Assembly: GCF_036021035.1 (NCBI RefSeq)
Contig: NZ_CP107930.1
Location: forward strand, 2,418,001-2,482,000
Length of the DNA stretch: 64,000 nucleotides
Source of the DNA: Kineococcus sp. NBC_00420
GTDB taxonomy: Bacteria; Actinomycetota; Actinomycetes; Actinomycetales; Kineococcaceae
Reading direction: 5' to 3'
Part shown: positions 1-64,000 of the stretch, in pieces
Numbering within the stretch: the stretch's first letter is position 1
How the letters are laid out: the number at the start of each line of letters is the position of its first letter
The notes under the pieces: model-generated
Seen by the model: only the letters and a program-made list of their open reading frames with translations
Told to the model about the DNA's origin: nothing
Database searches by the model: none
Position numbers and translations under genes: made by a program

Positions 1-63
1 GACCTCCACGACCTGCCGCACGCGTGGGCGGACACCCTCACCCACGGCATCCGCCACCCCTGA
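1..63 (+). CDS. C-terminal end of an unidentified protein (partial)
   Basis: The window opens inside an open frame that ends at a TGA at 61-63. Only 20 residues are visible, ending in THGIRHP. The stop codon is part of a strong hairpin, which supports this being a real gene end. The remaining piece is too short to assign a family. A TetR-type regulator of the next gene is conceivable, because a TetR-like palindrome follows, but that is a guess. Confidence 0.5.
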   Translation, partial: DLHDLPHAWADTLTHGIRHP

Positions 64-89
64 AGAGCGCTGCACCGCAGCGCTCTTCA
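61..89 (+). terminator. Intrinsic-terminator-like hairpin
   Basis: A perfect 13-bp stem (61-73 with 77-89) encloses a 3-nt loop (ACC) and overlaps the stop codon of the preceding gene. There is no long T tract, as is usual in GC-rich actinobacteria. Confidence 0.75.
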
Positions 90-103
90 GCGTGCTCCAT
101 GAA

Positions 104-119
104 GTGACTGACCAATCAC
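104..119. promoter_or_regulatory. Imperfect palindrome, possible TetR-type operator
   Basis: GTGACTGACCAATCAC is a partly symmetric 16-mer with matching GTGA/TCAC ends. It resembles TGACTGACC-type operators of TetR repressors and lies 16 bp before the start of the oxidoreductase gene. No regulator gene is visible inside the window, so the assignment is tentative. Confidence 0.35.
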
Positions 120-135
120 ACACAAGGAGACCACC

Positions 136-1176
136 ATGACCACCACCCGAGTCGTCCTCCCCGGCGTCGTCGACCCCGAGGGCCTGCGCCTCGAGCAGGT
201 CGACCTCCCCGCGCCCACCACCGGCCAGGTGCTGGTGGCCGTCGAGGCCAGCGGCATCTCCTACGCCGAGCAGCAGATGCGCCGGGGCCGCTACTACGAC
301 CAGCCCGCGTTCCCCTTCACCCCCGGCTACGACCTCGTGGGGACCGTCGTCGACCTCGGACCCGGCACCCCCGCCGGACTCCTCGGACAGCGCGTGGCGG
401 CCATGACGAAGACCGGCGGCTGGGCCACCCACGCCCTCGTCCCGGCCGAGGACCTGGTGCCGGTGCCGGCCGGCGTCGACCCCGCCGAAGCCTCGACCCT
501 GGTCGTGAACGGGATCACCGCGTGGTCGATGCTGCACCGGTCCGCGAAGGTCCGGGCCGGTCAGACGGTCCTCGTGCACGGCGCGAACGGCGGCGTCGGG
601 ACGGTGCTCGCCCAACTCGCCCGCGACGCGGGTGCCCGGGTGATCGGCACCGCCTCGCCACGCCACCACGACGCGCTGCGCGACCTCGGGGTCGAACCCG
701 TGGACTACCGCGGCGACGTCGAGGCGCAGGTCCGGGCCCTTGCCCCCGACGGGGTCGACGCCGTCTTCGACCACGTCGGCGGGGCGGGCCTCTTCGCCTC
801 CCACCGGTTGCTGCGTCGCGGGGGGACCCTGGTCTCCTACGGGACCGCCGCGACCCGCGACGGCAGCGGGAGCCCGACCTGGCCCATCCTGAAGCTCATG
901 GCCCGACTCGCCTGGTGGAACGTCCGGCCCGACGGCCGACGCGCGACGTTCTTCAACGTCTGGGCCGGCCGCCGGAACCCCGCACGGTTCCAGGCGAGGA
1001 TCCGCGAGGACCTCGGGAACGTCTTCGCCCGCCTCGCCGACGGTCGGCTGACCACCCACGTCGCCGCGACGTTCCCGCTCGAGGAGATCGTGGAGGCGAT
1101 GCGCCTGGCCGAGTCGCGGACGATCGTCGGCAAGGTCGTCCTGCTGCCGCGAGGAGGGGGATCCGCCGGCCGGTAG
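136..1176 (+). CDS. Medium-chain (MDR) NAD(P)H-dependent oxidoreductase, quinone-reductase/VAT-1-like
   Basis: A 346-residue zinc-independent member of the medium-chain dehydrogenase/reductase superfamily. An N-terminal GroES-like domain (about 1-125) is followed by a Rossmann domain with the nucleotide-binding motif HGANGGVGTVLAQLA near residue 150. The catalytic-zinc cysteines of alcohol dehydrogenases are absent, as in quinone oxidoreductases. These cytosolic enzymes reduce quinones or enones with NADPH; the substrate here is unknown. The ATG start is preceded by AAGGAGA. A TetR-like palindrome just upstream suggests repressor control. The convergent neighbour is a kinase gene ending 20 bp away. 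Confidence 0.9.
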   Translation: MTTTRVVLPGVVDPEGLRLEQVDLPAPTTGQVLVAVEASGISYAEQQMRRGRYYDQPAFPFTPGYDLVGTVVDLGPGTPAGLLGQRVAAMTKTGGWATHALVPAEDLVPVPAGVDPAEASTLVVNGITAWSMLHRSAKVRAGQTVLVHGANGGVGTVLAQLARDAGARVIGTASPRHHDALRDLGVEPVDYRGDVEAQVRALAPDGVDAVFDHVGGAGLFASHRLLRRGGTLVSYGTAATRDGSGSPTWPILKLMARLAWWNVRPDGRRATFFNVWAGRRNPARFQARIREDLGNVFARLADGRLTTHVAATFPLEEIVEAMRLAESRTIVGKVVLLPRGGGSAGR

Positions 1177-1195
1177 GTCCCGGAGGACCGACCGC

Positions 1196-2209
1196 TCAGA
1201 CCGGTTGCGCCGCCGCGACCGCCCCGGACCGCAACCGCCGCTCGGCCCGGGCCCGGGCCTCGCTCCCCAACCCCAGTCCGTCGAGGGCCAGCAACGCCGC
1301 CCCGAGCACCGGCGGTGCATCCGGGACGACGAACCGGGCGCCGGGTGCGACCGCGAGGACCCCCTCCCGGACGGCGTCGAGCAGCACGCGGTGACCCCCC
1401 GCCAGGACTCCGCCGCCGAGCACGACGTCGACCGGCGCGGCATCCAACCCCAACCGCTGCAGCGCGACCCGGGCCATCGCGACGACCTCCTCGGCCTGTC
1501 GCCGTGCGATGGCACGGGCCACCACGTCCCCCGCCGCGGCAACGTCGAACAGCACCGGGACCAGCGCGTGCAGGTCCGGGGCGGGAATCCTGCCCAGGTG
1601 CACGGCGAGGGCGACGTCCAGGGCGGTCGGCAGACCGAAGAGGTCCGCCACGGCCGGCCGCAGGGCGGTCTCGGGACCCCGGCCGTCCTCGGCCCGGGTC
1701 GCGGCGTACATGACCTCGTTGACGAGAGTGCCACCCCCGCCCCAGTCCCCCGTCGTCGGGCCGAGGGCGAGAAACCTCGCGGTGGAACCGTCCGGGGCCA
1801 GCCCGACGCAGTTGATCCCCGCCCCGCACACGACTGCGACCCCCTGCGGGGCGCTCGCTCCGGCCACGACCCCGGACCGCAGCAACGCGAACGTGTCGTT
1901 GCCCACGACGACGCGCCGGGCGTAGCCGCGGGCCGTCAGGTCGGCTGCGTAGCGCTCCTCCTCGGCAGGGAGGTCGGCGTTGGCGAGGTAGGCCGCCAGC
2001 AGTTCCACCGGCGGGTCGCCCGCGCGCCGCAACGCGAGCTCGATCCCGTCGGTGAGTTCGGTGAACGCCGTGGCCAGCCCGACCGCGCTGGGCCGGAACC
2101 CGCCCGTCCGGGCGCTCGCGAGGACCGTCCCCTCCGCGTCGACGACCACCGTGTCCGTCTTGGAGTTCCCGGCGTCGAGCGCCACCACCACCGGGTCGTC
2201 ACCGTTCAC
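1196..2209 (-). CDS. BadF/BadG/BcrA/BcrD-type ATPase, N-acetylglucosamine-kinase-like sugar kinase
   Basis: A 337-residue protein of the ASKHA fold. The N-terminus has the phosphate-1 motif LDAGNSKTDTVVV, followed by GDWGGGG near the middle and a GGGV segment toward the end, all typical of BadF-family N-acetylglucosamine kinases. The GTG start at 2209 overlaps the TGA of the glycosidase gene (GTGA), so the two are translationally coupled. It is the last gene of the sugar operon. It probably phosphorylates an imported sugar in the cytosol, giving the phosphorylated substrate that the neighbouring family-4 glycosidase needs. The exact sugar is not decided by sequence. Confidence 0.82.
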   Translation of the reverse strand: MNGDDPVVVALDAGNSKTDTVVVDAEGTVLASARTGGFRPSAVGLATAFTELTDGIELALRRAGDPPVELLAAYLANADLPAEEERYAADLTARGYARRVVVGNDTFALLRSGVVAGASAPQGVAVVCGAGINCVGLAPDGSTARFLALGPTTGDWGGGGTLVNEVMYAATRAEDGRGPETALRPAVADLFGLPTALDVALAVHLGRIPAPDLHALVPVLFDVAAAGDVVARAIARRQAEEVVAMARVALQRLGLDAAPVDVVLGGGVLAGGHRVLLDAVREGVLAVAPGARFVVPDAPPVLGAALLALDGLGLGSEARARAERRLRSGAVAAAQPV

Positions 2210-3477
2210 GCCCACGCCAGGAACCGGGCGTTCTCGGCGAGCAACCGGTCGGCGAGCCAGGTGGCCTGGTCCCACTGCCCGATCAGCGGGTGCGCCAGCA
2301 ACGCCTCGACGACCCGGTCCCGTCCCCCGTGCAGCGCGGCCTCGAGCGCGAGCTGCTCGTAGGCCGCGACGTGCGCGACCAGCCCCGCCTTGGCCGGGTC
2401 CAGCGGCGCGGGGACGACGGGTGTCGCACCGTGCGCTCCCACCACGGCGGGGATCTCGACGACCATGTCGTCGGGAAGGAACCCGTAGGTGCCGCGGTTG
2501 AACGTGTTGACGACCTGGACGTCACGGCGGTCGTTCACCAGGGACGCGACCAGGGCGATCGCGGCCTCGGAGTAGAACGCGCCCCCGCGGTGCTGCAGCA
2601 GTTCGGGTTTCTCGTGCAGGGCGGGGTCGGCGTACATCTCCAGCAGTTCCGCCTCCATCCCCGCGACCTGCTCGGCGCGGGAGGGGACCCCGGTCTGCTC
2701 GCGGACGACGGTGTCGTGCTCGTAGAAGTAGCGCAGGTAGTACGACGGCAGCGCCCGCACGGCCCGGACGAGTTCCAGCGGGTGGTGCAGGTGCTTGGCG
2801 ATGGTCTCCCCGTCCTCGACGAGCAGGCGCGGCAGCACGTCCTCCCCCGGGCCGCCGTCCTCGTCGAGGACCCGGACGGCACGTTCCCAGGTGAGGTGGT
2901 TCAACCCCACGTGGTCGAGGGAGATCCGTTCCGGGGCGACGTCGAGGCGAGCGGCGAAGAACCGCTGCAACCCCACGGCGACGTTGCACAACCCGAGCGC
3001 CTTGTGGCCCTGCGTCAGCAGCGCCCGGGTGACGATCCCGACCGGGTTGGTGAAGTCGACGATCCAGGCGTCGGGGTTCACCCGCCGGACCTGCTCGGCG
3101 ATGTCGAGGACGACGGGTACCGTCCGCAGCGCCTTCGCGAGGCCACCGGCCCCGGTCGTCTCCTGGCCCAGGCAGCCGCACTCCAGCGGCCAGCTCTCGT
3201 CCCGGGCCCGCGCGGCCTGCCCGCCGACCCGCAGTTGCAGCAGGACGGCCACGGCCCCGTCGGCCGCCTCGGCGACGTCGGCGCTCGCCCGCACCCGGAC
3301 GGGCGCACCCTGCGCGTCGAGGATGCGCTGGGACACCCCCGCCAGCAGGTCGCGGCGCCCGACGTCGGGGTCGACGAGCACGATCTCCGAGATCGGCAGC
3401 TCGTGCTGCAGGCGGGCGACCCCGTCGACGAGTTCCGGTGTGTAGGTGGAGCCACCACCCACGACGACGATCTTCAT
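2206..3477 (-). CDS. Glycoside hydrolase family 4, 6-phospho-beta-glucosidase-like
   Basis: 423 residues. The start ATG at 3477 gives the NAD-binding N-terminus MKIVVVGGGSTYTPEL. Family-4 landmarks follow: GQETTG (104-109), DFTNP (141-145), LCN with the metal-binding Cys164, and GLNHL with the metal-binding His194. GH4 enzymes use NAD+ and Mn2+ and cleave 6-phospho-glycosides by a redox-elimination mechanism; the GGGSTYTPEL form is that of 6-phospho-beta-glucosidases (BglT, LicH). The gene overlaps both neighbours by 4 bp (ATGA upstream, GTGA downstream). No PTS component lies nearby, so the phosphate probably comes from the adjacent kinase. Confidence 0.9.
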   Translation of the reverse strand: MKIVVVGGGSTYTPELVDGVARLQHELPISEIVLVDPDVGRRDLLAGVSQRILDAQGAPVRVRASADVAEAADGAVAVLLQLRVGGQAARARDESWPLECGCLGQETTGAGGLAKALRTVPVVLDIAEQVRRVNPDAWIVDFTNPVGIVTRALLTQGHKALGLCNVAVGLQRFFAARLDVAPERISLDHVGLNHLTWERAVRVLDEDGGPGEDVLPRLLVEDGETIAKHLHHPLELVRAVRALPSYYLRYFYEHDTVVREQTGVPSRAEQVAGMEAELLEMYADPALHEKPELLQHRGGAFYSEAAIALVASLVNDRRDVQVVNTFNRGTYGFLPDDMVVEIPAVVGAHGATPVVPAPLDPAKAGLVAHVAAYEQLALEAALHGGRDRVVEALLAHPLIGQWDQATWLADRLLAENARFLAWA

Positions 3478-4379
3478 CCTTTGACTCCTGTCAGGGTGAC
3501 GCCTTCGACGAAGGCGCGCTGGGCGAGGAAGAACACGAGGACCACCGGCAGCACGACGAGGGCGGTGGCCGCCATCGTCACGTTCCAGTCGGTGGAGTGC
3601 GCACCCTTGAACGTCTGCAGCCCGTAGGACAACGTCCAGGCGCGCGGGTCGTCGCTGGCGTAGATCTGCGGACCGAAGTAGTCGTTCCACAGGGCGAAGA
3701 ACTGGAACAGCGAGGTCGCCACGACGGCCGGCTTGCACATCGGCAGCACGACGTGCCACAACGTCCGCAGTTCCCCGCAGCCGTCGACCTTGGCGGCGTC
3801 CACGACCTCGTCCGGCAACGTCAGCATGAACTGGCGCAGCAGGAAGATCGAGAAGGCGTCCCCGAAGGCGAGCGGGATGATGAGCGGCCACAGCGACCCG
3901 GTCAGCCCGAAGTACTGCGACCACACGACGTACATCGGGACGACGACGACCTGCGGCGGCAGCATCATGGCCGCCACCACGACGACCATCAGGGCGTTGG
4001 ACCCGCGGAAGCGGAACTTGGCCAGCGCGTAGGCGGGGAACACGCTGGAGGTGATCGCGAGCAGCGTGCCCACCCCGGCGTAGACCAGGGAGTTGCGCCA
4101 CCAGAGCAGGAAGTTCGGGGTGTCCCAGACCCGGCGGTAGTTCGACCACTGCCAGGTGTCCGGCCACAACGACCCCGACAACGCCTGTCGGTCGGACATC
4201 ACCGAGGTGAGCAGCAGGAACGCGATGGGGGCCAGGAACAGGACGGCCAGGCCGACCGCGACGGCGTGCGTCGCGATCCACAGCAGGACCTGGGTCCGGG
4301 TGCGGCCCAACCGGCGCCACCCGCGGTCGGTCGCGACGACCTCGACGGGCCCTGGCTTCGTGAGGACTCCGGTGCTCAT
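3474..4379 (-). CDS. Carbohydrate ABC transporter permease (MalG/CUT1 type)
   Basis: 301 residues with about six membrane segments. The EAA loop typical of binding-protein-dependent permeases is visible (EVVDAAKVDGCGELRTLWHVVLP, in part). It forms the membrane channel together with the permease encoded just upstream. The start ATG at 4379 overlaps the stop of that gene (ATGA), and its own stop overlaps the glycosidase start. No ABC ATPase gene is present in the operon, so a shared ATPase of the MsiK type, common in actinobacteria, is probably used. Confidence 0.93.
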   Translation of the reverse strand: MSTGVLTKPGPVEVVATDRGWRRLGRTRTQVLLWIATHAVAVGLAVLFLAPIAFLLLTSVMSDRQALSGSLWPDTWQWSNYRRVWDTPNFLLWWRNSLVYAGVGTLLAITSSVFPAYALAKFRFRGSNALMVVVVAAMMLPPQVVVVPMYVVWSQYFGLTGSLWPLIIPLAFGDAFSIFLLRQFMLTLPDEVVDAAKVDGCGELRTLWHVVLPMCKPAVVATSLFQFFALWNDYFGPQIYASDDPRAWTLSYGLQTFKGAHSTDWNVTMAATALVVLPVVLVFFLAQRAFVEGVTLTGVKG

Positions 4380-5332
4380 CCGATCCTCCCGGTCTTGAGG
4401 AACCCGCCGCCGGCCTTCAGCAGCAGGACGGTGCACGCCATGGCCAGGACGAACATCACCACCGCGATGACGCTCGCCGAGCCGGTGTCGAAGTTCTGGA
4501 AGCCGAGGTTGTAGACCAGTTGCGGCAGCGTCAGCGTCGAACCGTTCGGGTAGCCGGGTTCGACCCGGCTGCCCGCGGAGCTCAGCTGACCGCTCGCGGC
4601 CTGCCCGGCGACCAGGGCCTGCGTGTAGTACTGCATGGTGGCGATGACGCCCGTCACCGTCGTGAAGAGCAGGATGGGCCGGATCGTCGGCAACGTGATG
4701 AAGCGGAACCGGCCGAACGCCCCGGCGCCGTCGAGCTCGGCCGCCTCGTACAACTCGCGCGGCACGTCCAGCAGGGAGGCCGTGAAGATGACCATGAGGT
4801 CCCCGATGCCCCACAGCGACAGCAGCACCAACGCCGGTTTCGACCAGTTCGGGTCGGTGAACCAGGCCGGGGCCGGGATGCCCACCGCCTCCAGCAGACC
4901 GTTCACCGGCCCGCTACCGGGGTTCAGCAGGAACACGAACACCAGCGTCGAGGCCACCGGGGGCGCCAGGTAGGGCAGGTAGAAGACGGTTCGGAAGATC
5001 CCCACCCCGGCGCGTACGCGGACGATGAGCATCCCCACCGCGAGCCCGAAGACGAGGCGGAGGCTCACCATCACCACGACCAGCCAGGCCGTGTTCCGCA
5101 GCGCCGTCCAGAACCTCGGGTACTCGTCGAAGACGTAGTGCCAGTTCTGCGTCCCCACCCAGGTGGGCGGGTTGATCTGGTCGTACTTCTCGAAGGAGTA
5201 CACGATCGTCGAGACCAGCGGGTAGCCGAAGAACAGGACGACGCCGAGGACGAACGGGGAGACGAAGGCCAGCACGACCCACCGCGAGCGGGAGACCCCC
5301 CGACGCCGGCCGGCGGCGAGTGCGCTACTCAC
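4376..5332 (-). CDS. Carbohydrate ABC transporter permease (MalF/CUT1 type)
   Basis: 318 residues starting with GTG at 5332. A basic N-terminus (AAGRRRGVSRSR) is followed by about six membrane spans and the EAA loop (LYEAAELDGAGAFGRFRFITLP). Partner of the downstream permease in a sugar importer. The start overlaps the end of the binding-protein gene by 8 bp, so the operon is tightly packed. Confidence 0.93.
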   Translation of the reverse strand: MSSALAAGRRRGVSRSRWVVLAFVSPFVLGVVLFFGYPLVSTIVYSFEKYDQINPPTWVGTQNWHYVFDEYPRFWTALRNTAWLVVVMVSLRLVFGLAVGMLIVRVRAGVGIFRTVFYLPYLAPPVASTLVFVFLLNPGSGPVNGLLEAVGIPAPAWFTDPNWSKPALVLLSLWGIGDLMVIFTASLLDVPRELYEAAELDGAGAFGRFRFITLPTIRPILLFTTVTGVIATMQYYTQALVAGQAASGQLSSAGSRVEPGYPNGSTLTLPQLVYNLGFQNFDTGSASVIAVVMFVLAMACTVLLLKAGGGFLKTGRIG

Positions 5333-6668
5333 CGGCCTGGGCCATCGCTGCGTCGATGCGCTGGTCGACCTCGCGCAAGCCGGCCTGGAGGTCGGTCACC
5401 TCACCCGACTCCCAGCGGTAGGCGAAGTCCTCGAAGATCTGCAGGTACTGGTCGCCGTCCTTGGTCACCACCGGCGAGGTCGTCAGCGGGTTCGCCGCGA
5501 TGTCGAGGAAGGTCTGGAACTTCTCGTCCTTGACGAGGTCCGGCGACTGCAGCGAGGCGTAGGTGGAGGGGACGTTGTGGATGGCGTTGGCGAAACCGAC
5601 CAGGGCGGTGGTGTCCGTCGTCAGGAACTTCACGAGTTCCCAGGCGGCCTGCTGGTGCTTGCTCCGGGCGGGGATGCCGACGACCGTGCCCGAGGTCCAC
5701 CCGCGGCCGTACTCGTCGAGCCGGTCGTCGGGGACGGGCATCGGGGCGGTGGCCCACCCGAACGGCACCTGGTCGGTCGCGAGGTTCTGGGTCCGCCACT
5801 CACCGTCGATCTGCATGGCGACCTTCTGCGCCTCGAAGGCGTTCTCGGGCGAGAACTCCTCACCGAAGGTCGTCCGGTACTTCTCCAGGTTCACGTACCC
5901 GCCGAGGGAGTCCTCCAGGCCCTTCCAGTAGGTCAGGAAGTTCGTGACGGCGGGGTCCTTCGACATGACGGCCTTGCCGTCGGCGTCGAAGTAGGTGGCT
6001 CCCCATTGGACCATCGAGTGCCCGGTGCCGTTCTCGTACCCGTGCAGGTTCGGCATGATGCCGAGCTGGGAGTAGCTGTCCCCCGAACCCTTCGTGAGCT
6101 TCATCGCGTCCTGCTGGAGTTCCGTCCAGGTCTTCGGTGGTCCCTGGATCCCGGCCGCCGCGAACATGTCGGTGTTGTAGAACAGTCCGTAGTTGTCGCT
6201 CAGCAGCGGGACGGTGCACTGGACCCCGTCGTAGGAGCTGTACTGCGTCATGGACTTGACGTAGGTGGTGTCCTTGTCGATCCCGTCCTTCGCCATGAGC
6301 GGGTTCAGGTCGACGAGGGCGCCGCCGCAGAAGGCGCCCACGTTGAGGGTGTTGAAGGAGGAGACGACGTCGGGGGCGTCGGCCCCGCGGATGCCCTGCA
6401 GGATCTTGTCGTCGGTGACCGCACCGACGGTCTTGACCTCGATGTTGGGGTGCAACTCCTCGAACTTCGCGATGTTGGCGTCGATCGCGGCGGTCTCGGT
6501 GTCCTGGCTCCAGCCGTGCCAGAAGGTGATGGTCTGCTGATCGTCGGCGCTGGTGCCGTCGCCGCCGTTCGAGGACGGTGCGCATGCCCCGAGGGCGGCG
6601 AGGGAGAACACGGTGAGCGCTGCTCCGAGGCGGTTGAGCGCGGGGCGGCGAGCGGGGAGTTTCGACAC
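5325..6668 (-). CDS. Extracellular sugar-binding lipoprotein of an ABC importer
   Basis: 447 residues. The signal peptide ends in a lipobox (LAALGAC, Cys29), so the mature protein is lipid-anchored on the outer face of the membrane. The rest is a family-1 solute-binding protein (ITFWHGWSQ near the mature start, WELVKFLTT toward the C-terminus). The start is GTG at 6668, supported by AAAGGA about 7 bases upstream. It delivers an oligosaccharide to the two permeases encoded downstream. The glycosidase in the operon suggests a beta-glucoside or related disaccharide. Confidence 0.92.
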   Translation of the reverse strand: MSKLPARRPALNRLGAALTVFSLAALGACAPSSNGGDGTSADDQQTITFWHGWSQDTETAAIDANIAKFEELHPNIEVKTVGAVTDDKILQGIRGADAPDVVSSFNTLNVGAFCGGALVDLNPLMAKDGIDKDTTYVKSMTQYSSYDGVQCTVPLLSDNYGLFYNTDMFAAAGIQGPPKTWTELQQDAMKLTKGSGDSYSQLGIMPNLHGYENGTGHSMVQWGATYFDADGKAVMSKDPAVTNFLTYWKGLEDSLGGYVNLEKYRTTFGEEFSPENAFEAQKVAMQIDGEWRTQNLATDQVPFGWATAPMPVPDDRLDEYGRGWTSGTVVGIPARSKHQQAAWELVKFLTTDTTALVGFANAIHNVPSTYASLQSPDLVKDEKFQTFLDIAANPLTTSPVVTKDGDQYLQIFEDFAYRWESGEVTDLQAGLREVDQRIDAAMAQAGE

Positions 6669-6763
6669 GTCCGGTCCTTTCTGCGCACCCGTTGCCGGGT
6701 ACGACGAAGTGGCGGGAGCTCTGGGGAACCCTCACGGGGTCGGGATCGAGGTACGGCGACGCG

Positions 6764-6784
6764 CCACCCCGCGGGACGGGGTGG
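6764..6784 (-). terminator. Hairpin between regulator and binding-protein genes
   Basis: Perfect 8-bp stem (6764-6771 with 6777-6784) and a 5-nt loop, 15 bp after the ROK gene stop and about 95 bp before the binding-protein start. It may partly terminate or protect the transcript, which would let the regulator and importer be expressed at different levels. There is no T tract. Confidence 0.4.
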
Positions 6785-6799
6785 TCGTGCAGTGGTCCG

Positions 6800-8002
6800 T
6801 CAGGAGCCGGCGGAGCGTTCGCCGGAACGCGCGTCGGGCGCGCCGGCGGAGTCGAACACGTTGTCGCGCAGTCGGGTCACGGCGACGTGCGTCGCTCCCG
6901 TGAGCACCGGGTCGTGCAGGATCGTGCCGAGTCGCACGGGGACGGGACGCATCGCCAGGGCGGCGATCTCCCGTTCCACGAGCGCGCGCAGGACCTCGTC
7001 ACCGGCCTCGGCGACCGGCCCGGAGAAGACGACGACCTCCGGGTCGAGCACCGCGACGACGGCGGCGATCCCGGTGGCGTAGCGGGTCGCGAGCTCGGCG
7101 AGGAACTCCCCGCCGGGGGACGCCGCCGCGACGACCTGTTCCGGGCTCCCGCCCGGGACCCCGTGGCGGCGGGCGAGTTCGAGGAGTCCCGGTTCACCGA
7201 CGGACTGCTCGAACCCCCCGGTGTCCTGGTTCACCTCGCGGACGAGCGGCGCACCCGGGACGGGAAGGTACCCGAGTTCCCCGGCACTACCGGTGGCCCC
7301 GCGGTGCAAACGACCTCCGACGACCACGGCCGCGCCGATGCCGCTGGCGGACCAGAGCAGGACGGAGGTTCCCGTGCCCACGGAGGCGCCCTGGTGCAGC
7401 TCGGCCAGGGCCAGCAGGTTGACGTCGTTCTCGAACTCGACCCGGCCCTCGAGGAGTTCCCCGAGTTCCGCGAAGACCCCGTCGCGGTGCCAGCCGGGCA
7501 GGTGCCGGGCGTGGCGCAGCGTGCGGGTGGCGTTGTCGTAGGCGCCGGGCAGGGCCACGACGGTGTGCGTGATGTCGGTGGCTCCGACACCCGCGGCGGC
7601 CAGCGCCCGTTCCCGGGCCCGGCGGAAGAGGTCCACCGCGTCGTCCCCCGTGCGGGGGAGGTCGGCGTCGCCGACATGGTTCCCGAGGAGGTCGACGACG
7701 ACGGCCCGGGTGGATTCCGGGGTGACGTCGACCGCGAGCGCGAACCCGGCGGTGGGGTTCAGTTCGTAGAGCTGGGCGACCCGCCCCGGGCCGCCGGTGG
7801 CGGTCCCCTCGACGGGCAGGACCAGACCGGCGGCCTCGAGCCTCGTGAGCATCTGTGAGGCGGTCGGTTTGGACAACCCGGTGAGGGTGCCGAGTTCGGT
7901 GCGGGACAACCGGCCGTGCTCCAGGAGCAGACGCAGGGCCGCACGGTCGTTGATCGCCCGCAGCAGGCGCGGAGTTCCCGGGAGGTCGTCGTGCGTCGCC
8001 AT
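6800..8002 (-). CDS. ROK-family transcriptional regulator
   Basis: 400 residues. An N-terminal winged helix (about 10-75, with SRTELGTLTGLSKPTASQMLTRL) is joined to a ROK sugar-kinase-like domain. The ROK region has a degenerate ATP motif (LAVDVTPESTRAVVVD) and lacks the full set of clustered cysteines of true ROK kinases, so it most likely only senses sugar. It is the first gene in the same direction as the importer operon. A perfect palindrome of the type ROK repressors bind lies 57-71 bp upstream, consistent with autoregulation and control of the operon. Confidence 0.9.
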   Translation of the reverse strand: MATHDDLPGTPRLLRAINDRAALRLLLEHGRLSRTELGTLTGLSKPTASQMLTRLEAAGLVLPVEGTATGGPGRVAQLYELNPTAGFALAVDVTPESTRAVVVDLLGNHVGDADLPRTGDDAVDLFRRARERALAAAGVGATDITHTVVALPGAYDNATRTLRHARHLPGWHRDGVFAELGELLEGRVEFENDVNLLALAELHQGASVGTGTSVLLWSASGIGAAVVVGGRLHRGATGSAGELGYLPVPGAPLVREVNQDTGGFEQSVGEPGLLELARRHGVPGGSPEQVVAAASPGGEFLAELATRYATGIAAVVAVLDPEVVVFSGPVAEAGDEVLRALVEREIAALAMRPVPVRLGTILHDPVLTGATHVAVTRLRDNVFDSAGAPDARSGERSAGS

Positions 8003-8058
8003 GCCGAGGACCTCCCACCCACGTCGGAGCTTGACCGTGCGAGGACGCTAGCAGGGGT

Positions 8059-8073
8059 TAGGAAAGTTTCCTA
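8059..8073. promoter_or_regulatory. Palindromic operator for the ROK regulator
   Basis: TAGGAAAGTTTCCTA is a perfect 7-1-7 palindrome. AGGAAA/TTTCCT palindromes are the usual binding site of actinobacterial ROK sugar repressors. It is the only copy I saw between 6669 and 8092. Confidence 0.8.
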
Positions 8074-8092
8074 CCCTTTCCGTGGATGTTCT

Positions 8093-8920
8093 TCAGCCCG
8101 CCAGCTCGGGGGCGTTGCGGAGCCAGGTCACCACCCGGCGGAGGCTGGCATCGAACTCCGGACCCGGCCGGTTCAGGTGCCCGTGCTCCGTCCCCGGTTC
8201 GCACACCGACAGCACCGACGTCCCCTGCGCGGCGAGCCGCCGGACGAACTCGTCGGCCGAACCCCGCAGGCCGTCGACCTCGCTGGTGAGGACGAAGGCG
8301 GGCGGGAAACCCGTGAGGTCGGCGGTGCCGGGGACGGCGGCGGCGGGCGCCGTCGCGGGGTCCCCACCGACGAAACCGCGGTACATCGCCTCGACGGTGG
8401 GCACCGGCCAGCGCTCGTCCTCCGGGAGTCGCTGCACCGCGGCGTCCGCGACCGGGGAGGCGAGCGGTGGGACGGCGTGCAGGGTGGGGTAGGCCAGGAA
8501 GACGGCCGCCGGGACGGGTTCTCCGGCCGCGAGCAGGCGCAGCACCGCGCCGGCGACGAGGTTCCCGCCCGCGCTGGCCCCGCCCAACTGGACGCGGTCA
8601 CGGGCGACCCCCGCCCCGAGGGCGTGCTCCAGGCCCCACCGCCAGGCGGTGAGGACGTCGTCGGAGGGGACGGGGTAGAACGTGCCGGGGCCCGCGAGCC
8701 GGTAGCCGACGGCGACGACGAGCACCCCGGCGCAGGCCAGGGCACGGGCCACGGCGTCGGACTCCGGCATGTCGAGGTCCCCTGCGGCGAACCCGCCGCC
8801 GTGGACCCAGACGAGCGCCGCGTCGGGGGTGCCGGCCGGTCGGTAGACGCGCAGGTCGACGTCGCCGTGCGGCCCGGGAACCGCCTGCGGGTGTCCGAGC
8901 ACGGTGTCCTCGATCGTCAC
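8093..8920 (-). CDS. Alpha/beta hydrolase (HSL-type esterase/lipase)
   Basis: 275 residues starting with GTG. The oxyanion-hole motif HGGGF (in VHGGGFAAGD) and the nucleophile motif GASAGG (in QLGGASAGGNL) place it in the hormone-sensitive-lipase family of carboxylesterases. A C-terminal EHGHLN carries the likely catalytic His. It is probably cytosolic, as no signal peptide is visible. The substrate is unknown. It lies upstream of the ROK gene on the same strand, with the ROK operator between them, so it is probably separate from the sugar operon. Confidence 0.88.
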   Translation of the reverse strand: MTIEDTVLGHPQAVPGPHGDVDLRVYRPAGTPDAALVWVHGGGFAAGDLDMPESDAVARALACAGVLVVAVGYRLAGPGTFYPVPSDDVLTAWRWGLEHALGAGVARDRVQLGGASAGGNLVAGAVLRLLAAGEPVPAAVFLAYPTLHAVPPLASPVADAAVQRLPEDERWPVPTVEAMYRGFVGGDPATAPAAAVPGTADLTGFPPAFVLTSEVDGLRGSADEFVRRLAAQGTSVLSVCEPGTEHGHLNRPGPEFDASLRRVVTWLRNAPELAG

Positions 8921-9008
8921 GTGGGTTCCTCCGGGGTGCGCAGCGGTGAGCAGTGGTGGGTGCTGCGCAAGCTACCCGTCTCGCCGGGCCCCGTCAGTTC
9001 ATCCGGCG

Positions 9009-9353
9009 ATGTACTGTCGAGTGGTGATCGCGACGCACGCGCAGGTCCTGGCCCGCTTCGGCCACGCCCTCTCCGACCCCACCCGGTCCCGGCTGCTGCT
9101 CGCGCTGCGCGAGGCGCCCGGGTACCCGGCGGAACTCGCGGAACTCCTCGGGGTCTCGCGCCAGTCGCTGTCCAACCACCTCGCCTGCCTGCGCGGGTGC
9201 GGCCTCGTCGTGTCCGTGCCGGAGGGACGTCGCGTGCGGTACGAGATCGCCGACGCCCGGATGACGCACGCGCTGGGCGACCTGCTCGGCGTGGTCCTCG
9301 CGGTCAACGACGAGGTCTGCCCCGAACACGCCCACGAGGAGGTCGCGTCGTGA
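9009..9353 (+). CDS. cmtR: ArsR-family metal sensor, CmtR-like (Cd/Pb)
   Basis: 114 residues from ATG 9009 (a GTG at 9021 or 9024 is also possible). The winged helix contains SRQSLSNHLACLRGCGLVV: two cysteines four residues apart in the recognition-helix region, as in Mycobacterium tuberculosis CmtR, which binds Cd(II)/Pb(II) through Cys57, Cys61 and Cys102. A third cysteine (EVCPEHAH) lies near the C-terminus, as in CmtR. The last bases overlap the exporter start (GTGA), so sensor and exporter form one coupled operon. It probably represses its own operon until the metal binds. Confidence 0.88.
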   Translation: MYCRVVIATHAQVLARFGHALSDPTRSRLLLALREAPGYPAELAELLGVSRQSLSNHLACLRGCGLVVSVPEGRRVRYEIADARMTHALGDLLGVVLAVNDEVCPEHAHEEVAS

Positions 9354-10276
9354 GCCACGGCCACGGCCACGGGGGTCACGGGGCGGCCGAGCAGAACCGT
9401 CGGAGGCTGGCGGCCGCGCTCGCCGTCACGGCCACCGTCCTCGTCGCGGAGGCGGTCGGGGCGTTCGTCTCGGGCAGCCTCGCCCTGCTGGCCGACGCGG
9501 GGCACATGCTCACCGACGTCGCGGGTCTGGTCATCGCCCTCATCGCCGCGACGCTCGCGGCGCGTCCCGCGTCCGCCCAGCGCACCTGGGGTTACCGGCG
9601 TGCGGAGGTCCTCGCCGCGACGCTTCAGGCCGCCGCGCTGCTGGCCATCGGCGTCTTCGTCCTCGTCGAAGGGGTCCGACGCCTGCTGGAGCCACCGGAG
9701 GTGCACTCCGGCGCGATGCTGACGTTCGGGGTGATCGGCCTGCTGGGCAACGTGATCGCCCTGTGGCTGCTCCTGCGCGGCGGAGGTGAGCGCAACGTCA
9801 ACGTGCGGGCCGCGATCCTCGAGGTCGTCAACGACGGTCTCGGCTCGGTGGCCGTCATCGTCGCCGCCGGGGTCATCGCCCTCACGGGCTGGACCCGCGC
9901 CGACGCCCTGGTGTCGCTGCTCATCGGCGTCCTCATCGTCCCGCGCACGCTGGGTCTGCTGCGGGAGACCACGGCGGTCCTGCTGGAGTCCACCCCGCCG
10001 GGACTGGACCTGGAGGACGTGCGCCGGCACCTGCTGGAACTCCCGCACGTGCACGCGGTCCACGACCTGCACGCCAGCCAGATCACCTCGGGCCTGCCGG
10101 TGCTGTCCGCGCACGTCGTCCTCGACGAGTCCTGCTTCCGCGACGGTCACGCACCCGAGATCCTCGACCGGCTGCAGGAGTGCGTGGCCGAGCACTTCCC
10201 CGTCGCCGTGGAGCACGCGACCTTCCAGCTCGAACCCGTCGGCCACAGCGGTCACGAGACCTCGACGCACGACTGA
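9350..10276 (+). CDS. Cation diffusion facilitator (CDF) metal exporter
   Basis: 308 residues. A His-rich N-terminus (SHGHGHGGHG) is followed by six membrane spans and a cytosolic metallochaperone-like C-terminal domain ending in another His-containing tail. The TM2 metal site is intact as H52-x3-D56 (AGHMLTD). In TM5 the position usually filled by His is Glu (E158-x3-D162 in LEVVND), which may alter metal choice. It exports divalent metal across the membrane by proton exchange. Its coupling to a CmtR-like sensor suggests Cd, Pb or Zn. Confidence 0.9.
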   Translation: MSHGHGHGGHGAAEQNRRRLAAALAVTATVLVAEAVGAFVSGSLALLADAGHMLTDVAGLVIALIAATLAARPASAQRTWGYRRAEVLAATLQAAALLAIGVFVLVEGVRRLLEPPEVHSGAMLTFGVIGLLGNVIALWLLLRGGGERNVNVRAAILEVVNDGLGSVAVIVAAGVIALTGWTRADALVSLLIGVLIVPRTLGLLRETTAVLLESTPPGLDLEDVRRHLLELPHVHAVHDLHASQITSGLPVLSAHVVLDESCFRDGHAPEILDRLQECVAEHFPVAVEHATFQLEPVGHSGHETSTHD

Positions 10277-10278
10277 CC

Positions 10279-10310
10279 GCCGCCGCGCAGCACCGGTGCT
10301 GCGCGGCGGC
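10279..10310. terminator. Bidirectional terminator between convergent genes
   Basis: A perfect 32-bp palindrome (16-bp arms, 10279-10294 and 10295-10310) sits between the exporter gene (ends 10276) and the convergent small gene (ends 10318). Confidence 0.8.
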
Positions 10311-10317
10311 ACCGGTC

Positions 10318-10458
10318 TCAGCGCTTGGTGCCCTTGACGCTGTCGCTGACCGCGTCGGAGGCGCTGCGCGACGCGCTCTTGGCCTTCTTGTCGACGCGCT
10401 TCTCCTTGAGGGACTTGCCGGTCTTCTTCGCACTGGTGTTGCGGGGCGACTTGTCCAT
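10318..10458 (-). CDS. Small Lys-rich basic protein
   Basis: 46 residues from ATG 10458, which has a good AGGAGA ribosome site 7 bases upstream. The sequence is dominated by Lys, Ser and Arg (for example KKTGKSLKEKRVDKKAK), without a membrane segment. Short basic proteins of this style are common in actinobacteria and unassigned; nucleic-acid or ribosome association is only a guess from charge. The frame is open further upstream, but that part has no ribosome site and looks random. Confidence 0.65.
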   Translation of the reverse strand: MDKSPRNTSAKKTGKSLKEKRVDKKAKSASRSASDAVSDSVKGTKR

Positions 10459-10641
10459 GGTGCGTCTCCTGTCCACCCGGGGGCCGGGTGTTCGCCGCGG
10501 ACGGCGGGGTACCGCGTGGCCGTCGACTCCAGCCGTGCGCCCTCCTGCTCGGACCGGGTGACGTACGGGGCTCAGCGCCTCGTGCGGTTCTCGCACAGTA
10601 CGCGTCCCGGACACCGGCGCCCACCGCCCGGGAAGCCGTGC

Positions 10642-11097
10642 TCAGAGCATCCGCGGGTCGCGGTGGACGTCCTCGACGTGGACGTGGGTGTGGATCCGGG
10701 CGATCTCCGGGGCGAGGACCCCGAGGACCTCCTGCAGCTCCACCAGGGCCCGGGCCCGCACCGCGTCGGCGAGGGTCACCAGGTGCGCTCCGTAGGCGGC
10801 GACGAGCCGGATCGTGACCGAGACGAGGACGTCCGACCCGTCCGTCTCGCAGGTGATGTCCGAGGCCGCGGCCTGCGGTTCCGCGTCGACGCTGCGTCGC
10901 AGCAGGGCGACGAGCGCGTCCGCGGCGACGAAGAAGTCACCGCCGCCGTGACGACCGCGGACCGGCGCGGAGGGTCGGAAGCTCCGCAGGGCGCGGTCGA
11001 GCAGGTCGTCGCGCAGCGCCACCCAGCCGTTCTCGGTGTGGCGGCGGATCAGCCGGGCGCCGAGGTCCTGGAACTCCACCCGGGGTTCGCCGCTCAC
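10642..11097 (-). CDS. Asp23/Gls24-like (DUF322) protein
   Basis: 151 residues, GTG start overlapping the sigma-factor stop (GTGA). The C-terminal half has the pattern of the Asp23/Gls24 envelope-stress family: a beta segment (DVLVSVTIRLVAAYGAHL), a helix, then the terminal strand IHTHVHVEDV. The first 60 residues are less typical. Such proteins occur in actinobacterial operons with ECF sigma factors, as here. Translational coupling implies that it is made together with the sigma factor; it may modulate an envelope response. Family assignment is by pattern only. Confidence 0.65.
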   Translation of the reverse strand: MSGEPRVEFQDLGARLIRRHTENGWVALRDDLLDRALRSFRPSAPVRGRHGGGDFFVAADALVALLRRSVDAEPQAAASDITCETDGSDVLVSVTIRLVAAYGAHLVTLADAVRARALVELQEVLGVLAPEIARIHTHVHVEDVHRDPRML

Positions 11098-11714
11098 CGC
11101 CAGTCCTCCAACGTGCTCGCGAGGGTCGTCCGCGCGCGGGCGAGGAGGCCCCGGACGACGGTGGGGCCGACGTCCAGGACGATCGCGATCTCCGCGTAGC
11201 TCAAACCCTCGACCTCCTTGAGCAGCCAGGCCGAACGTTGCCGCTCGGGGAGCAGGGTCAGCGCGACGTCGACGGCTTCGAGCAACCCGGACTCCACGCT
11301 GGTCCGGGCGGGATCGTCTCGCAGGTCCGCGATCCGGTCCAGCACCTCGGCGGGGTCGACGTAGGGCAGCGAGCCGGACTCCGGGACGCGCCGGCCGTGG
11401 GCGAAGACCTGTCGCCGGGCGATGGTGAACAGCCAGGTCCGGACGCTGGCCTGACCACGGAACCCGCGCAGGCCCTTCCAGGCCGCGATCAGCGTCTCCT
11501 GCAGGCAGTCCTCGACGGCACCGCGGTCGCGCAGCATCCTCGACACGTGGCGGTGCAGCCCCGGGCCGTGCCGGTCGACGAGGACGGCGAAGGCCGCCTT
11601 GTCACCGAGCCCGGCCCGGCGGGCCAGTGCCTCGTCGGGCACGCCCTCCAGGTCCCACCCGGACGGGGCCTCGCCCCCGGGTCCACCACTCGTCACGTCC
11701 TGCGGTCCTTCCAC
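11094..11714 (-). CDS. ECF-type RNA polymerase sigma factor
   Basis: 206 residues from GTG 11714, chosen because AGGAGGGGG lies 7 bases upstream. Sigma-2 region (about 28-95): DEALARRAGLGDKAAFAVLVDRH, then DCLQETLIAAWKGL and WLFTIARR. Sigma-4 region (about 145-200): LPERQRSAWLLKEVEGLSYAEIA. It directs RNA polymerase to a small regulon. The next gene is translationally coupled and Asp23-like rather than a typical anti-sigma factor. The frame stays open for 400 bp upstream of the chosen start. Confidence 0.92.
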   Translation of the reverse strand: MEGPQDVTSGGPGGEAPSGWDLEGVPDEALARRAGLGDKAAFAVLVDRHGPGLHRHVSRMLRDRGAVEDCLQETLIAAWKGLRGFRGQASVRTWLFTIARRQVFAHGRRVPESGSLPYVDPAEVLDRIADLRDDPARTSVESGLLEAVDVALTLLPERQRSAWLLKEVEGLSYAEIAIVLDVGPTVVRGLLARARTTLASTLEDWR

Positions 11715-12175
11715 CGGTCCCCCTCCTGCGGCAGCACGTCCTCCCCCGACCCCGGCGCCCGGGGGTCGGCCGTGCGGAGGTGGGGCACCCGCCCCGATCG
11801 CCACTGCCTCCGCGAGCAGGTCGGGGCCGACGGCCCGGGCGCCGTGCTCCTTCGTGCCCTTGACCTCCTTGGTCCCCCACCGGGGTGAGGTCCCGCGGAG
11901 CGCACCGGCGTCGAGGACGACGAGAGGTTCCGCGGACTCTCCGGGTCGAGCTGTGGGAACCATCGCCATGCCTCTTCGTGCGCCGGGAACGACTGCGTCG
12001 AGGAATGGGACCACCTCCCGAGCCCACGAGCCAGTTGAACTCTTGACTACTAGAAGACCCAGGGAAGTGACGCACGTCACGGTCTCGACGGCGTGACGAA
12101 CGAGGGGTTCGAGCACTCACAACGTCGACCGGGGTCGTGATCCGCCCCGGGTGCGGCTTCGAAAGGACGACGACG
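11715..12175. other. 461-bp divergent intergenic region
   Basis: No convincing gene. The minus frame of the sigma factor is open back to 12116, but the extra protein is Gly/Pro/Arg-rich, matches no sigma domain and has no ribosome site. The region must hold the promoters of both the sigma operon and the divergent gene at 12176. A locally AT-richer patch around 12030-12062 (with TTGACTACTAGAAG) is the best place for promoter elements. Confidence 0.45.
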
Positions 12176-12400
12176 ATGTGGGTTCTGCTCTCGCAGGGAC
12201 TGCGCCGCTGGGTGATCGCCTCCGTGGCGGTACCCCTGGGGATCAGGACGATGGGGGCGATCGCCGGGAGGCTCGAACGTTCCGAGGGCCCGACCGCGTT
12301 GTCCCGGGGCCTGCGGGGGGCGTCGGCGTTGGCCGGCCGTCGCAACCGCGCCTCCACGAAGCGGGCTGCGGGCCGTCGTCGGGGGGTCGGCGGCCGGTGA
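12176..12400 (+). CDS. Small membrane-associated hypothetical protein
   Basis: 74 residues from ATG 12176, with AAAGGA about 9 bases upstream. One hydrophobic N-terminal helix (about 3-30) is followed by a strongly basic tail (ASALAGRRNRASTKRAAGRR). Family unknown. The stop overlaps the GTG of the STAS gene (GTGA), so it is co-translated with a putative anti-anti-sigma factor and probably works in the same stress circuit. Confidence 0.65.
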   Translation: MWVLLSQGLRRWVIASVAVPLGIRTMGAIAGRLERSEGPTALSRGLRGASALAGRRNRASTKRAAGRRRGVGGR

Positions 12401-12744
12401 GCTCACGCCAGGACACCACCAGCCCCGGCGACGCGGTGGGCACCCTCCTCGTCGACCCCGTCACGCGGTGCACGACGATCGCTCTGCGCGGCGAGGTGGA
12501 CGCAGGCCTGGAGGGGGAACTCTCCGCCCTGTGCTCCCGCGTCGTCCTGGACGGGGCCGAGGCCGAGCACGTCGTCGTGGTCGACCTCGGGGCGGTCACG
12601 TTCATGGACTCCTCGGGCATCGCCTTCCTGGTGAGGCTCACCCAGCGCATCGCGCCCCGCCGACCGCGCCTGCGGCACGCACCGGACCAGGTGCGCTTCC
12701 TGCTGGACGTCACCGGGATCGGGTCCATCCTCGACGTGGACTGA
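12397..12744 (+). CDS. STAS-domain protein, anti-anti-sigma factor-like
   Basis: 115 residues, essentially one STAS domain. The phosphorylation motif is intact: VVVDLGAVTFMDSSGIAFLV, with the DSSG serines of SpoIIAA/RsbV-type proteins. Such proteins bind anti-sigma kinases when unphosphorylated and release the sigma factor. No RsbW-type kinase is visible nearby. It is translationally coupled to the small membrane protein gene upstream. Confidence 0.88.
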   Translation: MSSRQDTTSPGDAVGTLLVDPVTRCTTIALRGEVDAGLEGELSALCSRVVLDGAEAEHVVVVDLGAVTFMDSSGIAFLVRLTQRIAPRRPRLRHAPDQVRFLLDVTGIGSILDVD

Positions 12745-12783
12745 ACGCGCCGCGGGGTCCAGGGCGCTCGAAGCCCCGTGGCC

Positions 12784-13665
12784 TCAGCCGGCGAAGGCCT
12801 CCGCGAGCAGGCGGAACTGCTCGCGGGGGAAGTCCCCGCCGCCACCGAGCACCTGCACGGGGACCTCGTCGGCCCCGGCCGCGAACTGCTCCTCGAGGCG
12901 CGCGGCGACCTGCTCGACCGTGCCCCAGGGGATGAGGGCGTCGATGGCCCGGTCGCTGCCGCCGTCCAGCAGGTCCGCGTCGCCCCAGCCGAACCTGCGC
13001 AGGTTGTTCGTGTAGTTCGGCAGGGCCAGGTACACCGCCGCGTACTCGCGGGCGATCGCCCGCGCCCTCGACGGGTCGGTCTCCAGCACGACGGCCACCT
13101 CCGGGGCCAGCAACGGCTCGGGGCCGAGGGCCTCGCGCGCCGACACCGTGTGCTCGACGGTCGTGAAGTACGGGTGGGCCCCGGCCGTCCGGGTCCGCGC
13201 CAGGTCCAGCATCTTCGGGCCGAGCGCCGCCAGGACCCGCCGGTCCGCGGGGACCGACGGCGACAGCGCATCGAGCTGGTCGAGGTACTCCACCGTCCGG
13301 GTGAACGGCTTCTCGTAGGCCCGCCCCTGCCCCTCGACGGCGGGGGCGTGGGAGTTCCCGAGCCCCAGCAGGAACCGTCCCGGGTGGTCGCGCTCGAGGT
13401 CCGCGAACGCCGCGGCGGACTGCGCCGGGGTGGCCGTCCAGATGCTCACGATGCCGCTCGCGACGCCCAGCGAGGTGGTCGCCGACAGCAGTTCACCGAA
13501 CGCGGGGAGGATCCCCGGTGCGAAGCCGCCGGAGAACCACAGCCGTGCGAACCCCAGCTCCTCGACCTCCGCGGCGACCTCGCGGGCCTCCGCCACGCGG
13601 GTCGGGTCCTGCCAGGGGCCGCCGCCCCAGAGGCTCAGCCGGCGGGGGGTCGTGGGTGTGCTCAT
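12784..13665 (-). CDS. LLM-class oxidoreductase, probably F420-dependent
   Basis: 293 residues from ATG 13665. A luciferase-like TIM barrel: RLWFSGGFAPGILP near the N-terminus, GRFLLGLGNSHAP in the middle, and a C-terminal VPVQVLGGGGDFPREQ. This pattern resembles the actinobacterial F420-dependent LLM subfamily (TIGR03620 type). It probably transfers hydride from reduced F420 to an unknown small molecule in the cytosol. It is convergent with the STAS gene and divergent from the GGDEF-EAL gene. Confidence 0.85.
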   Translation of the reverse strand: MSTPTTPRRLSLWGGGPWQDPTRVAEAREVAAEVEELGFARLWFSGGFAPGILPAFGELLSATTSLGVASGIVSIWTATPAQSAAAFADLERDHPGRFLLGLGNSHAPAVEGQGRAYEKPFTRTVEYLDQLDALSPSVPADRRVLAALGPKMLDLARTRTAGAHPYFTTVEHTVSAREALGPEPLLAPEVAVVLETDPSRARAIAREYAAVYLALPNYTNNLRRFGWGDADLLDGGSDRAIDALIPWGTVEQVAARLEEQFAAGADEVPVQVLGGGGDFPREQFRLLAEAFAG

Positions 13666-13758
13666 GTCGGCGCCAACCCCGGGCCCCCCACGGGGTGTTC
13701 CCGTCACCCACCGTGTCCACCACCGGGAGTGCACCCCCGATCGGGCGAATGAGTCGGA

Positions 13759-13792
13759 CCCGGGACCCGCCGATACGTCAAGTGGTCCCGGG
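13759..13792. promoter_or_regulatory. Inverted repeat upstream of the GGDEF-EAL gene
   Basis: Perfect 9-bp arms CCCGGGACC (13759-13767) and GGTCCCGGG (13784-13792) with a 16-bp spacer, 33-66 bp before the gene start. The spacer holds GCCGATAC (13769-13776), which looks like the -10 box of flagellar sigma-28 promoters, but no matching -35 box is clear. It could be an operator or a 5' leader hairpin. Confidence 0.4.
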
Positions 13793-13824
13793 CCTCTGGG
13801 AGCGAGGACGTCCAAGGGGAGCCG

Positions 13825-16065
13825 ATGTCGAAGCGAGCCGCCGCGGTGCTGGCCGTCCTGGGCCTCCTCGGTCTCGCCGTGGCGTTCCTGCCCGACGCGA
13901 CGGGTCCCGGACCGGCCGATCTCGTCGTCGCCTTCGTCCACGCCGCCGCCCTGCTCGTGACCGCGCTGGGGGTGCGCCGGCACCGGCCGACCCTGCCGCA
14001 GGCCTGGGCGGCCGTCCTCGCCCTGGTGACGACCGGCCTCGTCGCCGCCGTCGCCGCCGTCCTGCGTCCGGGCGACCTCGGGGTCGCCCGCTGGGGAGTC
14101 GTCGGCGTCCAGGTCGTGGGCCTCGCCCTGGTGCCGTTCGTCGTCCGGACGCTGCGCCGCGAAGGGTCGTCCCGCACGACCTGGCCGGACGTCCTCCTCA
14201 CCCTCTGCGGCGGCGGACTCGTCGTCGTGCAGGTCCTCGGGATGCTGCACGAGACCGGACTCGGCGACGAACCGGCGGTCCTCATCGGCACGGCCGCCGA
14301 CGTCGTCCTCGTCGTCGTCCTGCTGCGCATCCTCTCGACCCGCACCGGCATGGCCCCGGCCACCGCGCTCGTGCTGTCCGCCTCCGGTGGGCTGCTCGCG
14401 ATCGCCTCGTTGGTGACCGCCCGCGGCGACCTGCTCGGCCAGGCACGCGTCCTGCCCGCGCTGGAGTGCCTCGCCATGGTGCTGCTCGCCACCGCCGCCT
14501 GGCACCCGAGCATGCGCCACTTCGGCACCCCCCACGCCGGCGGCACCCTGCGCCGCGACGGGCAGCGCCTGCTCACCGTCGTCCCGGTGTTCCTCGCCGT
14601 GCCCGTGCTGTGGGGCCTCGGGAACCTGCACGTCCTCCCCGACGTCGCGGTCCAGGTGGTCGCGCCCAGCGGCTACGTCCTCGCCTGCGCCGGCGTCGCC
14701 CTCGCCTCGCTCGCGGTGCGCCGCGCCGAACGCAGCGCCGACCGCGACCCCCTCACCGACCTGGTCAACCGCCGGGGTCTGCCCAACGCCACCCGCGAGC
14801 TGCAGCAGCGCCTGCGCGGCGAGGACCTGCACCTCTGCCTGGTCGATCTCGACGACTTCAAGCAGATCAACGACACCCGCGGCCACGCCGTCGGCGACGC
14901 CCTGCTCGTCGAGGTCTCGCACCGGCTGCAGCGGGCCGTGGGGGTGCGCGGCGTCGTCTCGCGCACCGGTGGCGACGAGTTCATCGTCGTCTGCTGGACC
15001 GGGCCCGACGACGAGGAGGGACCGGCCGACCTGATGCTCACGGCCCTCGACGCGCCCTTCGAGTTCAGCGGGCTGCCGTACCAGGTCAGCGCCAGCATCG
15101 GCATCGCACCGCTCCCCGCCGGGGTGACCCTCGAGGTCGCGCTCGTCGACGCCGACATCGCGATGTACGCGGCGAAGCAGGCCGGCAAGGGCCGCGCCCA
15201 GGTCTACCGGCCCGAACTGCGCGAACGGGTCCTCGGCGGGCTCACCATGCAGCAGGAACTCCGCCGGTTGCTGCTGCACGACGGGTCCCCCGCGGACGTC
15301 GGCGAACTGGTCGTCGTGCACCAGCCGATCGTCGAACTCGGTGAGGGGTCGTCCGTGCGCATCGTCGGGGTCGAGGCGCTCGTCCGCTGGCGCCACCCGC
15401 GTGCGGGGCTCCTCGTGCCCGACGAGTTCCTCCACCACGCCGAGGCGGCCGGTCTCGGGGCCCGCCTCGACGAGCACGTCGCGACGCGCGCGGTGCGCCA
15501 CCTCGCGCAGTGGGACGCCCTCGGCGTCCCGCCGCTGCACCTCGCCGTGAACCTCGGGGTCGGCAGCCTGCACCGCCACGGCCTCGCCCGGTGGATGACC
15601 ACCCTGGCCGCCGCGCACGGCATCGCCCCCGAACGGATCCACCTCGAGATCACCGAGCACGAGGAACTCCCCGACGACCCCCGCATCGCGGAGTCGTTGC
15701 GCGAGACCGTCGCCGCGGGGTTCCAGCTCGACCTCGACGACTTCGGCATCGGCTACACCTCGCTGTCCTACATGCGCCGGTTCCCGATCTCGACCGTGAA
15801 GCTCGACCGTTCGCTGACGACGCTGGTGACCAGTGGGGACACGTCGCTGCTCGAGGGCATCGCGGCCCTGTGCCGGGCGATGGACCTGCGGATCCTCGCC
15901 GAAGGCGTCGAACGCTCCGAGCAGCTCGGACCGTTGCTGGCCCTCGGCGTCCACCGCGCCCAGGGGCACTGGTTCGGGAGCGCCATGGCGGCCGACGACG
16001 TCCCCGGTCTCGTGCAGCGCACGCACGCCGAGGACGGCCAGGAGAGCGACGGCGTCCTGATCTGA
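13825..16065 (+). CDS. Membrane-anchored GGDEF-EAL protein (cyclic di-GMP turnover)
   Basis: 746 residues. The first 290 or so form a hydrophobic region of roughly eight to nine membrane helices. A diguanylate cyclase domain follows with an intact GGDEF at 382-386; the inhibitory RxxD site five residues before it is missing. The C-terminal phosphodiesterase domain has EAL at 517-519, LEITE, DDFGIGYTSL, the catalytic-type KLDRS and AEGVE, so it looks active. The protein probably makes or breaks c-di-GMP at the membrane, perhaps for motility or surface growth. ATG with AAGGGGAG upstream. Confidence 0.93.
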   Translation: MSKRAAAVLAVLGLLGLAVAFLPDATGPGPADLVVAFVHAAALLVTALGVRRHRPTLPQAWAAVLALVTTGLVAAVAAVLRPGDLGVARWGVVGVQVVGLALVPFVVRTLRREGSSRTTWPDVLLTLCGGGLVVVQVLGMLHETGLGDEPAVLIGTAADVVLVVVLLRILSTRTGMAPATALVLSASGGLLAIASLVTARGDLLGQARVLPALECLAMVLLATAAWHPSMRHFGTPHAGGTLRRDGQRLLTVVPVFLAVPVLWGLGNLHVLPDVAVQVVAPSGYVLACAGVALASLAVRRAERSADRDPLTDLVNRRGLPNATRELQQRLRGEDLHLCLVDLDDFKQINDTRGHAVGDALLVEVSHRLQRAVGVRGVVSRTGGDEFIVVCWTGPDDEEGPADLMLTALDAPFEFSGLPYQVSASIGIAPLPAGVTLEVALVDADIAMYAAKQAGKGRAQVYRPELRERVLGGLTMQQELRRLLLHDGSPADVGELVVVHQPIVELGEGSSVRIVGVEALVRWRHPRAGLLVPDEFLHHAEAAGLGARLDEHVATRAVRHLAQWDALGVPPLHLAVNLGVGSLHRHGLARWMTTLAAAHGIAPERIHLEITEHEELPDDPRIAESLRETVAAGFQLDLDDFGIGYTSLSYMRRFPISTVKLDRSLTTLVTSGDTSLLEGIAALCRAMDLRILAEGVERSEQLGPLLALGVHRAQGHWFGSAMAADDVPGLVQRTHAEDGQESDGVLI

Positions 16066-16149
16066 CGGGTCCGTCCCCGACCCGCTCTTCCGCGCGATCC
16101 GTCGATCAGGCAGTCTGGCGCCCACGAATCCGCACCCGAGGAGCCTCCC

Positions 16150-17616
16150 GTGGACGACTTCCAGTACATCGACGGATCCCGCAGGACCGGCAACGGGCAG
16201 CAGCTCGTCGTCGAGGACCCCGCCACCGGCGCGGTGATCGCCACGGGCGCCGCCGCGACCGCGGCCGACGTGGCCGAGGCCGTCGCCTCCTCGGCGAGGG
16301 CCTTCACCGGATGGTCGCGCAGCACCCCGGCGGCCCGGGCCGAGGTCCTCGCGACGGCCGCCCGACTGCTGGCGGAACGGAGCGAGGAGTTCGCCGCCGC
16401 CGAGACCGCGCAGACCGGCAAGACGCTGCGGATGTCGCGCGAGTTCGACGTCCCCGGCAGCGTCGACAACACGGTGTTCTTCGCCGGCGCCGCCCGGGTG
16501 CTGGAGGGCAGGGCGGCCGGCGAGTACGACGGCGACCACACCTCCTACGTGCGCCGCGAACCCCTCGGCGTGATCGGGTCGATCGCCCCGTGGAACTACC
16601 CGCTGCAGATGGCCGCGTGGAAGGTCCTGCCGGCGCTCGCCGCGGGGAACACCGTCGTCCTGAAGCCCGCCGAGAACACCCCGCTGACGACCCTGCTGTT
16701 CGCCGAGGTCTTCAGCGCCGCCGGCCTTCCCGACGGGGTCTTCAACGTCGTCACCGGGACCGGGCCGGAGGCCGGGGAGGCCCTGGTCGGCGACCCGCGG
16801 GTCGCCATGAGCTCGTTCACCGGTTCCACCGCGGTGGGGCGACGGGTCATGGAGGTGGCCTCGCGCACCGGGAAGCGCGTCCACCTCGAACTCGGCGGCA
16901 AGGCGCCGTTCGTCGTGTTCGACGACGCCGACCTCGAGGCCGCCGCCCAGGGAGCGGTCGCGGCCTCCCTCGTCAACGCGGGCCAGGACTGCACCGCGGC
17001 CACCCGCGCCTACGTGCAGCGGCCGTTGTTCGACGACTTCGTGGCCCGGACCGCGGAACTCATGGCCGGGGTCCGCGTCGGGTCCCCGACGGACCCCGCC
17101 ACCGACATGGGCTCGCTCATCCACGTCCGCCAGCGCGACAAGGTCGCCGGGATGGTCGAGCGGGCCGTCGACGCGGGGGCGAAGGTCGTGACCGGGGGCC
17201 ACGCGCCGTCCGGTCCGGGTGCGTTCTACTCCCCCACGCTGCTGGTGGGCGCGGCGCAGGACTCCGAGATCGTGCAGGAGGAGGTGTTCGGTCCGGTGCT
17301 GGTCGCCCTGCCCTTCGACACCGACGACGAGGGCCTCGCCCTCGCCAACGACACGCCCTTCGGGCTGGCGGCCTCGGCCTGGACGCAGAACGTCTACCGC
17401 TCGATGCGGGCCAGCGCGGAACTGCGCGCCGGGTGCGTGTGGATCAACGACCACATCCCGATCATCAGCGAGATGCCGCACGGTGGGGTGAAGGCGTCGG
17501 GCTTCGGCAAGGACATGTCCACCTACTCCCTCGACGAGTACACGGCCGTCAAGCACGTGATGTTCGACCGCACCGGCACCGCCCGCAAGGAGTGGCACCG
17601 GACCGTCTTCTCCTGA
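16150..17616 (+). CDS. Aldehyde dehydrogenase, gamma-aminobutyraldehyde type
   Basis: 488 residues, GTG start with GAGGAG upstream. The NAD-dependent aldehyde dehydrogenase catalytic residues are present: Glu247 in LELGGK and Cys281 in GQDCTAA, spaced 34 apart as expected. The C-terminal HIPIISEMPHGG and SGFGKDMSTYSLDEYT are characteristic of gamma-aminobutyraldehyde dehydrogenases, which turn 4-aminobutanal into GABA in putrescine breakdown. No putrescine aminotransferase lies beside it, so the pathway role is inferred from family only. Confidence 0.9.
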   Translation: MDDFQYIDGSRRTGNGQQLVVEDPATGAVIATGAAATAADVAEAVASSARAFTGWSRSTPAARAEVLATAARLLAERSEEFAAAETAQTGKTLRMSREFDVPGSVDNTVFFAGAARVLEGRAAGEYDGDHTSYVRREPLGVIGSIAPWNYPLQMAAWKVLPALAAGNTVVLKPAENTPLTTLLFAEVFSAAGLPDGVFNVVTGTGPEAGEALVGDPRVAMSSFTGSTAVGRRVMEVASRTGKRVHLELGGKAPFVVFDDADLEAAAQGAVAASLVNAGQDCTAATRAYVQRPLFDDFVARTAELMAGVRVGSPTDPATDMGSLIHVRQRDKVAGMVERAVDAGAKVVTGGHAPSGPGAFYSPTLLVGAAQDSEIVQEEVFGPVLVALPFDTDDEGLALANDTPFGLAASAWTQNVYRSMRASAELRAGCVWINDHIPIISEMPHGGVKASGFGKDMSTYSLDEYTAVKHVMFDRTGTARKEWHRTVFS

Positions 17617-17717
17617 CCGGGCCGCTCGGGGTGAGGGATCACACACCGGGGGCGGTCCGAGGGTCTCCTACGGGGCGTCAGACTTGGGGGAACGACCCCG
17701 CCAGGAGGAGGACCCCC

Positions 17718-18074
17718 ATGACGTCCGGGCCGCTCGCCGCCCGTTGGTTCCGCGTGATCGCGACCTTCGAGGCGATCTCGTGGACCGCGCTGCTCGTCGC
17801 GATGTTCCTGAAGTGGATCGTGAAGGCCCCGCACGAGGGTGGTGTCCCGGTGGTCGGGATGATCCACGGCGTGGGTTTCGTGATCTACCTGCTGTCCACG
17901 GTGTGGGCCGCTCGCCGGCTGGGGTGGGGTCTGCGGGTCACGCTCCTGGGGTTCGTCGCGGGGTTCCCGCCCTTCGGGACGATCGTCTTCGAACGCTGGC
18001 TCGTCCGGCACGGCCTGCTCACCACGGGATCCGCTCGAAGCTCCGACGCAGTCGGTTCCCCTTCGCGGGGTTGA
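17718..18074 (+). CDS. DUF3817 small integral membrane protein
   Basis: 118 residues with three predicted membrane helices. The DUF3817 signature is clear (FRVIATFEAISWTALL, FLKWI, GMIHGVGFVIYLL, LLGFVAGFPPFGTIVFERW). Function unknown. The start ATG at 17718 follows a strong AGGAGGA site. The last 56 bp overlap the 3' end of the convergent reverse transcriptase gene, so the final 18 or so residues (after about residue 100) are encoded on both strands. A shorter, ancestral end is possible. Confidence 0.85.
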   Translation: MTSGPLAARWFRVIATFEAISWTALLVAMFLKWIVKAPHEGGVPVVGMIHGVGFVIYLLSTVWAARRLGWGLRVTLLGFVAGFPPFGTIVFERWLVRHGLLTTGSARSSDAVGSPSRG

Positions 18075-19344
18075 CGAACTCGACCCGGCTGACGCGCCCC
18101 TCCAGGTGGGCGCGGAAGTCGGGGTGCGCGGCCCGGTTCTGCGACGCCGGGCCGTGCACGACGCAGTTGTGCAGGACGGCCTTCAACCGGTCGAACTCGT
18201 CGCGCGGGACGTTCGGGTGGTCGTTGACGACGAGCCCGGTCACCAGTTGCCGGGCGCCCCGGCCGCGGGTGCGGGTCTTCGCCGGGTTCAGGACGAAACC
18301 CTCGTCGGCGACGATGCGGCTCACCGAACGCGCCAACGTCGCCGGGTCGAGCCCGGTCGTGGAGGAGAACGTCAGGTCGTCGGCGTAGCGGGTGAACGTC
18401 GCCCCGACCGCGCGCGCCAACCCGTCCAACCGCCGGTCCACCGCGTGCGCGCAGAGGTTCGCCAACGCGGGCGAGGTCGGCGCCCCCTGCGGGAGGTGCG
18501 CTTCGGAGAGGTTGCGCCGCAATCGGAACCGCGCGTCAGCGGCCCCGCCGTCGGGCATCGTGCGCAGGACGGTCAACGGGGTCACGTGGGTCGTGAGTCC
18601 GGTGAGGACGTGGGCGACGGGTTCGGCGTAGCCCATCAGCCGGAACCTGCCGTAGACCCGCGACGCCGGGACGCAGGCGAAGAAACCCTCCAGGTCGAAC
18701 CGCACGACCGTGCGGGCCTGGACGTGGTCCCACGCCCCGGTCAGCGCGGACCGTCCGGGGACGAACCCGTGGGCGACGTCGTGGGCGGGCACCCGGTCGA
18801 GGACCTCGCGCAGGACCCGCCTCTGCAGGTGCTTCAGCCGGGGTTTCGGCGCCTCCAGCAGCCGCGGGACGCCGCGTTTCGCGGTCCACGCGGACCGGTA
18901 GTGGTGCAGCGCCCGGCCGGCGGTCCGGACCTGGTAGCGCCGCAGGTCCGCGAACCAGTCGAGGTGTTCCGGTTCGACCTCGAGGAACTCCGCGACGTCG
19001 AGGACGGTGTGCAGTTCGGGGACACCGAACCGGTTGCCGCGCATGCGGGTCGTCCCGACCGCCAGGTGCGCCATCCGCAGCGGGGCCCCGCGCCTCGCGG
19101 CGGCGCGCTTCGCGCTCCCGTACGCGGTGCTGCGCAGGATGCAGGCGTGGAGTTCCCGCGGCGCGTCGTGCGGCGGCCGGTGGAACTGCGCGAGGACCGC
19201 GGCGGCGACCTTCGCGACCCATCCCGCCCTCGGCGACCCGACGGCGGCCCGACCGCGGTGCGTGAGGCCCTCGGGGGTCCAGGGTCCGTCGAGGAACGCG
19301 GCCGCCAGGGCGACGACGACGGCATCGGCGGAACGGTCGGTCAT
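18019..19344 (-). CDS. Retron-type reverse transcriptase (myxobacterial Mx162-like)
   Basis: 441 residues from ATG 19344. An N-terminal extension (1 to about 150, including WTPEGL and a FADLRRYQ segment) precedes a compact RT domain. Landmarks: PKPRLKHLQRRVL (167-179), HGFVPGRS (192-199), RFDLEGFF (215-222), LPQGAPTSP (284-292), the catalytic YADD (320-323), and RQLVTGLVVN (365-374) with the VTG motif of retron RTs. A PAKG segment (426-429) near the end also occurs in Mx162 RT, from memory of that sequence. The length fits Mx65/Mx162 enzymes. It should copy the adjacent structured RNA (19351-19529) into branched msDNA. No ribosome site precedes the ATG, which lies 6 bases after that RNA. No group II intron maturase domain is present. 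Confidence 0.93.
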   Translation of the reverse strand: MTDRSADAVVVALAAAFLDGPWTPEGLTHRGRAAVGSPRAGWVAKVAAAVLAQFHRPPHDAPRELHACILRSTAYGSAKRAAARRGAPLRMAHLAVGTTRMRGNRFGVPELHTVLDVAEFLEVEPEHLDWFADLRRYQVRTAGRALHHYRSAWTAKRGVPRLLEAPKPRLKHLQRRVLREVLDRVPAHDVAHGFVPGRSALTGAWDHVQARTVVRFDLEGFFACVPASRVYGRFRLMGYAEPVAHVLTGLTTHVTPLTVLRTMPDGGAADARFRLRRNLSEAHLPQGAPTSPALANLCAHAVDRRLDGLARAVGATFTRYADDLTFSSTTGLDPATLARSVSRIVADEGFVLNPAKTRTRGRGARQLVTGLVVNDHPNVPRDEFDRLKAVLHNCVVHGPASQNRAAHPDFRAHLEGRVSRVEFVNPAKGNRLRRSFERIPW

Positions 19345-19350
19345 GCGTGC

Positions 19351-19529
19351 GCGCGGTGGTGCCGGGCGACCGGTCCTGTGCTGCGGGGACGAGGGCGCGC
19401 GGAGCGCGCTGACGTCCCTGCGACGTCGTGCCGAACCTCTCGTGCTGTCCCCGGGGTGACCCCGGAGCTGCTCGACCGGCGTCGGTGCACCGACGCTCGA
19501 CGAGCCCTCTCGCCCCGGCACCACCGCAC
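19351..19529 (-). ncRNA. Predicted retron msr-msd RNA
   Basis: On the minus strand the RNA would begin with repeat a1 (GCGGTGGTGCCGGG, 19527 to 19514) and end with its exact complement a2 (19366 to 19353). The arms can extend outward by a wobble and a G-C pair and inward by three pairs after one bulge. Inside are a perfect 18-bp palindrome (19479-19496), a CCGGGG/CCCCGG hairpin (19451-19465), a GACGTC hairpin (19411-19427), a GCGCGC hairpin (19395-19409), and a long-range pairing of 19448-19452 with 19385-19389 plus 19439-19442 with 19390-19393. This order (a1, msr hairpins, a longer msd stem, a2, RT gene) is that of retrons. Ends are approximate and the branching G is not assigned. Confidence 0.75.
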
Positions 19530-19536
19530 CCGGACA

Positions 19537-19565
19537 CGATCACACACGGCCGGGCGTCCTGTCAG
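19537..19565 (-). promoter_or_regulatory. Possible promoter of the retron RNA
   Basis: CTGACA (19565 to 19560) is a good -35 box and stands 17 bp from a weak -10 box TGATCG (19542 to 19537). The start of transcription would fall near 19530, the outer edge of a1. The -10 box is poor, so this is tentative. Confidence 0.35.
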
Positions 19566-19723
19566 TCCCTCGGGTCCCGCCCCCGGTCGGCGTCGCGGTG
19601 GCCGTCCCGCACGCCGGCGCGAACGACCCGGTAGACGAGGTAGACCACCACCGCCAGCACGATCAGCCCCAGGAGCGGGAAGGCGATGAGGACGGCCGGG
19701 TGGTCGACCAGGTTGCGGAACAC
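19562..19723 (-). CDS. Small single-span membrane protein next to the retron
   Basis: 53 residues from GTG 19723, chosen for the GGAGG site 5 bases upstream. One strong membrane helix (HPAVLIAFPLLGLIVLAVVVYLVYRVV, in part) is followed by a charged tail of Arg and Asp. Family unknown. It ends 31 bp before the predicted retron RNA on the same strand, so it could share its transcript. Some retrons encode membrane effectors, so it is a candidate partner, but it could equally be an unrelated small protein. Confidence 0.6.
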   Translation of the reverse strand: MFRNLVDHPAVLIAFPLLGLIVLAVVVYLVYRVVRAGVRDGHRDADRGRDPRD

Positions 19724-19829
19724 GTGCACCTCCGGGGTGGGCAAGATCACCGACCCTGCCACGGATCGGTGCGGACCGGAAGGCACCCTCGGGAGGGCCG
19801 TCCCGCGGGGCCGAGGGCAGGATGATCCC

Positions 19830-21341
19830 GTGCTGCTCGCCGACGTCGTCGCCACCTCGACCACCGTCGCCGCCACCCGCTCGCGGACGGCGAAGGTCGC
19901 CGCTCTCGCCGACCTGCTGGGACGGCTGGACCGCGACGACACCGACCGGGCCGCCGTGGTCGCCTCCTACCTCGGGGGCAGCCTGCGCCAGCGCAGGACG
20001 GGTCTGGGGTGGCGCGGGCTCAGCGCTCTCCCCGATCCGGCCGAGGCGGCGTCGCTGACCGTCGACGACGTGCACCACCGCTTCGAGGGCATCTCGGCCC
20101 TGGGCGGGGCCGGTTCCGCGGCGAAGCGTGCCGCCGCCGTCGACGACCTCTTCGCCCGGGCGACCGCCGACGAGCAGCGCTGGCTCCGGGGCGTCGTGAC
20201 CGGGGAACTGCGCCAGGGGGCGCTGGACGCGCTGGTCCAGGACGCCGCGGCGGTCGTCGCCGGAGTTCCCGGACCGGACGTGCGGCGTGCGGCGATGCTG
20301 GCGGGTTCGACCGTCGACGCCGTCGTCGCCGCCCTGCACGGCGGTGCCGGGGAACTCGCCGGTTTCCGGCTGCACGTCGGCCGGCCCCTGCTGCCGATGC
20401 TCGCCTCGAGCGCGACGTCGGTCGCCGAAGCGGTCGGGGGTCTCACCGGCGAGGTGGCGGTGGACACCAAGCTGGACGGCATCCGGATCCAGGTGCACCG
20501 CGGTCCCGAGGGGATCCGGATCGCGACCAGGACGTTGGACGACATCACCACCCGGTTGCCGGAGATCGTCGAGATCGTCCGGGAACTCCCCGCGCGCGAG
20601 TTCGTGCTCGACGGCGAGGCCCTCGCCCTCGACGACGACGGCCGGCCGAAGGCGTTCCAGGACACCGCGTCCCGGACCGCTCAGACGTCGGGGACGATCG
20701 TCACCCCGTACTTCTTCGACGTGCTGCACCTCGACGGCGTCGACCTCCTCGACGTCCCGCTGCGCGAGCGGCTCGACGCCCTCGACGGTCTCGTCCCGCC
20801 ACGCTGGCGGGTTCCCCGCCTGGTGACCGCCGATGCGGAGGCGGCGAGCGGGTTCGCGGACGACGTCGTCGCCGCGGGTCACGAGGGCGTGGTGGTGAAG
20901 GACCTCGACTCCGTCTACGCGGCGGGTCGCCGCGGGGGCGCCTGGGTGAAGGTGAAACCCGTCCACACCCTCGACCTCGTGGTGCTGGCCGTCGAGAAGG
21001 GTTCCGGCCGCCGCTCGGGGTGGCTCTCGAACATCCACCTCGGTGCCCGCGACCCGGAGACCGGCGGTTTCGTCATGCTGGGCAAGACGTTCAAGGGCAT
21101 GACCGACGAGATGCTCAGCTGGCAGACCGCCCGGTTCCGGGAACTGCAGACGGACGACCAGGGGTACGTCGTGACCGTCCGCCCCGAGCAGGTCGTCGAG
21201 ATCGCCTTCGACGGCCTGCAGCGCTCGACGCGCTACCCCGGCGGGGTGGCCCTGCGCTTCGCTCGGGTGGTCCGCTACCGCGACGACAAGACGGCGGACG
21301 AGGCCGACACCCTGGAGACGGTCCTGAAGCTCGCGCGCTGA
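19830..21341 (+). CDS. ligB: ATP-dependent DNA ligase (LigB type)
   Basis: 503 residues, close to the 507 of mycobacterial LigB. GTG start at 19830. An N-terminal DNA-binding domain (about 1-190) precedes the adenylation domain with the active-site motif DTKLDGIRI (Lys214). Motifs EFVLDGEAL, YFFDVLHLDG, EGVVVKDLDS and WVKVKP follow, then the OB domain. It seals nicks with ATP as cofactor, probably in repair, next to the essential NAD-dependent ligase encoded elsewhere. It is divergent from the retron locus; no functional link is shown. Confidence 0.93.
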   Translation: MLLADVVATSTTVAATRSRTAKVAALADLLGRLDRDDTDRAAVVASYLGGSLRQRRTGLGWRGLSALPDPAEAASLTVDDVHHRFEGISALGGAGSAAKRAAAVDDLFARATADEQRWLRGVVTGELRQGALDALVQDAAAVVAGVPGPDVRRAAMLAGSTVDAVVAALHGGAGELAGFRLHVGRPLLPMLASSATSVAEAVGGLTGEVAVDTKLDGIRIQVHRGPEGIRIATRTLDDITTRLPEIVEIVRELPAREFVLDGEALALDDDGRPKAFQDTASRTAQTSGTIVTPYFFDVLHLDGVDLLDVPLRERLDALDGLVPPRWRVPRLVTADAEAASGFADDVVAAGHEGVVVKDLDSVYAAGRRGGAWVKVKPVHTLDLVVLAVEKGSGRRSGWLSNIHLGARDPETGGFVMLGKTFKGMTDEMLSWQTARFRELQTDDQGYVVTVRPEQVVEIAFDGLQRSTRYPGGVALRFARVVRYRDDKTADEADTLETVLKLAR

Positions 21342-21373
21342 CCGGCGAGGAGGTGGTCCGATCAGTTCGAGGG

Positions 21374-21402
21374 TTGACGGTCAGGGCTCTAACAGTTAGC
21401 GT
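21374..21402 (+). promoter_or_regulatory. Promoter and palindromic operator of the MarR gene
   Basis: TTGACG (21374-21379), a 17-bp spacer and TAGCGT (21397-21402) form a plausible sigma-70 promoter. The ATG at 21410 would coincide with the transcription start, giving a leaderless mRNA. The palindrome CTAACAGTTAG (21389-21399) covers the spacer end and -10 box, as expected for an autorepressor site. Confidence 0.6.
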
Positions 21403-21409
21403 TCTGACC

Positions 21410-21847
21410 ATGGACGCACCCGAGCTCACCAGCACCCTCGACCTGGTCCGCTGGATCGGGTGGGCTCAGCGCAAGGCGGGCGAGGACTGGATCCGCTCCC
21501 GCGAGGTCAGCCGCGAACAGGCCTTCGTGCTCGGCTACCTCACCCAGAACCCCGGGGCGATCCAGCGCGACCTCGCGGAGATCACCCGGACCAGTGCCGC
21601 GAGCGTCTCGAGCCTGCTCAAGGGACTCGAGGCCCGCGGTCTCGTCGAGCGACGCACGGCGCCCGGCGACGAACGCAGCAAGCGCGCCTTCGTCACCCCG
21701 GCCGGCTCCGAGGTGATCGCGGGCTTCGACACCGCCATGGCCGCGGCCGACGAGACGATCCTCGCCCCGCTCGACCCGGCCGAGCGGGACGCCCTGCACG
21801 CCCTGCTCGCCAAGATCACCGCCGACCTGGAACGTCCCTCCCGCTAG
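21410..21847 (+). CDS. MarR-family transcriptional regulator
   Basis: 145 residues. The winged helix shows the MarR pattern: EQAFVLGYLTQNPGAIQRDLAEITRTSAASVSSLLKGLEARGLVERR, then GDERSKRAFVTPAG in the wing. It probably represses itself and the MATE exporter gene 70 bp downstream on the same strand, and responds to a small aromatic or toxic ligand. The start ATG follows a promoter too closely for a leader, so translation is probably leaderless. Confidence 0.92.
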   Translation: MDAPELTSTLDLVRWIGWAQRKAGEDWIRSREVSREQAFVLGYLTQNPGAIQRDLAEITRTSAASVSSLLKGLEARGLVERRTAPGDERSKRAFVTPAGSEVIAGFDTAMAAADETILAPLDPAERDALHALLAKITADLERPSR

Positions 21848-21917
21848 TCCCCCACCTCCTGCGACGCGCCCACCCCGGTCGGCGTGCGCTCCACCCTGCC
21901 CGGAAACGGAGCCCGCC

Positions 21918-23342
21918 GTGAACCCACCCGACACCTCCCCGGAGGTGGGCACCAACCGCTGGTACCTCACCTCCGCCCCGATCGTCAGCGCGCTCCTGCA
22001 CCTGTGCGTGCCGATGGCCGCCGCGCTGATCGTCGGCGCGCTCTACAACGTCGTGAACGCCGGTTTCATCGGCGCCCAGCACGACACCGCCCTGCTCGCC
22101 GCGGTCACCCTCGGATCGCCGATCCTCGGTCTGGTCATGGCCGTCGGGAACGTCTTCGGCGTCGGCGGCGGGACGCTCGTGTCCCGCCTGCTCGGTGCGG
22201 CCGAGAACGATCCCACCCAGGCCGCCGGGATCAGGCGCGCGTCGTCCTTCGCCCTCTGGGGTTCCGTCGTCGTCGGGATCGTCGTCGCCGTCCTCGGACT
22301 GCTGCTGCTGCACCCTCTGGTGACCCTGCTCGGCGCCGACGCGACCGCCCTGCACGCGACGCGTGAATTCGTGGCCGTCCTGCTCGCGTTCGTTCCCGTG
22401 CTCGCCGCGGCGATGTGCCTGGAACAACTCGTCCGGGCCGAGGGCGCCTCCCGCACCGTCATGGTGGGGCTCATCGCCTCAACCGTCGCGAACGTCGCCT
22501 TCGACGCCCTGTTCATCCTCGTCCTGCACCGGGGCGTGGCCGGGGCCGCCCTCGCGACCGGCCTCGCGAACCTCGTCACGGTCGTGTACTTCGCGATCTG
22601 GCTCACCCGCAACAGCGACCACGTCAGCCTCGCCCCGAAGTGGTTCACCCTCGCCGGTGACGTCGTGAGACCCGTTCTGGGGGTGGGGGTCGGGGAACTC
22701 CTGCAGGCGGCGTTCCTCATCGTCACGTCGCTGGTCCTGAACAACCTCGCCGCGAACTACGGTGACGGCCCACTGGCCGCCATGGGCGTCGCGGTCCGCA
22801 TCGCCCAGGTGCCGGAGTTCCTCGTCATGGGCGTCACCCTCGGCGTCCTGCCGTTGCTCGCCCACTCCTTCGGCCGGGGCGACCGGAACCGGTTGTTCGC
22901 GGCGGTGCGGGGTTCCGCGGTGACGGTCGGCGGGATCGCGCTGGTCTTCGCGGTGACGGTGTTCGTCCTGCGCGACCAGGTGTTCTCCGCGTTCGTGTCC
23001 GACCGCTCGGTCCTCTCGATCGGCGCCACGATCATCACCGCCCAGCTGGTCGCGATGGTCGCCAACGGGTTCACCGGGCTCATCACGTCGCTGTTCCAGG
23101 CGACGGGCAAGGCCGTGCCCGCGACGGTCATGTCGCTGACGCAGGGCGTCCTGTTCGTCCCGACCGTGATCCTGTTCCACGTCTGGTTCGGGCTGAGCGG
23201 GATCGTCTGGGCGCTGACCGTCACCGAGATCGCGGTGCTGCTGGCCGGGGTCGTGCTGTGGTTCGTGTTCCGCGCCTCGATCGAGCGCGGCCTCGCCGAG
23301 GGCAGCCCGGAACGGGCCGAGGCCGACCTCGACGAGGGGTGA
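21918..23342 (+). CDS. MATE-family multidrug efflux transporter
   Basis: 474 residues with about 12 membrane helices in two MATE repeats (PMAAALIVGALYNVVNAGFIG in the first, GVGVGELLQAAFLIVTSLVLNN in the second). GTG start with CGGAG upstream. It exports cationic drugs or metabolites by Na+ or H+ exchange. Its position behind a MarR gene suggests induction by a toxic compound. It ends 3 bp before the convergent NYN gene. Confidence 0.9.
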   Translation: MNPPDTSPEVGTNRWYLTSAPIVSALLHLCVPMAAALIVGALYNVVNAGFIGAQHDTALLAAVTLGSPILGLVMAVGNVFGVGGGTLVSRLLGAAENDPTQAAGIRRASSFALWGSVVVGIVVAVLGLLLLHPLVTLLGADATALHATREFVAVLLAFVPVLAAAMCLEQLVRAEGASRTVMVGLIASTVANVAFDALFILVLHRGVAGAALATGLANLVTVVYFAIWLTRNSDHVSLAPKWFTLAGDVVRPVLGVGVGELLQAAFLIVTSLVLNNLAANYGDGPLAAMGVAVRIAQVPEFLVMGVTLGVLPLLAHSFGRGDRNRLFAAVRGSAVTVGGIALVFAVTVFVLRDQVFSAFVSDRSVLSIGATIITAQLVAMVANGFTGLITSLFQATGKAVPATVMSLTQGVLFVPTVILFHVWFGLSGIVWALTVTEIAVLLAGVVLWFVFRASIERGLAEGSPERAEADLDEG

Positions 23343-23345
23343 ACC

Positions 23346-23927
23346 TCAGAGGTAGCGCAACGGGTCGAAGTCCGCGAGGGGGATGATCCGGACCCGCGGC
23401 AGCACGACGTTGAACGCGCGGACGTCGTCCTCGAGGTCGAAGACCTTCAGCCCGCGCTCGTGCAGCCCGGCGTACTGGGAGTTCATGAACTCCCGGAACC
23501 CGACCATCCCGACGAGGCGGTCGCCGGTGAGCAGCCGGTCGATCTGGGGCAGGAAGTCGACGTCGTGGCTGCCGAGCAGCACGTCGCCGTCGCGGTCGAC
23601 GAGGGCGTCCAGCGTGCGCTGGATGCCGATGTCGACGACCTTCTCGCCCGGGCCGCCGGCCAGCGGGATCGGCTGGTAGCCCAGCGCCAGCAGGGCCTGC
23701 ACGAAGGACATCGGCAGGTGCCCGGAGGAGGCGTTGAGGAAGAACAGACCCTTGGCGGGCTGCTGGAACGTGGTGCGCGCGAAGTCCATCAGCCGCTCCC
23801 AGCGCGGCCGCTGCTCCGGGGCCGGCCGTCCCTCGAGGATCGACGCACCCAGCGTCGCGTCGATGTTCTCGCCGTCAACGACCACGTAGGTCGTCCGCTC
23901 CGCCGCACCGGTCGTCACAGTCACCAC
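23346..23927 (-). CDS. NYN-domain protein (PIN-like nuclease fold)
   Basis: 193 residues. The N-terminal acidic motif VVVDGENID, GPGEKVVDIGIQRTLDAL and GDVLLGSHDVDFLPQI supply the conserved Asp residues of NYN domains, a PIN-like metal-dependent RNase fold (LabA/DUF88). It probably acts on RNA in the cytosol. GTG start at 23927, with a second GTG one codon later. No partner gene is evident; it is divergent from a TetR gene. Confidence 0.87.
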   Translation of the reverse strand: MVTVTTGAAERTTYVVVDGENIDATLGASILEGRPAPEQRPRWERLMDFARTTFQQPAKGLFFLNASSGHLPMSFVQALLALGYQPIPLAGGPGEKVVDIGIQRTLDALVDRDGDVLLGSHDVDFLPQIDRLLTGDRLVGMVGFREFMNSQYAGLHERGLKVFDLEDDVRAFNVVLPRVRIIPLADFDPLRYL

Positions 23928-24057
23928 GGTGCGAGGTTATGGCATCGACGGCTCCCGCGGTCCCGAGCGTGGTCGACACCTGTCGGTGACCGCCCGTCCG
24001 GTGGACAGCTCCCCCGGAGTGGCTCTGGGCGCAGGTGCTTGTGGCACGCTGTCGGAC

Positions 24058-24699
24058 GTGAGTGAGCAACAGGTGGAGACCCCCGCCCCACGCCGCGGAC
24101 GCCCTCCGGCCTCCTCCCGCGAGGAGATCGAGACCGTCGCGGTGGAGTTGTTCCTGCGCAAGGGTTTCGAGGAGACGACCCTGGCGGAGATCACCGCCGG
24201 GGCCGGAGTGAGCAAGACGAGCTTCTTCCGGTACTTCCCCTCGAAAGCCTCGATCGTCTGGTGGCGCTTCGACGAGTACACCGAAGGTTTCGCCGGGCTG
24301 CTCGACGAGGCGGCCGCCCGCGAGGACGCGACCCTCGACCTCGTCCGGGGGGCCGTCCTCGGCGCCCTGTACCGGGTGATCGACGGCCAGGGCATGTGGA
24401 TGCAGCGCTTCCGGGTCATCGACGAGTCCACCGAACTGCGTTCCGGGGAGTCGGAACAGTGGGCGCACTGGCGCGAGCACGTCGCCTCGTTCGTGGCCCG
24501 CCGCCACGACCTGGCCGTCCTCGACATCGCCCCGCAGGCCGTCGCGGGGGCCGTGCACGCGGCCTACCTCTCGGTGCTGCGCCGCTGGCTGGCCGTCGAG
24601 CACCCCACCGAGGAGCTGGTGCCCGAGCTCGACCGGGACCTGCAGCCGCTCTGCACCGTCCTGCAGGGGTGGCTGGACGGGACCGCGACGCCGTCCTGA
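24058..24699 (+). CDS. TetR-family transcriptional regulator
   Basis: 213 residues from GTG 24058. A basic leader (PRRGRPPASS) precedes the TetR helix-turn-helix (FLRKGFEETTLAEITAGAGVSKTSFFRYFPSKASIVWW, in part) and an all-helical ligand domain rich in Trp. Likely target: the convergent SDR gene (ending 4 bp away) is not placed for shared promoter control, so the regulon is unknown. Longer upstream frames lack a ribosome site. Confidence 0.88.
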   Translation: MSEQQVETPAPRRGRPPASSREEIETVAVELFLRKGFEETTLAEITAGAGVSKTSFFRYFPSKASIVWWRFDEYTEGFAGLLDEAAAREDATLDLVRGAVLGALYRVIDGQGMWMQRFRVIDESTELRSGESEQWAHWREHVASFVARRHDLAVLDIAPQAVAGAVHAAYLSVLRRWLAVEHPTEELVPELDRDLQPLCTVLQGWLDGTATPS

Positions 24700-24703
24700 G
24701 GAC

Positions 24704-25480
24704 TCACAGGATCGTGTAGCCCCCGTCGACGACCAGGGTCTGACCGACGACGTAGCTCGACGCCGAGCTCGCGAGGAACGCCACGGCGTTCGCGACGTCC
24801 TCGGGTCGGCCGAGGTCGCCGGCGGGGATGCGGGAGCGCCACTCCGCGGCGCGCTCGGGCAGGTTCTCCACGTCCCAGCGGGTCATCTCGGTCCGGACGT
24901 AGCCCGGCGAGACGGCGTTGACCCGCACCCCGAACCCGATCCACTCCAGCGCGAGCGAGCGCATCAGGGACTCGACCGCGGCCTTCGACGCGTTGTAGGC
25001 GCTCTGGCGCTGCGGGACGTTGACGATCCGTCCGGAGATCGACCCCACGACGACGACGCTGCCGCCCCGGTCGGCGTCCCGGCACGTCCGCGCGAAGGCC
25101 TGGGCCACGAGCAGCGTCCCCGTCACGTTGACGGCCATGACCTGCTCGAGCCGTTCCCGGGTGACGTCGAAGGCGTCGTCGTTGCCGGGGATCCCGGCCG
25201 CCGTCACCAGCACCGTCGCGACACCGAGGGTGGCGCTCACCTCGGCGACCGCGGCCGTCACGGCGTCGGGGTCGGTGATGTCGACCGCCACCCCGAGGGC
25301 GGCGACCCCGTGCTCGGTCGCGAGACGCGCCGCCGCGTCGGCCACCTCGGGACGCAGGTCCAGCAGCGCCACCGACGCCCCCGACCGCGCCAGCCGCTGC
25401 GCGCACGCGAAGCCGATGCCGCGTCCCCCGCCGGTGACGATCGCCACGCGACCCGCCAGGTCCCCCAGGAAGTCCTCCAC
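24704..25480 (-). CDS. Short-chain dehydrogenase/reductase (SDR)
   Basis: 258 residues from GTG 25480. Classical [11 protein letters not shown] cofactor motif near residue 16, VTAAG in place of NNAG, catalytic YNASK, and a C-terminal VVDGGYTIL. It oxidises or reduces an alcohol/ketone with NAD(P)H; the substrate is not predictable. The SSISG-type serine is present (VGSISGRI). Divergent from the DUF1905 gene. Confidence 0.88.
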
Positions 25481-25522
25481 ACCCCGATCCTGCCGGAACT
25501 CCCGGTCGGGGAGGATGCGGGC

Positions 25523-25813
25523 ATGGAGTTCGGGTTCTCGGCGCGGTCGAGGCGGTGGGAGGCGCGGACGGAGCTGTGGGTGTTCGTGAGCCTGCCGGGA
25601 GAGCTGAGCGAGGAGGTCCGGGACGTCCCGCGACCGCGGTCCGGTTTCGGCGCCGTCCCCGTCCGGGTCACCTGCGGCCGCTCCACGTGGACGACGTCGA
25701 TCTTCCCCGGCGTCACCGAGACCTACGTGCTGCCCGTGAAGAAGGCTGTCCGCACGAAGGAGGGGCTCGAGCTCGACGACCTGGCCGAGTTCCGCCTGGA
25801 AGTGCTGGGCTAA
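25523..25813 (+). CDS. DUF1905 domain protein
   Basis: 96 residues from ATG 25523. The DUF1905 pattern is present: [46 protein letters not shown]. These small beta-barrel-like proteins have no established function. The TAA stop overlaps the stranded rlmC tail by 2-3 bp on the other strand, so this gene marks the original neighbour of rlmC before the island arrived. Confidence 0.85.
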
Positions 25814-25851
25814 CGGCGTTCCAGCAGCGTGACGACCTCGACGTGCTGGGT
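25810..25851 (-). pseudogene. Stranded 3' end of rlmC
   Basis: Read on the minus strand this encodes [13 protein letters not shown] and a TAG stop. That matches the C-terminal pattern of RlmC enzymes (E. coli RlmC ends in a similar EVLTLL tail) and repeats the TQHVEVV of the intact gene 3.1 kb away. It is best explained as the original rlmC end cut off by insertion of the island. Confidence 0.75.
25832..25851. repeat. Left 20-bp direct repeat (att-like)
   Basis: ACGACCTCGACGTGCTGGGT, identical to 28961-28980. It encodes TQHVEVV of RlmC on the minus strand. The bases flanking the two copies differ on both sides. Confidence 0.8.
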
Positions 25852-25865
25852 CTGCGGGCACAGGT

Positions 25866-26153
25866 TCACCCCCTCCAGGGAGTGGACATGGGCCGCGTCC
25901 GAATGGGTTGCCTGCCGAGCTGGGTGCCTGCCTCGTGCCCCGTGCGTCCGCCGCTTCTCCCAGGCACCCAAGACGCTGGTGCGGCGGCCCGGGGACAGGT
26001 GTGCCTACCGCTGGATGGGAGTGGCCGGTTGTCGCTGCACTTCGTACAGCGGGGCTCTCCCTCCTGCACCAGCAACGACGCGGCCGTGTGCGAGCACGTG
26101 TGCGGCAGCCGATACCGGCCCTCGACGAACGCCACATGCTCGTCGAGGTTCAC
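25866..26153 (-). CDS. Hypothetical small protein with a Cys/His cluster (doubtful)
   Basis: 95 residues if GTG 26153 is the start. The first half looks coding ([20 protein letters not shown], with His/Cys residues and a CTKC pair that could bind zinc). The second half is Arg/Pro/Gly-rich and looks random, so the frame may be broken near residue 45. In-frame coding-like sequence also extends upstream to about 26230. Family unknown. It lies between the left repeat and the ImmA gene inside the island. Confidence 0.35.
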
Positions 26154-26260
26154 GACGAGATGTTCAAGGGATTGGACACGCGCGTCGACGGCAATCCCGT
26201 CAGAGCCGACGCCGAGGGCGCCCCCACCTGATCACGTCGGATGGGGACGCACCTCTGTAC

Positions 26261-27304
26261 TCAGACTGCCTGCAGCCGTGTCCGTGGATGCACGAAGGGC
26301 CGGGCTCCCTCGTGCCCACGGGCACCGGTCAACTGCCCGATCTTGTCGTCACTGAGCCCAGCTTCGCGGAGGCGGTCTCCTATGGATGCCACCAGCGCTG
26401 GCTGTTCATCGGGAAGACGATCCGCTCCAGGTTCTTGTCGCTTCCAGCCTCGCGCATTCATCATCTTGAAGAATTGGGTCTGATCTTCACGGGTGGCCAA
26501 CTTGAGTGCAACAGCCCTCATGAACAGGGCCTGCATGGAAACACCCCACTCCACCTTCAACTCGAGCAGGCGCGGGATTGACTGGTTCCTCAGTGGCGAT
26601 TTGATCAGGTGCTCGGGCATCAGGAACTCGCCAGCGAAAGCATCGGCTTGCTTCTCCATGTCCTCATCAACGTACTGGGAATGCAGTACGAGGTGGCCCA
26701 GTTCGTGCGCCAAAGTCCATCTGCGGCGATCAGTCGGAAGACCCTCGTTGATGAGTACGACAGGGTTCGCTGCCGCCCACTGACACGCCCCATCGATGCG
26801 CTGAGTCCCGAAGTCCTGCTGCATCACGAGGATGCCAGCGGCCTCCAGCCATCGGGTGAGGTTGCGAACAGGGCCTATCGGCATCCGCCACTGAGCTCTG
26901 ACCATTCTGGCTGCTTGTTCAGGCGCTGTATCGATCGGGTCGAACGATGGAACCTGATTCTCAGCATCGATGGACACCCGCGCCAGGAGAAACGCCGAAC
27001 GCATGCGAAGCATGTTCAGTTGCGCCTCGAGACGTTTCCAGTCCGACGCCTTGACCGTCTTCTGTCGACGCATGTGAGCATCGGCCGCGATAGCACCCTG
27101 CAGTTTGAACGGGTGCTTGAGGAACGGCACGGAAACTCCGAGGGCGGCGCCGAGTTTCTCAAGCATCGCTTCGTCGGGCTCCCGTTCGTTGTGCTCGTAG
27201 CGTGAGAGCGTGGCTTGCGTCACACCCAACTGCTCGCACAGGTCGTCCTGCGTCAATCCAAGCGCCCGGCGAACCGTGAGGATGACGTCGCCGGTCTGCC
27301 TCAT
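26261..27304 (-). CDS. XRE-family regulator fused to ImmA/IrrE metallopeptidase
   Basis: 347 residues from ATG 27304. An N-terminal XRE helix-turn-helix (about 8-65: LGLTQDDLCEQLGVTQATLSRYEHNEREP) is followed by an ImmA/IrrE (COG2856) domain with the zinc-peptidase motif HELGH in RWTLAHELGHLVLH and a downstream EKQADAFAGEFLMP. Such proteins act as repressor plus peptidase in mobile elements and in some toxin-antitoxin-like pairs. The start overlaps the stop of the upstream gene (ATGA), so both are made together. Codon use is less GC-rich than in neighbouring chromosomal genes. Confidence 0.92.
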   Translation of the reverse strand: MRQTGDVILTVRRALGLTQDDLCEQLGVTQATLSRYEHNEREPDEAMLEKLGAALGVSVPFLKHPFKLQGAIAADAHMRRQKTVKASDWKRLEAQLNMLRMRSAFLLARVSIDAENQVPSFDPIDTAPEQAARMVRAQWRMPIGPVRNLTRWLEAAGILVMQQDFGTQRIDGACQWAAANPVVLINEGLPTDRRRWTLAHELGHLVLHSQYVDEDMEKQADAFAGEFLMPEHLIKSPLRNQSIPRLLELKVEWGVSMQALFMRAVALKLATREDQTQFFKMMNARGWKRQEPGADRLPDEQPALVASIGDRLREAGLSDDKIGQLTGARGHEGARPFVHPRTRLQAV

Positions 27305-27915
27305 GATCCAGTCGCCTCCCCGTCTTCTTCGCCAGTCTCGTCCAGGATGTCGCTGAGGTCGATCGAGGGCAGCTGCGGGTCGATCGAGTTCCAGGTGATA
27401 CCAGCGGTGCCAGCGACGGGCGGGTTCAACGTGATCGCCCAGAGGGGGTTGTCCTTGCCGTCGCGAAAGGACAGTACGGTGTCGCCGATCTGCCGCAGTT
27501 CGGCGTCCCACAGGTACCCCATCGCCAGGCTGACGAGTTCGAGACCGGGCAACGTCACCCGGTTCGTCCAGTAAGCAAGTGCGCCCTCGGTGGCGTAGGT
27601 GGCGATCTTGTCGCCAGGACGGTGCCGCTTGAAGCGAACGGTGTAGCGACCGTGACATTCGATCTCGCGTCGAGGTTCCTTGTCGACGATCTGCAGGCCG
27701 GGCAGGTCGTCGACGCGCTGGACCATCTCCGCCCACATGCGCTCGTGGATGAAGTTTCCCAGGAATCGCTCAGTGAAGGTCGGGAACCAGCTCGAGCGCC
27801 AGCCTCGGAAGTCCTGAAGATCGTCGCGAGTGACGTCCATCGCCTCCAGGAAGGCCTGAACGAACTTGTCTCCGAGGTCGGCCAGCACCTCATCGGGACC
27901 CGGGTGCGAATTCAT
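27301..27915 (-). CDS. Unknown protein paired with the XRE/ImmA gene
   Basis: 204 residues from ATG 27915, which fits a leaderless mRNA from the promoter at 27923-27951. No known domain recognised. Features: a Trp/Phe-rich stretch (FRGWRSSWFPTFTERF), a beta-rich middle (YTVRFKRHRPGDKIATYA), and an acidic tail (DILDETGEEDGE). No signal peptide or membrane helix. Its stop overlaps the next start, which points to a two-component module in which this could be the target or effector of the ImmA peptidase. The same frame is open upstream to 28097, so a longer ancestral form is possible. Confidence 0.75.
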   Translation of the reverse strand: MNSHPGPDEVLADLGDKFVQAFLEAMDVTRDDLQDFRGWRSSWFPTFTERFLGNFIHERMWAEMVQRVDDLPGLQIVDKEPRREIECHGRYTVRFKRHRPGDKIATYATEGALAYWTNRVTLPGLELVSLAMGYLWDAELRQIGDTVLSFRDGKDNPLWAITLNPPVAGTAGITWNSIDPQLPSIDLSDILDETGEEDGEATGS

Positions 27916-27922
27916 ACCAGAA

Positions 27923-27951
27923 AAAATACCACCCAGCGCCCTGTCGAACAA
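27923..27951 (-). promoter_or_regulatory. Promoter of the island module
   Basis: TTGTTC (27951 to 27946), 17-bp spacer, TATTTT (27928 to 27923), unusually AT-rich for this genome. The ATG at 27915 is 7 bases beyond the -10 box, so the transcript is probably leaderless. Confidence 0.65.
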
Positions 27952-28072
27952 GCGTTCGTAGGCCGCCGCGAGCGCAAGGTGTTGAGCTTCGGCGCTGTCC
28001 GCGGCCGGCCGGCGTCGGCTCGACTGGATCGGCAGGTCGTCGTCTCCGAACCACTGCGTGGCGAGCAAGCCC

Positions 28073-28362
28073 TCAGTGTCGAGGTAGGGGTAGGCGGTTC
28101 AGACTCCACTCCTCCTCGAGGGAGCCACGGTCGAACTCGCTGCTGACGAAGCTCTGGACCTGTGGGTGCCGCGCCGGGGTGGCCGGCCCGGAGACTTTGC
28201 CGCGGTCGACGCCGTTGACGAACTCGATGATCTGCTCCTCGCCCAGATCGTTCCTGGCGCCAGCCTGCAGGGCCCGGACGCGTCCTCGCGGGATGAACGC
28301 GTTGAACGCACTGATCCGACGATGCCGGTGGCCGATCCGTGCTGCGCACCGTGGAGACCTAC
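28073..28362 (-). pseudogene. 5'-truncated gene remnant, possibly frameshifted
   Basis: An open minus frame with coding-like codon use (includes ISAFNAFIPRGRVRALQAG, GEEQIIEFVNGV and SSEFDRGSLEEEWSLN) ends at TGA 28073-28075, but it has no start codon before an upstream stop near 28362. Directly downstream a second frame continues with coding-like sequence (YPYLDTEGLLATQWFG..., about 28097 to 27930) into the gene at 27301-27915. One frameshift near 28085 would join the two. No family recognised. Confidence 0.45.
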
Positions 28363-28589
28363 CGCGTCACGTTCCAGCAGCCCCTGAGGGCCGGCCTCAC
28401 CGCGCCTCCGTCGTCATCGAGGCCGTCGACGACCAGGCCGCGAGGGCGTAGGTGGAGGCGACGTGATCCCGGGACGAGGTCGTCGCCGTGCACGGGGTCG
28501 GCCCGCAGGACGGGACGCAATGGCGGGTGCGGGTGAAGCTGAAGGTCAGAAGCCTCCTGCGTCGCCCACGCCACCGCCCCCGAGGTTGA
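28339..28589 (+). pseudogene. Frameshifted remnant of a small protein gene
   Basis: Three short coding-like pieces follow each other in three frames: VETYRVTFQQPLR (frame of GTG 28339), then HRASVVIEAVDDQAARA ending in a stop at 28451, then DEVVAVHGVGPQDGTQWRVR up to a TGA at 28587-28589. Together they resemble one small protein broken by two frameshifts. It overlaps pieces on the opposite strand, consistent with decay. Confidence 0.4.
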
Positions 28590-28766
28590 GGACGGGTCTT
28601 CCCCGCCGTGTCCGCGACCACGTAGGAAGATCAGGCGCAGGCTGCCGCCGATGATGGTGGTGGTGGTGGTGGTGGTGGTGTCGAGGATGCCCGTGAAGGC
28701 CAGCAGCAGCGCGATCAGGCTGATGCCGTCGACAGTCCAGTACCAGATCGTCGAGACGGCCAGCAC
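28359..28766 (-). CDS. Possible small membrane protein, probably degraded
   Basis: If started at GTG 28766 the N-terminus is a hydrophobic helix (VSTIWYWTVDGISLIALLLA), and the same frame upstream to about 28855 encodes more coding-like sequence (LGDWFRWFCNRLIVISLVVL) without a start codon. Downstream it runs into a poly-Thr stretch from a GGT repeat and then Arg/Pro-rich sequence. It is probably a decayed membrane protein gene of the island. Confidence 0.25.
   Translation of the reverse strand: MLAVSTIWYWTVDGISLIALLLAFTGILDTTTTTTTTIIGGSLRLIFLRGRGHGGEDPSSTSGAVAWATQEASDLQLHPHPPLRPVLRADPVHGDDLVPGSRRLHLRPRGLVVDGLDDDGGAVRPALRGCWNVTR
28656..28679. repeat. GGT trinucleotide tandem repeat
   Basis: Eight exact tandem copies of GGT, with related ATGATG just before. 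A slippage-prone microsatellite in the non-functional part of the island. Confidence 0.85.
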
Positions 28767-28908
28767 GACCAGGCTGATGACGATGAGGCGGTTGCAGAAC
28801 CATCTGAACCAATCGCCGAGAGTCAGAGGCGATGGTGAAAGTGCGAGTACGTGTGCCCCTCACGTGCCCTCGTTGGGCTCTCCTCGGCCCGACCAGGCCA
28901 AGGAAAGC

Positions 28909-30057
28909 TCAAGCAACGCTCCGAGGTCCGCGAGGTGCAGCCATCCGGGCCAACAGGACCACGACCTCGACGTGCTGGGTGTTGGGGAACATGTCGAGCA
29001 TCCTGGCCCGCACCGGTCGCAGCGACGGCATGGCCGCGAGGTCCTTCGCGAGCGTCACGGGATTGCAGCTGGAGTACACGACGTGGCGGACACCGGAGGT
29101 CTCCAGCCACCCGCTGAGCTCGGCGCCGATCCCCCGCCGGGGCGGGTTCACGACGACGAGTTCCGGCGGTTCCGGCGCGTCGAGGGCGAACCTGGTCGCG
29201 TCGCCGACGGAGAACTCGACGTCGGGCAGACCGACGGCGGCGGCGCGGGCGCTCTCGACCGCCTCGGCGCTCACCTCGATCCCGGTCACCGCTCGACCCG
29301 GTGCGGCGCAGTGCAGCGCGAAGCCGCCCACCCCGCAGTAGAGGTCCCACAGGCTCGCGGGCGCGACCTCGTCGACCCAGCGCGCCACCTGGGCGTAGAG
29401 CTCCTGCGCCACCAGGGAGTTCGTCTGGAAGAAGCTCTGCGGGCGCAGGTCGAGGTCCACGGCGCCCATCGGCATTCGCAACGTCGTCCGCTCGGTGAGG
29501 GGGATCTCGACGTCCCCCTCGACGACGGCCTTGTGCTCGGGCAGCAGGTTGGCGGTCGCGACGGTGATCTGCGGAGCCTCCGCCAGCAGCCGGGGCAGGT
29601 GCTTGCGCAGGGCGGCCACCCGGTCCTGGGACCGCAGCACGAAGCGGACCATCTGCTCACCCGTCGGGGACTCGGTGACCAGGACGTACTTGAGTTCCCC
29701 CCGGCGACGGGGGACGTCGTAGGGCACCAGCCCGGCGCGGGTGACGAACCGGGCCAGCACCGGCAGGACGTCGCGGATGCCGGGGGCGCAGACGGCGCAC
29801 TCGCGCAGGTCGACACCTCGGCCCGCCGCGTCGAGGATGCCCAGCGTCGGCCGCTCGAGCGTGCCGCCGGCGACCATCTTCGCCTTGTTCCGGTACCCGG
29901 CCTCCGGGCTGCGGACGCTCGGCAGCCAGCGCAGGCCGGCGTGGTCGGCGAGCAGTTCTCGGCAGTGTTCTTCCTTGTCCCGCACCTGGTCCGGGTACGG
30001 GAGCTCGATCAGGGTGCAGGAACGACACACGTGGGCGTCGTAGTAGTCACACTGCAT
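28909..30057 (-). CDS. rlmC: 23S rRNA (uracil-5-)-methyltransferase RlmC
   Basis: 382 residues from ATG 30057 (E. coli RlmC has 375). The iron-sulfur cysteines C3, C11, C14 and C87 sit at the same positions as in E. coli RlmC (MQCDYYDAHVCRSC). GYRNKAKM, RRRGELKYVLVTES, LRPQSFFQTN, WDLYCGVGGFALHCA (SAM binding), NPPRRGIG and the catalytic YSSCNPVT follow. It methylates U747-type uracil of 23S rRNA. After TQHVEVV the sequence continues VLLARMAAPRGPRSVA, which comes from the inserted island; the original tail is at 25810-25851. The gene thus stays in frame. Confidence 0.93.
   Translation of the reverse strand: MQCDYYDAHVCRSCTLIELPYPDQVRDKEEHCRELLADHAGLRWLPSVRSPEAGYRNKAKMVAGGTLERPTLGILDAAGRGVDLRECAVCAPGIRDVLPVLARFVTRAGLVPYDVPRRRGELKYVLVTESPTGEQMVRFVLRSQDRVAALRKHLPRLLAEAPQITVATANLLPEHKAVVEGDVEIPLTERTTLRMPMGAVDLDLRPQSFFQTNSLVAQELYAQVARWVDEVAPASLWDLYCGVGGFALHCAAPGRAVTGIEVSAEAVESARAAAVGLPDVEFSVGDATRFALDAPEPPELVVVNPPRRGIGAELSGWLETSGVRHVVYSSCNPVTLAKDLAAMPSLRPVRARMLDMFPNTQHVEVVVLLARMAAPRGPRSVA
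28961..28980. repeat. Right 20-bp direct repeat (att-like)
   Basis: Identical to 25832-25851 and located inside the rlmC coding sequence, where the frame is kept on both sides. Confidence 0.8.
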
Positions 30058-30637
30058 GGCCCCTCGAGTGTAGGAGCAGTTCGACCGCGACACGGATCTC
30101 GTCCCGGAAGGCCTCCCGGGAGGACGTCTGCTGCTTCACCCCGATGGCGGCGCTGATCATCGTGCGCACGACGGCGTCGGTGGTTCGCGGCGGTCGAGCG
30201 GGGTCCGCCACCGACACGGCGTCGTGCACGAGCCCGGCGAAACGACGCGGCGCGTCGAGGGCGTCCGCGGTCATGACCTCGCGGTGGGCCTCGACGACGG
30301 CGAGGAGTTCGCCCCCGACCGCCCCGAGGTAGCGCCCCGTCCAGGCGTCGAAGGCGTCCACCAACCGCTGCTCCAGCGGCACCGCACCGTCCCCGAGCGC
30401 CTGCGCCACCCGCTGCAGGTCCTGCTGCAGGGCGCGTTCGACGGCGGCGGCGAAGAGTTCCTGCTTGGAGCTGAAGAGGAAGTACAGGCCGGGACGCGAG
30501 ATCGACGCCGCCCGGGCGACGTCCTCCATCGAGGTCTTCCGGTAGCCGTAGCGGAGGAAGGCCTCCACCGAGATCGCCAGAACGCTCTCGCGGCGGTCCG
30601 GACCGGCGCTCACCTGCTCCACGAACGGACCCCTCAC
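30047..30637 (-). CDS. TetR-family transcriptional regulator
   Basis: 196 residues from GTG 30637. TetR helix-turn-helix: AFLRYGYRKTSMEDVARAASISRPGLYFLFSSKQELF (in part, about 27-65). It is divergent from an SDR gene, and a perfect inverted repeat lies between the two starts, so it most likely represses both. Its 3' end overlaps the rlmC start by 11 bp. Confidence 0.92.
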   Translation of the reverse strand: MRGPFVEQVSAGPDRRESVLAISVEAFLRYGYRKTSMEDVARAASISRPGLYFLFSSKQELFAAAVERALQQDLQRVAQALGDGAVPLEQRLVDAFDAWTGRYLGAVGGELLAVVEAHREVMTADALDAPRRFAGLVHDAVSVADPARPPRTTDAVVRTMISAAIGVKQQTSSREAFRDEIRVAVELLLHSRGHAV

Positions 30638-30646
30638 CTCGGCGTA

Positions 30647-30674
30647 CTTTACAGATTCAGCCTACTCTGTAAAG
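30647..30674. promoter_or_regulatory. TetR operator in the divergent promoter region
   Basis: Perfect 9-bp arms CTTTACAGA (30647-30655) and TCTGTAAAG (30666-30674), spacer 10 bp, between the divergent TetR and SDR genes. Markedly AT-rich for this genome. Confidence 0.82.
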
Positions 30675-30709
30675 CGAGAACGCTCGAATCGACCCCTGGA
30701 GACACCGTC

Positions 30710-31672
30710 GTGCCGGAACTCATCACCACCCGCTTCGACGCCGCCAGCACCGCCGCGGACGTCGTCGAGGGCGTCGACCTCGACGGTCGCCGTGCGATCG
30801 TGACCGGGGCCTCCTCCGGGCTGGGTCTCGAGACCGCCCGCGCCCTCACCGCAGCGGGAGCCGAGGTGACGCTGGCCGTGCGCAACGTCGCCGCCGGCTC
30901 CGAGGTCGCCCGCCGCATCGCGAGCGAGACGGGTCGTCGGGCGCCCGCAGTCCGCGCCGTCGACCTCGCCGATCCCGCGAGCGTGGCCGCGTTCGTGGAC
31001 GCCTGGAACTCCCTGCTCGACGTCCTGGTCGACAACGCCGGGCTCGTCACCTCCGACCTGCAACGCACCGGGCGGGGCTGGGAACTGCAGTTCGCCACCA
31101 ACCACCTCGGGCACTTCGCCCTGACCACCGGCCTGCACCGGCACCTGGCCGACGCGGCCGCGGCACGGGGTGGTTCCCGCGTGGTCGTCGTGTCCTCGAC
31201 CGCCCACATGCGGGCCCCCGTCGACCTCGCCGACCCGCACTTCGAGCACGGGCCCTACGACCCCCAGATCGCCTACGCCCGGTCCAAGTCGGCGAACTCC
31301 CTCTTCGCCGTCGAGGCCACGCGGCGCTGGCGCGACGACGGCGTCGTCGCGAACGCGGTGAACCCGGGCGGGGTGGCGACGGGTCTGCAGCGCAGCTTCT
31401 CCCCCGTGCAGCGGGCCTCGCTGGCGGCCGCGGAGGCCGCGGGGACGTTCTCCTGGAAGACCTCCGCCCAGGGGGCGGCGACGATCCTCGTCGCCGCGGT
31501 CTCGCCGGAGTTCGCCGCCGTCGGCGGCCGCTACCTCGACGAGTGCCGCGAGGCCCACGTCGTCCCCGACGACGCGACGCTCGCCGAGCACCCGCACGGT
31601 GTGAAGCGGTGGGCCGTGGACCCCGACACGGCCAGGGCCCTGTGGCGGCTCAGCACGGACCTGGTGTCGTGA
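30710..31672 (+). CDS. Short-chain dehydrogenase, WWOX/retinol-dehydrogenase-like
   Basis: 320 residues from GTG 30710 with TGGAG upstream. TGASSGLGLETARAL binds NAD(P)H; DNAGLV, the NHLGHFAL segment and the catalytic YARSKSAN are in the order of the RDH/WWOX-type SDRs. It reduces or oxidises an unknown, probably hydrophobic carbonyl. A divergent TetR gene with a clear operator indicates inducible expression. Confidence 0.9.
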   Translation: MPELITTRFDAASTAADVVEGVDLDGRRAIVTGASSGLGLETARALTAAGAEVTLAVRNVAAGSEVARRIASETGRRAPAVRAVDLADPASVAAFVDAWNSLLDVLVDNAGLVTSDLQRTGRGWELQFATNHLGHFALTTGLHRHLADAAAARGGSRVVVVSSTAHMRAPVDLADPHFEHGPYDPQIAYARSKSANSLFAVEATRRWRDDGVVANAVNPGGVATGLQRSFSPVQRASLAAAEAAGTFSWKTSAQGAATILVAAVSPEFAAVGGRYLDECREAHVVPDDATLAEHPHGVKRWAVDPDTARALWRLSTDLVS

Positions 31673-31675
31673 CCC

Positions 31676-31694
31676 GACGGGCCCCGCGCCCGTC
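31676..31694. terminator. Hairpin between convergent genes
   Basis: GACGGGC (31676-31682) and GCCCGTC (31688-31694) with a 5-nt loop, 4 bp after the SDR stop. The convergent hydrolase gene ends at 31743. Confidence 0.55.
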
Positions 31695-31742
31695 TCGGCC
31701 GGCCGCTGAGGGCGGCGGGGGGAGGGTGGTTCCGTCCACCCC

Positions 31743-32534
31743 TCAGGGGGTGAGCTCGATCCGTTCCAGCCAGTCGGCGACCAGCGCCCGGCACGCCGCG
31801 GGGCGGTCGAGCAGCGCGTTGTGACCGGCGGTGTCCAGCACGGCGAACGTCGCCCGCGGGTACTGCTCGAGCTGCGCCAGCGGGTCGCGGTAGCCGGTCG
31901 TGTCGTCCTGCCTGCCGGTCACGACCAGGGAGGGACGGGCGAACACCGCCCGGGGTTCGACGGTGAGCGCGTAGTTCTGCTCGATCGCCTCGAGGGAACC
32001 GGGGTGCAGCCCCCGCACCCCGGCGAGCACGGACTCGGAGAACGCGGCGAAGTTCTCGGCCGTCTGCACCACCGAGACCTGCTCGTACTCCGCACGGTCA
32101 CCCGGGTCGAGACCGGCGAGGAGGTCGGGGTCGTGGACCAGCACCGGTCGCGGCGGCAGGTCGCGGCGGGTCCGGTCGGCGACCACCGCGGGGCAGAGCA
32201 GGCCCATCCCGAGGACCTGCGCGGCCCGGCGTTCCACCAGACCCCGGGTCAGCATCCCGCCCCAGGAGTTCCCCAGGACGGCGAACCGCCGGTCGCCGAG
32301 TTCGGCACCCACGAACCCGTCGAGCTGGTCCAGCACGGCGTCACTGCTGTCGATCCCCGGGTGCCAGCGGTTCTCCCCCGATCCCGGGAGGTCGACGTAC
32401 CAGCGTTCCCAGGTCCCGTCGAGGTGCGGGTCGGTGGTGAAGAGCTGTTCCAGCGGCAGCAGAGCCCGGTGGTCGACCCCCGCCCCGTGGATCAGCAGCA
32501 GCGGGGTTCCCCGGCCTTCGCGACGTGCCAGCAC
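31743..32534 (-). CDS. Alpha/beta hydrolase
   Basis: 263 residues from GTG 32534. Single-domain alpha/beta hydrolase: HGAG oxyanion-hole motif near residue 16, nucleophile elbow GNSWGG near residue 89, a late acid in TGRQDDTTG and the catalytic His in DTAGHNALLDRP. The overall pattern is of the proline-iminopeptidase/hydrolase group, but the lid differs and the substrate cannot be named. It lies 9 bp downstream of the sirtuin gene on the same strand, so it is probably the third gene of an MFS-sirtuin-hydrolase operon. Confidence 0.87.
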   Translation of the reverse strand: MLARREGRGTPLLLIHGAGVDHRALLPLEQLFTTDPHLDGTWERWYVDLPGSGENRWHPGIDSSDAVLDQLDGFVGAELGDRRFAVLGNSWGGMLTRGLVERRAAQVLGMGLLCPAVVADRTRRDLPPRPVLVHDPDLLAGLDPGDRAEYEQVSVVQTAENFAAFSESVLAGVRGLHPGSLEAIEQNYALTVEPRAVFARPSLVVTGRQDDTTGYRDPLAQLEQYPRATFAVLDTAGHNALLDRPAACRALVADWLERIELTP

Positions 32535-32543
32535 CCGACCAGG

Positions 32544-33389
32544 CTAGACCGCGGCGGTGACCCCCAACCGGCCCAGGAGTTCCGGCAGGACCTCCTGCAG
32601 CGCAGCGTCGACCTTCAGCGTGGCCTTCTCGTCGCCCCGCGTCGGGCCGGCGGTGACGATCGCCACGGGCTGGGCGTTCTTTGCCGCGTGCAGCACGAAC
32701 CGGTACCCGGACATGACGGCGAGGGAGGACCCGAGGACGAGCAGCACGCGGGCGGCGTCGAGGAGTTCGAAGGACCGCGCGACCCGGTCCTTGGGCACGG
32801 TCTCCCCGAAGAACACGACGTCCGCCTTGAGCGCGTCCTCGCCGCACCGGCGGCAGGCCACCGTGACGAAACCCTCGAGCTGGGCGTCGCTCAGGTCGGC
32901 GTCGCCGTCGGGATTCAGCGCGTGCAGTTCCTCCACCCGGGCACCGAACCCCGGGTTCGCCTCCGCCAGCCGCACGGCGAGTTCGGCGCGGGCCGTGACC
33001 TCGGCGCAGTTCAGGCAGACCACCCGGTCGAGGTTCCCGTGCAGTTCCACGACCTCCCGCGTGCCGGCGGCCAGGTCGAGACCGTCGACGTTCTGGGTGA
33101 TCGTCCCGGTCACGAGACCGGCTCGTTCCAGGGCCGCGACGGCCCGGTGGGCCTCGTTGGGCCGGGCGCGCCGGAAGTGCTCCCAGCCGACGTGGCTGCG
33201 CCCCCAGTAGCGACGACGGGCCTCGGCGGAACCCGTGAACTCCTGGTAGGTCATCGGTGTGTGCCGGGTCAGCGACCCGTTGGGGCCGCGGTAGTCGGGG
33301 ATCCCGGAGCCGGTGGACATCCCGGCCCCCTCGAGGACGAGGACCCGCCCGTCGGCGAGCAGGTCTGCGAGCGGGGCGAGGTCGGTCAC
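32544..33389 (-). CDS. NAD-dependent protein deacetylase (sirtuin)
   Basis: 281 residues from GTG 33389, overlapping the MFS stop (GTGA). Sirtuin motifs: GAGMSTGSGIPDYRG (NAD binding), TQNVDGL, catalytic His in LHGN, and two Cys pairs (CLNC, CRRC) for the structural zinc. FFGE and GSSL complete the NAD pocket. It removes acyl groups from lysines using NAD+. The longer zinc region resembles class II (SIRT4-like) bacterial sirtuins. Coupling to a transporter gene is unusual. Confidence 0.93.
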   Translation of the reverse strand: MTDLAPLADLLADGRVLVLEGAGMSTGSGIPDYRGPNGSLTRHTPMTYQEFTGSAEARRRYWGRSHVGWEHFRRARPNEAHRAVAALERAGLVTGTITQNVDGLDLAAGTREVVELHGNLDRVVCLNCAEVTARAELAVRLAEANPGFGARVEELHALNPDGDADLSDAQLEGFVTVACRRCGEDALKADVVFFGETVPKDRVARSFELLDAARVLLVLGSSLAVMSGYRFVLHAAKNAQPVAIVTAGPTRGDEKATLKVDAALQEVLPELLGRLGVTAAV

Positions 33390-34630
33390 GCGACCATGCT
33401 GCCGCGCGTGTCCTCAGCGCGCAGGGTGAGGGTCGCCAGCAGCGCCGCCGCGACCACCAGGGCCACCACCACCCCGACCACGACGCCCCAGCCGCCGTCG
33501 GCGAACGCGAACCCGCCGAGCCAGCCGACGACGCTCGACCCGGCGTAGTAGGCGAAGGTGTAGAGCGCGGAGGCCTGGGCCCGGAACCGCGGGCGGGCGC
33601 GCGCCCCGACCCAGCCGCTGGCGACGGCGTGCGCGGCGAAGAACCCGGCCGTGAGCAGCACCAGCCCCGCGACGACCACGACGATCGAGCTCGACAGCGT
33701 CAGCAGCGCCCCGAGCACGAACACGGCGGCGGAGCCGACAAGGACGCGCAACCGACCCCGCCCCGCGAGGCGACCGGCGAGCGAGGAACTGGCCGTGCCG
33801 GCCAGGTACACGACGAACAGCAACCCGACGACGGCCTGGGACAGCGAGAACGGCGGTTCCAGCAGGCGGAAGCCGAGGTAGTTGTAGACCGTGACGAACG
33901 CCCCCATCAGCAGCAGGGCCTGGGCGTAGAGGACGAGCAGTCCCCGGTCGGAGAGCGCACCCCGCACCCGGACGGCCAGCGAGGGACCGGCCACGCGAGC
34001 GGTGCGCACGAAACCCCGCGAGCGCGGGACGACGAGGCAGAACAGGACCGTCGCGGCGACCCCGACGAACGCGACGGCAGCCACGCCCCACCGCCACCCG
34101 AGCACGTCGGCGACGCTGGAGGAGACGATCCGGCCGGTCAGGCCGCCGACGGAGTTCCCCGAGACGTAGGCCCCCGCGGCGAGCGCGACCTCACGGGCGT
34201 GGACCTCCTCGGCCAGGTAGGCCATGGCGATCGCGGGCAGTCCCCCGAGCGCGGCCCCCTGCAGCGCGCGCAGCAGCAGCAGCGGGGCGAGACCGCCGGC
34301 CAGCGGGACGGCGAGCCCGAACAGGGTCGCGGCGACGATCGAGACGACCATGGCCGGCACCCGCCCGAGCCGGTCGGCGACGGCGCTCCAGCCGAGCACC
34401 GAGACCGCGAGCGCCCCGGTGGCGACGGAGACGCCGAGGGCGGAGCGGGACGCGTCGAGGTGGAGCCCGGTGGCCAGGGCGGGGAGGACGGCCTGCACGG
34501 AGTAGAGCTGGGCGAAGGTGGCGACCCCCGCGGCGAAGAGAGCGATGACGACGCGGCGGTACCCGGGGGTCCCACGTTCGTGACCGGCCCACGGTTGCGT
34601 GTCGGGACGGGTGCGGTCGTCGAGGCTCAC
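33386..34630 (-). CDS. MFS transporter, YnfM-like
   Basis: 414 residues from GTG 34630. Twelve membrane helices are expected; the first has RVVIALFAAGVATFAQLYSVQ (in part), and the loop 2-3 motif is DRLGRVPAM. The pattern is of the YnfM group of drug/arabinose-type major facilitators. Divergent from a LysR gene with a palindrome between them, so export is probably switched by that regulator. Followed by the sirtuin gene with a 4-bp overlap. Confidence 0.9.
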   Translation of the reverse strand: MSLDDRTRPDTQPWAGHERGTPGYRRVVIALFAAGVATFAQLYSVQAVLPALATGLHLDASRSALGVSVATGALAVSVLGWSAVADRLGRVPAMVVSIVAATLFGLAVPLAGGLAPLLLLRALQGAALGGLPAIAMAYLAEEVHAREVALAAGAYVSGNSVGGLTGRIVSSSVADVLGWRWGVAAVAFVGVAATVLFCLVVPRSRGFVRTARVAGPSLAVRVRGALSDRGLLVLYAQALLLMGAFVTVYNYLGFRLLEPPFSLSQAVVGLLFVVYLAGTASSSLAGRLAGRGRLRVLVGSAAVFVLGALLTLSSSIVVVVAGLVLLTAGFFAAHAVASGWVGARARPRFRAQASALYTFAYYAGSSVVGWLGGFAFADGGWGVVVGVVVALVVAAALLATLTLRAEDTRGSMVA

Positions 34631-34666
34631 CCCCCGACGGTAGGAACACGGTACCGATGCGTCCAA

Positions 34667-34692
34667 TGCATGAAGCGGTGCGGACTCATGCA
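34667..34692. promoter_or_regulatory. Likely LysR operator
   Basis: Perfect arms TGCATGA (34667-34673) and TCATGCA (34686-34692) with a 12-bp spacer between the divergent MFS and LysR genes. The right arm overlaps the first ATG of the LysR frame. Confidence 0.65.
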
Positions 34693-35614
34693 CACTTCGA
34701 GGGTGAAGGACGCACTCCGCGAGCTGGTGGGCCCGCTGCAGGTGCTGGTGGCCGTCGCCGAGCACGAGCACGTCACCCGCGCCGCGCACGCCCTGGGCCT
34801 GCAGCAACCGACCGTCAGCCGGACCCTCGCGCGGGTCCAGGACGCGGTCGGGGTCCCGCTCCTCGTGCCGGACGGGCGCGGGGTCCGCCTCACCGCCGCA
34901 GGGCGCGCACTGGCCGAGGTGGCGGCGCGGGCGCTCGCCGACCTCGACCGCGGGATCCGGGCGGTCCGCGACGACGACTCCCCCACCACGGGCCGGATCG
35001 CGCTCGGCTTCCTGCACACCCTGGGGGCGGCCGCGGTCCCGGCGCTGGTGCGGGCCTTCCGCCAGGACCACCCCGGCGTCCGCTTCCAGCTGCACCAGGG
35101 CGCGGCCGGCGCGGTGCTCGACCAGCTCACGGCCGGCGAGGTCGACCTGGTGCTGACGTCACCGGTGCCGCGGCGACCCGGGTTGGCCTGCGCGGCCCTG
35201 GTCGACCAGCCGTTGGTCCTCGCGGTGCCGGGGGACCACCCGCTCGGGGTGCCCGGGCCGATCGCGCTGACCGCCGTGGCCGACGAGGAGTTCGTGCTCT
35301 TCGAACCGGGCTACGGCCTGCGCGAAACGGTGGAGGCGATGTTCGCGCAGGCCGGGATCGTGCCCCGGATCGCGTTCGAGGGCCAGGACGCGCACACCCT
35401 CCGCGGTCTGGTCGCGGCGGGACTGGGCGTCGCGGTGGTCCCGGCCGCCCACCCGGGGACCTCCGAGGCCTTCGTCGGGGTGGTGGAACGACCGCTGGAG
35501 GGACCGTCGTCGACCCGGACGCTGGGTCTGGTGTGGCGCGACGAACCCCTGCCGCGGGTGACGGCGGCGTTCCGCGACAGCGTGCTCGCGCGGCCGCACC
35601 TGCTCCTGCCCTAG
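34688..35614 (+). CDS. LysR-family transcriptional regulator
   Basis: 308 residues from ATG 34688, or 303 from GTG 34703; the latter is attractive because the operator overlaps the ATG. Winged helix: FLVAVAEHEHVTRAAHALGLQQPTVSRTLARVQDAVG (in part, with LQVLVAVAEHEHV), then the periplasmic-binding-like effector domain (about 95-300). It most likely controls the divergent MFS-sirtuin-hydrolase operon through the palindrome between the genes. It ends 4 bp inside the convergent small gene. Confidence 0.91.
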   Translation: MHTSRVKDALRELVGPLQVLVAVAEHEHVTRAAHALGLQQPTVSRTLARVQDAVGVPLLVPDGRGVRLTAAGRALAEVAARALADLDRGIRAVRDDDSPTTGRIALGFLHTLGAAAVPALVRAFRQDHPGVRFQLHQGAAGAVLDQLTAGEVDLVLTSPVPRRPGLACAALVDQPLVLAVPGDHPLGVPGPIALTAVADEEFVLFEPGYGLRETVEAMFAQAGIVPRIAFEGQDAHTLRGLVAAGLGVAVVPAAHPGTSEAFVGVVERPLEGPSSTRTLGLVWRDEPLPRVTAAFRDSVLARPHLLLP

Positions 35615-35796
35615 CGGTCCCGACCCTCCCGGCGGCGGGACTGCGCGATGGTGATGACGCCGCCGCCGGCGGCACCGAAGGCGCCCCAGGCCCACAGGTC
35701 CTGTCCGCGGGCGAGCAGGACCAGCCCGACGACGACGAGGACCAGCAGCACGAGGTACTGGCCGAGGCGACGGCGGGAGCGTCGGTCCTGGTTCAC
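35611..35796 (-). CDS. Small membrane protein
   Basis: 61 residues, GTG start with a strong AGGAGA site 6-7 bases upstream. A basic N-terminus (MNQDRRSRRRLGQ) is followed by two hydrophobic segments (YLVLLVLVVVGLVLLA and AWGAFGAAGGGVITIA) and a charged tail. No family recognised. The 3' end overlaps the LysR gene by 4 bp on the opposite strand. Confidence 0.75.
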   Translation of the reverse strand: MNQDRRSRRRLGQYLVLLVLVVVGLVLLARGQDLWAWGAFGAAGGGVITIAQSRRREGRDR

Positions 35797-35869
35797 GGGG
35801 ATCTCCTGGCGGGGGAAGCTGGCTGACCGGGTGGTCGTGCGGCCAGTGTCCCAGCCGCGACGGGCCGGG

Positions 35870-36604
35870 TCAGCGACCGCCGCTGACGTCGATGGTCGTC
35901 CCGGTCACGTAGCTCGCGGCGTCGGAGAGCAACCAGACGACGGCCTCGGCGACCTCCCCCGGTTCCCCGCCCCGGCCGAGGGGGACGTTCTTCTGCAGCC
36001 GTTCGACGCGGCCGGGTTCACCGGAGCCGGCGTGGATGTCGGTGCGGATCAGACCGGGCCGCACCCCGACGACGCGGATCCCGTCCTCGGCGACCTCCTG
36101 GGCGAGACCGACGGTCAGGGTGTCGACGGCGCCCTTGGAGGCGGCGTAGTCGACGTACTCCCCGGCGCTGCCGAGGACCGCCGCGCGGGAGGAGACGTTG
36201 ACGATGGTGCCGCCGCCGGTGCGGCTCATGCGTCGCACGGCCTCGCGGGCGCACAGGAAGGCACCGACGACGTTGACCTCGAGCACCCGCCGGATCCGGT
36301 CCACGTCCATGTCGACGACCCGCGACTGCCGGCCGGTGATGCCGGCGTTGTTGACCAGACCGACGACGGGGCCGAGTTCCTCGGCCCGGTTGAACAGCCG
36401 CCGCACGTCGGACTCGATCGAGACGTCGGCCTGCACCGCGAGGCTCTCGGTCCCGAGGTCGGCGGCGGAGGCGGCGATGACGTCCGCGGCCTCGCGGTGC
36501 GTGGAGTAGCTGAAGCACGTCCGGATCCCCCGGGCCGCGAGCGCCTGCACGACCGCCGCACCGATCCCGCGACTACCGCCTGTGACCACCACGGTTCCGT
36601 TCAC
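35870..36604 (-). CDS. SDR oxidoreductase, 3-oxoacyl-ACP-reductase-like
   Basis: 244 residues from GTG 36604. TGGSRGIG near the N-terminus, NNAGITGR, catalytic YAASKGAVD, and the C-terminal YVTGTTIDVSGG are classical SDR features and closest in style to glucose/ribitol dehydrogenases or FabG-like proteins. The physiological substrate is unknown. It is the most distal member of a minus-strand block that also includes alkA and dinB, but the 47-bp gap to alkA suggests a separate promoter. Confidence 0.88.
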   Translation of the reverse strand: MNGTVVVTGGSRGIGAAVVQALAARGIRTCFSYSTHREAADVIAASAADLGTESLAVQADVSIESDVRRLFNRAEELGPVVGLVNNAGITGRQSRVVDMDVDRIRRVLEVNVVGAFLCAREAVRRMSRTGGGTIVNVSSRAAVLGSAGEYVDYAASKGAVDTLTVGLAQEVAEDGIRVVGVRPGLIRTDIHAGSGEPGRVERLQKNVPLGRGGEPGEVAEAVVWLLSDAASYVTGTTIDVSGGR

Positions 36605-36651
36605 GGACGCACCGTAGTGGGAACACCGCCGGTGTGGCGATCTTGTGAGGG

Positions 36652-37527
36652 TCAGGGAGCGAAGACCTCCGCCGTCCACAGGTGCAGCAGGGCGTAGCCC
36701 CGCCACGGCCGCCACGGCTCCGCCCGCGCCACGGCCGCCTTCGCGCTCATCCCGCCGAGCGCCCGCCGGAGCACGAGGTCACCGGAGAGGAAGGCGTCGG
36801 AGTCGCCGAAGACGCGCAGCGCGACGTAGTCCGCCGTCCACGGCCCGATGCCGGGCAGGGCGAGGAGTTCGGCGTGCGCCGCCGCCGCCCGGACCGGGTC
36901 GAGCGCCGCGGCCTCGAGGTCGAGACCGTCCGCGATGGCCGTCGCGAGGGCGTGCAGGGTGCGGGCCCGGGCGCCGGTGATCCCGGTGACGGCCTGGATC
37001 TCCTCGGCGCCGGCCGCGGCCAGCGCCTGCGGTCCGGGGAAGGCGACCAGGGTGTCCACCGGTGTCCCGTACGCCGCGACGAGGCGCCCGGCGAACGTGC
37101 AGGCCGCGGCGAGGGAGACCTGCTGGCCGAGGACGGTCAGCACGGCCGTCTCGGCGCCGACGACGGCGCGCGGGAACCGTAGCCCGGGGCGGGCCGCGAC
37201 GAGGGGCGCGAGGAGCGGATCCGCGCCCAGCCACGCCTCGGCGCTCACGTGGTCCACGTCGAGGTCCAGCCAGCGGCGGACGAGAGGGGTCACCTCGTCG
37301 ACGACGTCACCCGGAGCGTCCAGGACGACCGTCGCGCACCGCGGCGACGTGCCGAGGTCGATCCGGACCTCCACCGGACCGCGACGGGTCGGGACCACCC
37401 GTTCGTGCACCCCGTCGAGGTGCCGCTCGGCCCCGGGGACGACGTGGGCGCGCAGGAACCGGCGCAGCGGATCGGCCGCCAGGCCGCCGGGGACCTCCAG
37501 GAGCCGCTGGGCGACCGCAGGTCTCAC
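36652..37527 (-). CDS. alkA: DNA-3-methyladenine glycosylase AlkA
   Basis: 291 residues from GTG 37527, overlapping the dinB stop (GTGA). An AlkA-type N-terminal domain is followed by the HhH-GPD domain: GAETAVLTVLGQQVSLAAACTFA, then LPGIGPWTADYVALRVFGDSDAFLSGDL, where the final Asp is the catalytic residue. It removes alkylated bases from DNA. Unlike many actinobacterial AlkA proteins it lacks the N-terminal Ada domain. Coupled to DinB, it forms a lesion repair/bypass pair. Confidence 0.9.
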   Translation of the reverse strand: MRPAVAQRLLEVPGGLAADPLRRFLRAHVVPGAERHLDGVHERVVPTRRGPVEVRIDLGTSPRCATVVLDAPGDVVDEVTPLVRRWLDLDVDHVSAEAWLGADPLLAPLVAARPGLRFPRAVVGAETAVLTVLGQQVSLAAACTFAGRLVAAYGTPVDTLVAFPGPQALAAAGAEEIQAVTGITGARARTLHALATAIADGLDLEAAALDPVRAAAAHAELLALPGIGPWTADYVALRVFGDSDAFLSGDLVLRRALGGMSAKAAVARAEPWRPWRGYALLHLWTAEVFAP

Positions 37528-38936
37528 GACGGTTCCGGGGTGAACACGGGCGGGTCGGCGGGGGCCAGGTCGGGGTCGTCGTCGCGGAACGTCCGGATGC
37601 GCCCGACCGGGGTGTGCGGGCCCTCGAACCGGACGGTCACCCGGCCCGCGCCGGAACCCTGCACCCAGCCGGCGCCGAACCCGGTGTGCGTGACGTCCTG
37701 CCCCGGGCGCCACCCCGTCGCGGCGGGCGGGCCGTAGGGGTCCGGCGAACCGCCCTCCACGACGCCTTCCACGCCGTCCTCCGGCTCGTCCTCGTCGGGC
37801 AGGGGTACGGGGTCCTCCTCGATCTCGGCGAGCAGGTCGATCTGGCTGTACTCCGAGAGCCCCGAGACCCCCACGCCCAGCAGGCGCACCCCGTCGGCGA
37901 CGTCGATCATGTCGAGGAGTTCGGTGGCGTGGTGGCTGATCTCCTTCGCGGAACTGCTCGCGTGCGGCAGGGTCCGGGAGCGGTTCAGGGTGCTGAAGTC
38001 GTAGCGGCGGACCTTGATCGTGATGGTCCGCCCCGACACCCCCGACGTCGCCAGCCGGGCCGCGACCCGGTCGGCCATCCGCCGGATCCGCTCGTCGAGG
38101 TCCGCCCGGTCGGTGAGGTCGACCGCGAACGTCTCCTCCGCCGAGACCGACTTCGCCTCGCGTTCGGAGACCACGGGCCGCGGATCGACCCCCCGGGCGA
38201 AGGCGAGCAACCCGCTGCCGTGCGCCTTTCCCAGCATCCGGACGAGTTCCCCCTCGTCGGCGACCGCGAGGTCCCCGATGGTCTTCAACCCCGACCGGAT
38301 CAACCGGTCCCCCGTCACCGCACCCACGCCGGGGATCTTCCGCACGCTCATCGGCGCCAGCAGCGCCTGCTGCTCGGCCGGGGGCACGACGACGAGGGCG
38401 TCGGGTTTGCGCAGGTCCGAGGCGATCTTGGCCACGAGCTTGCTGGCCCCCACCCCGACCGAGACGGTGAGGCCGGTGCGGTGGCGGACGTCGGCCCGGA
38501 AGCGTTCCGCGATGTCGGTGACCGCGGTGACGTCGAGGCCCTCGTGGACGGCCGAGAGGTCGACGAACGCCTCGTCGAAGGACAACGGCTCGACCAGCGG
38601 GGACAGCGCGTGCGCGAGCTCCATGACCTGGTGCGAGACCGTCCGGTACGCCTCGAAACGACCCGCGAGGTAGGCGGCGTTCGGGCAGAGCCGACGCGCC
38701 CGCGCCGTCGGCATCGCCGACCCGATCCCGAAGACCCGGGCCTCGTAGCTGGCCGTGGCCACGACCCCCCGACCGCCGGTGCCGCCCACCACGACGGGCT
38801 TCCCGCGCAGCGAGGGCTTGTCGCGCTGCTCGACGGCGGCGAAGAACGCGTCGAGGTCGAGGTGCATGACGCTCGGCCGGGTGGGATCGGGACGACCACC
38901 CCGCAGCGGTACCCGCTCCCCCACCTCCGCACCCAT
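37524..38936 (-). CDS. dinB: DNA polymerase IV (Y family)
   Basis: 470 residues from ATG 38936. Catalytic motifs: MHLDLDAFFAAVEQRD and LSFDEAFVDLS supply the acidic residues; YEARVFGIGSAMP is the typical fingers loop. Helix-hairpin-helix at RKIPGVGAVTGDRL, then the little-finger domain (to about residue 355). The last 110 residues are an acidic linker plus a compact Gly-rich tail (PGQDVTHTGFGAGWVQGSG), common in actinobacterial DinB2-like proteins. It copies past damaged bases. The tail may bind a partner. Confidence 0.93.
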   Translation of the reverse strand: MGAEVGERVPLRGGRPDPTRPSVMHLDLDAFFAAVEQRDKPSLRGKPVVVGGTGGRGVVATASYEARVFGIGSAMPTARARRLCPNAAYLAGRFEAYRTVSHQVMELAHALSPLVEPLSFDEAFVDLSAVHEGLDVTAVTDIAERFRADVRHRTGLTVSVGVGASKLVAKIASDLRKPDALVVVPPAEQQALLAPMSVRKIPGVGAVTGDRLIRSGLKTIGDLAVADEGELVRMLGKAHGSGLLAFARGVDPRPVVSEREAKSVSAEETFAVDLTDRADLDERIRRMADRVAARLATSGVSGRTITIKVRRYDFSTLNRSRTLPHASSSAKEISHHATELLDMIDVADGVRLLGVGVSGLSEYSQIDLLAEIEEDPVPLPDEDEPEDGVEGVVEGGSPDPYGPPAATGWRPGQDVTHTGFGAGWVQGSGAGRVTVRFEGPHTPVGRIRTFRDDDPDLAPADPPVFTPEPS

Positions 38937-39005
38937 CCCCCGAGTCTGCCTCCTGGTTCCGACACCGCCCTCCGGAAGGGCCGGGGCGGACCGTAGGCTC
39001 CGACG

Positions 39006-39761
39006 GTGCTGGACCTGTCGACGCCGCAGTTGATCCCCCTCTACCTGGCGGCCCTGGTGATCGGGATCTCGAAGACCTCCATCGGGGGTGCGGGCACCAT
39101 CGCGGTGGCGATCTTCGCCGCGGTCCTCCCGGCGAAGGAGTCGACCGGGATCATCCTGCCGCTGCTGATCCTCGGCGACGTGTTCGCCATCTCGATCTAC
39201 CGCCGGCACGCCGACTGGGGGTTGCTGGTCCGCCTCTTCCCCTACGTCGCGCTCGGCGTCGTCGCCGGGGCGGGTTTCGTCCGCGTGGTCGACGACACGG
39301 TGATGCGCCGTTCGATCGGCGTGCTGCTGATCCTCCTCGTCGCGATCCACCTGCTGCGCCAGCACCGGTTGCGCAAGCAGGAGGCGGTCGTGCCGATGAC
39401 CGTCCGCGGCCGCCGGCTCACGTCCCTGGGTTTCGGTTTCCTCGCCGGGTTCACCACGATGGTCGCCAACGCCGGTGGCCCCCCGATGTCGATCTACCTG
39501 TTCACCATGGGGCTCGGCGTGATGTCGTTCCTCGGCACCGGCGCCTGGTTCTTCTTCATCGTGAACTGCTTCAAGGTGCCGTTCAGCATCGGCCTGGGCC
39601 TCCTCAGCCTGGACTCGTTGCAGCTCGACCTCCGCCTCGCGCCCGCCGTGGTGGTGGGGACGCTGATCGGCTGGTGGATCGCGAAGCGGCTGGACCAGAA
39701 GAAGTTCGAGAACTGGGTGCTCGGCGCCTCGGTCGTCTCGGGTCTCAACCTGTTGCGCTGA
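39006..39761 (+). CDS. TauE/SafE-family membrane transporter
   Basis: 251 residues, GTG start. Seven to eight membrane helices with the two conserved family repeats (GISKTSIGGAGTIAV in the first half, GFTTMVANAGGPPMSIYLF in the second). This family exports or imports sulfite, taurine breakdown products or other organic anions. No sulfur genes lie nearby, so the substrate is open. Divergent from dinB with a 69-bp shared promoter region. Confidence 0.9.
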   Translation: MLDLSTPQLIPLYLAALVIGISKTSIGGAGTIAVAIFAAVLPAKESTGIILPLLILGDVFAISIYRRHADWGLLVRLFPYVALGVVAGAGFVRVVDDTVMRRSIGVLLILLVAIHLLRQHRLRKQEAVVPMTVRGRRLTSLGFGFLAGFTTMVANAGGPPMSIYLFTMGLGVMSFLGTGAWFFFIVNCFKVPFSIGLGLLSLDSLQLDLRLAPAVVVGTLIGWWIAKRLDQKKFENWVLGASVVSGLNLLR

Positions 39762-39855
39762 GCTCGAGGTTCGACGCCCGACCGCGGCACCTGCTCACGA
39801 TTCGTGGTCGCTGTTCGTGCCACCTGCGCTCATCGACCGCCGACGGCACCCACCT

Positions 39856-39920
39856 CACCCCCTCGACGATCTCGCACCGGTGTGACGGGAGCGGTCCGGT
39901 ACGAGATCGCGGAGGGGGTG
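39856..39920. repeat. Long imperfect hairpin between convergent genes
   Basis: CACCCCCTC/GAGGGGGTG (39856-39864 with 39912-39920), a 3x3 internal loop, GATCTCG/CGAGATC (39868-39874 with 39902-39908), and an inner ACCGG/CCGGT pair (39876-39880 with 39896-39900). It lies between the TauE gene and the heptose cluster and may stop transcription in both directions or form a structured RNA. The region 39762-39942 holds no gene. Confidence 0.65.
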
Positions 39921-39942
39921 GTCGCCGAGGCGGGGACGATCG

Positions 39943-42063
39943 TCAGTGCTCTCCGGCCGGGCCGGTGGGCAACGCGGCGCCCCGGGCGAGGGTGAGGGTG
40001 GTGGACCGGCCCGCGAGGTACGGCAGCAGGACGACGCGTCCGCCCCAGCTCCGCACCAGCGGCGCCTCGAGCAGTTCCGCCCCGCCGTAGTCACCGCCCT
40101 TGGCCCACACGTCGGGCTGCAGCGCGGCGAGGGCCTCCCTCGGGTCGTCCTCGTCGAAGACCACCACGGCGTCGACGCAGTCCAGCGCCGCGATGACCCG
40201 GGCCCGGTCGACCTGGTCGTTGACCGGGCGCCCGGGGCCCTTGAGCCGCCGCACGGAGGCGTCGGAGTTCAGCAGGACGACGAGGGTGTCACCGAGCCGT
40301 CGGGCCGCCTCCAGGCAGGCGACGTGCCCGGCGTGCAGGACGTCGAAGCACCCGCCGGTGGCCACGACGGTCCCGCCCGCGGCCCTCACCCGCGCGACGG
40401 CGTCCCCCGACCCACCCGCCACGGGCGCCGGGTCGGCGGGGGGCTGGTGCTGGGCGGCCCGCCAGCCGGCGGCGCCCCCGGCCGCGACCCACGCCGAGGC
40501 GTCCTGGACCGCCGTGACCACGGCCTGCGACGGCAACCGCCCCGCGGCCAGCGACAGGGCCGCCGAGGCCGCGAACCGGTCGCCGGCGCCACAGGGATCA
40601 CCGACGGCCACGACGGGCGCGGGGACGAACATCGCCTCGGTGCCCGGCGCCGCGAGCCACGCGCCCTGCGCACCCGTGGTGACGACGACGCCCTGCACAC
40701 CCCACCGGGTGGCGAGGTGCTCGGCCAGCTCGTCGGGCGCGGTCGGGGCGAGCGAACCGGCCGCGGCCGAGGCCTCGGACAGGTTCGGGGAGACGAGCGC
40801 GGCCCCGGGCACCGGGGCCCCACCGCGGGGGTGCGGGTCCCAGACCACCGGCACCCGGCGGGCGACCTCGGTGAGCGCGGCACGGACGACGGGGTCGTGG
40901 GTCGTGCCGGCGCCGTAGTCGCTGACCAGCACGACGTCCGCGGTCGCGAGCACGGCGGCCAGGGCGCCGGCGTCGACCGCCTCGGGGGTGCCCGGGCCGC
41001 CCTCGTCGAGGCGGACGAGGGACTGCCCCGCGACCCGGACACGGGTCTTGGTGCGGGTCGCACCGCGGTGACCGATCCCGACGACGGTGACGGGGTGCGC
41101 GGCGTCCTCCAGACCGGCTCGCAGGCGTCGACCGGCGTCGTCGTCGGAGAGCGGGGTCACCAGCGTCGTGGTAGTCCCGACGACGCCGGCGCCCCCCGCG
41201 GCCACGAGCAGGGCCGTCAACCCGGCCCCACCGGGACTCTCCTGACGGTCGGTGAGGTCGACGACGGGGACGGGGGCGTCGGGGGCGATGCGGTCGCTGC
41301 GGCCCAGGAGGTCGACGTCGAGCACGCTGTCGCCGACGACGACCACGTGCCGGGTTCCCGACCCCCGGGCCACCTCGACGGTGCGGGCCGCGGACGAGGC
41401 GTCCGAGGGCGGGGCGGTGCTCGACGCGGCGGTGCCGGAGGTGGTGGGGAGCGCGAGGGCCGTCTCCCCCCGCAGGTGCGCGTCCACGGCGGCGCACAGC
41501 GCGTGCAGGGCGATGAGGTGACCCTCCTGGACCGCCGAGGTGGACGAGCCCTCGACCCCGACGAACAACGTCTCGTCGGCCACCTCGGACAGCGCGCTGC
41601 GACCGGGGCCGGTCATGGCCAGGACGAGCAGTCCGCACCGGCGTCCCCGCTCGGCGGCGGCGACGACGTTGGCGCTCCTGCCGGAGGTCGACAGCAGCAC
41701 CAGGACGTCACCGGGGCGGCCGTGGGCCTCGACCTGGCGGGCGAAGACCTCCTCGCCGCCGTAGTCGTTGCCGATGGCGGTGGTGCTGGAGGTGTCGGCG
41801 TGCAGGGCGATCGCCGACAGCGGTCGCCGCTCGCCTTCGAAGCGGCCCACGAGTTCGGCGGTGAGGTGCTGGGCTTCGGCGGCGCTGCCGCCGTTGCCGG
41901 CGGCGAGCAGGCGGCCGCCGCGGACGTAGACGTCGACGAGCCGCGCCGCCCAGCCGTCGAGGACCTCACCCTGGGCGACGAGGCTCGTCATGGCCTCGGC
42001 GACCTGCGGTTGGTGCCGGGCGAGCCACTGCACCGCGGGACGGTCCTGCGTCGGGTCGGTCAT
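39943..42063 (-). CDS. Trifunctional heptose enzyme: GmhA isomerase - HldE kinase - HldE nucleotidyltransferase
   Basis: 706 residues from ATG 42063. Domain 1 (about 1-200) is a SIS-fold sedoheptulose-7-phosphate isomerase (AAGNGGSAAEAQHL, STSGRSANV). After an Ala/Ser-rich linker, domain 2 (about 236-535) is a PfkB-type heptose-7-phosphate kinase (GDSVLDVDLLG, GGAGLTA, GDPCGAGDRF at 488-497). After a second linker, domain 3 (about 560-700) is a cytidylyltransferase-fold heptose-1-phosphate nucleotidyltransferase (GGCFDVLHAGH at 570-580). With GmhB next door this covers every step to NDP-D-glycero-beta-D-manno-heptose in the cytosol. All three in one chain is unusual; normally GmhA is separate. 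Confidence 0.92.
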   Translation of the reverse strand: MTDPTQDRPAVQWLARHQPQVAEAMTSLVAQGEVLDGWAARLVDVYVRGGRLLAAGNGGSAAEAQHLTAELVGRFEGERRPLSAIALHADTSSTTAIGNDYGGEEVFARQVEAHGRPGDVLVLLSTSGRSANVVAAAERGRRCGLLVLAMTGPGRSALSEVADETLFVGVEGSSTSAVQEGHLIALHALCAAVDAHLRGETALALPTTSGTAASSTAPPSDASSAARTVEVARGSGTRHVVVVGDSVLDVDLLGRSDRIAPDAPVPVVDLTDRQESPGGAGLTALLVAAGGAGVVGTTTTLVTPLSDDDAGRRLRAGLEDAAHPVTVVGIGHRGATRTKTRVRVAGQSLVRLDEGGPGTPEAVDAGALAAVLATADVVLVSDYGAGTTHDPVVRAALTEVARRVPVVWDPHPRGGAPVPGAALVSPNLSEASAAAGSLAPTAPDELAEHLATRWGVQGVVVTTGAQGAWLAAPGTEAMFVPAPVVAVGDPCGAGDRFAASAALSLAAGRLPSQAVVTAVQDASAWVAAGGAAGWRAAQHQPPADPAPVAGGSGDAVARVRAAGGTVVATGGCFDVLHAGHVACLEAARRLGDTLVVLLNSDASVRRLKGPGRPVNDQVDRARVIAALDCVDAVVVFDEDDPREALAALQPDVWAKGGDYGGAELLEAPLVRSWGGRVVLLPYLAGRSTTLTLARGAALPTGPAGEH

Positions 42064-42112
42064 CGGTGCTCCTGGGTGCTCGAGGAAGGGGGCTGCTGCT
42101 CGTGCGCTCGGC

Positions 42113-43255
42113 TCACAGCGCCTGCTCCGCACCGGGCCGGACGTCGCCCTGCGGGGGCAGCGGTGCCGACGGCGGGGGGACGGGGACCTTGCCGGTGGCC
42201 AGGGCCTCGACGGCGTCGAGCACCTTCTGGGGGGCGACGTCGAGGCACGGGTGCCCGGCGACGGGGCAGACCTGTGCCCGGGTGAGGCGGCAGGGGGCGG
42301 AGAGGTCACCGAGCACGACCACGGGGACCCCGAACGGCACCCAGCGCTCCACCGGCATCACGGCGGAGAACCAGCTCGCGACGGGAGTCCCGACGGCGGC
42401 GGCGAGGTGCGCGGGGCCGGTGTTGCCGACGAGGACGACGGCGGCGGCCTCCAGGAGCGTCGCGAGCTGCCCGAACGAGGTCCGCCCGGCGGCGTCGACG
42501 ACCCGGGGGCGTCCGGCGCTGACCCGGGCGGCGAGGTCCACCTCGCCGGGCCCACCGGTGACCACGACCCGCCAGCCCTCGGCGTCCAGGGCCGCCACGG
42601 CCGCGGCAGCGACCGCCGGGTCGGGAGCCCGGGCCGGCACGGACGCGCCGGGGTGGACGACGACGACGCGGCCGGCGGCGAGGTCGTCACCGAGTTCGGC
42701 GAGCAGGTCCGCCGGCAGCTCCGGCAGCGGGTGCCGCAGCGCCATCCGGGGGTCGGCGGGGATGGTCCGCCCGGAGGTGACGACCAGGCCCAGGCTCGCG
42801 ACGACCTCGTGCTCCCCGCCGGTCCCGTCGGGGTTGCCGGGGCGGCGGTGCCGGACGTCGAGGAGGCTGCCCGGGTAGTCGTCGGTGGCCGCGACCACCC
42901 GGGGGACCCCGGCGAGGCGGGCGATGAGGGCCATCGGCATCGCGCTCTGGTGGTACGAGGTGAAGACGACCACCTCGTCGTAGCGCCCGGCCCGGACGGT
43001 CTCGACGAGCGCGAGCAGCGGCTCGGCGTCCGGGGCGGGCGGGTGGTAGCCGGACCACGGGACGTCGGCGACGAGGACCTCGTCCACCCCCGGCAGCAGC
43101 CGGGCGGCGCCCGCCCCGGGGGGCGCGGCGAGCAGGTCGACGCGCGAGGCCTCGACCCCGTCCGGTCCGTGGCGCAGGGCGGCGATCGCCGGCCCGGTCA
43201 TCAGCACGTCGCCGTCGCTGTCGAGCCGCACGGCGAGGATCCGCGGGCCGGTCAC
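42113..43255 (-). CDS. Glycosyltransferase family 9 (heptosyltransferase-like)
   Basis: 380 residues from GTG 43255, overlapping the gmhB stop (GTGA). GT-B fold of the WaaC/WaaF family: N-terminal RLDSDGDVLMTGPAI, middle VVVHPGASVPAR, C-terminal LVGNTGPAHLAAAVGTP binding the nucleotide sugar. It should transfer the heptose made by this cluster to a cell-surface glycan or secondary metabolite. LPS is not expected in an actinobacterium, so the acceptor is unknown. The Cys-containing C-terminus (CPVAGHPCLD) resembles that of other bacterial GT9 enzymes. Confidence 0.9.
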   Translation of the reverse strand: MTGPRILAVRLDSDGDVLMTGPAIAALRHGPDGVEASRVDLLAAPPGAGAARLLPGVDEVLVADVPWSGYHPPAPDAEPLLALVETVRAGRYDEVVVFTSYHQSAMPMALIARLAGVPRVVAATDDYPGSLLDVRHRRPGNPDGTGGEHEVVASLGLVVTSGRTIPADPRMALRHPLPELPADLLAELGDDLAAGRVVVVHPGASVPARAPDPAVAAAAVAALDAEGWRVVVTGGPGEVDLAARVSAGRPRVVDAAGRTSFGQLATLLEAAAVVLVGNTGPAHLAAAVGTPVASWFSAVMPVERWVPFGVPVVVLGDLSAPCRLTRAQVCPVAGHPCLDVAPQKVLDAVEALATGKVPVPPPSAPLPPQGDVRPGAEQAL

Positions 43256-43776
43256 CGGGCGGCCAGCGGGTTCGCGAGCACGGGGTTCAGCAGGAGGTCG
43301 AGCGCGGCGGTGAGGTCGGCGGCCTGCGGGCCCGGGACCAGCACGGACCGGGCCCCGGCGGCGTCGGCGGCCCCGACGTCGGTGGGCGAGTCACCGATGA
43401 CGGCGACCTCGTCGGGCCGCAGGCCGAGCGCGGCGGCGGCGTCCAGGACGAGACCGGGCGCGGGTTTGCGGCAACGGCAGGCGTCGGTGGGGGCGTGCGG
43501 GCAGGTGCGGACGACGTCGACCCCGCCGATCTGGCGCACCACCTCCGCGGTGACGGCGTCGGCCTGTTCGCGGGTGATGAACCCGCGGCCGACACCGGAC
43601 TGGTTGGTGACGATTCCGGTGCGCAGTCCCGCTGAACGCAGCCGGGCGAAGACCTCGACCGCCCCGTCGACGAGGCGGACCTGCTGGGGATCACCGTTGT
43701 ACGGGACGTCGTGGACGACGGTCCCGTCTCGGTCGAAGAGGACGGCGCGGAGACCGGTCCTGCCGTCGGGGTTCAT
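43252..43776 (-). CDS. gmhB: D-glycero-D-manno-heptose-1,7-bisphosphate phosphatase
   Basis: 174 residues from ATG 43776 (GTG 43779 one codon earlier is also possible). HAD-IIIA phosphatase: DRDGTVVHDVPYN is the nucleophile motif, TNQSG the second motif, VIGDSPTDV the last acidic motif. The zinc-binding loop CPHAPTDACRCRKP is typical of GmhB. It removes the C7 phosphate between the kinase and nucleotidyltransferase steps. First gene of the heptose operon. Confidence 0.92.
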   Translation of the reverse strand: MNPDGRTGLRAVLFDRDGTVVHDVPYNGDPQQVRLVDGAVEVFARLRSAGLRTGIVTNQSGVGRGFITREQADAVTAEVVRQIGGVDVVRTCPHAPTDACRCRKPAPGLVLDAAAALGLRPDEVAVIGDSPTDVGAADAAGARSVLVPGPQAADLTAALDLLLNPVLANPLAAR

Positions 43777-43956
43777 CACATGGAGTTTGTAGCCGAGAGG
43801 GACGACGGACGCACGGCGGGCGGGCAGGGTGGAGTGAGACGTGCGCCACCTTCGGCGTCCTCGCCGAGCCGCTCCGGCCCGAGGGGGGTTAGGTTCCCCG
43901 AGCCACCCGGGCCGATCGTCCGCCCGGTCGAAGTCCGCACACGTCAGGAGTCGTCG

Positions 43957-45336
43957 ATGAACGTCCCCTTGGCTCTCTACCCCCGTCGCAGCACTTCAAC
44001 CGACGACGGGACGGAAATCTGGAACTGGGCCCGCAACGCCGCCATCGCGCCGTCGACGGCCGTCGTGTCGCCGACCACCGAGGCCGAACTCCGCGAGGCG
44101 GTCACCTCGAGCGCGGGCCGGTTGAGGTTGACCGGGTCCCGGATGTCCGCCGGCCGGATGCTGGAACTCGCCGCGAGCGGCGACCGGCTCATCGACACCA
44201 GCGGCCTGCGCGGCCTGCTGGGCACCGACGAGGACAGCGCCACGTTCGCCGGCGGGACGTCGCTGCAGGAGATCTACGGCGTGCTGACGTCGATGGGCCG
44301 GATGCTGCCCTCCTCCCCCGGCGTCATCGCCTCCCAGACCCTGGCGGGCGCCCTGGCGACGGGGACGCACGGGCAGGGTCTGCGTCAGTCGTCCATCGGT
44401 GACGCGGTGCTGAGCGTGCGGATGGTGCTCGCCGACGGCTCCGTCGCCGAGTTCGACCGCGACCACCCCTCGTTCCCCGCCGTCCAGCTCGGCCTCGGGG
44501 TCCTCGGCGCGGTCAGCGCGGTCACGCTGCGCACCGTTCCGTCAATCGTCTACACCTGCGTCAAGGACGCGGTCAGCGCCGACGGCCTGGAGACGCAGCT
44601 GTTGACGTGGAACCGCGACCACGCCATGAGCAAGGCGTGGTGGTTCCCGGACGAGAACCTCGTCCACGTGTGGACGGCGCAGGAGGCGACTCCCGAGGAG
44701 TACCGCGAGTACGAGGCGGGCGGCCGGCGCCTCATCGAACGTGACCAGACCAGCGACGCCATGAACAGCACCGTGGACCAGGCCCTGGCCAACATGCGTG
44801 GCGACACCCGGATCACGGACGAGAACGGCAAGCCGTACCGCACGGTGAACCGCTTCAAGGACTTCTCCGACGTGACCGGTGACGTGTATCAGGTGTTCTG
44901 CCGGGGCATCGCGACCCCGCAGATCAACGTGGAGATCGGGGTTCCGCTGCACCGTGCCGGCGAGGTCATCGCCGTCCTGAAGGAGTGGCACGCGCGGACC
45001 CGTCCGCACATGCACTACCCGATCATCCTGCGCTGCACCGGCCCCTCGACCGCGTGGCTCAGCCCGTCGCAGGGGCAGGAGACGGTGTACTTCGGTTTCG
45101 TCGTCTACTACGCCGAGGACGGGACCCTGTCCGAGGGGGGCATGGACTTCCTCCGCGCGGTGGAGGAGGTGCTGGCCACCGAGGGCGGGCGTCCGCACTG
45201 GGGCAAGTACTTCGAGAAGCCGCTGTACGACTGGCGCTCGCTGTACCCGCGGTGGGACGACTTCCGCCGCGTGCGTGACGAGCTCGACCCGGGGCACCGC
45301 TTCGCCAACGCGTTCGCCGACGACCTGCTCGACTGA
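43957..45336 (+). CDS. FAD-dependent oxidoreductase, D-arabinono-1,4-lactone oxidase family
   Basis: 459 residues from ATG 43957 with CAGGAG upstream. VAO/PCMH FAD-binding domain (about 20-195, with the GGTSLQEIYGVL and LATGTHGQG segments) plus a C-terminal ALO domain ending in the characteristic PHWGKYF and DPGHRF. These enzymes oxidise sugar lactones or alditols with O2 or another acceptor. The FAD-linking His of covalent family members is not clear. It stands between the heptose genes and a GT8 gene, so it may act on a sugar of the same glycan. Confidence 0.88.
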   Translation: MNVPLALYPRRSTSTDDGTEIWNWARNAAIAPSTAVVSPTTEAELREAVTSSAGRLRLTGSRMSAGRMLELAASGDRLIDTSGLRGLLGTDEDSATFAGGTSLQEIYGVLTSMGRMLPSSPGVIASQTLAGALATGTHGQGLRQSSIGDAVLSVRMVLADGSVAEFDRDHPSFPAVQLGLGVLGAVSAVTLRTVPSIVYTCVKDAVSADGLETQLLTWNRDHAMSKAWWFPDENLVHVWTAQEATPEEYREYEAGGRRLIERDQTSDAMNSTVDQALANMRGDTRITDENGKPYRTVNRFKDFSDVTGDVYQVFCRGIATPQINVEIGVPLHRAGEVIAVLKEWHARTRPHMHYPIILRCTGPSTAWLSPSQGQETVYFGFVVYYAEDGTLSEGGMDFLRAVEEVLATEGGRPHWGKYFEKPLYDWRSLYPRWDDFRRVRDELDPGHRFANAFADDLLD

Positions 45337-45392
45337 TCTGCGCTCCACCCGGTCCGACCGAGGCCTCGTCGACCACGTCCCGACCAGAACCG

Positions 45393-45440
45393 ACCGATCC
45401 AGCACCACGCAGATCTCGCACCACACAGATCCAGCACCGA
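45393..45440 (+). repeat. Three imperfect 16-bp tandem repeats in a leader region
   Basis: Three adjacent units of the form (C/G)AGATC(C/T)(A/C)GCACCAC, beginning about 63 bp before the GT8 start. GATCCAGCACC occurs exactly at 45396-45406 and 45428-45438. They could be protein-binding sites or local duplication. Confidence 0.45.
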
Positions 45441-45455
45441 ACAGGGAGTGCATCC

Positions 45456-46304
45456 ATGAAGGCGTGGGCCACGCTGCTGACGCAGCCGGAGTACCTGGTG
45501 GGCGTGCAGGTCCTGCACGCCTCGTTGCGACGTTCGGGAACCCGGCACCCGCTCGTGGTGATGGTGACCCCGAACATCGACGACCCCAGCCGGCAACGAC
45601 TCGTCGACGACGGCTGCCTCGTCCGCGAACTCCCGCCGTTGCGGCCCGACAGCCGTCTCGAGGCGCGGTACGCCAACGCCCGGTTCGCGGAGGTGTGGAC
45701 GAAGCTCGGCGCCTGGGACCTGGTCGAGTTCGAACGCCTCGTGGTGCTGGACGCCGACATGCTCGTCGTGGCCGGCATGGACGAACTGTTCGACCTCGAC
45801 CTCCCCGACGGCGGGGTCGCCGCCTGCCACGCCTGCCGGTGCAACCCCAACCGGATCGCCAGCTACCCCGCGTCGTGGACCCCGCAGAACTGCTTCTACA
45901 CGCACTGCCGCGGGATCGAGCACACCGAGGAACCCGACGAGGTCGACAACTACTTCAACGGCGGGTTCCTCGTCATCGAACCCGACCACGAGGCGTTCAC
46001 GTCGATGCTGACCCGCCTCAGCGGGCTCACGGACCTCTCGCAGTACCAGTTCGCCGAGCAGGACTTCCTCAACGAGTTCTTCGCCGGCCGTTGGCGCCCC
46101 ATGCCCTACGTCTACAACGCACTGAAGACCCTCCCCCACCAGCACCCCGCGCTGTGGAACCTCGACGAGGTGAAGAACATCCACTACATCATCGACAAGC
46201 CGTGGGAGGGCCGGACGGAACCCGGCAGCCGCTACCACGAGCTGCACGAGATGTGGTGGGCGGTGGCCGAGCAGGACGTGCTGGTCAGCCCACCGAAACC
46301 CTGA
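45456..46304 (+). CDS. Glycosyltransferase family 8 (glycogenin/galactinol-synthase-like)
   Basis: 282 residues from ATG 45456 with GGGAG upstream. GT-A fold: TLLTQPEYLVGVQVLHASL at the start, the metal-binding DxD in VVLDADMLVV, NYFNGGFLVI, and the C-terminal HYIIDKPWE supplying the second metal ligand. It transfers a hexose from a nucleotide sugar, with retention. The acceptor is unknown. Probably co-regulated with the preceding oxidase and perhaps linked to the heptose glycan. Confidence 0.9.
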   Translation: MKAWATLLTQPEYLVGVQVLHASLRRSGTRHPLVVMVTPNIDDPSRQRLVDDGCLVRELPPLRPDSRLEARYANARFAEVWTKLGAWDLVEFERLVVLDADMLVVAGMDELFDLDLPDGGVAACHACRCNPNRIASYPASWTPQNCFYTHCRGIEHTEEPDEVDNYFNGGFLVIEPDHEAFTSMLTRLSGLTDLSQYQFAEQDFLNEFFAGRWRPMPYVYNALKTLPHQHPALWNLDEVKNIHYIIDKPWEGRTEPGSRYHELHEMWWAVAEQDVLVSPPKP

Positions 46305-46456
46305 CCCGAGCCGGGCTTCTTCGTCCGACCTGCGGTCGCCGCGATCTCCCTCCGTCCCTGAGGCTCGGTCGACGTCGGTCCCCGCCGGGAGGAGACCGGG
46401 ATCACCGCGGGCTGGTGGTCGGCGGATCGGGGTCGGTGCGCAGGTAGTTTGTCCGG

Positions 46457-47530
46457 GTGACACGGCTGGCGGCACGCGACGTCGGGACCTGGCGGCTGGT
46501 GGCGCAACGGGTCGTCCCGGTGCTCGCGTCGGCGACCGCCGTGGTCGGGCACCTGGCCGCCGTCCAGGCCCAGGACCTGCGCGGCGCCGCGACCGCCGTC
46601 GCGATCCGGACGCCGGCCCGGACCACGGCCGACCTGGCGAGGGCGCTGGACGCGGGCGAGGTCGTGCGGTCCTGGCCGATGCGCGGCACCCTGCACCTGA
46701 TCGCCGCGGCGGACCTGTTCTGGGTCCTCGAGCTGTGCGCGGGTCGGACGGTCACCGCGACGAGACGTCGTCGCGCGGACCTGGGGATCGCCGACGCCGA
46801 CCTCGAGACCGCGCACCGCGTGGCCGCGGAGTTCCTGGCGGGAACGGGCCGCTCCACCCGGGCCGACCTCCTCACCGAGTTCGCACGGCACGGCCAGGCG
46901 ACGACGGGCGGCCGCGGGTACCACCTGCTCCTCCACCTCTGTCTGCTCGGCGTCCTCTGCCAGGGACCGCTGGCCGGTCGTGAACAGACGTTCGTGCTCG
47001 CCGGGGACTGGGTGCGGGCTCGGCGGACACCGGAGGACCCGTTGGCGGAGTGGACGCGTCGCTACCTGCGTTCCCACGGGCCCGCGACCCCGGCGGACCT
47101 CGCCGCCTGGACGGGACTGCCGCTCGGCACCGCCCGGCGGGGTTTCGCCGCCGTGCGCGACGAGTTCGAGGCGGTTCTCGTCGACGACGTCGAGCACCTC
47201 GTCCATGCCGAGGTTCCCGAACTGCTCGCCACCCACCGCCGGGCCGTGCGCGACCTGCACCTGCTGCCCGGGTTCGACGAGTTCCTGCTCGGCTACGCCG
47301 ACCGCTCGCACGTCCTGGCTCCCGGCTACGCCGAGCGGGTGACCCCCGGCGGGAACGGGATCTTCCGCGGGACGGTGGTGGTGGCGGGGAACGTCGTCGG
47401 TACCTTCACCCGGGCCGGGACGGAACTCGACGTCGAGCCGTTCGCCGAACTCTCCGTCCCCCGGGCGAAGGCCCTGGCCCGACGCCGTACGGGGTTCCCG
47501 TCCGGCTGGCTGGACTCCGTCACACCCTGA
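46457..47530 (+). CDS. Winged-helix DNA-binding protein (HTH_42, AlkX/AlkZ-like)
   Basis: 357 residues, GTG start. The family pattern is clear: LAAVQAQDLRGA near residue 38, RSWPMRGTLHLIAAADL, a central helical part, and LLPGFDEFLLGYADRS toward the end. The QxQ in VQAQD corresponds to the catalytic-site motif of AlkZ/YcaQ DNA glycosylases that unhook crosslinks. Catalysis is therefore possible but unproven. It is followed closely by a lipoprotein gene. Confidence 0.87.
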   Translation: MTRLAARDVGTWRLVAQRVVPVLASATAVVGHLAAVQAQDLRGAATAVAIRTPARTTADLARALDAGEVVRSWPMRGTLHLIAAADLFWVLELCAGRTVTATRRRRADLGIADADLETAHRVAAEFLAGTGRSTRADLLTEFARHGQATTGGRGYHLLLHLCLLGVLCQGPLAGREQTFVLAGDWVRARRTPEDPLAEWTRRYLRSHGPATPADLAAWTGLPLGTARRGFAAVRDEFEAVLVDDVEHLVHAEVPELLATHRRAVRDLHLLPGFDEFLLGYADRSHVLAPGYAERVTPGGNGIFRGTVVVAGNVVGTFTRAGTELDVEPFAELSVPRAKALARRRTGFPSGWLDSVTP

Positions 47531-47596
47531 CGGCGTGTGAGCCGGATCACCGGCCCTCGTCCGAACGCCACGGCACCGGACACCGTTCCGCAGGGC

Positions 47597-48412
47597 ATGA
47601 GGACCTCTCGCCGAACGCTGTTCACCGCGGGTGCCGCGATCGCCGTGCTGATCTCCGGGTGCAGCTCCACCGACGCGCCGGCGACGCAGCCGTCCTCCAC
47701 CACCACGTCCGCGACACCCACCGCCAGCCAGCCGGACCGGGCCGACCGGGCGACGGAGGACGCCGACCTGGCCGTCGTGAAGAAGATCTTCACGACCGAT
47801 CCGCCCGGTCTGCAGGCCGGTCAGCAGGCCGTCATCGCCCGGACGGCCGCCGACGGCGACCTGGTGGCGGTCCACTGGCACGAGACCGCCGATCCGTCAC
47901 AGCCCTGGAGCGGTCGAGCGCACATCGACCTCTACCGTCTCGCCGGCGGGAAGGTCACCTCCCACTGGGCCCTGGCCCAGGACGTTCCCGCGTCCGGGGC
48001 CAGCGGCCACACCATGTTCGACGACGCCTACCCGGCGACGGGCGCGCCGCCCGGCGAGGAGGGCGAGGAGACGCAGCGCGCGTTCGCCGTCGGCGCCTAC
48101 GACACGCTGTTCCGCGACCAGGACCCCAGCGTGCTCGACCGCTCCTTCGACCCAGGCTACCTCCAGCACAACCCGCTGGTGCCCGACGGGACCGCGTCTC
48201 TCAAGCAGTTCTTCGCCGGCGCCGCCTTCCCTCCGCAGGAGTCGGCGGTGTCCCTCTCGGACGGCGATCTCGTCTGGACCTTCTCCCGGCCCGTGGGGTC
48301 GCCGAACCCGCAGGACATCACCGCGGGTGACGTGTTCCGCGTCGCCGGCGGGAAGATCGTCGAGCACTGGGACGTCGTGCCCACGGCCGCTGTCGCGCCG
48401 ACGACCGACTGA
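47597..48412 (+). CDS. Secreted lipoprotein with tandem SnoaL-like domains
   Basis: 271 residues from ATG 47597; an in-frame GTG at 47537 would add 20 residues without improving the signal peptide. Signal sequence RRTLFTAGAAIAVLISGC carries a lipobox (Cys at ISGC), followed by a Ser/Thr/Pro-rich linker. Two SnoaL-type halves follow, each with a conserved tail (KVTSHWALAQD and KIVEHWDVVP). It is anchored outside the membrane. Binding of a small hydrophobic ligand is likely from the fold; enzymatic function is unknown. Confidence 0.82.
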   Translation: MRTSRRTLFTAGAAIAVLISGCSSTDAPATQPSSTTTSATPTASQPDRADRATEDADLAVVKKIFTTDPPGLQAGQQAVIARTAADGDLVAVHWHETADPSQPWSGRAHIDLYRLAGGKVTSHWALAQDVPASGASGHTMFDDAYPATGAPPGEEGEETQRAFAVGAYDTLFRDQDPSVLDRSFDPGYLQHNPLVPDGTASLKQFFAGAAFPPQESAVSLSDGDLVWTFSRPVGSPNPQDITAGDVFRVAGGKIVEHWDVVPTAAVAPTTD

Positions 48413-48491
48413 ACCGCCGTCGACGACCTCCTCGACCGCGTTCTCCTGGTCCTCCTGCGCGGGGGTGCTCAGCGGGGGACGTGCGGAGACG

Positions 48492-49223
48492 TCAGACGAT
48501 CCCGCCGTTCGCGCGGACGACCTGTCCGTTCACCCAGCGTCCCGGTCCGGCGAGGAAGGCCACGACCTCGGCGATGTCCGTCGGCTGTCCGAGGCGTTCC
48601 AGGGGCGGTTGCGCGGCCATCCGCGCGACGGTGGCGTCGTCCTTGCCGTCGAGGAACAGTTCGGTCGCCGTCGGGCCGGGCGCGACCGCGTTGACGGTGA
48701 TGTCCCGCCCGCGCAGTTCCCGCGCCAGGATCATGGTCATCCCCTCGACGGCGCTCTTGCTGGCGACGTAGGCGCCGTAGGTGGGCAGCTGCAGACCGAC
48801 GACGGAGGTCGAGAGGCCGATGATCGCGCCCCCGTCGCGGACGCGGCGGGCGGCCTCGCGGGCGACGACGAAACTGCCCCGGACGTTGGTGCGGTGCAGG
48901 GCGTCGAGGTCGTCGAGGTCGAGGTCGGCGATGGTGGACAGCGACAACCGTCCGGCCGAGTTCACGACGACGTCGATCCCGCCGAACGTCTCCTGCGCGG
49001 TGTCGAACATCGCCGCGACGGCGTGCTCGTCGGCGACGTCGGCCTGGGCGGCGACGGCCTTCCCGCCGGCTGCGGTGATCTCCTCGACGACGTCGGCCGC
49101 GGCCCGCGCGGAACCCGCGTAGCCGACGACGACGGCCTGCCCGCGGGCGGCGAGGGTGGTGGCGATGCTGCGGCCGATGCCGCGGGATCCCCCGGTGACG
49201 ATGGCCACGCGCTGGTCGGTCAT
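48492..49223 (-). CDS. Short-chain dehydrogenase/reductase
   Basis: 243 residues from ATG 49223 with a strong AGGAGG site. TGGSRGIGRSIA binds the cofactor, NSAGRL replaces NNAG, and the catalytic YVASKSAVEG is intact. The C-terminus (GRWVNGQVVRANGGIV) is that of FabG-like SDRs. Divergent from a TetR gene with several overlapping palindromes between, so it is probably the TetR target. Substrate unknown. Confidence 0.9.
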   Translation of the reverse strand: MTDQRVAIVTGGSRGIGRSIATTLAARGQAVVVGYAGSARAAADVVEEITAAGGKAVAAQADVADEHAVAAMFDTAQETFGGIDVVVNSAGRLSLSTIADLDLDDLDALHRTNVRGSFVVAREAARRVRDGGAIIGLSTSVVGLQLPTYGAYVASKSAVEGMTMILARELRGRDITVNAVAPGPTATELFLDGKDDATVARMAAQPPLERLGQPTDIAEVVAFLAGPGRWVNGQVVRANGGIV

Positions 49224-49245
49224 CTCGACAACCTCCTCATAGCGT

Positions 49246-49273
49246 CGATACGTCTTGTACGTATCGTCGATAC
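49246..49273. promoter_or_regulatory. Overlapping palindromes, TetR operator
   Basis: CGATACGT (49246-49253) and ACGTATCG (49259-49266) form a perfect inverted repeat with a 5-bp spacer. The right arm is part of a second palindrome, GTATCGTCGATAC (49261-49273). Three GATAC-type half-sites therefore lie between the divergent SDR and TetR genes. Confidence 0.75.
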
Positions 49274-49329
49274 AGCGACCGTAGCACGCACTCTGGAGCA
49301 TCGCTACCCTCATCACGTACCATCGCTAC

Positions 49330-50007
49330 ATGAGCACCGAGACGCGCGCGGCGATCCTGGAGGCGGCCGAGCGCCTCCTCGTGGCCTCCGAGGACCACGA
49401 CATCGCCACCCGTGCCGTGTGCGAGGCCGCCGGGGTGACCCAGCCGGTCCTCTACCGCCAGTTCGGGGACAAGAAGGGGCTGCTGGACGCCCTCGCCGAC
49501 ACCGGTTTCGAGCGCTACGCGGCCCGCAAGGCAGAGTTGCCGGAATCGGGAGACCCGGTGGCCGACCTGCGCCTGGGGTGGGACGACCACATGGACTGGG
49601 CCTCGGCCAACCCGGCGCTCTACCAGTTGATGTTCGTCCCGCGCCCCCGCTCCCGGTCGCTCGCGCGCCGACGGGTCTTCGACCTGCTCGCGAAGGCCCT
49701 CACCCGCGTCGCGGCCACCGGCGGGCTCCGCGCGGAACCGCGCGACGCCGCCCAGGTGGTCCTCTCGGCCAACGTGGGAGCCGCCCTGAACCGGATCGCC
49801 CAACCGGAACTGTTCGACGCGGAGCTCTCGCACCGGATGCGCGACACCGTGTTCGCGTCGTTGCTGGCGGAACCCCCGGCCGTCGGCACGGGGGGCACCT
49901 CGGCCGCCGCCCGGCAACTGCGCGCCGCCCTCGAGGTCACGCCGACGGAGGCGCTGGAACCCGAGGAGAGCGCCCTGCTGCGACGCTGGCTGGAACGTCT
50001 CGACTGA
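49330..50007 (+). CDS. TetR-family transcriptional regulator
   Basis: 225 residues. TetR helix-turn-helix: AAERLLVASEDHDIATRAVCEAAGVTQPVLYRQFGDKKGLLDAL (in part). A long helical ligand domain follows. It most likely represses the divergent SDR gene through the palindromes at 49246-49273. The ATG at 49330 has no strong ribosome site, and a leaderless start is possible. Confidence 0.9.
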   Translation: MSTETRAAILEAAERLLVASEDHDIATRAVCEAAGVTQPVLYRQFGDKKGLLDALADTGFERYAARKAELPESGDPVADLRLGWDDHMDWASANPALYQLMFVPRPRSRSLARRRVFDLLAKALTRVAATGGLRAEPRDAAQVVLSANVGAALNRIAQPELFDAELSHRMRDTVFASLLAEPPAVGTGGTSAAARQLRAALEVTPTEALEPEESALLRRWLERLD

Positions 50008-50087
50008 CGGTGACCGGGGACGAGGTGACCTGGGAACGATCGCAGCGCCCCCTGTCGCGCACCACCTCGCCCGCGTAGGGTTCCGGC

Positions 50088-51068
50088 ATGGAGTACCGAC
50101 ACCTCGGACGCACAGGGCTGCGCGTCTCGCCGCTGTGCCTCGGAACGATGAACTTCGGCCCGCGCACGAGCGAAGCCGACAGTCACACCGTCATGGACGC
50201 AGCGCACGAGCACGGCATCAACTTCTTCGACAGCGCCAACGGCTACGGCAGCCACAAGGGAGAGACGGAGGAGATCGTCGGGCGCTGGTTCGCCCAGGGC
50301 GGCGGGCGCCGCGAGAAGACCGTCCTCGCCACCAAGTTGTACGGCGACATGACCGACTGGCCCAACGACGGCAAGCTCTCCGCCTACAACATCCGCCAGG
50401 CCTGCGACGCCTCGCTGAAGCGGCTGCAGACCGACCACATCGACCTCTACCAGATGCACCACGTCGACCGCGCGACGCCGTGGGAGGAGATCTGGGAGGG
50501 CATGAGCGTCCTGCGCCAGCAGGGCAAGATCCTCTACGCGGGTTCCTCGAACTTCGCCGGCTGGCACCTCGCTGCCGCGCAGGCCAGCGCCGCGGAACGC
50601 AAGGTCGTCGGCCTGGTCAGCGAGCAGTCGCTCTACAACCTCATGTCGCGCTGGGTGGAACTCGAGGTGCTGCCGGCCGCAGAGCACTACGGCCTCGGCG
50701 TCATCCCCTGGTCGCCGCTCGCCGGCGGTCTGCTGGGTGGGGTCCTCGCCAAGCAGGCGAAGGGCGACGAAGGCCGGGGCACCGCGAACACCGAGGGCAT
50801 CGAGAAGAACCGTGCGACGCTCGAGGCGTACGAGGGGTTCTGCCGCGAACTGGGTGAGGACCCGGCGGACGTCGGGATCGCCTGGCTGCTGACGCGGCCC
50901 GCGGTGACCGCCCCCATCATCGGGCCCCGCACGGTCGAGCAACTCACGAAGTCCCTGCGCAGCATCGACCTCGTCCTCGACGAGAAGGCGCTCGCGCGCC
51001 TCGACGAGCTGTTCCCGGCGCCGTTCCCGAACGGCAGCAAGCCCGCACCGGAGGCCTACGCCTGGTGA
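50088..51068 (+). CDS. Aldo/keto reductase
   Basis: 326 residues. Aldo/keto reductase TIM barrel: MEYRHLGRTGLRVSPLCLGTM (in part), FFDSANGYG with the catalytic Asp and Tyr, TKLYGD with the Lys, and MHHVD with the His, giving the full tetrad. NADPH-binding IGPRTVEQL lies near the end. It reduces carbonyls in the cytosol; close relatives are the YhdN/L-glyceraldehyde-3-phosphate reductase group, but the exact substrate is not predictable. Confidence 0.93.
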   Translation: MEYRHLGRTGLRVSPLCLGTMNFGPRTSEADSHTVMDAAHEHGINFFDSANGYGSHKGETEEIVGRWFAQGGGRREKTVLATKLYGDMTDWPNDGKLSAYNIRQACDASLKRLQTDHIDLYQMHHVDRATPWEEIWEGMSVLRQQGKILYAGSSNFAGWHLAAAQASAAERKVVGLVSEQSLYNLMSRWVELEVLPAAEHYGLGVIPWSPLAGGLLGGVLAKQAKGDEGRGTANTEGIEKNRATLEAYEGFCRELGEDPADVGIAWLLTRPAVTAPIIGPRTVEQLTKSLRSIDLVLDEKALARLDELFPAPFPNGSKPAPEAYAW

Positions 51069-51073
51069 GGAGC

Positions 51074-51106
51074 GGGACCGGCCGGGGGCTCACCCCGGCC
51101 GGTCCC
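51074..51106. terminator. Strong bidirectional terminator
   Basis: Perfect 14-bp stem (51074-51087 with 51093-51106) and a 5-nt loop between the convergent aldo/keto reductase and aminotransferase genes. Confidence 0.8.
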
Positions 51107-51113
51107 GACCGGA

Positions 51114-52256
51114 TCAGGAACGGTCCGGAAGCCGGGAGAGCCCGGTCACGACGTCGTCGCGGGTCCCGGCCAGCGACACCCGGATCCACCCCTCACCCTG
51201 GGAACCGAACGCCGACCCGGGTGCGACAGCCACCTTGTGCTCCACCAGGAACCGCTCGCACCAGGTCGAGACGTCGCCGCCGCTGGCGTGCGCGACCTCG
51301 ATCCAGAGGTAGAACGCCCCCGCCGGACGCTGGAACCGGATCCCCTTGCGCGAGAGCAGGTCGCACGCGGCCTCGAGGTTCCCGCGGTAGTGCTCGCGGG
51401 CGTCGGTGACGACCTGCTGGTCTCCCTCGAGCGCCGCGAGCGCGGCGAACTGGGCGGGCGCGTTGACGCAGCTGACCGTCGCCTCCTGCGCGGTGCGCAG
51501 CAACGCGTCCCACTGCGGCGGCGCCACCAGCCAGCCCACCCGGGCCCCGGTGAGGGCGTAGGTCTTGGAGAACGAGAACACGCTGAGCACGCGTCCGTCG
51601 GTGTCCAGCGACGCGGTGCTGACGTGCGGGGTCCCGTAGGTGAACTGCTCGTACACCTCGTCGCTGATCACCCACAGGTCGTGCTCCGCGGCGACGTCGA
51701 GCAACTGCCGCAGGACCTCCGCCTCGTAGACGGTGCCCAACGGGTTCGACGGGGAGTTCACCAGCAGCACCCGGGTGCGTGGGGTGATCGCCGCCCGCAA
51801 CGACGCCAGGTCCGGGCGGAAACCCCGTGCGGGGTCGAGGCGGTAGGGCACCGGGACCGCGCCGACGTGGCGCGCCGTCATGGCGAAGTTCACGTACCCG
51901 GGGTCGGGGACCAGGACCTCGTCCCCCGCGTCCAGCGTCAGCGACATCGCCTGGTGCAGGGCCTGCATCCCGCCGGCCGTGACCCACACCTGGTCGGGCG
52001 TGACGTCGAGACCGTTGTCCCGCCTCAGCTTCGCCGCGATCGCCGTCCGCAGCGGGGCAATCCCGCCGTTGGGCGTGTAGTTCGTGACGTCCTGCTCCCA
52101 CGCCCGGGCCCCGGCGGCGAGGACGTGCGGGGCGACGGGGAGGTCGGGTTCCCCGACGTTGAGGAAGACGACGTCGTCGATCCCCTGCGCCAGGTCGTAG
52201 ATCCGGCGGATCGCGGAGGCGGGGATGCGGAGGGCGTGCGGGGCGACGGAGGGCAC
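51114..52256 (-). CDS. Pyridoxal-phosphate aminotransferase, class I/II
   Basis: 380 residues from GTG 52256. Fold-type I aminotransferase: NVGEPDLPV at the start, TAGGMQAL, NSPSNPLGTVY, ISDEVYEQF, the PLP-binding Lys in SFSKTYALTGARVGW, and the substrate Arg in GWIRVSLAGT. The amino donor is probably aspartate, glutamate or an aromatic acid; the sequence does not decide. Alone on the minus strand between a terminator and the VOC gene. Confidence 0.9.
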   Translation of the reverse strand: MPSVAPHALRIPASAIRRIYDLAQGIDDVVFLNVGEPDLPVAPHVLAAGARAWEQDVTNYTPNGGIAPLRTAIAAKLRRDNGLDVTPDQVWVTAGGMQALHQAMSLTLDAGDEVLVPDPGYVNFAMTARHVGAVPVPYRLDPARGFRPDLASLRAAITPRTRVLLVNSPSNPLGTVYEAEVLRQLLDVAAEHDLWVISDEVYEQFTYGTPHVSTASLDTDGRVLSVFSFSKTYALTGARVGWLVAPPQWDALLRTAQEATVSCVNAPAQFAALAALEGDQQVVTDAREHYRGNLEAACDLLSRKGIRFQRPAGAFYLWIEVAHASGGDVSTWCERFLVEHKVAVAPGSAFGSQGEGWIRVSLAGTRDDVVTGLSRLPDRS

Positions 52257-52302
52257 GTCCCGATGCTCCCACGCGGACTCCTCCCGGGCGGGGCCGCGTC
52301 GC

Positions 52303-52737
52303 TCACCGGACCGGGGCCGGGGTCCCGGCGGCGAGGACCTCGAGGTAGTGCGCGTTGTGCATCAACCCCAGGACGTTGCCGAACGGGTCCACGACGGAGG
52401 CCCCGGTGAAACCCTCCCCGAACTCGCGAGCGGGCTGGAACAGCGTGGCCCCGAGCTCCAGGGTGCGCTCGATCGCCGCGTCGAGGTCGTCGACCTGCCA
52501 GTAGAGGACGACGCCACCGGGCCGGTCGGTGGACGGCACCCCGCCGAGCTGCCCGGCGAACTCCCCGTTGAGGATGCCCAGCTCGTGCTGGTAGTCGCCG
52601 ATGCGGAACTCGGCGTACCAGGGCTGGTCGAAGTACGGCGCGACCCCCAGCAGTTCGGTGTACCAGCGCTTGGCCCCCTCGAAGTCGTTCGCCAGCAGCG
52701 CCACGGTCGACATCCCTCGCAACATCGGGTCCTCCAT
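52303..52737 (-). CDS. VOC-superfamily (glyoxalase-like) protein
   Basis: 144 residues from ATG 52737 (ATG 52725 is also possible). Two betaalphabetabetabeta units: STVALLANDFEGAKRWYTELLGV in the first half (in part) and VVLYWQVDDLDAAIERTLELGA, then VVDPFGNVLGLM in the second. Likely a dioxygenase, lyase or small-molecule binder. It is divergent from a WYL regulator with a perfect operator-like palindrome between them, so it is the probable target. Confidence 0.87.
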   Translation of the reverse strand: MEDPMLRGMSTVALLANDFEGAKRWYTELLGVAPYFDQPWYAEFRIGDYQHELGILNGEFAGQLGGVPSTDRPGGVVLYWQVDDLDAAIERTLELGATLFQPAREFGEGFTGASVVDPFGNVLGLMHNAHYLEVLAAGTPAPVR

Positions 52738-52774
52738 CGGTTCGGGTGGTTCGTGGTCCCCACCCTGGCGCCTG

Positions 52775-52797
52775 AAGTGCTCACCTCCTGAGCACTT
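52775..52797. promoter_or_regulatory. Operator-like perfect palindrome
   Basis: AAGTGCTCA (52775-52783) and TGAGCACTT (52789-52797) with a 5-bp spacer, centred between the divergent VOC and WYL genes. Probably bound by the WYL regulator to control both. Confidence 0.82.
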
Positions 52798-52816
52798 TCC
52801 ACGGCAGACTCCTGAC

Positions 52817-53761
52817 GTGCGCGCAGACCGGCTCGTGGCCGTCCTCCTGCTCCTGCAGTCGCGGGGGCGGGTGACGGCCGCGGAGGTGGCCGCCGAGCTC
52901 CGGACCTCGTTGGCCACCGCCCGCCGCGACCTCGAGGCGCTGTCCACCGCGGGGATCCCGGTCTACCCGCAGCCCGGTCGAGGTGGTGGCTGGTCGCTGG
53001 TCGGCGGCGCCCGCACCGACCTCTCGGGCCTCACCGGCGACGAAGCCCGCGCCCTCTTCCTCACCGTCGGACCGACCGCGACCGACCCGGTCGCCCGGGC
53101 AGCGCTGCGCAAGCTCGTCCGCGCGTTGCCCGCGACCTTCCGCGCCGACGCCGAGGCCGCCGGGCAGGCCGTCGTGGTCGACCCGGCCCGCTGGGGAGCC
53201 GCCGAACGCACCCGCCCCGCACTGGTGGAACGGTTGCAGCGGCACGTGGTCGCCCGCACCCGGGTCCGCCTCACCTACGCGAACCGGCGCGGCACGAGCG
53301 AACGACTCCTCGACCCGCTCGGCCTCGTCGACAAGGACGACGTCTGGTACCTGGTGGCCGACGGCGAGTCGGGTCGGCGGACGTTCCGGGTGGACCGGAT
53401 CAGCGGTGTCGAGGCCACCGGGGAACGCTTCGAGCACCCCACCGCCTTCGACCTCGCCCGCGAGTGGCAGCGCGTCGTCGACGAGGTCGAGCGGCGCCGG
53501 GCGCTGAGCGGCGCCACCGTCGTGGTGCCGAACCGGTTCCTCCCCGTGCTGCGCGAGCAGTTCGGCCGGCACTGCACCGACGAGGAGGACCTCGGGGACG
53601 GACGCACCCGCTGCGCCCTCGCGGCACCCGCCCCGCTGGACCTGGCCCGCCACCTCGCCGGCTGGGGATCCAGCCTCGACGTGGAGGGTCCGGGGCCGGT
53701 GCGCCGGGAGCTGGGGCGGATCGGGCGGGAGCTGTCCGAGCGCTACCCGCCGGAGGACTGA
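52817..53761 (+). CDS. DeoR-type HTH and WYL-domain regulator
   Basis: 314 residues from GTG 52817. N-terminal helix-turn-helix (about 1-60: RLVAVLLLLQSRGRVTAAEVAAELRTSLATARRDLEAL, in part), then a WYL domain (about 135-220; here the motif reads VWYLVADG with FRVDRI following) and a C-terminal WCX-like region. WYL domains sense small molecules or nucleic acid. The gene probably regulates the divergent VOC gene. It overlaps the convergent DUF1684 gene by 19 bp. Confidence 0.9.
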   Translation: MRADRLVAVLLLLQSRGRVTAAEVAAELRTSLATARRDLEALSTAGIPVYPQPGRGGGWSLVGGARTDLSGLTGDEARALFLTVGPTATDPVARAALRKLVRALPATFRADAEAAGQAVVVDPARWGAAERTRPALVERLQRHVVARTRVRLTYANRRGTSERLLDPLGLVDKDDVWYLVADGESGRRTFRVDRISGVEATGERFEHPTAFDLAREWQRVVDEVERRRALSGATVVVPNRFLPVLREQFGRHCTDEEDLGDGRTRCALAAPAPLDLARHLAGWGSSLDVEGPGPVRRELGRIGRELSERYPPED

Positions 53762-54651
53762 CGGGGAACCGCAGACCCGAGGTCAGGCGGGTTCCCGCAC
53801 CGTCGACGGATCAGGCAGACGTGGGACCCGTCGGGCGCACCCGTCGGGCGCACCCGTCGTTCGCCGGCCCGGACGGCCACGGGAAGCCGGTTCTGCGGGG
53901 GCGGAACGGGGCAGGAGTAGGCGTCCGAGAACGCACAGGGCGGTAGGAAGGCACGGTTGAGGTCGAGTTCGAACGAGACCGGAACCGGGCCGGGGGTGAC
54001 GTCGAGCACGAGGAAGCGCCCCGGGCGGTACGACTCCGTCCCGGTCGTGGCGTCGGCGAAGACGAGCACGGGGGTGGTCCCGTCCAGGAAGACGGTGAGC
54101 CGGTGCCGCATCCCGTCGAGGTCGAGGTCGACCGTGCCCGGAACGCGCTTCCGGTGACCGTCGTCGACGACGCGGGTGAAACCCCAGGGGACCTCGTCGA
54201 CCGCAGGGGCGGGAGTGAAGACGGCAGGCAGCACCCAGCGCTCGTCGAAGTCCCACCGCTCGATGCCACCGAAGGCCGCCAGGGCCGGCGCCGACTCGTC
54301 GTAGACGCGCAGTTCCACGTCCCGGCCGTCGAGCGAGAACGCCTCGAACCACCAGCGCTCCCGGTGGATCCGGCGCGCCTGCTGCCCGCTGCCGGCCAGC
54401 CGCACGGACGTCCCGTCGGCCGCCGTCCAGACCAGGGCCCCGCCGCCCGCGTCGCGCACGGTGGCACCGGGTACCTGCTCCACCGGGACGGGTTCCGCAC
54501 CCACCGGGAGGAACGCCACCAGGGCCAGGTTCCCCGGCACCCCGGCGACGGCGCGATCGCGCTCCTCGCACCAGCCCTGCCACGCGTCAGCTCCCACGGC
54601 GGTGAGTCTCCCGTCCCGCACCGGAGGGGGCGAGACGTTGCGGCTGTGCAC
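53743..54651 (-). CDS. DUF1684 protein
   Basis: 302 residues from GTG 54651. The C-terminal half has the DUF1684 signature: YRPGRFLVLDV, FELDLNRAFLPPCAFSDAYSCPVPPPQNRLP, then VAVRAGER. The N-terminus contains WQGWCEERDRAV. No signal peptide. Function unproven. The last 30 residues after the conserved domain overlap the convergent WYL gene, so they may be a recent extension. Confidence 0.85.
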   Translation of the reverse strand: MHSRNVSPPPVRDGRLTAVGADAWQGWCEERDRAVAGVPGNLALVAFLPVGAEPVPVEQVPGATVRDAGGGALVWTAADGTSVRLAGSGQQARRIHRERWWFEAFSLDGRDVELRVYDESAPALAAFGGIERWDFDERWVLPAVFTPAPAVDEVPWGFTRVVDDGHRKRVPGTVDLDLDGMRHRLTVFLDGTTPVLVFADATTGTESYRPGRFLVLDVTPGPVPVSFELDLNRAFLPPCAFSDAYSCPVPPPQNRLPVAVRAGERRVRPTGAPDGSHVCLIRRRCGNPPDLGSAVPRQSSGG

Positions 54652-54690
54652 TTGGCCCAGGTGGGACCGCTCCGGTGTGCAGGGAGCCTA

Positions 54691-54719
54691 CTGACAGTCG
54701 AGAGCACGCCCCCTAGCGT
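54691..54719 (+). promoter_or_regulatory. Promoter of the permease-DUF917 operon
   Basis: CTGACA (54691-54696), 17-bp spacer, TAGCGT (54714-54719). The -10 box is identical to that of the MarR gene promoter at 21397. The start codon is 35 bp downstream, after a GAGGAG ribosome site. Confidence 0.6.
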
Positions 54720-54754
54720 TCGGCGCACCCCGCCCGCCGACCGAGGAGTTCACG

Positions 54755-56104
54755 ATGGCCACTGCTTCCGCCGTCGACGACCACGCCCTGGGGCGTGTGC
54801 CCGACACCGCCCGGTACTCGTGGTGGTCCGTCGCCGTGCAGCGCTTCGGACAGATGTCGGCGCTGAGCCAGTTCCTGCTGGGCGCCACCCTGGGTTTCGG
54901 CATGACGTTCTGGAACGCGTTCCTGGCCTTCACCCTCGGTGCCGTGATCCTTGAGGTCGTCGCCGTCTTCGTGGGGATCATCGGGGCGCGCGAGGGGATG
55001 TCGACCTCGATGGTGGCGCGCTGGCTCGGTTTCGGCCGCGGCGGCTCCGCCCTCATCGGGCTCGCCATCGGCATCAGCCTGATCGGCTGGTTCGGCATCC
55101 AGTCCGCCGTCTCGGCCCAGGGGCTCGCCGCGACGTTGGGCGTCCTGCCGGCGTGGGGCTGGTCGCTGCTGTTCGGTCTCGTCGTCACCGCGATCTGCGT
55201 CGCCGGTTTCGACAAGATGGCCTGGACCGCCTACGTCACCGTCCCCCTGTTCCTGGTCCTCGTCGGCTGGGCGATCATCGGTGAACTCCTCAGCCACGAC
55301 GTCGGCACCCTGATCTCGCAGGCCGCCCCCGGACCGCAGATCAGCGTCGCGGCGGGTACGACCATCGTCGCCGGCGGTTTCATCGTGGGTGCCGTCGTGA
55401 CCCCCGACATGACGCGGTTCAACCGCAGCACCGCGGACGTCGTCAAACAGACCCTCGTCGGTGTGACCCTGGGTGAGTACGTCATCGGGATGGCCGGGGT
55501 CCTGCTCGCCCACGCCGTCGGCAGCGACCAGATCACGACCATCCTGACGTCCTCCGTCGGCTGGGTCGGCGTCCTCATCGTCGTCCTCGGCACCGTGAAG
55601 ATCAACGACTGGAACCTCTACTCCTCGGGTCTGGGCGTCGTGAACTTCATCGGGACGCTGACCGGGAGGCCCGTCAACCGTGCGCTCACCACGGCCGTCC
55701 TCGGGGTCGTCGGATCGCTGCTCGCGGCCGGCGGCATCCTCGGTCGCCTCACCGACTTCCTGACGATCCTCGGCGTCGTCTTCCCGCCCATCGCGGGGAT
55801 CATGGTCGCGGAGTACTTCGTCGTGAAGCGCTGGCGGGGGGTCCTCGAGTCCTCCCGCGCCGACGGCGGTGCGGTGCCGTCCACGTCGCCGACCTGGGTC
55901 CCGGCCACCCTCGCCGTGTGGCTGGTCGCCTCACTGATCGGGCACTTCGTCACCGTCGGCCTGGGCAGCGTGAACTCGCTCGTCGTCGGTTTCGTCCTCT
56001 ACGTCGTCGCCGGGAAGACCGGGTTGCTGCGCGAGGTCGGCAGCAGCCGTACCACCGACGGCGAGTCGACCGCCGCCGTCGAGAACACCCCCGCCCCGGC
56101 CTGA
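54755..56104 (+). CDS. Cytosine-permease-like NCS1 transporter
   Basis: 449 residues with about 12 membrane helices. NCS1/CodB pattern: a soluble N-terminus ending in PDTARYSWWSVAVQRFG, then SQFLLGATLGFGMTFWNAF, GWFGIQSAV, VTPDMTRFNRST and a long C-terminal tail. It imports a nucleobase, hydantoin or similar heterocycle. It leads an operon of hydantoinase-like genes, so a ring compound or its breakdown product is the likely cargo. Confidence 0.9.
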   Translation: MATASAVDDHALGRVPDTARYSWWSVAVQRFGQMSALSQFLLGATLGFGMTFWNAFLAFTLGAVILEVVAVFVGIIGAREGMSTSMVARWLGFGRGGSALIGLAIGISLIGWFGIQSAVSAQGLAATLGVLPAWGWSLLFGLVVTAICVAGFDKMAWTAYVTVPLFLVLVGWAIIGELLSHDVGTLISQAAPGPQISVAAGTTIVAGGFIVGAVVTPDMTRFNRSTADVVKQTLVGVTLGEYVIGMAGVLLAHAVGSDQITTILTSSVGWVGVLIVVLGTVKINDWNLYSSGLGVVNFIGTLTGRPVNRALTTAVLGVVGSLLAAGGILGRLTDFLTILGVVFPPIAGIMVAEYFVVKRWRGVLESSRADGGAVPSTSPTWVPATLAVWLVASLIGHFVTVGLGSVNSLVVGFVLYVVAGKTGLLREVGSSRTTDGESTAAVENTPAPA

Positions 56105-56132
56105 TCCGAAGATCCACCAGAGAGGCAGTTCC

Positions 56133-57719
56133 ATGCGCATCGGCATCGACGTCGGCGGCACGAACACCGACGCGGTCCTGCTCGGCGACGCGGGCGAGGT
56201 CCTCGCCGCCGTGAAGACGGCCACCACCTCCGACGTCTCCGGCGGCATCGTCGCGGCTCTCGCGACGCTGCAGGGCAAGCACGCCTTCGACCCGATCGGC
56301 GTCCGGGCGGTGATGATCGGCACGACGCACTTCATCAACGCCCTCGTCGAAGCCCGGCGACTGGCCCCCACCGCCGCCCTGCGGCTCGGACTACCGGCGA
56401 CGGCCTCGCTGCCGCCGATGGTCGACTGGCCGGAACGGCTCGTCGAGGCCGTCCACGGTCGCGCCTACCTCGCCCACGGCGGGCACGAGTTCGACGGCCG
56501 GAAGATCTCCGACCTCGACGAGGACGAACTGCGCCGGCACGCCGCCGACATGGCCGCCCACGGGGTGCGCAGCCTCGCGATCACCTCGGTGTTCTCCCCC
56601 GTCAGCGCCGAGTTCGAACTCCGCGCCGCCGAGGTCATCGCGGCGGAACTCCCGGAGATGGCGATCTCGCTCTCGCACGAGATCGGTCGCATCGGCCTGC
56701 TCGAACGGGAGAACGCGACCGTGGTCAACGCCGCCCTGCGCGAGCTCGCGGCCGGGATCGTCGACGGCCTGACGGCGTCCGTCCTCGGCGCGGGCATCCT
56801 CGCCCCGATCTACCTCAGCCAGAACGACGGCACGCTCATGGACGTCGAGCACGCCCGCCGCTACCCCGTCTCGACGTTCGCCTCCGGGCCGACGAACTCG
56901 ATGCGTGGGGCCGCGGTCCTCAGCGGGGTCGGGAACTGCGCCGTGATCGACGTCGGGGGCACGACGTCCGACGTCGGCGTGCTCACCCGGGGTTTCCCGC
57001 GGGAGGCCACCACCGAGGTGAGCGTGGCCGGCATCCGGACGAACTTCCGGATGCCCGACGTCCTCTCCATCGGGATCGGCGGCGGCAGCCTGGTCACCGG
57101 TACCCCGGACTCCGCCGCGGTCGGGTCACGGTCCGTCGGGTACCGGCTGACCGAGGAGGCGCTCGTCTTCGGTGGGTCCACCCTCACCGCGACCGACATC
57201 GCCGTGGCCGCCGGGCGCGCCGACATCGGCGACGCGTCCCTCGTGGCGCACCTCGACCGTTCCCTCGTGCGGGCCGCGCTCGAGCGCATCGCGGCCGACG
57301 TGGCCGACGCCGTGGACCGGATGCGCACGTCGTCCGCTCCCCTGCCCGTCGTGGCGGTGGGAGGAGGTTCCGTCCTGCTCCCCGATGTGCTGGCCGGCAG
57401 CGGTGAGGTCCTGCGACCGGAGAACTTCGCGGTCGCGAACGCCATCGGTGCCGCGATCGCCCAGGTGAGCGGTGAGGTGGACCGCGTGTTCACGATCGAA
57501 CCCGGCCGTCGCCACGAGGTCCTCGACGCCGCCCGCGCCGAGGCCGTCGAACGGGCCGTGGCCGCCGGGGCCACCCCGAACTCCGTCGAGGTCCTGGAGG
57601 TCGACGAGGTGCCGTTGCCGTACCTTCCCGGTGGGGCCACCCGCATCCGGGTCAAGGCCGTCGGGGACCTGCAGCTGCACGGGGCGCGGGCCGGAGCGCC
57701 GGAGGTGGCCGGTGTCTGA
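56133..57719 (+). CDS. Hydantoinase/oxoprolinase A-family protein (HyuA-like)
   Basis: 528 residues. An ASKHA-type N-terminus (RIGIDVGGTNTDAVLL) precedes the HyuA domain with IGTTHFINALVE, FASGPTNSMRG, VIDVGGTTSDVGVL and SIGIGGGSLV. ATP-dependent ring-opening hydantoinases and acetone-type carboxylases share this fold. No HyuB subunit follows; instead DUF917 genes do, which is a known arrangement with this short HyuA type. The stop overlaps the next start by 8 bp. Confidence 0.9.
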   Translation: MRIGIDVGGTNTDAVLLGDAGEVLAAVKTATTSDVSGGIVAALATLQGKHAFDPIGVRAVMIGTTHFINALVEARRLAPTAALRLGLPATASLPPMVDWPERLVEAVHGRAYLAHGGHEFDGRKISDLDEDELRRHAADMAAHGVRSLAITSVFSPVSAEFELRAAEVIAAELPEMAISLSHEIGRIGLLERENATVVNAALRELAAGIVDGLTASVLGAGILAPIYLSQNDGTLMDVEHARRYPVSTFASGPTNSMRGAAVLSGVGNCAVIDVGGTTSDVGVLTRGFPREATTEVSVAGIRTNFRMPDVLSIGIGGGSLVTGTPDSAAVGSRSVGYRLTEEALVFGGSTLTATDIAVAAGRADIGDASLVAHLDRSLVRAALERIAADVADAVDRMRTSSAPLPVVAVGGGSVLLPDVLAGSGEVLRPENFAVANAIGAAIAQVSGEVDRVFTIEPGRRHEVLDAARAEAVERAVAAGATPNSVEVLEVDEVPLPYLPGGATRIRVKAVGDLQLHGARAGAPEVAGV

Positions 57720-58824
57720 TCCGACGGGGGGACACCGGTTGCAGCGGCTGAGGATCGAGGACCTCGCCGACGTCGCGCGCGGCGCCGCCGTCCTCGGGAC
57801 GGGTGGGGGCGGCGACCCGCACATCGGGGAACTGCTGGCCCGCTCCGCGGTGCGCAGGCACGGTCCGGTCGAACTCACCGCCCTGGCGGAACTGCCCGAC
57901 GACGCCGTGGTGCTGCCCGTCGCGATGATGGGTGCCCCGACGGTCATGGTCGAGAAGCTCCCCTCGACCGAGCAGGTGGGCCGGGCCGTCGAGGTCCTCA
58001 CCCGCCACCTCGGCCTGCGAGTCACCCACATCGCCTGCGACGAGGCGGGTGGGGTGAACTCGCTGATCCCGGTCGTCGCCGCGGCGGAACTCGGTCTCCC
58101 CCTGGTCGACGCCGACGGCATGGGCCGGGCGTTCCCGGAACTCCAGATGACCCTGCCGACGCTCTACGGGATCAAGGGGACCCCGATGTCCATCGTGGAC
58201 GAGAAGGGCAACGCCGGGATCTTCGAGACGATCGACAACACCTGGGCCGAACGCCTGGCCCGGACCGCGACGGTCGAGATGGGGTGCTCGGCGATGATCA
58301 GCAACTACGCCATGTCCGGCGCGGAGGCCCGGCGGTCGCTGGTGCCCGGAACCCTGTCACTGGCCGCCGCCATCGGACGGACCATCACGGCGGCCAAGGG
58401 GTCCGACGACCCCGTCGCCCCCGTCGTGGACCACCTCGGCGGCCGCCTGCTGTTCACCGGCAAGGTGGTCGACGTGGCGCGGCGGACCACCACGGGCTTC
58501 GCCCGGGGCGAGGCGCGGCTGGAAGGGACGGCGGAGTTCACCGGCTCGACCCTGCTGCTGCAGTTCCAGAACGAGAACCTGGTGGCCGAACGGGACGGTG
58601 AGCTCGTCGCGACGGTCCCCGACCTCATCAGCACCCTCGACCTCGCGAGCGGGGAGGCCGTCACCACCGAGACGTTGCGCTTCGGCCACCGGGTCGCCGT
58701 CATCGCCTCGCCCTGCGACCCGCGCTGGCGCAGCGACGCCGGACTGGCCCTGGCCGGGCCGCGGGTGTTCGGCTACGACGTGGAACCCGTCCTGATCGAC
58801 CTGGCGGCGGGGGTGCCGGCGTGA
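57712..58824 (+). CDS. DUF917 protein, copy 1
   Basis: 370 residues from GTG 57712. The DUF917 (COG3535) motifs are all present: ARGAAVLGTGGGGDPHIG, MMGAPTVMVEKLP, DADGMGRAFPELQM, ARRTTTGFARG and FQNENLVAERDG. Function unproven; members pair with HyuA-like proteins. Overlaps both neighbours (8 bp upstream, GTGA downstream), so the complex is made in fixed proportion. Confidence 0.9.
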   Translation: MSDPTGGHRLQRLRIEDLADVARGAAVLGTGGGGDPHIGELLARSAVRRHGPVELTALAELPDDAVVLPVAMMGAPTVMVEKLPSTEQVGRAVEVLTRHLGLRVTHIACDEAGGVNSLIPVVAAAELGLPLVDADGMGRAFPELQMTLPTLYGIKGTPMSIVDEKGNAGIFETIDNTWAERLARTATVEMGCSAMISNYAMSGAEARRSLVPGTLSLAAAIGRTITAAKGSDDPVAPVVDHLGGRLLFTGKVVDVARRTTTGFARGEARLEGTAEFTGSTLLLQFQNENLVAERDGELVATVPDLISTLDLASGEAVTTETLRFGHRVAVIASPCDPRWRSDAGLALAGPRVFGYDVEPVLIDLAAGVPA

Positions 58825-59927
58825 ACTGGATCCTCGACGAGTCCCACCTGCCCGACCTGGCGCGCGGGGCGGCCCTGCTCGGCACCGGCGGCGGCGGGGA
58901 CCCCTACATCGGACGCCTGCTCGTCCAGGAGGCGATCCGCGAGCACGGGCCGATCACCGTCCTCGACCCCGACGGCCTCGACGACGACCTGTTCATCGTG
59001 CCCACCGCGATGATGGGCGCTCCGACGGTCATGGTCGAGAAGGTGCCCCGCGGCAGCGAACCCGTCGTGGCGTTGCGCCGCCTCGAGAAGCACCTGGGCC
59101 GCACCGCGGGGGCCACGATGCCGATCGAGTGCGGCGGGCTGAACTCGATGATCCCGCTGCTCGTCGCAGCCCGCACCGGCCTGCCCGTCGTCGACGCCGA
59201 CGGCATGGGCCGCGCGTTCCCGGAACTGCAGATGGAGACGTTCAGCGTCTACGGCGTGCACGGTTCCCCCATGGTCGTCGCCAGCGACCGGGAGGAGACG
59301 GTGCTCATCGAGACCGGCGCCGACGACGTGCGCATGGAACGGCTCTCCCGGGCCGTCACGATCCAGTTCGGTGGGGCCGCTCTGATCGCCGAGTACCCGA
59401 TGAGCGGGGCCGACGCGAAGCGCACGGCGGTGCCGAGGACGCTCTCCCTGGCGCTCGGGGCCGGACGGACCATCCGCGAGGCCCGCGAGGCCCACGCGGA
59501 TCCGGTGCAGGCCCTGCAGGAGTTCTTCGCGACGACGATCTACCGCCACCTGCGTGTCCTGTTCCGTGGGAAGGTGAGCGACGTCGAGCGGCGCACGACG
59601 GGAGGTTTCGCCCGGGGTTCGACCCTGATGACGGGTCCCGACGGCGGGACGCTGGTACTGCAGTTCCAGAACGAGCACCTCATCGCCCGCCGGGACGGCG
59701 AGGTCGTCTGCGTGGTGCCGGACCTCATCTGCGTCCTCGACGACTCCACGGGGGAACCCATCACCACGGAGGGTCTGCGCTACGGACAGCGGGTCGTGGT
59801 GGTCGGGATCTCGACGCCGGACCTGATGCGCACCCCGGCGGCGCTCGCGACGTTCGGGCCGGCGGCGTTCGGGCTGGACCTGGCGTTCACCCCGGTCGAG
59901 GAACTGTCCGCCGTTCCCGTCGGCTGA
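58821..59927 (+). CDS. DUF917 protein, copy 2
   Basis: 368 residues from GTG 58821. Same motifs as copy 1: ARGAALLGTGGGGDPYIG, MMGAPTVMVEKVP, DADGMGRAFPELQM, RRTTGGFARG and FQNEHLIARRDG. The two copies are clearly paralogues and probably form a hetero-complex. Followed by a 42-bp gap before copy 3. Confidence 0.9.
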   Translation: MNWILDESHLPDLARGAALLGTGGGGDPYIGRLLVQEAIREHGPITVLDPDGLDDDLFIVPTAMMGAPTVMVEKVPRGSEPVVALRRLEKHLGRTAGATMPIECGGLNSMIPLLVAARTGLPVVDADGMGRAFPELQMETFSVYGVHGSPMVVASDREETVLIETGADDVRMERLSRAVTIQFGGAALIAEYPMSGADAKRTAVPRTLSLALGAGRTIREAREAHADPVQALQEFFATTIYRHLRVLFRGKVSDVERRTTGGFARGSTLMTGPDGGTLVLQFQNEHLIARRDGEVVCVVPDLICVLDDSTGEPITTEGLRYGQRVVVVGISTPDLMRTPAALATFGPAAFGLDLAFTPVEELSAVPVG

Positions 59928-59969
59928 ACCGGCTGCACGGGTGGACGCGGTCCGTGGCACGCTGCCGCC

Positions 59970-61031
59970 GTGCTGCTGACCGCGTCCGACGTGCCTGCGC
60001 TGGTCCGCGGCGCGGCCCTGTTCGGTTCGGGCGGCGGTGGTGACACGCAGGACACGGCGATCTTGCTGAGCCGTTCGATGGGCCAGGGGGTGGAACTCCT
60101 CGATCCCGAGCACGCGCCGGACGACACGGTCGTGGTCCCCGTCGGGCTGGTCGGGGCGACGATCGTGCTGGCCGAGGAACTGCCGGGCGGCGCGGAGTTC
60201 ACGACGGCCCTGCGCGCCGTGGAACGCTGGACGGGAACGCGCGCGCAGGCCCTCGCGAGCATCGAGGCGGCAGGGGCGAACGCGCTGACGGCCCTGCTGG
60301 TCGCGACGGACGTGGGGCTCCCCGTCGTCGACGTGGACCTCTGCGGCCGGGCCCTGCCCCGCCTGGACCAGTTCTCGATCGCGGTGGACGGCCTGCCGTT
60401 GACGCCGTTGGTGCTGTGCCCGCCGGGTGGCTCGCTCGTCGTGCTCGACCACGCCCGACCGGCCCAGGTCGAGCGGACGGTCCGCAGCGTCCTGGGGTCC
60501 AGTGGTGGCTGGGCGGCGGTGGCCTTCCCACCGATGTCCCTGGAGGTGCTGCGTCGCAGCGGGACACCGACGACGACCCGGCGCTGCCTCGACGTGGGAC
60601 GGCGACTGCTGGACCTTCCGGAGGCCGCCGCACCCGCACGGCTGGAGGCGGCGACGGGAGGTCGCGTGCTGGGCGCGGGGCGCGTCGTCGAGGTGGTGCG
60701 CAGTTCCGCGCGGGGTTTCGGCCGCGGCAGCCTGACGTTGCGCGATCGGCGGACTTCCGGGTTGCTGCGGTTGGAGATGGAGAACGAGTACCTCGTGGCC
60801 TTCGAGGACGGTGCCCCGGTGGCCACGACCCCGGACGTCATCGCCGTGCTGGAACGGCGCAGTCTGCAGGCGATCTCGTGCGACCGGGCGACCCGTGGGT
60901 CGGAGGTCGTCGCCCTGCACCTGCCGGGTCCCGCGTTCTGGCGGGACGCACCGCGGTTGGACGCGGTGGCTCCCCGGGCGTTCGGCATCGACGTCGATCC
61001 CGTCCTCCTCCCCGCGGCGGTGTCGCCGTGA
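59970..61031 (+). CDS. DUF917-like protein, copy 3 (divergent)
   Basis: 353 residues from GTG 59970. It aligns with the other two over its length, but the key motifs are altered: GSGGGGDTQDT for GTGGGGDP, LVGATIVLAEE for MMGAPTVMVEK, DVDLCGRALPRLDQ for DADGMGRAFPELQM. MENEYLVAFEDG matches the C-terminal motif. It may have a structural or regulatory role instead of the original activity. Its TGA overlaps the start of the regulator gene. Confidence 0.87.
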   Translation: MLLTASDVPALVRGAALFGSGGGGDTQDTAILLSRSMGQGVELLDPEHAPDDTVVVPVGLVGATIVLAEELPGGAEFTTALRAVERWTGTRAQALASIEAAGANALTALLVATDVGLPVVDVDLCGRALPRLDQFSIAVDGLPLTPLVLCPPGGSLVVLDHARPAQVERTVRSVLGSSGGWAAVAFPPMSLEVLRRSGTPTTTRRCLDVGRRLLDLPEAAAPARLEAATGGRVLGAGRVVEVVRSSARGFGRGSLTLRDRRTSGLLRLEMENEYLVAFEDGAPVATTPDVIAVLERRSLQAISCDRATRGSEVVALHLPGPAFWRDAPRLDAVAPRAFGIDVDPVLLPAAVSP

Positions 61032-62545
61032 TGCTCCCGCTGGCCTCGCTGCTGGACCTGCCGGGCTGGCGTGGCCGGGTCCGTGTCCTCGGTGGCAGTC
61101 CGACCGGGCGACGGGTCGGGTCGGTCGTGCTGGTGACCGATCGGGTCGAGCCTCGGGTGGGGGTCCTGGTGGCGACCGCGTCCGACCCGGCCGCGGAAGG
61201 CAGCGCCTGGCGGCTGGACGCCCTGCTGCGACGGGCGGCCGACGCCGGAGCCGGCGCGGTGCTGCTGCCCACGACGACGGACCTGCCGGCGCCGACGCGG
61301 TTGCTGTGCTCACGACTGGAGGTCTGCGTCCTCGGCTCGGAGGGGTCCTTCCTGGAGCTGCTGACGGAGGCCGCGGTCGCGCTGGCCGCCCCCGAGGTGG
61401 TCCGGGCGCGCACGGTGCTCCGGGTCCACACCGGGCTGGCCTCGGGCCGCGGGGACGGACCCGCCCGGCTCGTCACCCTGGTCGCGGAGGCCCTCGGGGT
61501 CCCGGTGGCCGTGCTGGACCGGGGCGGTCAGCACCTCGAGGGTTCCCCGCAGGAGGCCGGGCTGGCGATCCCCCGGCCCGGTGAGGCGGTGCCGCAGCGG
61601 GCGGTCCTGGCCGGCGGTACCACCCTCGCGCAGCCGGTGCTGCTGCCCGGCATCCCGGGGGTGCAGCGGTGGCTGGTGGCCTGGGTGCCGAACGAACGGG
61701 ACGACGTCGGCGAGACCGCGGCCGACTGCCTCGTCGCCGGCGCGGTCGCCCTGGCCGGTCGGCTCGCGATGGACCGGCTGGTCCTCGAACGCGACGCCCG
61801 CGCCCGGACAGCCCTCCTCGCCGACGTCCTGCGGGGCGGGGACGACGCCTCGGCACTCCTGCGTCGTCGCGCGGCGGCCACCGGGTGGCCGCTGGACGGC
61901 TGGCACGTCGGCGTCCACGTCAGCACGGGTGACGGCGTCGACAACGCCGGGCTGCGGGCGGACGCGCTGGCGGCGTTCGCGGCGACGGGGACGGAACTCG
62001 TGCTCGTGGAACAGGACTCGGGCTGGACGGGGTGGTGGACGGCGCCCCGGGAACCGAGCGCGGAACAGGTCCGGACGTTGGCCGCGTCGTTGCGGGCCGG
62101 GCACCGCGAGCTGCAGGGGTCCACGGGGTGCGCGACCGGGGTGGGCCGTCCGCACCCCGGACCGGGTGGGATCGCAGCGACCCTGGCCGAGGCCTCGGAC
62201 GCGGCCCGACTGGCCGGGAACCGTCCGGAACGGGGGCGGTTCCTGCACGTCGACCAGTTGGGGGTGGCCCAGACGTTGCTCGCCTGGACCCGGACGAACA
62301 CGTTCGAACCTGCGGCGCAGAGCCTGCTGGCGCCCCTCGGGGCCCCGGACGGTGAACTCGTGCGGACGCTCGCGGCCTACCTCGACGCGGAGTCGTCGGT
62401 GACGGAGACGGCGGCCGTCCTGGGCGTGCACCGCAACACCGTCGCGGCGCGGACCGCGCGCGTCGAGCAGTTGCTGCACGTGGACCTCGGCGACCCCGAC
62501 CAGCGGTTGGCGCTGCACCTCGCCTGCCGCGCGCTCACCACCTGA
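61031..62545 (+). CDS. PucR/CdaR-type transcriptional regulator
   Basis: 504 residues from ATG 61031 (GTG 61028 immediately before is also possible, overlapping the previous stop). An N-terminal PucR-like purine-catabolism domain (about 1-125) is followed by a GAF-like middle and a C-terminal helix-turn-helix of the HTH_30 type (LAAYLDAESSVTETAAVLGVHRNTVAARTARVEQLL, in part). PucR proteins activate purine or hydantoin degradation genes. As last gene of the operon it probably controls it. Confidence 0.9.
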   Translation: MLPLASLLDLPGWRGRVRVLGGSPTGRRVGSVVLVTDRVEPRVGVLVATASDPAAEGSAWRLDALLRRAADAGAGAVLLPTTTDLPAPTRLLCSRLEVCVLGSEGSFLELLTEAAVALAAPEVVRARTVLRVHTGLASGRGDGPARLVTLVAEALGVPVAVLDRGGQHLEGSPQEAGLAIPRPGEAVPQRAVLAGGTTLAQPVLLPGIPGVQRWLVAWVPNERDDVGETAADCLVAGAVALAGRLAMDRLVLERDARARTALLADVLRGGDDASALLRRRAAATGWPLDGWHVGVHVSTGDGVDNAGLRADALAAFAATGTELVLVEQDSGWTGWWTAPREPSAEQVRTLAASLRAGHRELQGSTGCATGVGRPHPGPGGIAATLAEASDAARLAGNRPERGRFLHVDQLGVAQTLLAWTRTNTFEPAAQSLLAPLGAPDGELVRTLAAYLDAESSVTETAAVLGVHRNTVAARTARVEQLLHVDLGDPDQRLALHLACRALTT

Positions 62546-62565
62546 CTCCGCGCACCTCCCAGGGG

Positions 62566-63558
62566 TCACACACCCACGGGCTGCAGCGCCTCGGCGGTCA
62601 GCTGCACCGAACGCAGCCGCGCTTCGGTCGAGAGCGCCTGGTGGGCGACGATGAGTTCGTCGGCGCCGGTGGAGGCGGCGAACTCCTCGAGGTAGCTGCG
62701 CACCTCGGTGGGGGTACCGACTGCCGCGTACGCCTGCATCTGGCGGACGTGCTGGCCCGCAGCGGTCTCCATGAGGATGTCGACCTCGGCCTCGCTGAAC
62801 GTGCGGCCGCGGCCGAAGAGCGACGTCGCGAACCGGCGCTGCACCCCGGCGAAGGACTCGCGGGCCGCGTCGGTGGTGTCGGCGGCCACGACGTTCACAC
62901 CGGCGATGACGTGGGGCTCGGCGAGCTGCTCGGAGGGGCGGAACTCGTTGCGGTACGCCGCGACCGCCGCACCGAGTTGCTGCGGGGCGAAGTGCGAGGC
63001 GAAGGCGTAGGGCAGACCGAGCGCGGCGGCCAGGTGCGCGCCGAACGTCGAGGAGCCCAGGACGTAGAGGGGGACCTTCAGTCCCGTCCCGGGGACCGCG
63101 TCGACCCCGGGGACGCGCGACTGGCCCGCGAAGTAGGCGCGCAGTTCGGCGACGTCCTCGGGGAACTGGGCAGAGGCCGCGGGGTCACGGCGCAACGCGT
63201 ACGTCGTCGCCTCGTCCGAGCCGGGCGCGCGACCCAGACCGAGGTCGATGCGCCCCGGGTACATCGCCTCGAGGGTGCCGAACTGCTCGGCGATGGCCAG
63301 CGGCGAGTGGTTGGGGAGCATGACCCCACCCGCGCCGAGGCGGATCGACGTCGTCTTCGCACCGATGTGCGAGATCATCACCGCAGGAGCGGACGACGCG
63401 ATGGACGGCATGTTGTGGTGCTCGGCGTACCAGACCCGTCGGTAGCCGTGGGCCTCCGCCGTCTGGGCGAGCGCGACGCTCGCGGCGATGCTCTCGCCCG
63501 CCGACTCCCCGGGTGCGATGGGGGCGAGGTCCAGGACCGAGAGCACGAGCGACGACAT
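62566..63558 (-). CDS. LLM-class flavin-dependent oxidoreductase (MsnO8-like)
   Basis: 330 residues from ATG 63558 with AAAGG upstream. Luciferase-like barrel: [17 protein letters not shown] at the start, [32 protein letters not shown]-like segment replaced by [21 protein letters not shown], and [22 protein letters not shown]. This is the single-component MsnO8/YhbW group. It probably uses FMN from a reductase encoded elsewhere. Substrate unknown. Confidence 0.9.
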
Positions 63559-63667
63559 GGTGCGACCTTTCGAACGGGACTGGTTCCTCTTGGAGCCAAC
63601 CTCCGGAGCGGCCCGGGGATTCCGTGCGCCCCGCCCGACCCCCTGCAGGTGGTGCCAGACTCCGGTG

Positions 63668-64000
63668 GTGACCGTGGAGCTGGAGGACGTCGTCGCCCGG
63701 CTGCGCGCCGCGGGGTGCGTGTTCGCCGAGCGCGAGGCAGAGCTGCTCCTCGCGACGGCGGACCCCGAACGGCTCGTGCTGCGACGGATCGCCGGCGAAC
63801 GGCTCGAGGACGTCCTGGGGTGGGCGGAGTTCGTCGGGCTGCGGTTCACCGTCGCCCCCGGCGTCTTCGTCCCCCGCCACCGCAGCGAGTTCCTCGTCGA
63901 GATCGCCGTGGCCCGGACCAGACCCGGTGACGTGGTGCTCGACGTGGGCTGCGGGACCGGAGCACTCGGAGGCGCGTTGCGCGCCCGCGTCCCGGGGGTC
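63668..64000 (+). CDS. HemK/PrmC-like protein-glutamine methyltransferase (3' end missing)
   Basis: The first 111 residues, from GTG 63668; the window ends inside the gene. After an N-terminal helical part ([20 protein letters not shown]) come [22 protein letters not shown], matching the RPETE-type region of HemK proteins, and the SAM motif [17 protein letters not shown]. The NPPY catalytic motif would lie beyond the end. Shorter N-terminus than PrmC suggests the actinobacterial paralogue group, whose target is uncertain. Confidence 0.82.

Follow-up and report, generated by a model that had tools for sequence, protein, structure and literature searches.

Retrons related to the locus

Retrons are bacterial gene pairs that copy a small folded RNA into single-stranded DNA, and they are usually described as having three parts, a reverse transcriptase (RT), the RNA and an effector. 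Retron-Eco1 (Ec86) follows the same a1-msr-msd-a2 logic as the locus described here, has a separate effector gene and is not known to carry an N-terminal RT extension of the kind found at this locus; in Mx162 the RNA lies upstream of the RT, as it also does here. Putative retrons had been found in Actinobacteria by surveys, according to one report (PMC6868368), and PADLOC has covariance models for msr-msd RNAs (PMC9252829). We analysed a 64,000-nucleotide stretch of the genome of Kineococcus sp. NBC_00420 (hereafter the window), in which an earlier reading of the sequence alone had proposed a retron of the Mx162 type at 18019..19723.

The RT group to which the locus belongs is represented in PADLOC-DB, and the kind is thus already known. 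Our literature search, outside of which the 2020 retron classification lay, found no description of this retron group; given that classification and the surveys of Actinobacteria, an earlier description is quite possible. With this reservation, what appears to be new is an RNA class with a conserved hairpin and promoter box, the lack of a visible partner gene across many lineages, and an inverted RNA in Rathayibacter. A group in which no partner gene is seen makes it testable whether a retron works without one, and actinobacterial msDNA can now be sought with the borders, probable start site and predicted priming base that the RNA model supplies. Such retrons may also be of interest as compact DNA producers for high-G+C hosts.

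The reverse transcriptase and its N-terminal extension

The RT gene of the window and its motifs are as follows.

18019..19344, minus strand: retron RT of 441 aa, with its ATG at 19344 and its stop codon at 18019 (RVT_1 1.1e-18)
19030..19344, minus strand: N-terminal RT extension of about 105 aa with no known domain (alignment of 32 chosen members)
18724-18738, minus strand: GAWDH at the NAxxH position, region X (RT motif)
18469-18489, minus strand: QGAPTSP, within LPQGAPTSP (RT motif)
18376-18387, minus strand: YADD (RT catalytic motif)
18235-18243, minus strand: VTG, region Y (RT motif)

The open reading frame and its motifs bear out the 441-residue RT with YADD, LPQGAPTSP and VTG that had been read from the sequence. 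Catalytic residues D322 and D323 are invariant in all 46 aligned sequences, the window's included. Region X reads GAWDH and lacks the N of NAxxH, while A204 is nearly invariant and H207 invariant in the same 46 sequences. NAxxH is present in 14 of 16 validated retrons, and Ec48 and Mx65, both validated, are also substituted at the N (PMC6868368). The RT is the sole RVT_1 match in the 5.43-Mb genome, and the 3' end of its gene overlaps a convergent DUF3817 frame (about 17718-18074, plus strand).

The best-scoring RT models were RT_other (3.5e-166, 552 bits) and RT_outgroup (2.5e-157, 522 bits) of PADLOC-DB (PDLC02949, PDLC03740), which cover nearly the whole RT; all 14 members of an alignment of relatives match both, and these are RT models only, with no effector or function named in their output. 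NCBIfam retron models score 150-160 bits on the RT and none reaches its curated cut-off (235-600), and the NCBIfam non-retron models score lower still (group II 46.9, Drt2 30.2, Drt3a 19.7 bits); the group II model, group_II_RT_mat, has a cut-off of 300 bits, which argues against membership in that group. A search of solved structures matched 16 sequences, with retron RTs on top and Ec86 first, the nearest by sequence being 7v9u, 7v9x and 8qbk (E about 1e-31).

The possibility that the N-terminal extension is a known domain was rejected, as the matches were weak and scattered. Pfam gave no match to the window's own extension and matches in five families to the extensions of the 32 members (best E 0.0041), and solved structures gave seven weak matches, the best of which, to a designed repeat protein, spans 37 positions (E 3.8e-4).

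Relationship to the Mx162 retrons

In a midpoint-rooted FastTree tree of 64 RT cores the window RT falls in a clade of 46 tips, with a support of 0.99 when the distant tip o_L024 is counted in and 0.82 without it. Four RTs (L158, L160, L162 and L171), which we take to be Mx162-like because their N-termini resemble that of Mx162, form a separate clade with a support of 1.0. Two of these, L160 and L158, score 514 and 497 bits with the PADLOC model RT_XIII against 292 and 300 bits with RT_other, whereas the window RT scores 302 bits with RT_XIII against its 552 with RT_other. RT_XIII leads for five scanned RTs (L160 and L158 among them) and for L148, and RT_other for the window, L142, L145 and L147. 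With a separate clade and a different PADLOC model, the assignment to the Mx162 type is not supported at the family level. The phylogeny, which had been proposed as a check, separates the window RT from the Mx162-like RTs and also from four RTs that are group II-like by eye. We regard the window retron as a member of a group that is sister to the classic Mx162 retrons of myxobacteria.

Over the matched part the window RT is 40-45% identical to the RTs of the four Mx162-like loci, and both kinds carry an N-terminal extension. The suggestion that the window's extension is like those of myxobacterial retron RTs was not upheld (hhalign probability 0.1, with only four sequences on the Mx162 side). 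The loci differ in their RNAs: the window's RNA model finds nothing at L158 and L171, the two Mx162-like loci searched, the predicted priming G stands in the context GAGA in the window and CAGC in Mx162, and the DNA product of about 70-77 nt predicted for the window compares with 162 nt for Mx162 (values for Mx162 from PMC6868368). Four myxobacterial RTs (L148, which fits RT_XIII, L149, L151 and L152) have an N-terminal part that looks by eye like HEAT/ARM repeats, which suggests different extensions on related cores.

Anatomy of the msr-msd RNA

The RNA lies upstream of the RT, both on the minus strand, and its parts are the following.

19351..19529, minus strand: msr-msd non-coding RNA (138 bits and E 7.3e-20 with the covariance model, whose training set includes the window)
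19510..19529, minus strand: a1, 5' arm of the closing helix (inverted repeat, covariation)
19509, minus strand: predicted priming base, a guanosine of CGAG that immediately follows a1
19470..19507, minus strand: msr hairpin 1, of variable length (fold and alignment)
19449..19467, minus strand: msr hairpin 2, of the pattern CCGGGG-nnn-CCCCGG and almost invariant within the clade
19370..19446, minus strand: predicted msDNA template, 19370 copied first, 3' end assumed near 19440-19446 (from the a1/a2 geometry)
19383..19421, minus strand: msd hairpin of two helices with an internal A/C mismatch and a GCGC-UCC-GCGC tip
19351..19369, minus strand: a2, 3' arm of the closing helix, ending 6 nt before the RT start codon
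19536..19541, minus strand: -10-like element GATCGT

The whole feature thus spans 18019-19529. The lower end of the span first proposed stands, while its upper end at 19723 was too far because it takes in a small open reading frame (19562-19726) that is not part of the retron. The perfect 14-bp inverted repeat reported 5' of the RT is present at exactly 19514-19527 / 19353-19366, and together with CGA/UCG and flanking pairs it makes a 19-pair helix (19510-19529 / 19351-19369). CGAG is invariant in 10 of 10 aligned RNAs, which puts a conserved G at the inner end of a1; G19509 is predicted to be the priming base by the retron rule given in PMC6868368. Apart from its outer pair and loop, msr hairpin 2 is invariant in the same ten RNAs; its exact pattern occurs within 300 nt of the RT match at 66 of 77 named loci, and 99.4% of its cells are paired over 88 model matches. 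The two helices of the msd hairpin show two-sided changes at 5 of 13 pairs in the ten sequences and at 12 of 13 in the 88 matches. The RNA folds with a z of -5.93, which none of 200 shuffles equalled, and the predicted cDNA of 71 or 77 nt folds mainly into one long hairpin. When the covariance model was run against the window's own genome, this RNA was the single match at E <= 1 (150 candidates scored). Searched against Rfam, the window has no hit that reaches a gathering score, and 19250-19650 has none even at E <= 1.

It is highly probable that the locus is a complete two-part retron of RNA and RT, probably active in msDNA synthesis. The RT would bind the msr, for which the CCGGGG-CCCCGG hairpin is the best candidate handle, and the 2'-OH of G19509 would prime synthesis; the msd would then be copied from 19370 to about 19440-19446. 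The expected product is a DNA of about 70-77 nt that is joined to the RNA by a branch and contains a single hairpin with a mismatch.

Of 85 distinct sequences, 76 carry a TANNNT box that begins 22 to 10 nt upstream of a1 (shuffles: mean 5.3, maximum 14), so transcription of these RNAs most probably begins close to a1. Nine of the 85 lack an exact box, the window among them; its -10-like element stands at -12, where most relatives have TANNNT, with the first T missing. A sigma-70 and terminator scan found nothing.

Covariation in the RNA

The 14-bp repeat alone proves little, since the 64-kb window holds five perfect 14-bp inverted repeats with arms 60-300 nt apart (100 simulated first-order sequences: mean 0.96, maximum 6). 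The upstream stretches of six congeners, the window included, align across the RNA save for the hairpin of variable length. The training alignment of ten sequences comprises these six, two from the Kineosporia genus of locus L061 and two from another genus. In it 95.6% of cells are paired and 16 of 46 pairs are changed on both sides, and none of 500 shuffles reaches either value; the number of pair types is reached by 23 of 500 shuffles. When the pairing partners are slid, pairing falls to 36-49%. This alignment was not fitted to the model, yet the structure was derived from it. Among 88 aligned matches, two weak rows included, 94.1% of cells are paired with two-sided change in 40 of 46 pairs, which none of 500 shuffles reaches; this alignment was fitted to the model, and its test therefore leans towards the structure. 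The covariance comparison that had been proposed as a check thus finds the a1/a2 pairing kept in homologues in both alignments, and covariation and model matches in relatives strongly support the suggested order a1, msr, msd, a2. We regard the covariation as decisive for a real RNA.

Spread of the RNA-RT pair

Relatives were obtained by an alignment-profile scan of genome contigs, which confirmed at least 564, of which 80 were kept; a single-protein query scan of genome contigs confirmed no relative. The RNA model was run on 95 sources. These were the window, five further relatives (L012, L020-L023), 12 Corallococcus-family loci and, from the 80 named relatives, the 77 that come with upstream DNA (all but L062, L063 and L134). 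It matched next to the RT in all 86 clade sources searched, with E <= 0.0053, a set made up of the window, the five, the 77 and L145-L147. Of these, 83 are independent, the window and L061 being in the training set and L023/L097 being one locus. None of nine other retron loci (L148-L153, L155, L158, L171) gave a match at E <= 1; eight of them are in the tree, outside the clade, and L149 is absent from it. The remaining matches in the 1.35 Mb searched were two weak ones (E 0.59 and 0.92). On this pattern of matches we conclude that the RNA has co-evolved with the RT over many genera. By record titles, from which the taxa were taken and many of which denote MAGs, the pair is spread over many genera of actinobacteria, is found in Proteobacteria including myxobacteria, and is represented in further phyla by single MAGs.

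At L022 the RNA match overlaps the RT match by coordinates, and in three matches (L085, L091 and L117) the RNA is on the strand opposite to the RT. In two Rathayibacter loci (L085 7785-7948, L091 7783-7946) the RNA stands head to head with the RT, and in L085 the sequence itself reads as a clearly inverted copy of the RNA. Between RNA and RT lies a palindrome, CCCCAGCCTAGGCTGGGG in L085 and shorter in L091, which could hold divergent promoters. The third match (L117 7742-7916, a Solirubrobacterales MAG) is a weak one on the minus strand (46.5 bits) and is perhaps a third inverted RNA.

Neighbouring genes and the question of an effector

A search of the 5-kb surroundings at 89 loci with a rough gene caller revealed no partner gene. 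Twelve families within 5 kb at these loci are common to at least three genera, and the largest, in nine genera, has mixed strands and sides. Three families keep side and strand, each of them confined to Arthrobacter, genus g32 and contig L090; as the tree joins Arthrobacter L088 and g32 as sisters, these look like shared chromosomal context. At 41 of the 89 loci the next gene downstream runs in the same direction as the RT, and in 25 it starts at most 100 bp away. Three of the 25 are spurious (a spurious frame in the window, pieces of broken RTs at L080 and L140), and the others look unrelated, except for repeats within Curtobacterium, when their first 40 residues are compared. Neither the fused effector domain nor the effector gene of a tripartite retron was found: the RT extension has no known domain, and no neighbour within 5 kb recurs in a constant place. 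The remark in the sequence-only reading that no accessory protein is fused or obvious is thereby supported and extended to 89 loci and to empty sites of congeners.

A full-length RT is present in 6 of 11 congener genomes, the window's own included, the other five RTs being 59-72% identical to it; the seventh match is weak and covers only a part. The RT immediately precedes DUF3817 in each of the six, and NYN lies no more than about 4 kb away on its far side; in four of them LigB stands between RT and NYN. Four congeners without the RT have no match to the RNA model either, and in them LigB (two) or NYN (two) adjoins DUF3817. Among nine congeners besides the window, five have both RNA and RT and four have neither (G003, a fifth RT-less genome, is on a short contig and outside this count). 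DUF3817 and NYN were considered as partners and rejected, as they are present at the empty site in all four of these congeners (LigB in two of the four). The frame at 19562-19726 was likewise rejected. It is a small ORF for a single-pass membrane protein, lies upstream of the RNA and has relatives in three congeners at other places; matches occur in 4 of 11 congeners, its own included, those in G002 and G004 lying on other contigs than the RT and G006 having no RT.

As no partner gene was found, the effector step would lie in the RT itself, be provided in trans, or be absent; in cis, the 105-aa N-terminal extension would be the only effector candidate. Our leading guess for function, offered tentatively, is anti-phage sensing by the RNA-RT pair alone. 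That there is a broad class of partner-free retrons in which the RT, via its own extension, is both sensor and effector, with a class-wide RNA that may even be divergently transcribed as in Rathayibacter, seems to us doubtful.

Within the retron reading, an effector encoded elsewhere in the genome, or specific to the host, is somewhat unlikely; it would agree with a statement that retrons typically comprise a toxic effector (PMC12548924), but no family recurs clade-wide in constant position and strand within 5 kb, and the flanking DUF3817 and NYN persist without the retron. It is rather unlikely, too, that the retron has been domesticated for a host role that has nothing to do with phages and is kept by descent. 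Its site, as marked by DUF3817 and NYN, is the same in all six RT-bearing congeners, and vertical inheritance is described as likely for Mx162 and Sa163 (PMC6868368); against this, the RT is cleanly absent from that site in four of the 11 congeners, and near full-length copies occur in only 11 of 198 genomes of the order. It is very improbable that the RNA is instead a template or guide for another kind of RT, as in a class 2 DRT, with a product other than 2'-5' branched msDNA. GAxxH in place of NAxxH, the lack of an effector gene, the PADLOC labels 'other' and 'outgroup' and the sub-threshold NCBIfam retron scores would fit such an RT, but PADLOC retron models lead, the NCBIfam retron scores exceed those for group II, Drt2 and Drt3a, VTG and QGAPTSP are present, and the a1/a2 helix, whose inner end carries an invariant G, is built as in a retron. 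Hairpins arisen by chance in DNA of ~75% G+C next to an orphan RT can practically be dismissed, for even though 14-bp inverted repeats are not rare in the window, the pairs covary and the model matches beside the RT in every clade source.

Further loci

At two loci with a broken RT frame the RNA still matches the model: Kineosporia rhizophila L080 (8001-9299) has an in-frame stop before the catalytic motifs and an RNA of 130.9 bits, and in Paraburkholderia L140 (near 8001) the frame stops early and the RNA scores 69.7 bits. These frames reflect decay or sequencing error. The RT of an Acidobacteria MAG (L132) branches beside an Arthrobacter RT, which makes the label doubtful; the contig is perhaps mis-binned, or the transfer recent. 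A Planctomycetales MAG (L135) is the sole representative of its phylum. Contig L090, labelled Vibrio cholerae 35D, carries an Arthrobacter-like retron whose neighbours cluster with those of Arthrobacter and g32, and is probably assembly contamination. Finally, three genomes of Corallococcus and its family (G583, G607 and G619) each hold a full-length relative of the RT together with at least one further retron-like RT, and these further RTs match only from about residue 101.
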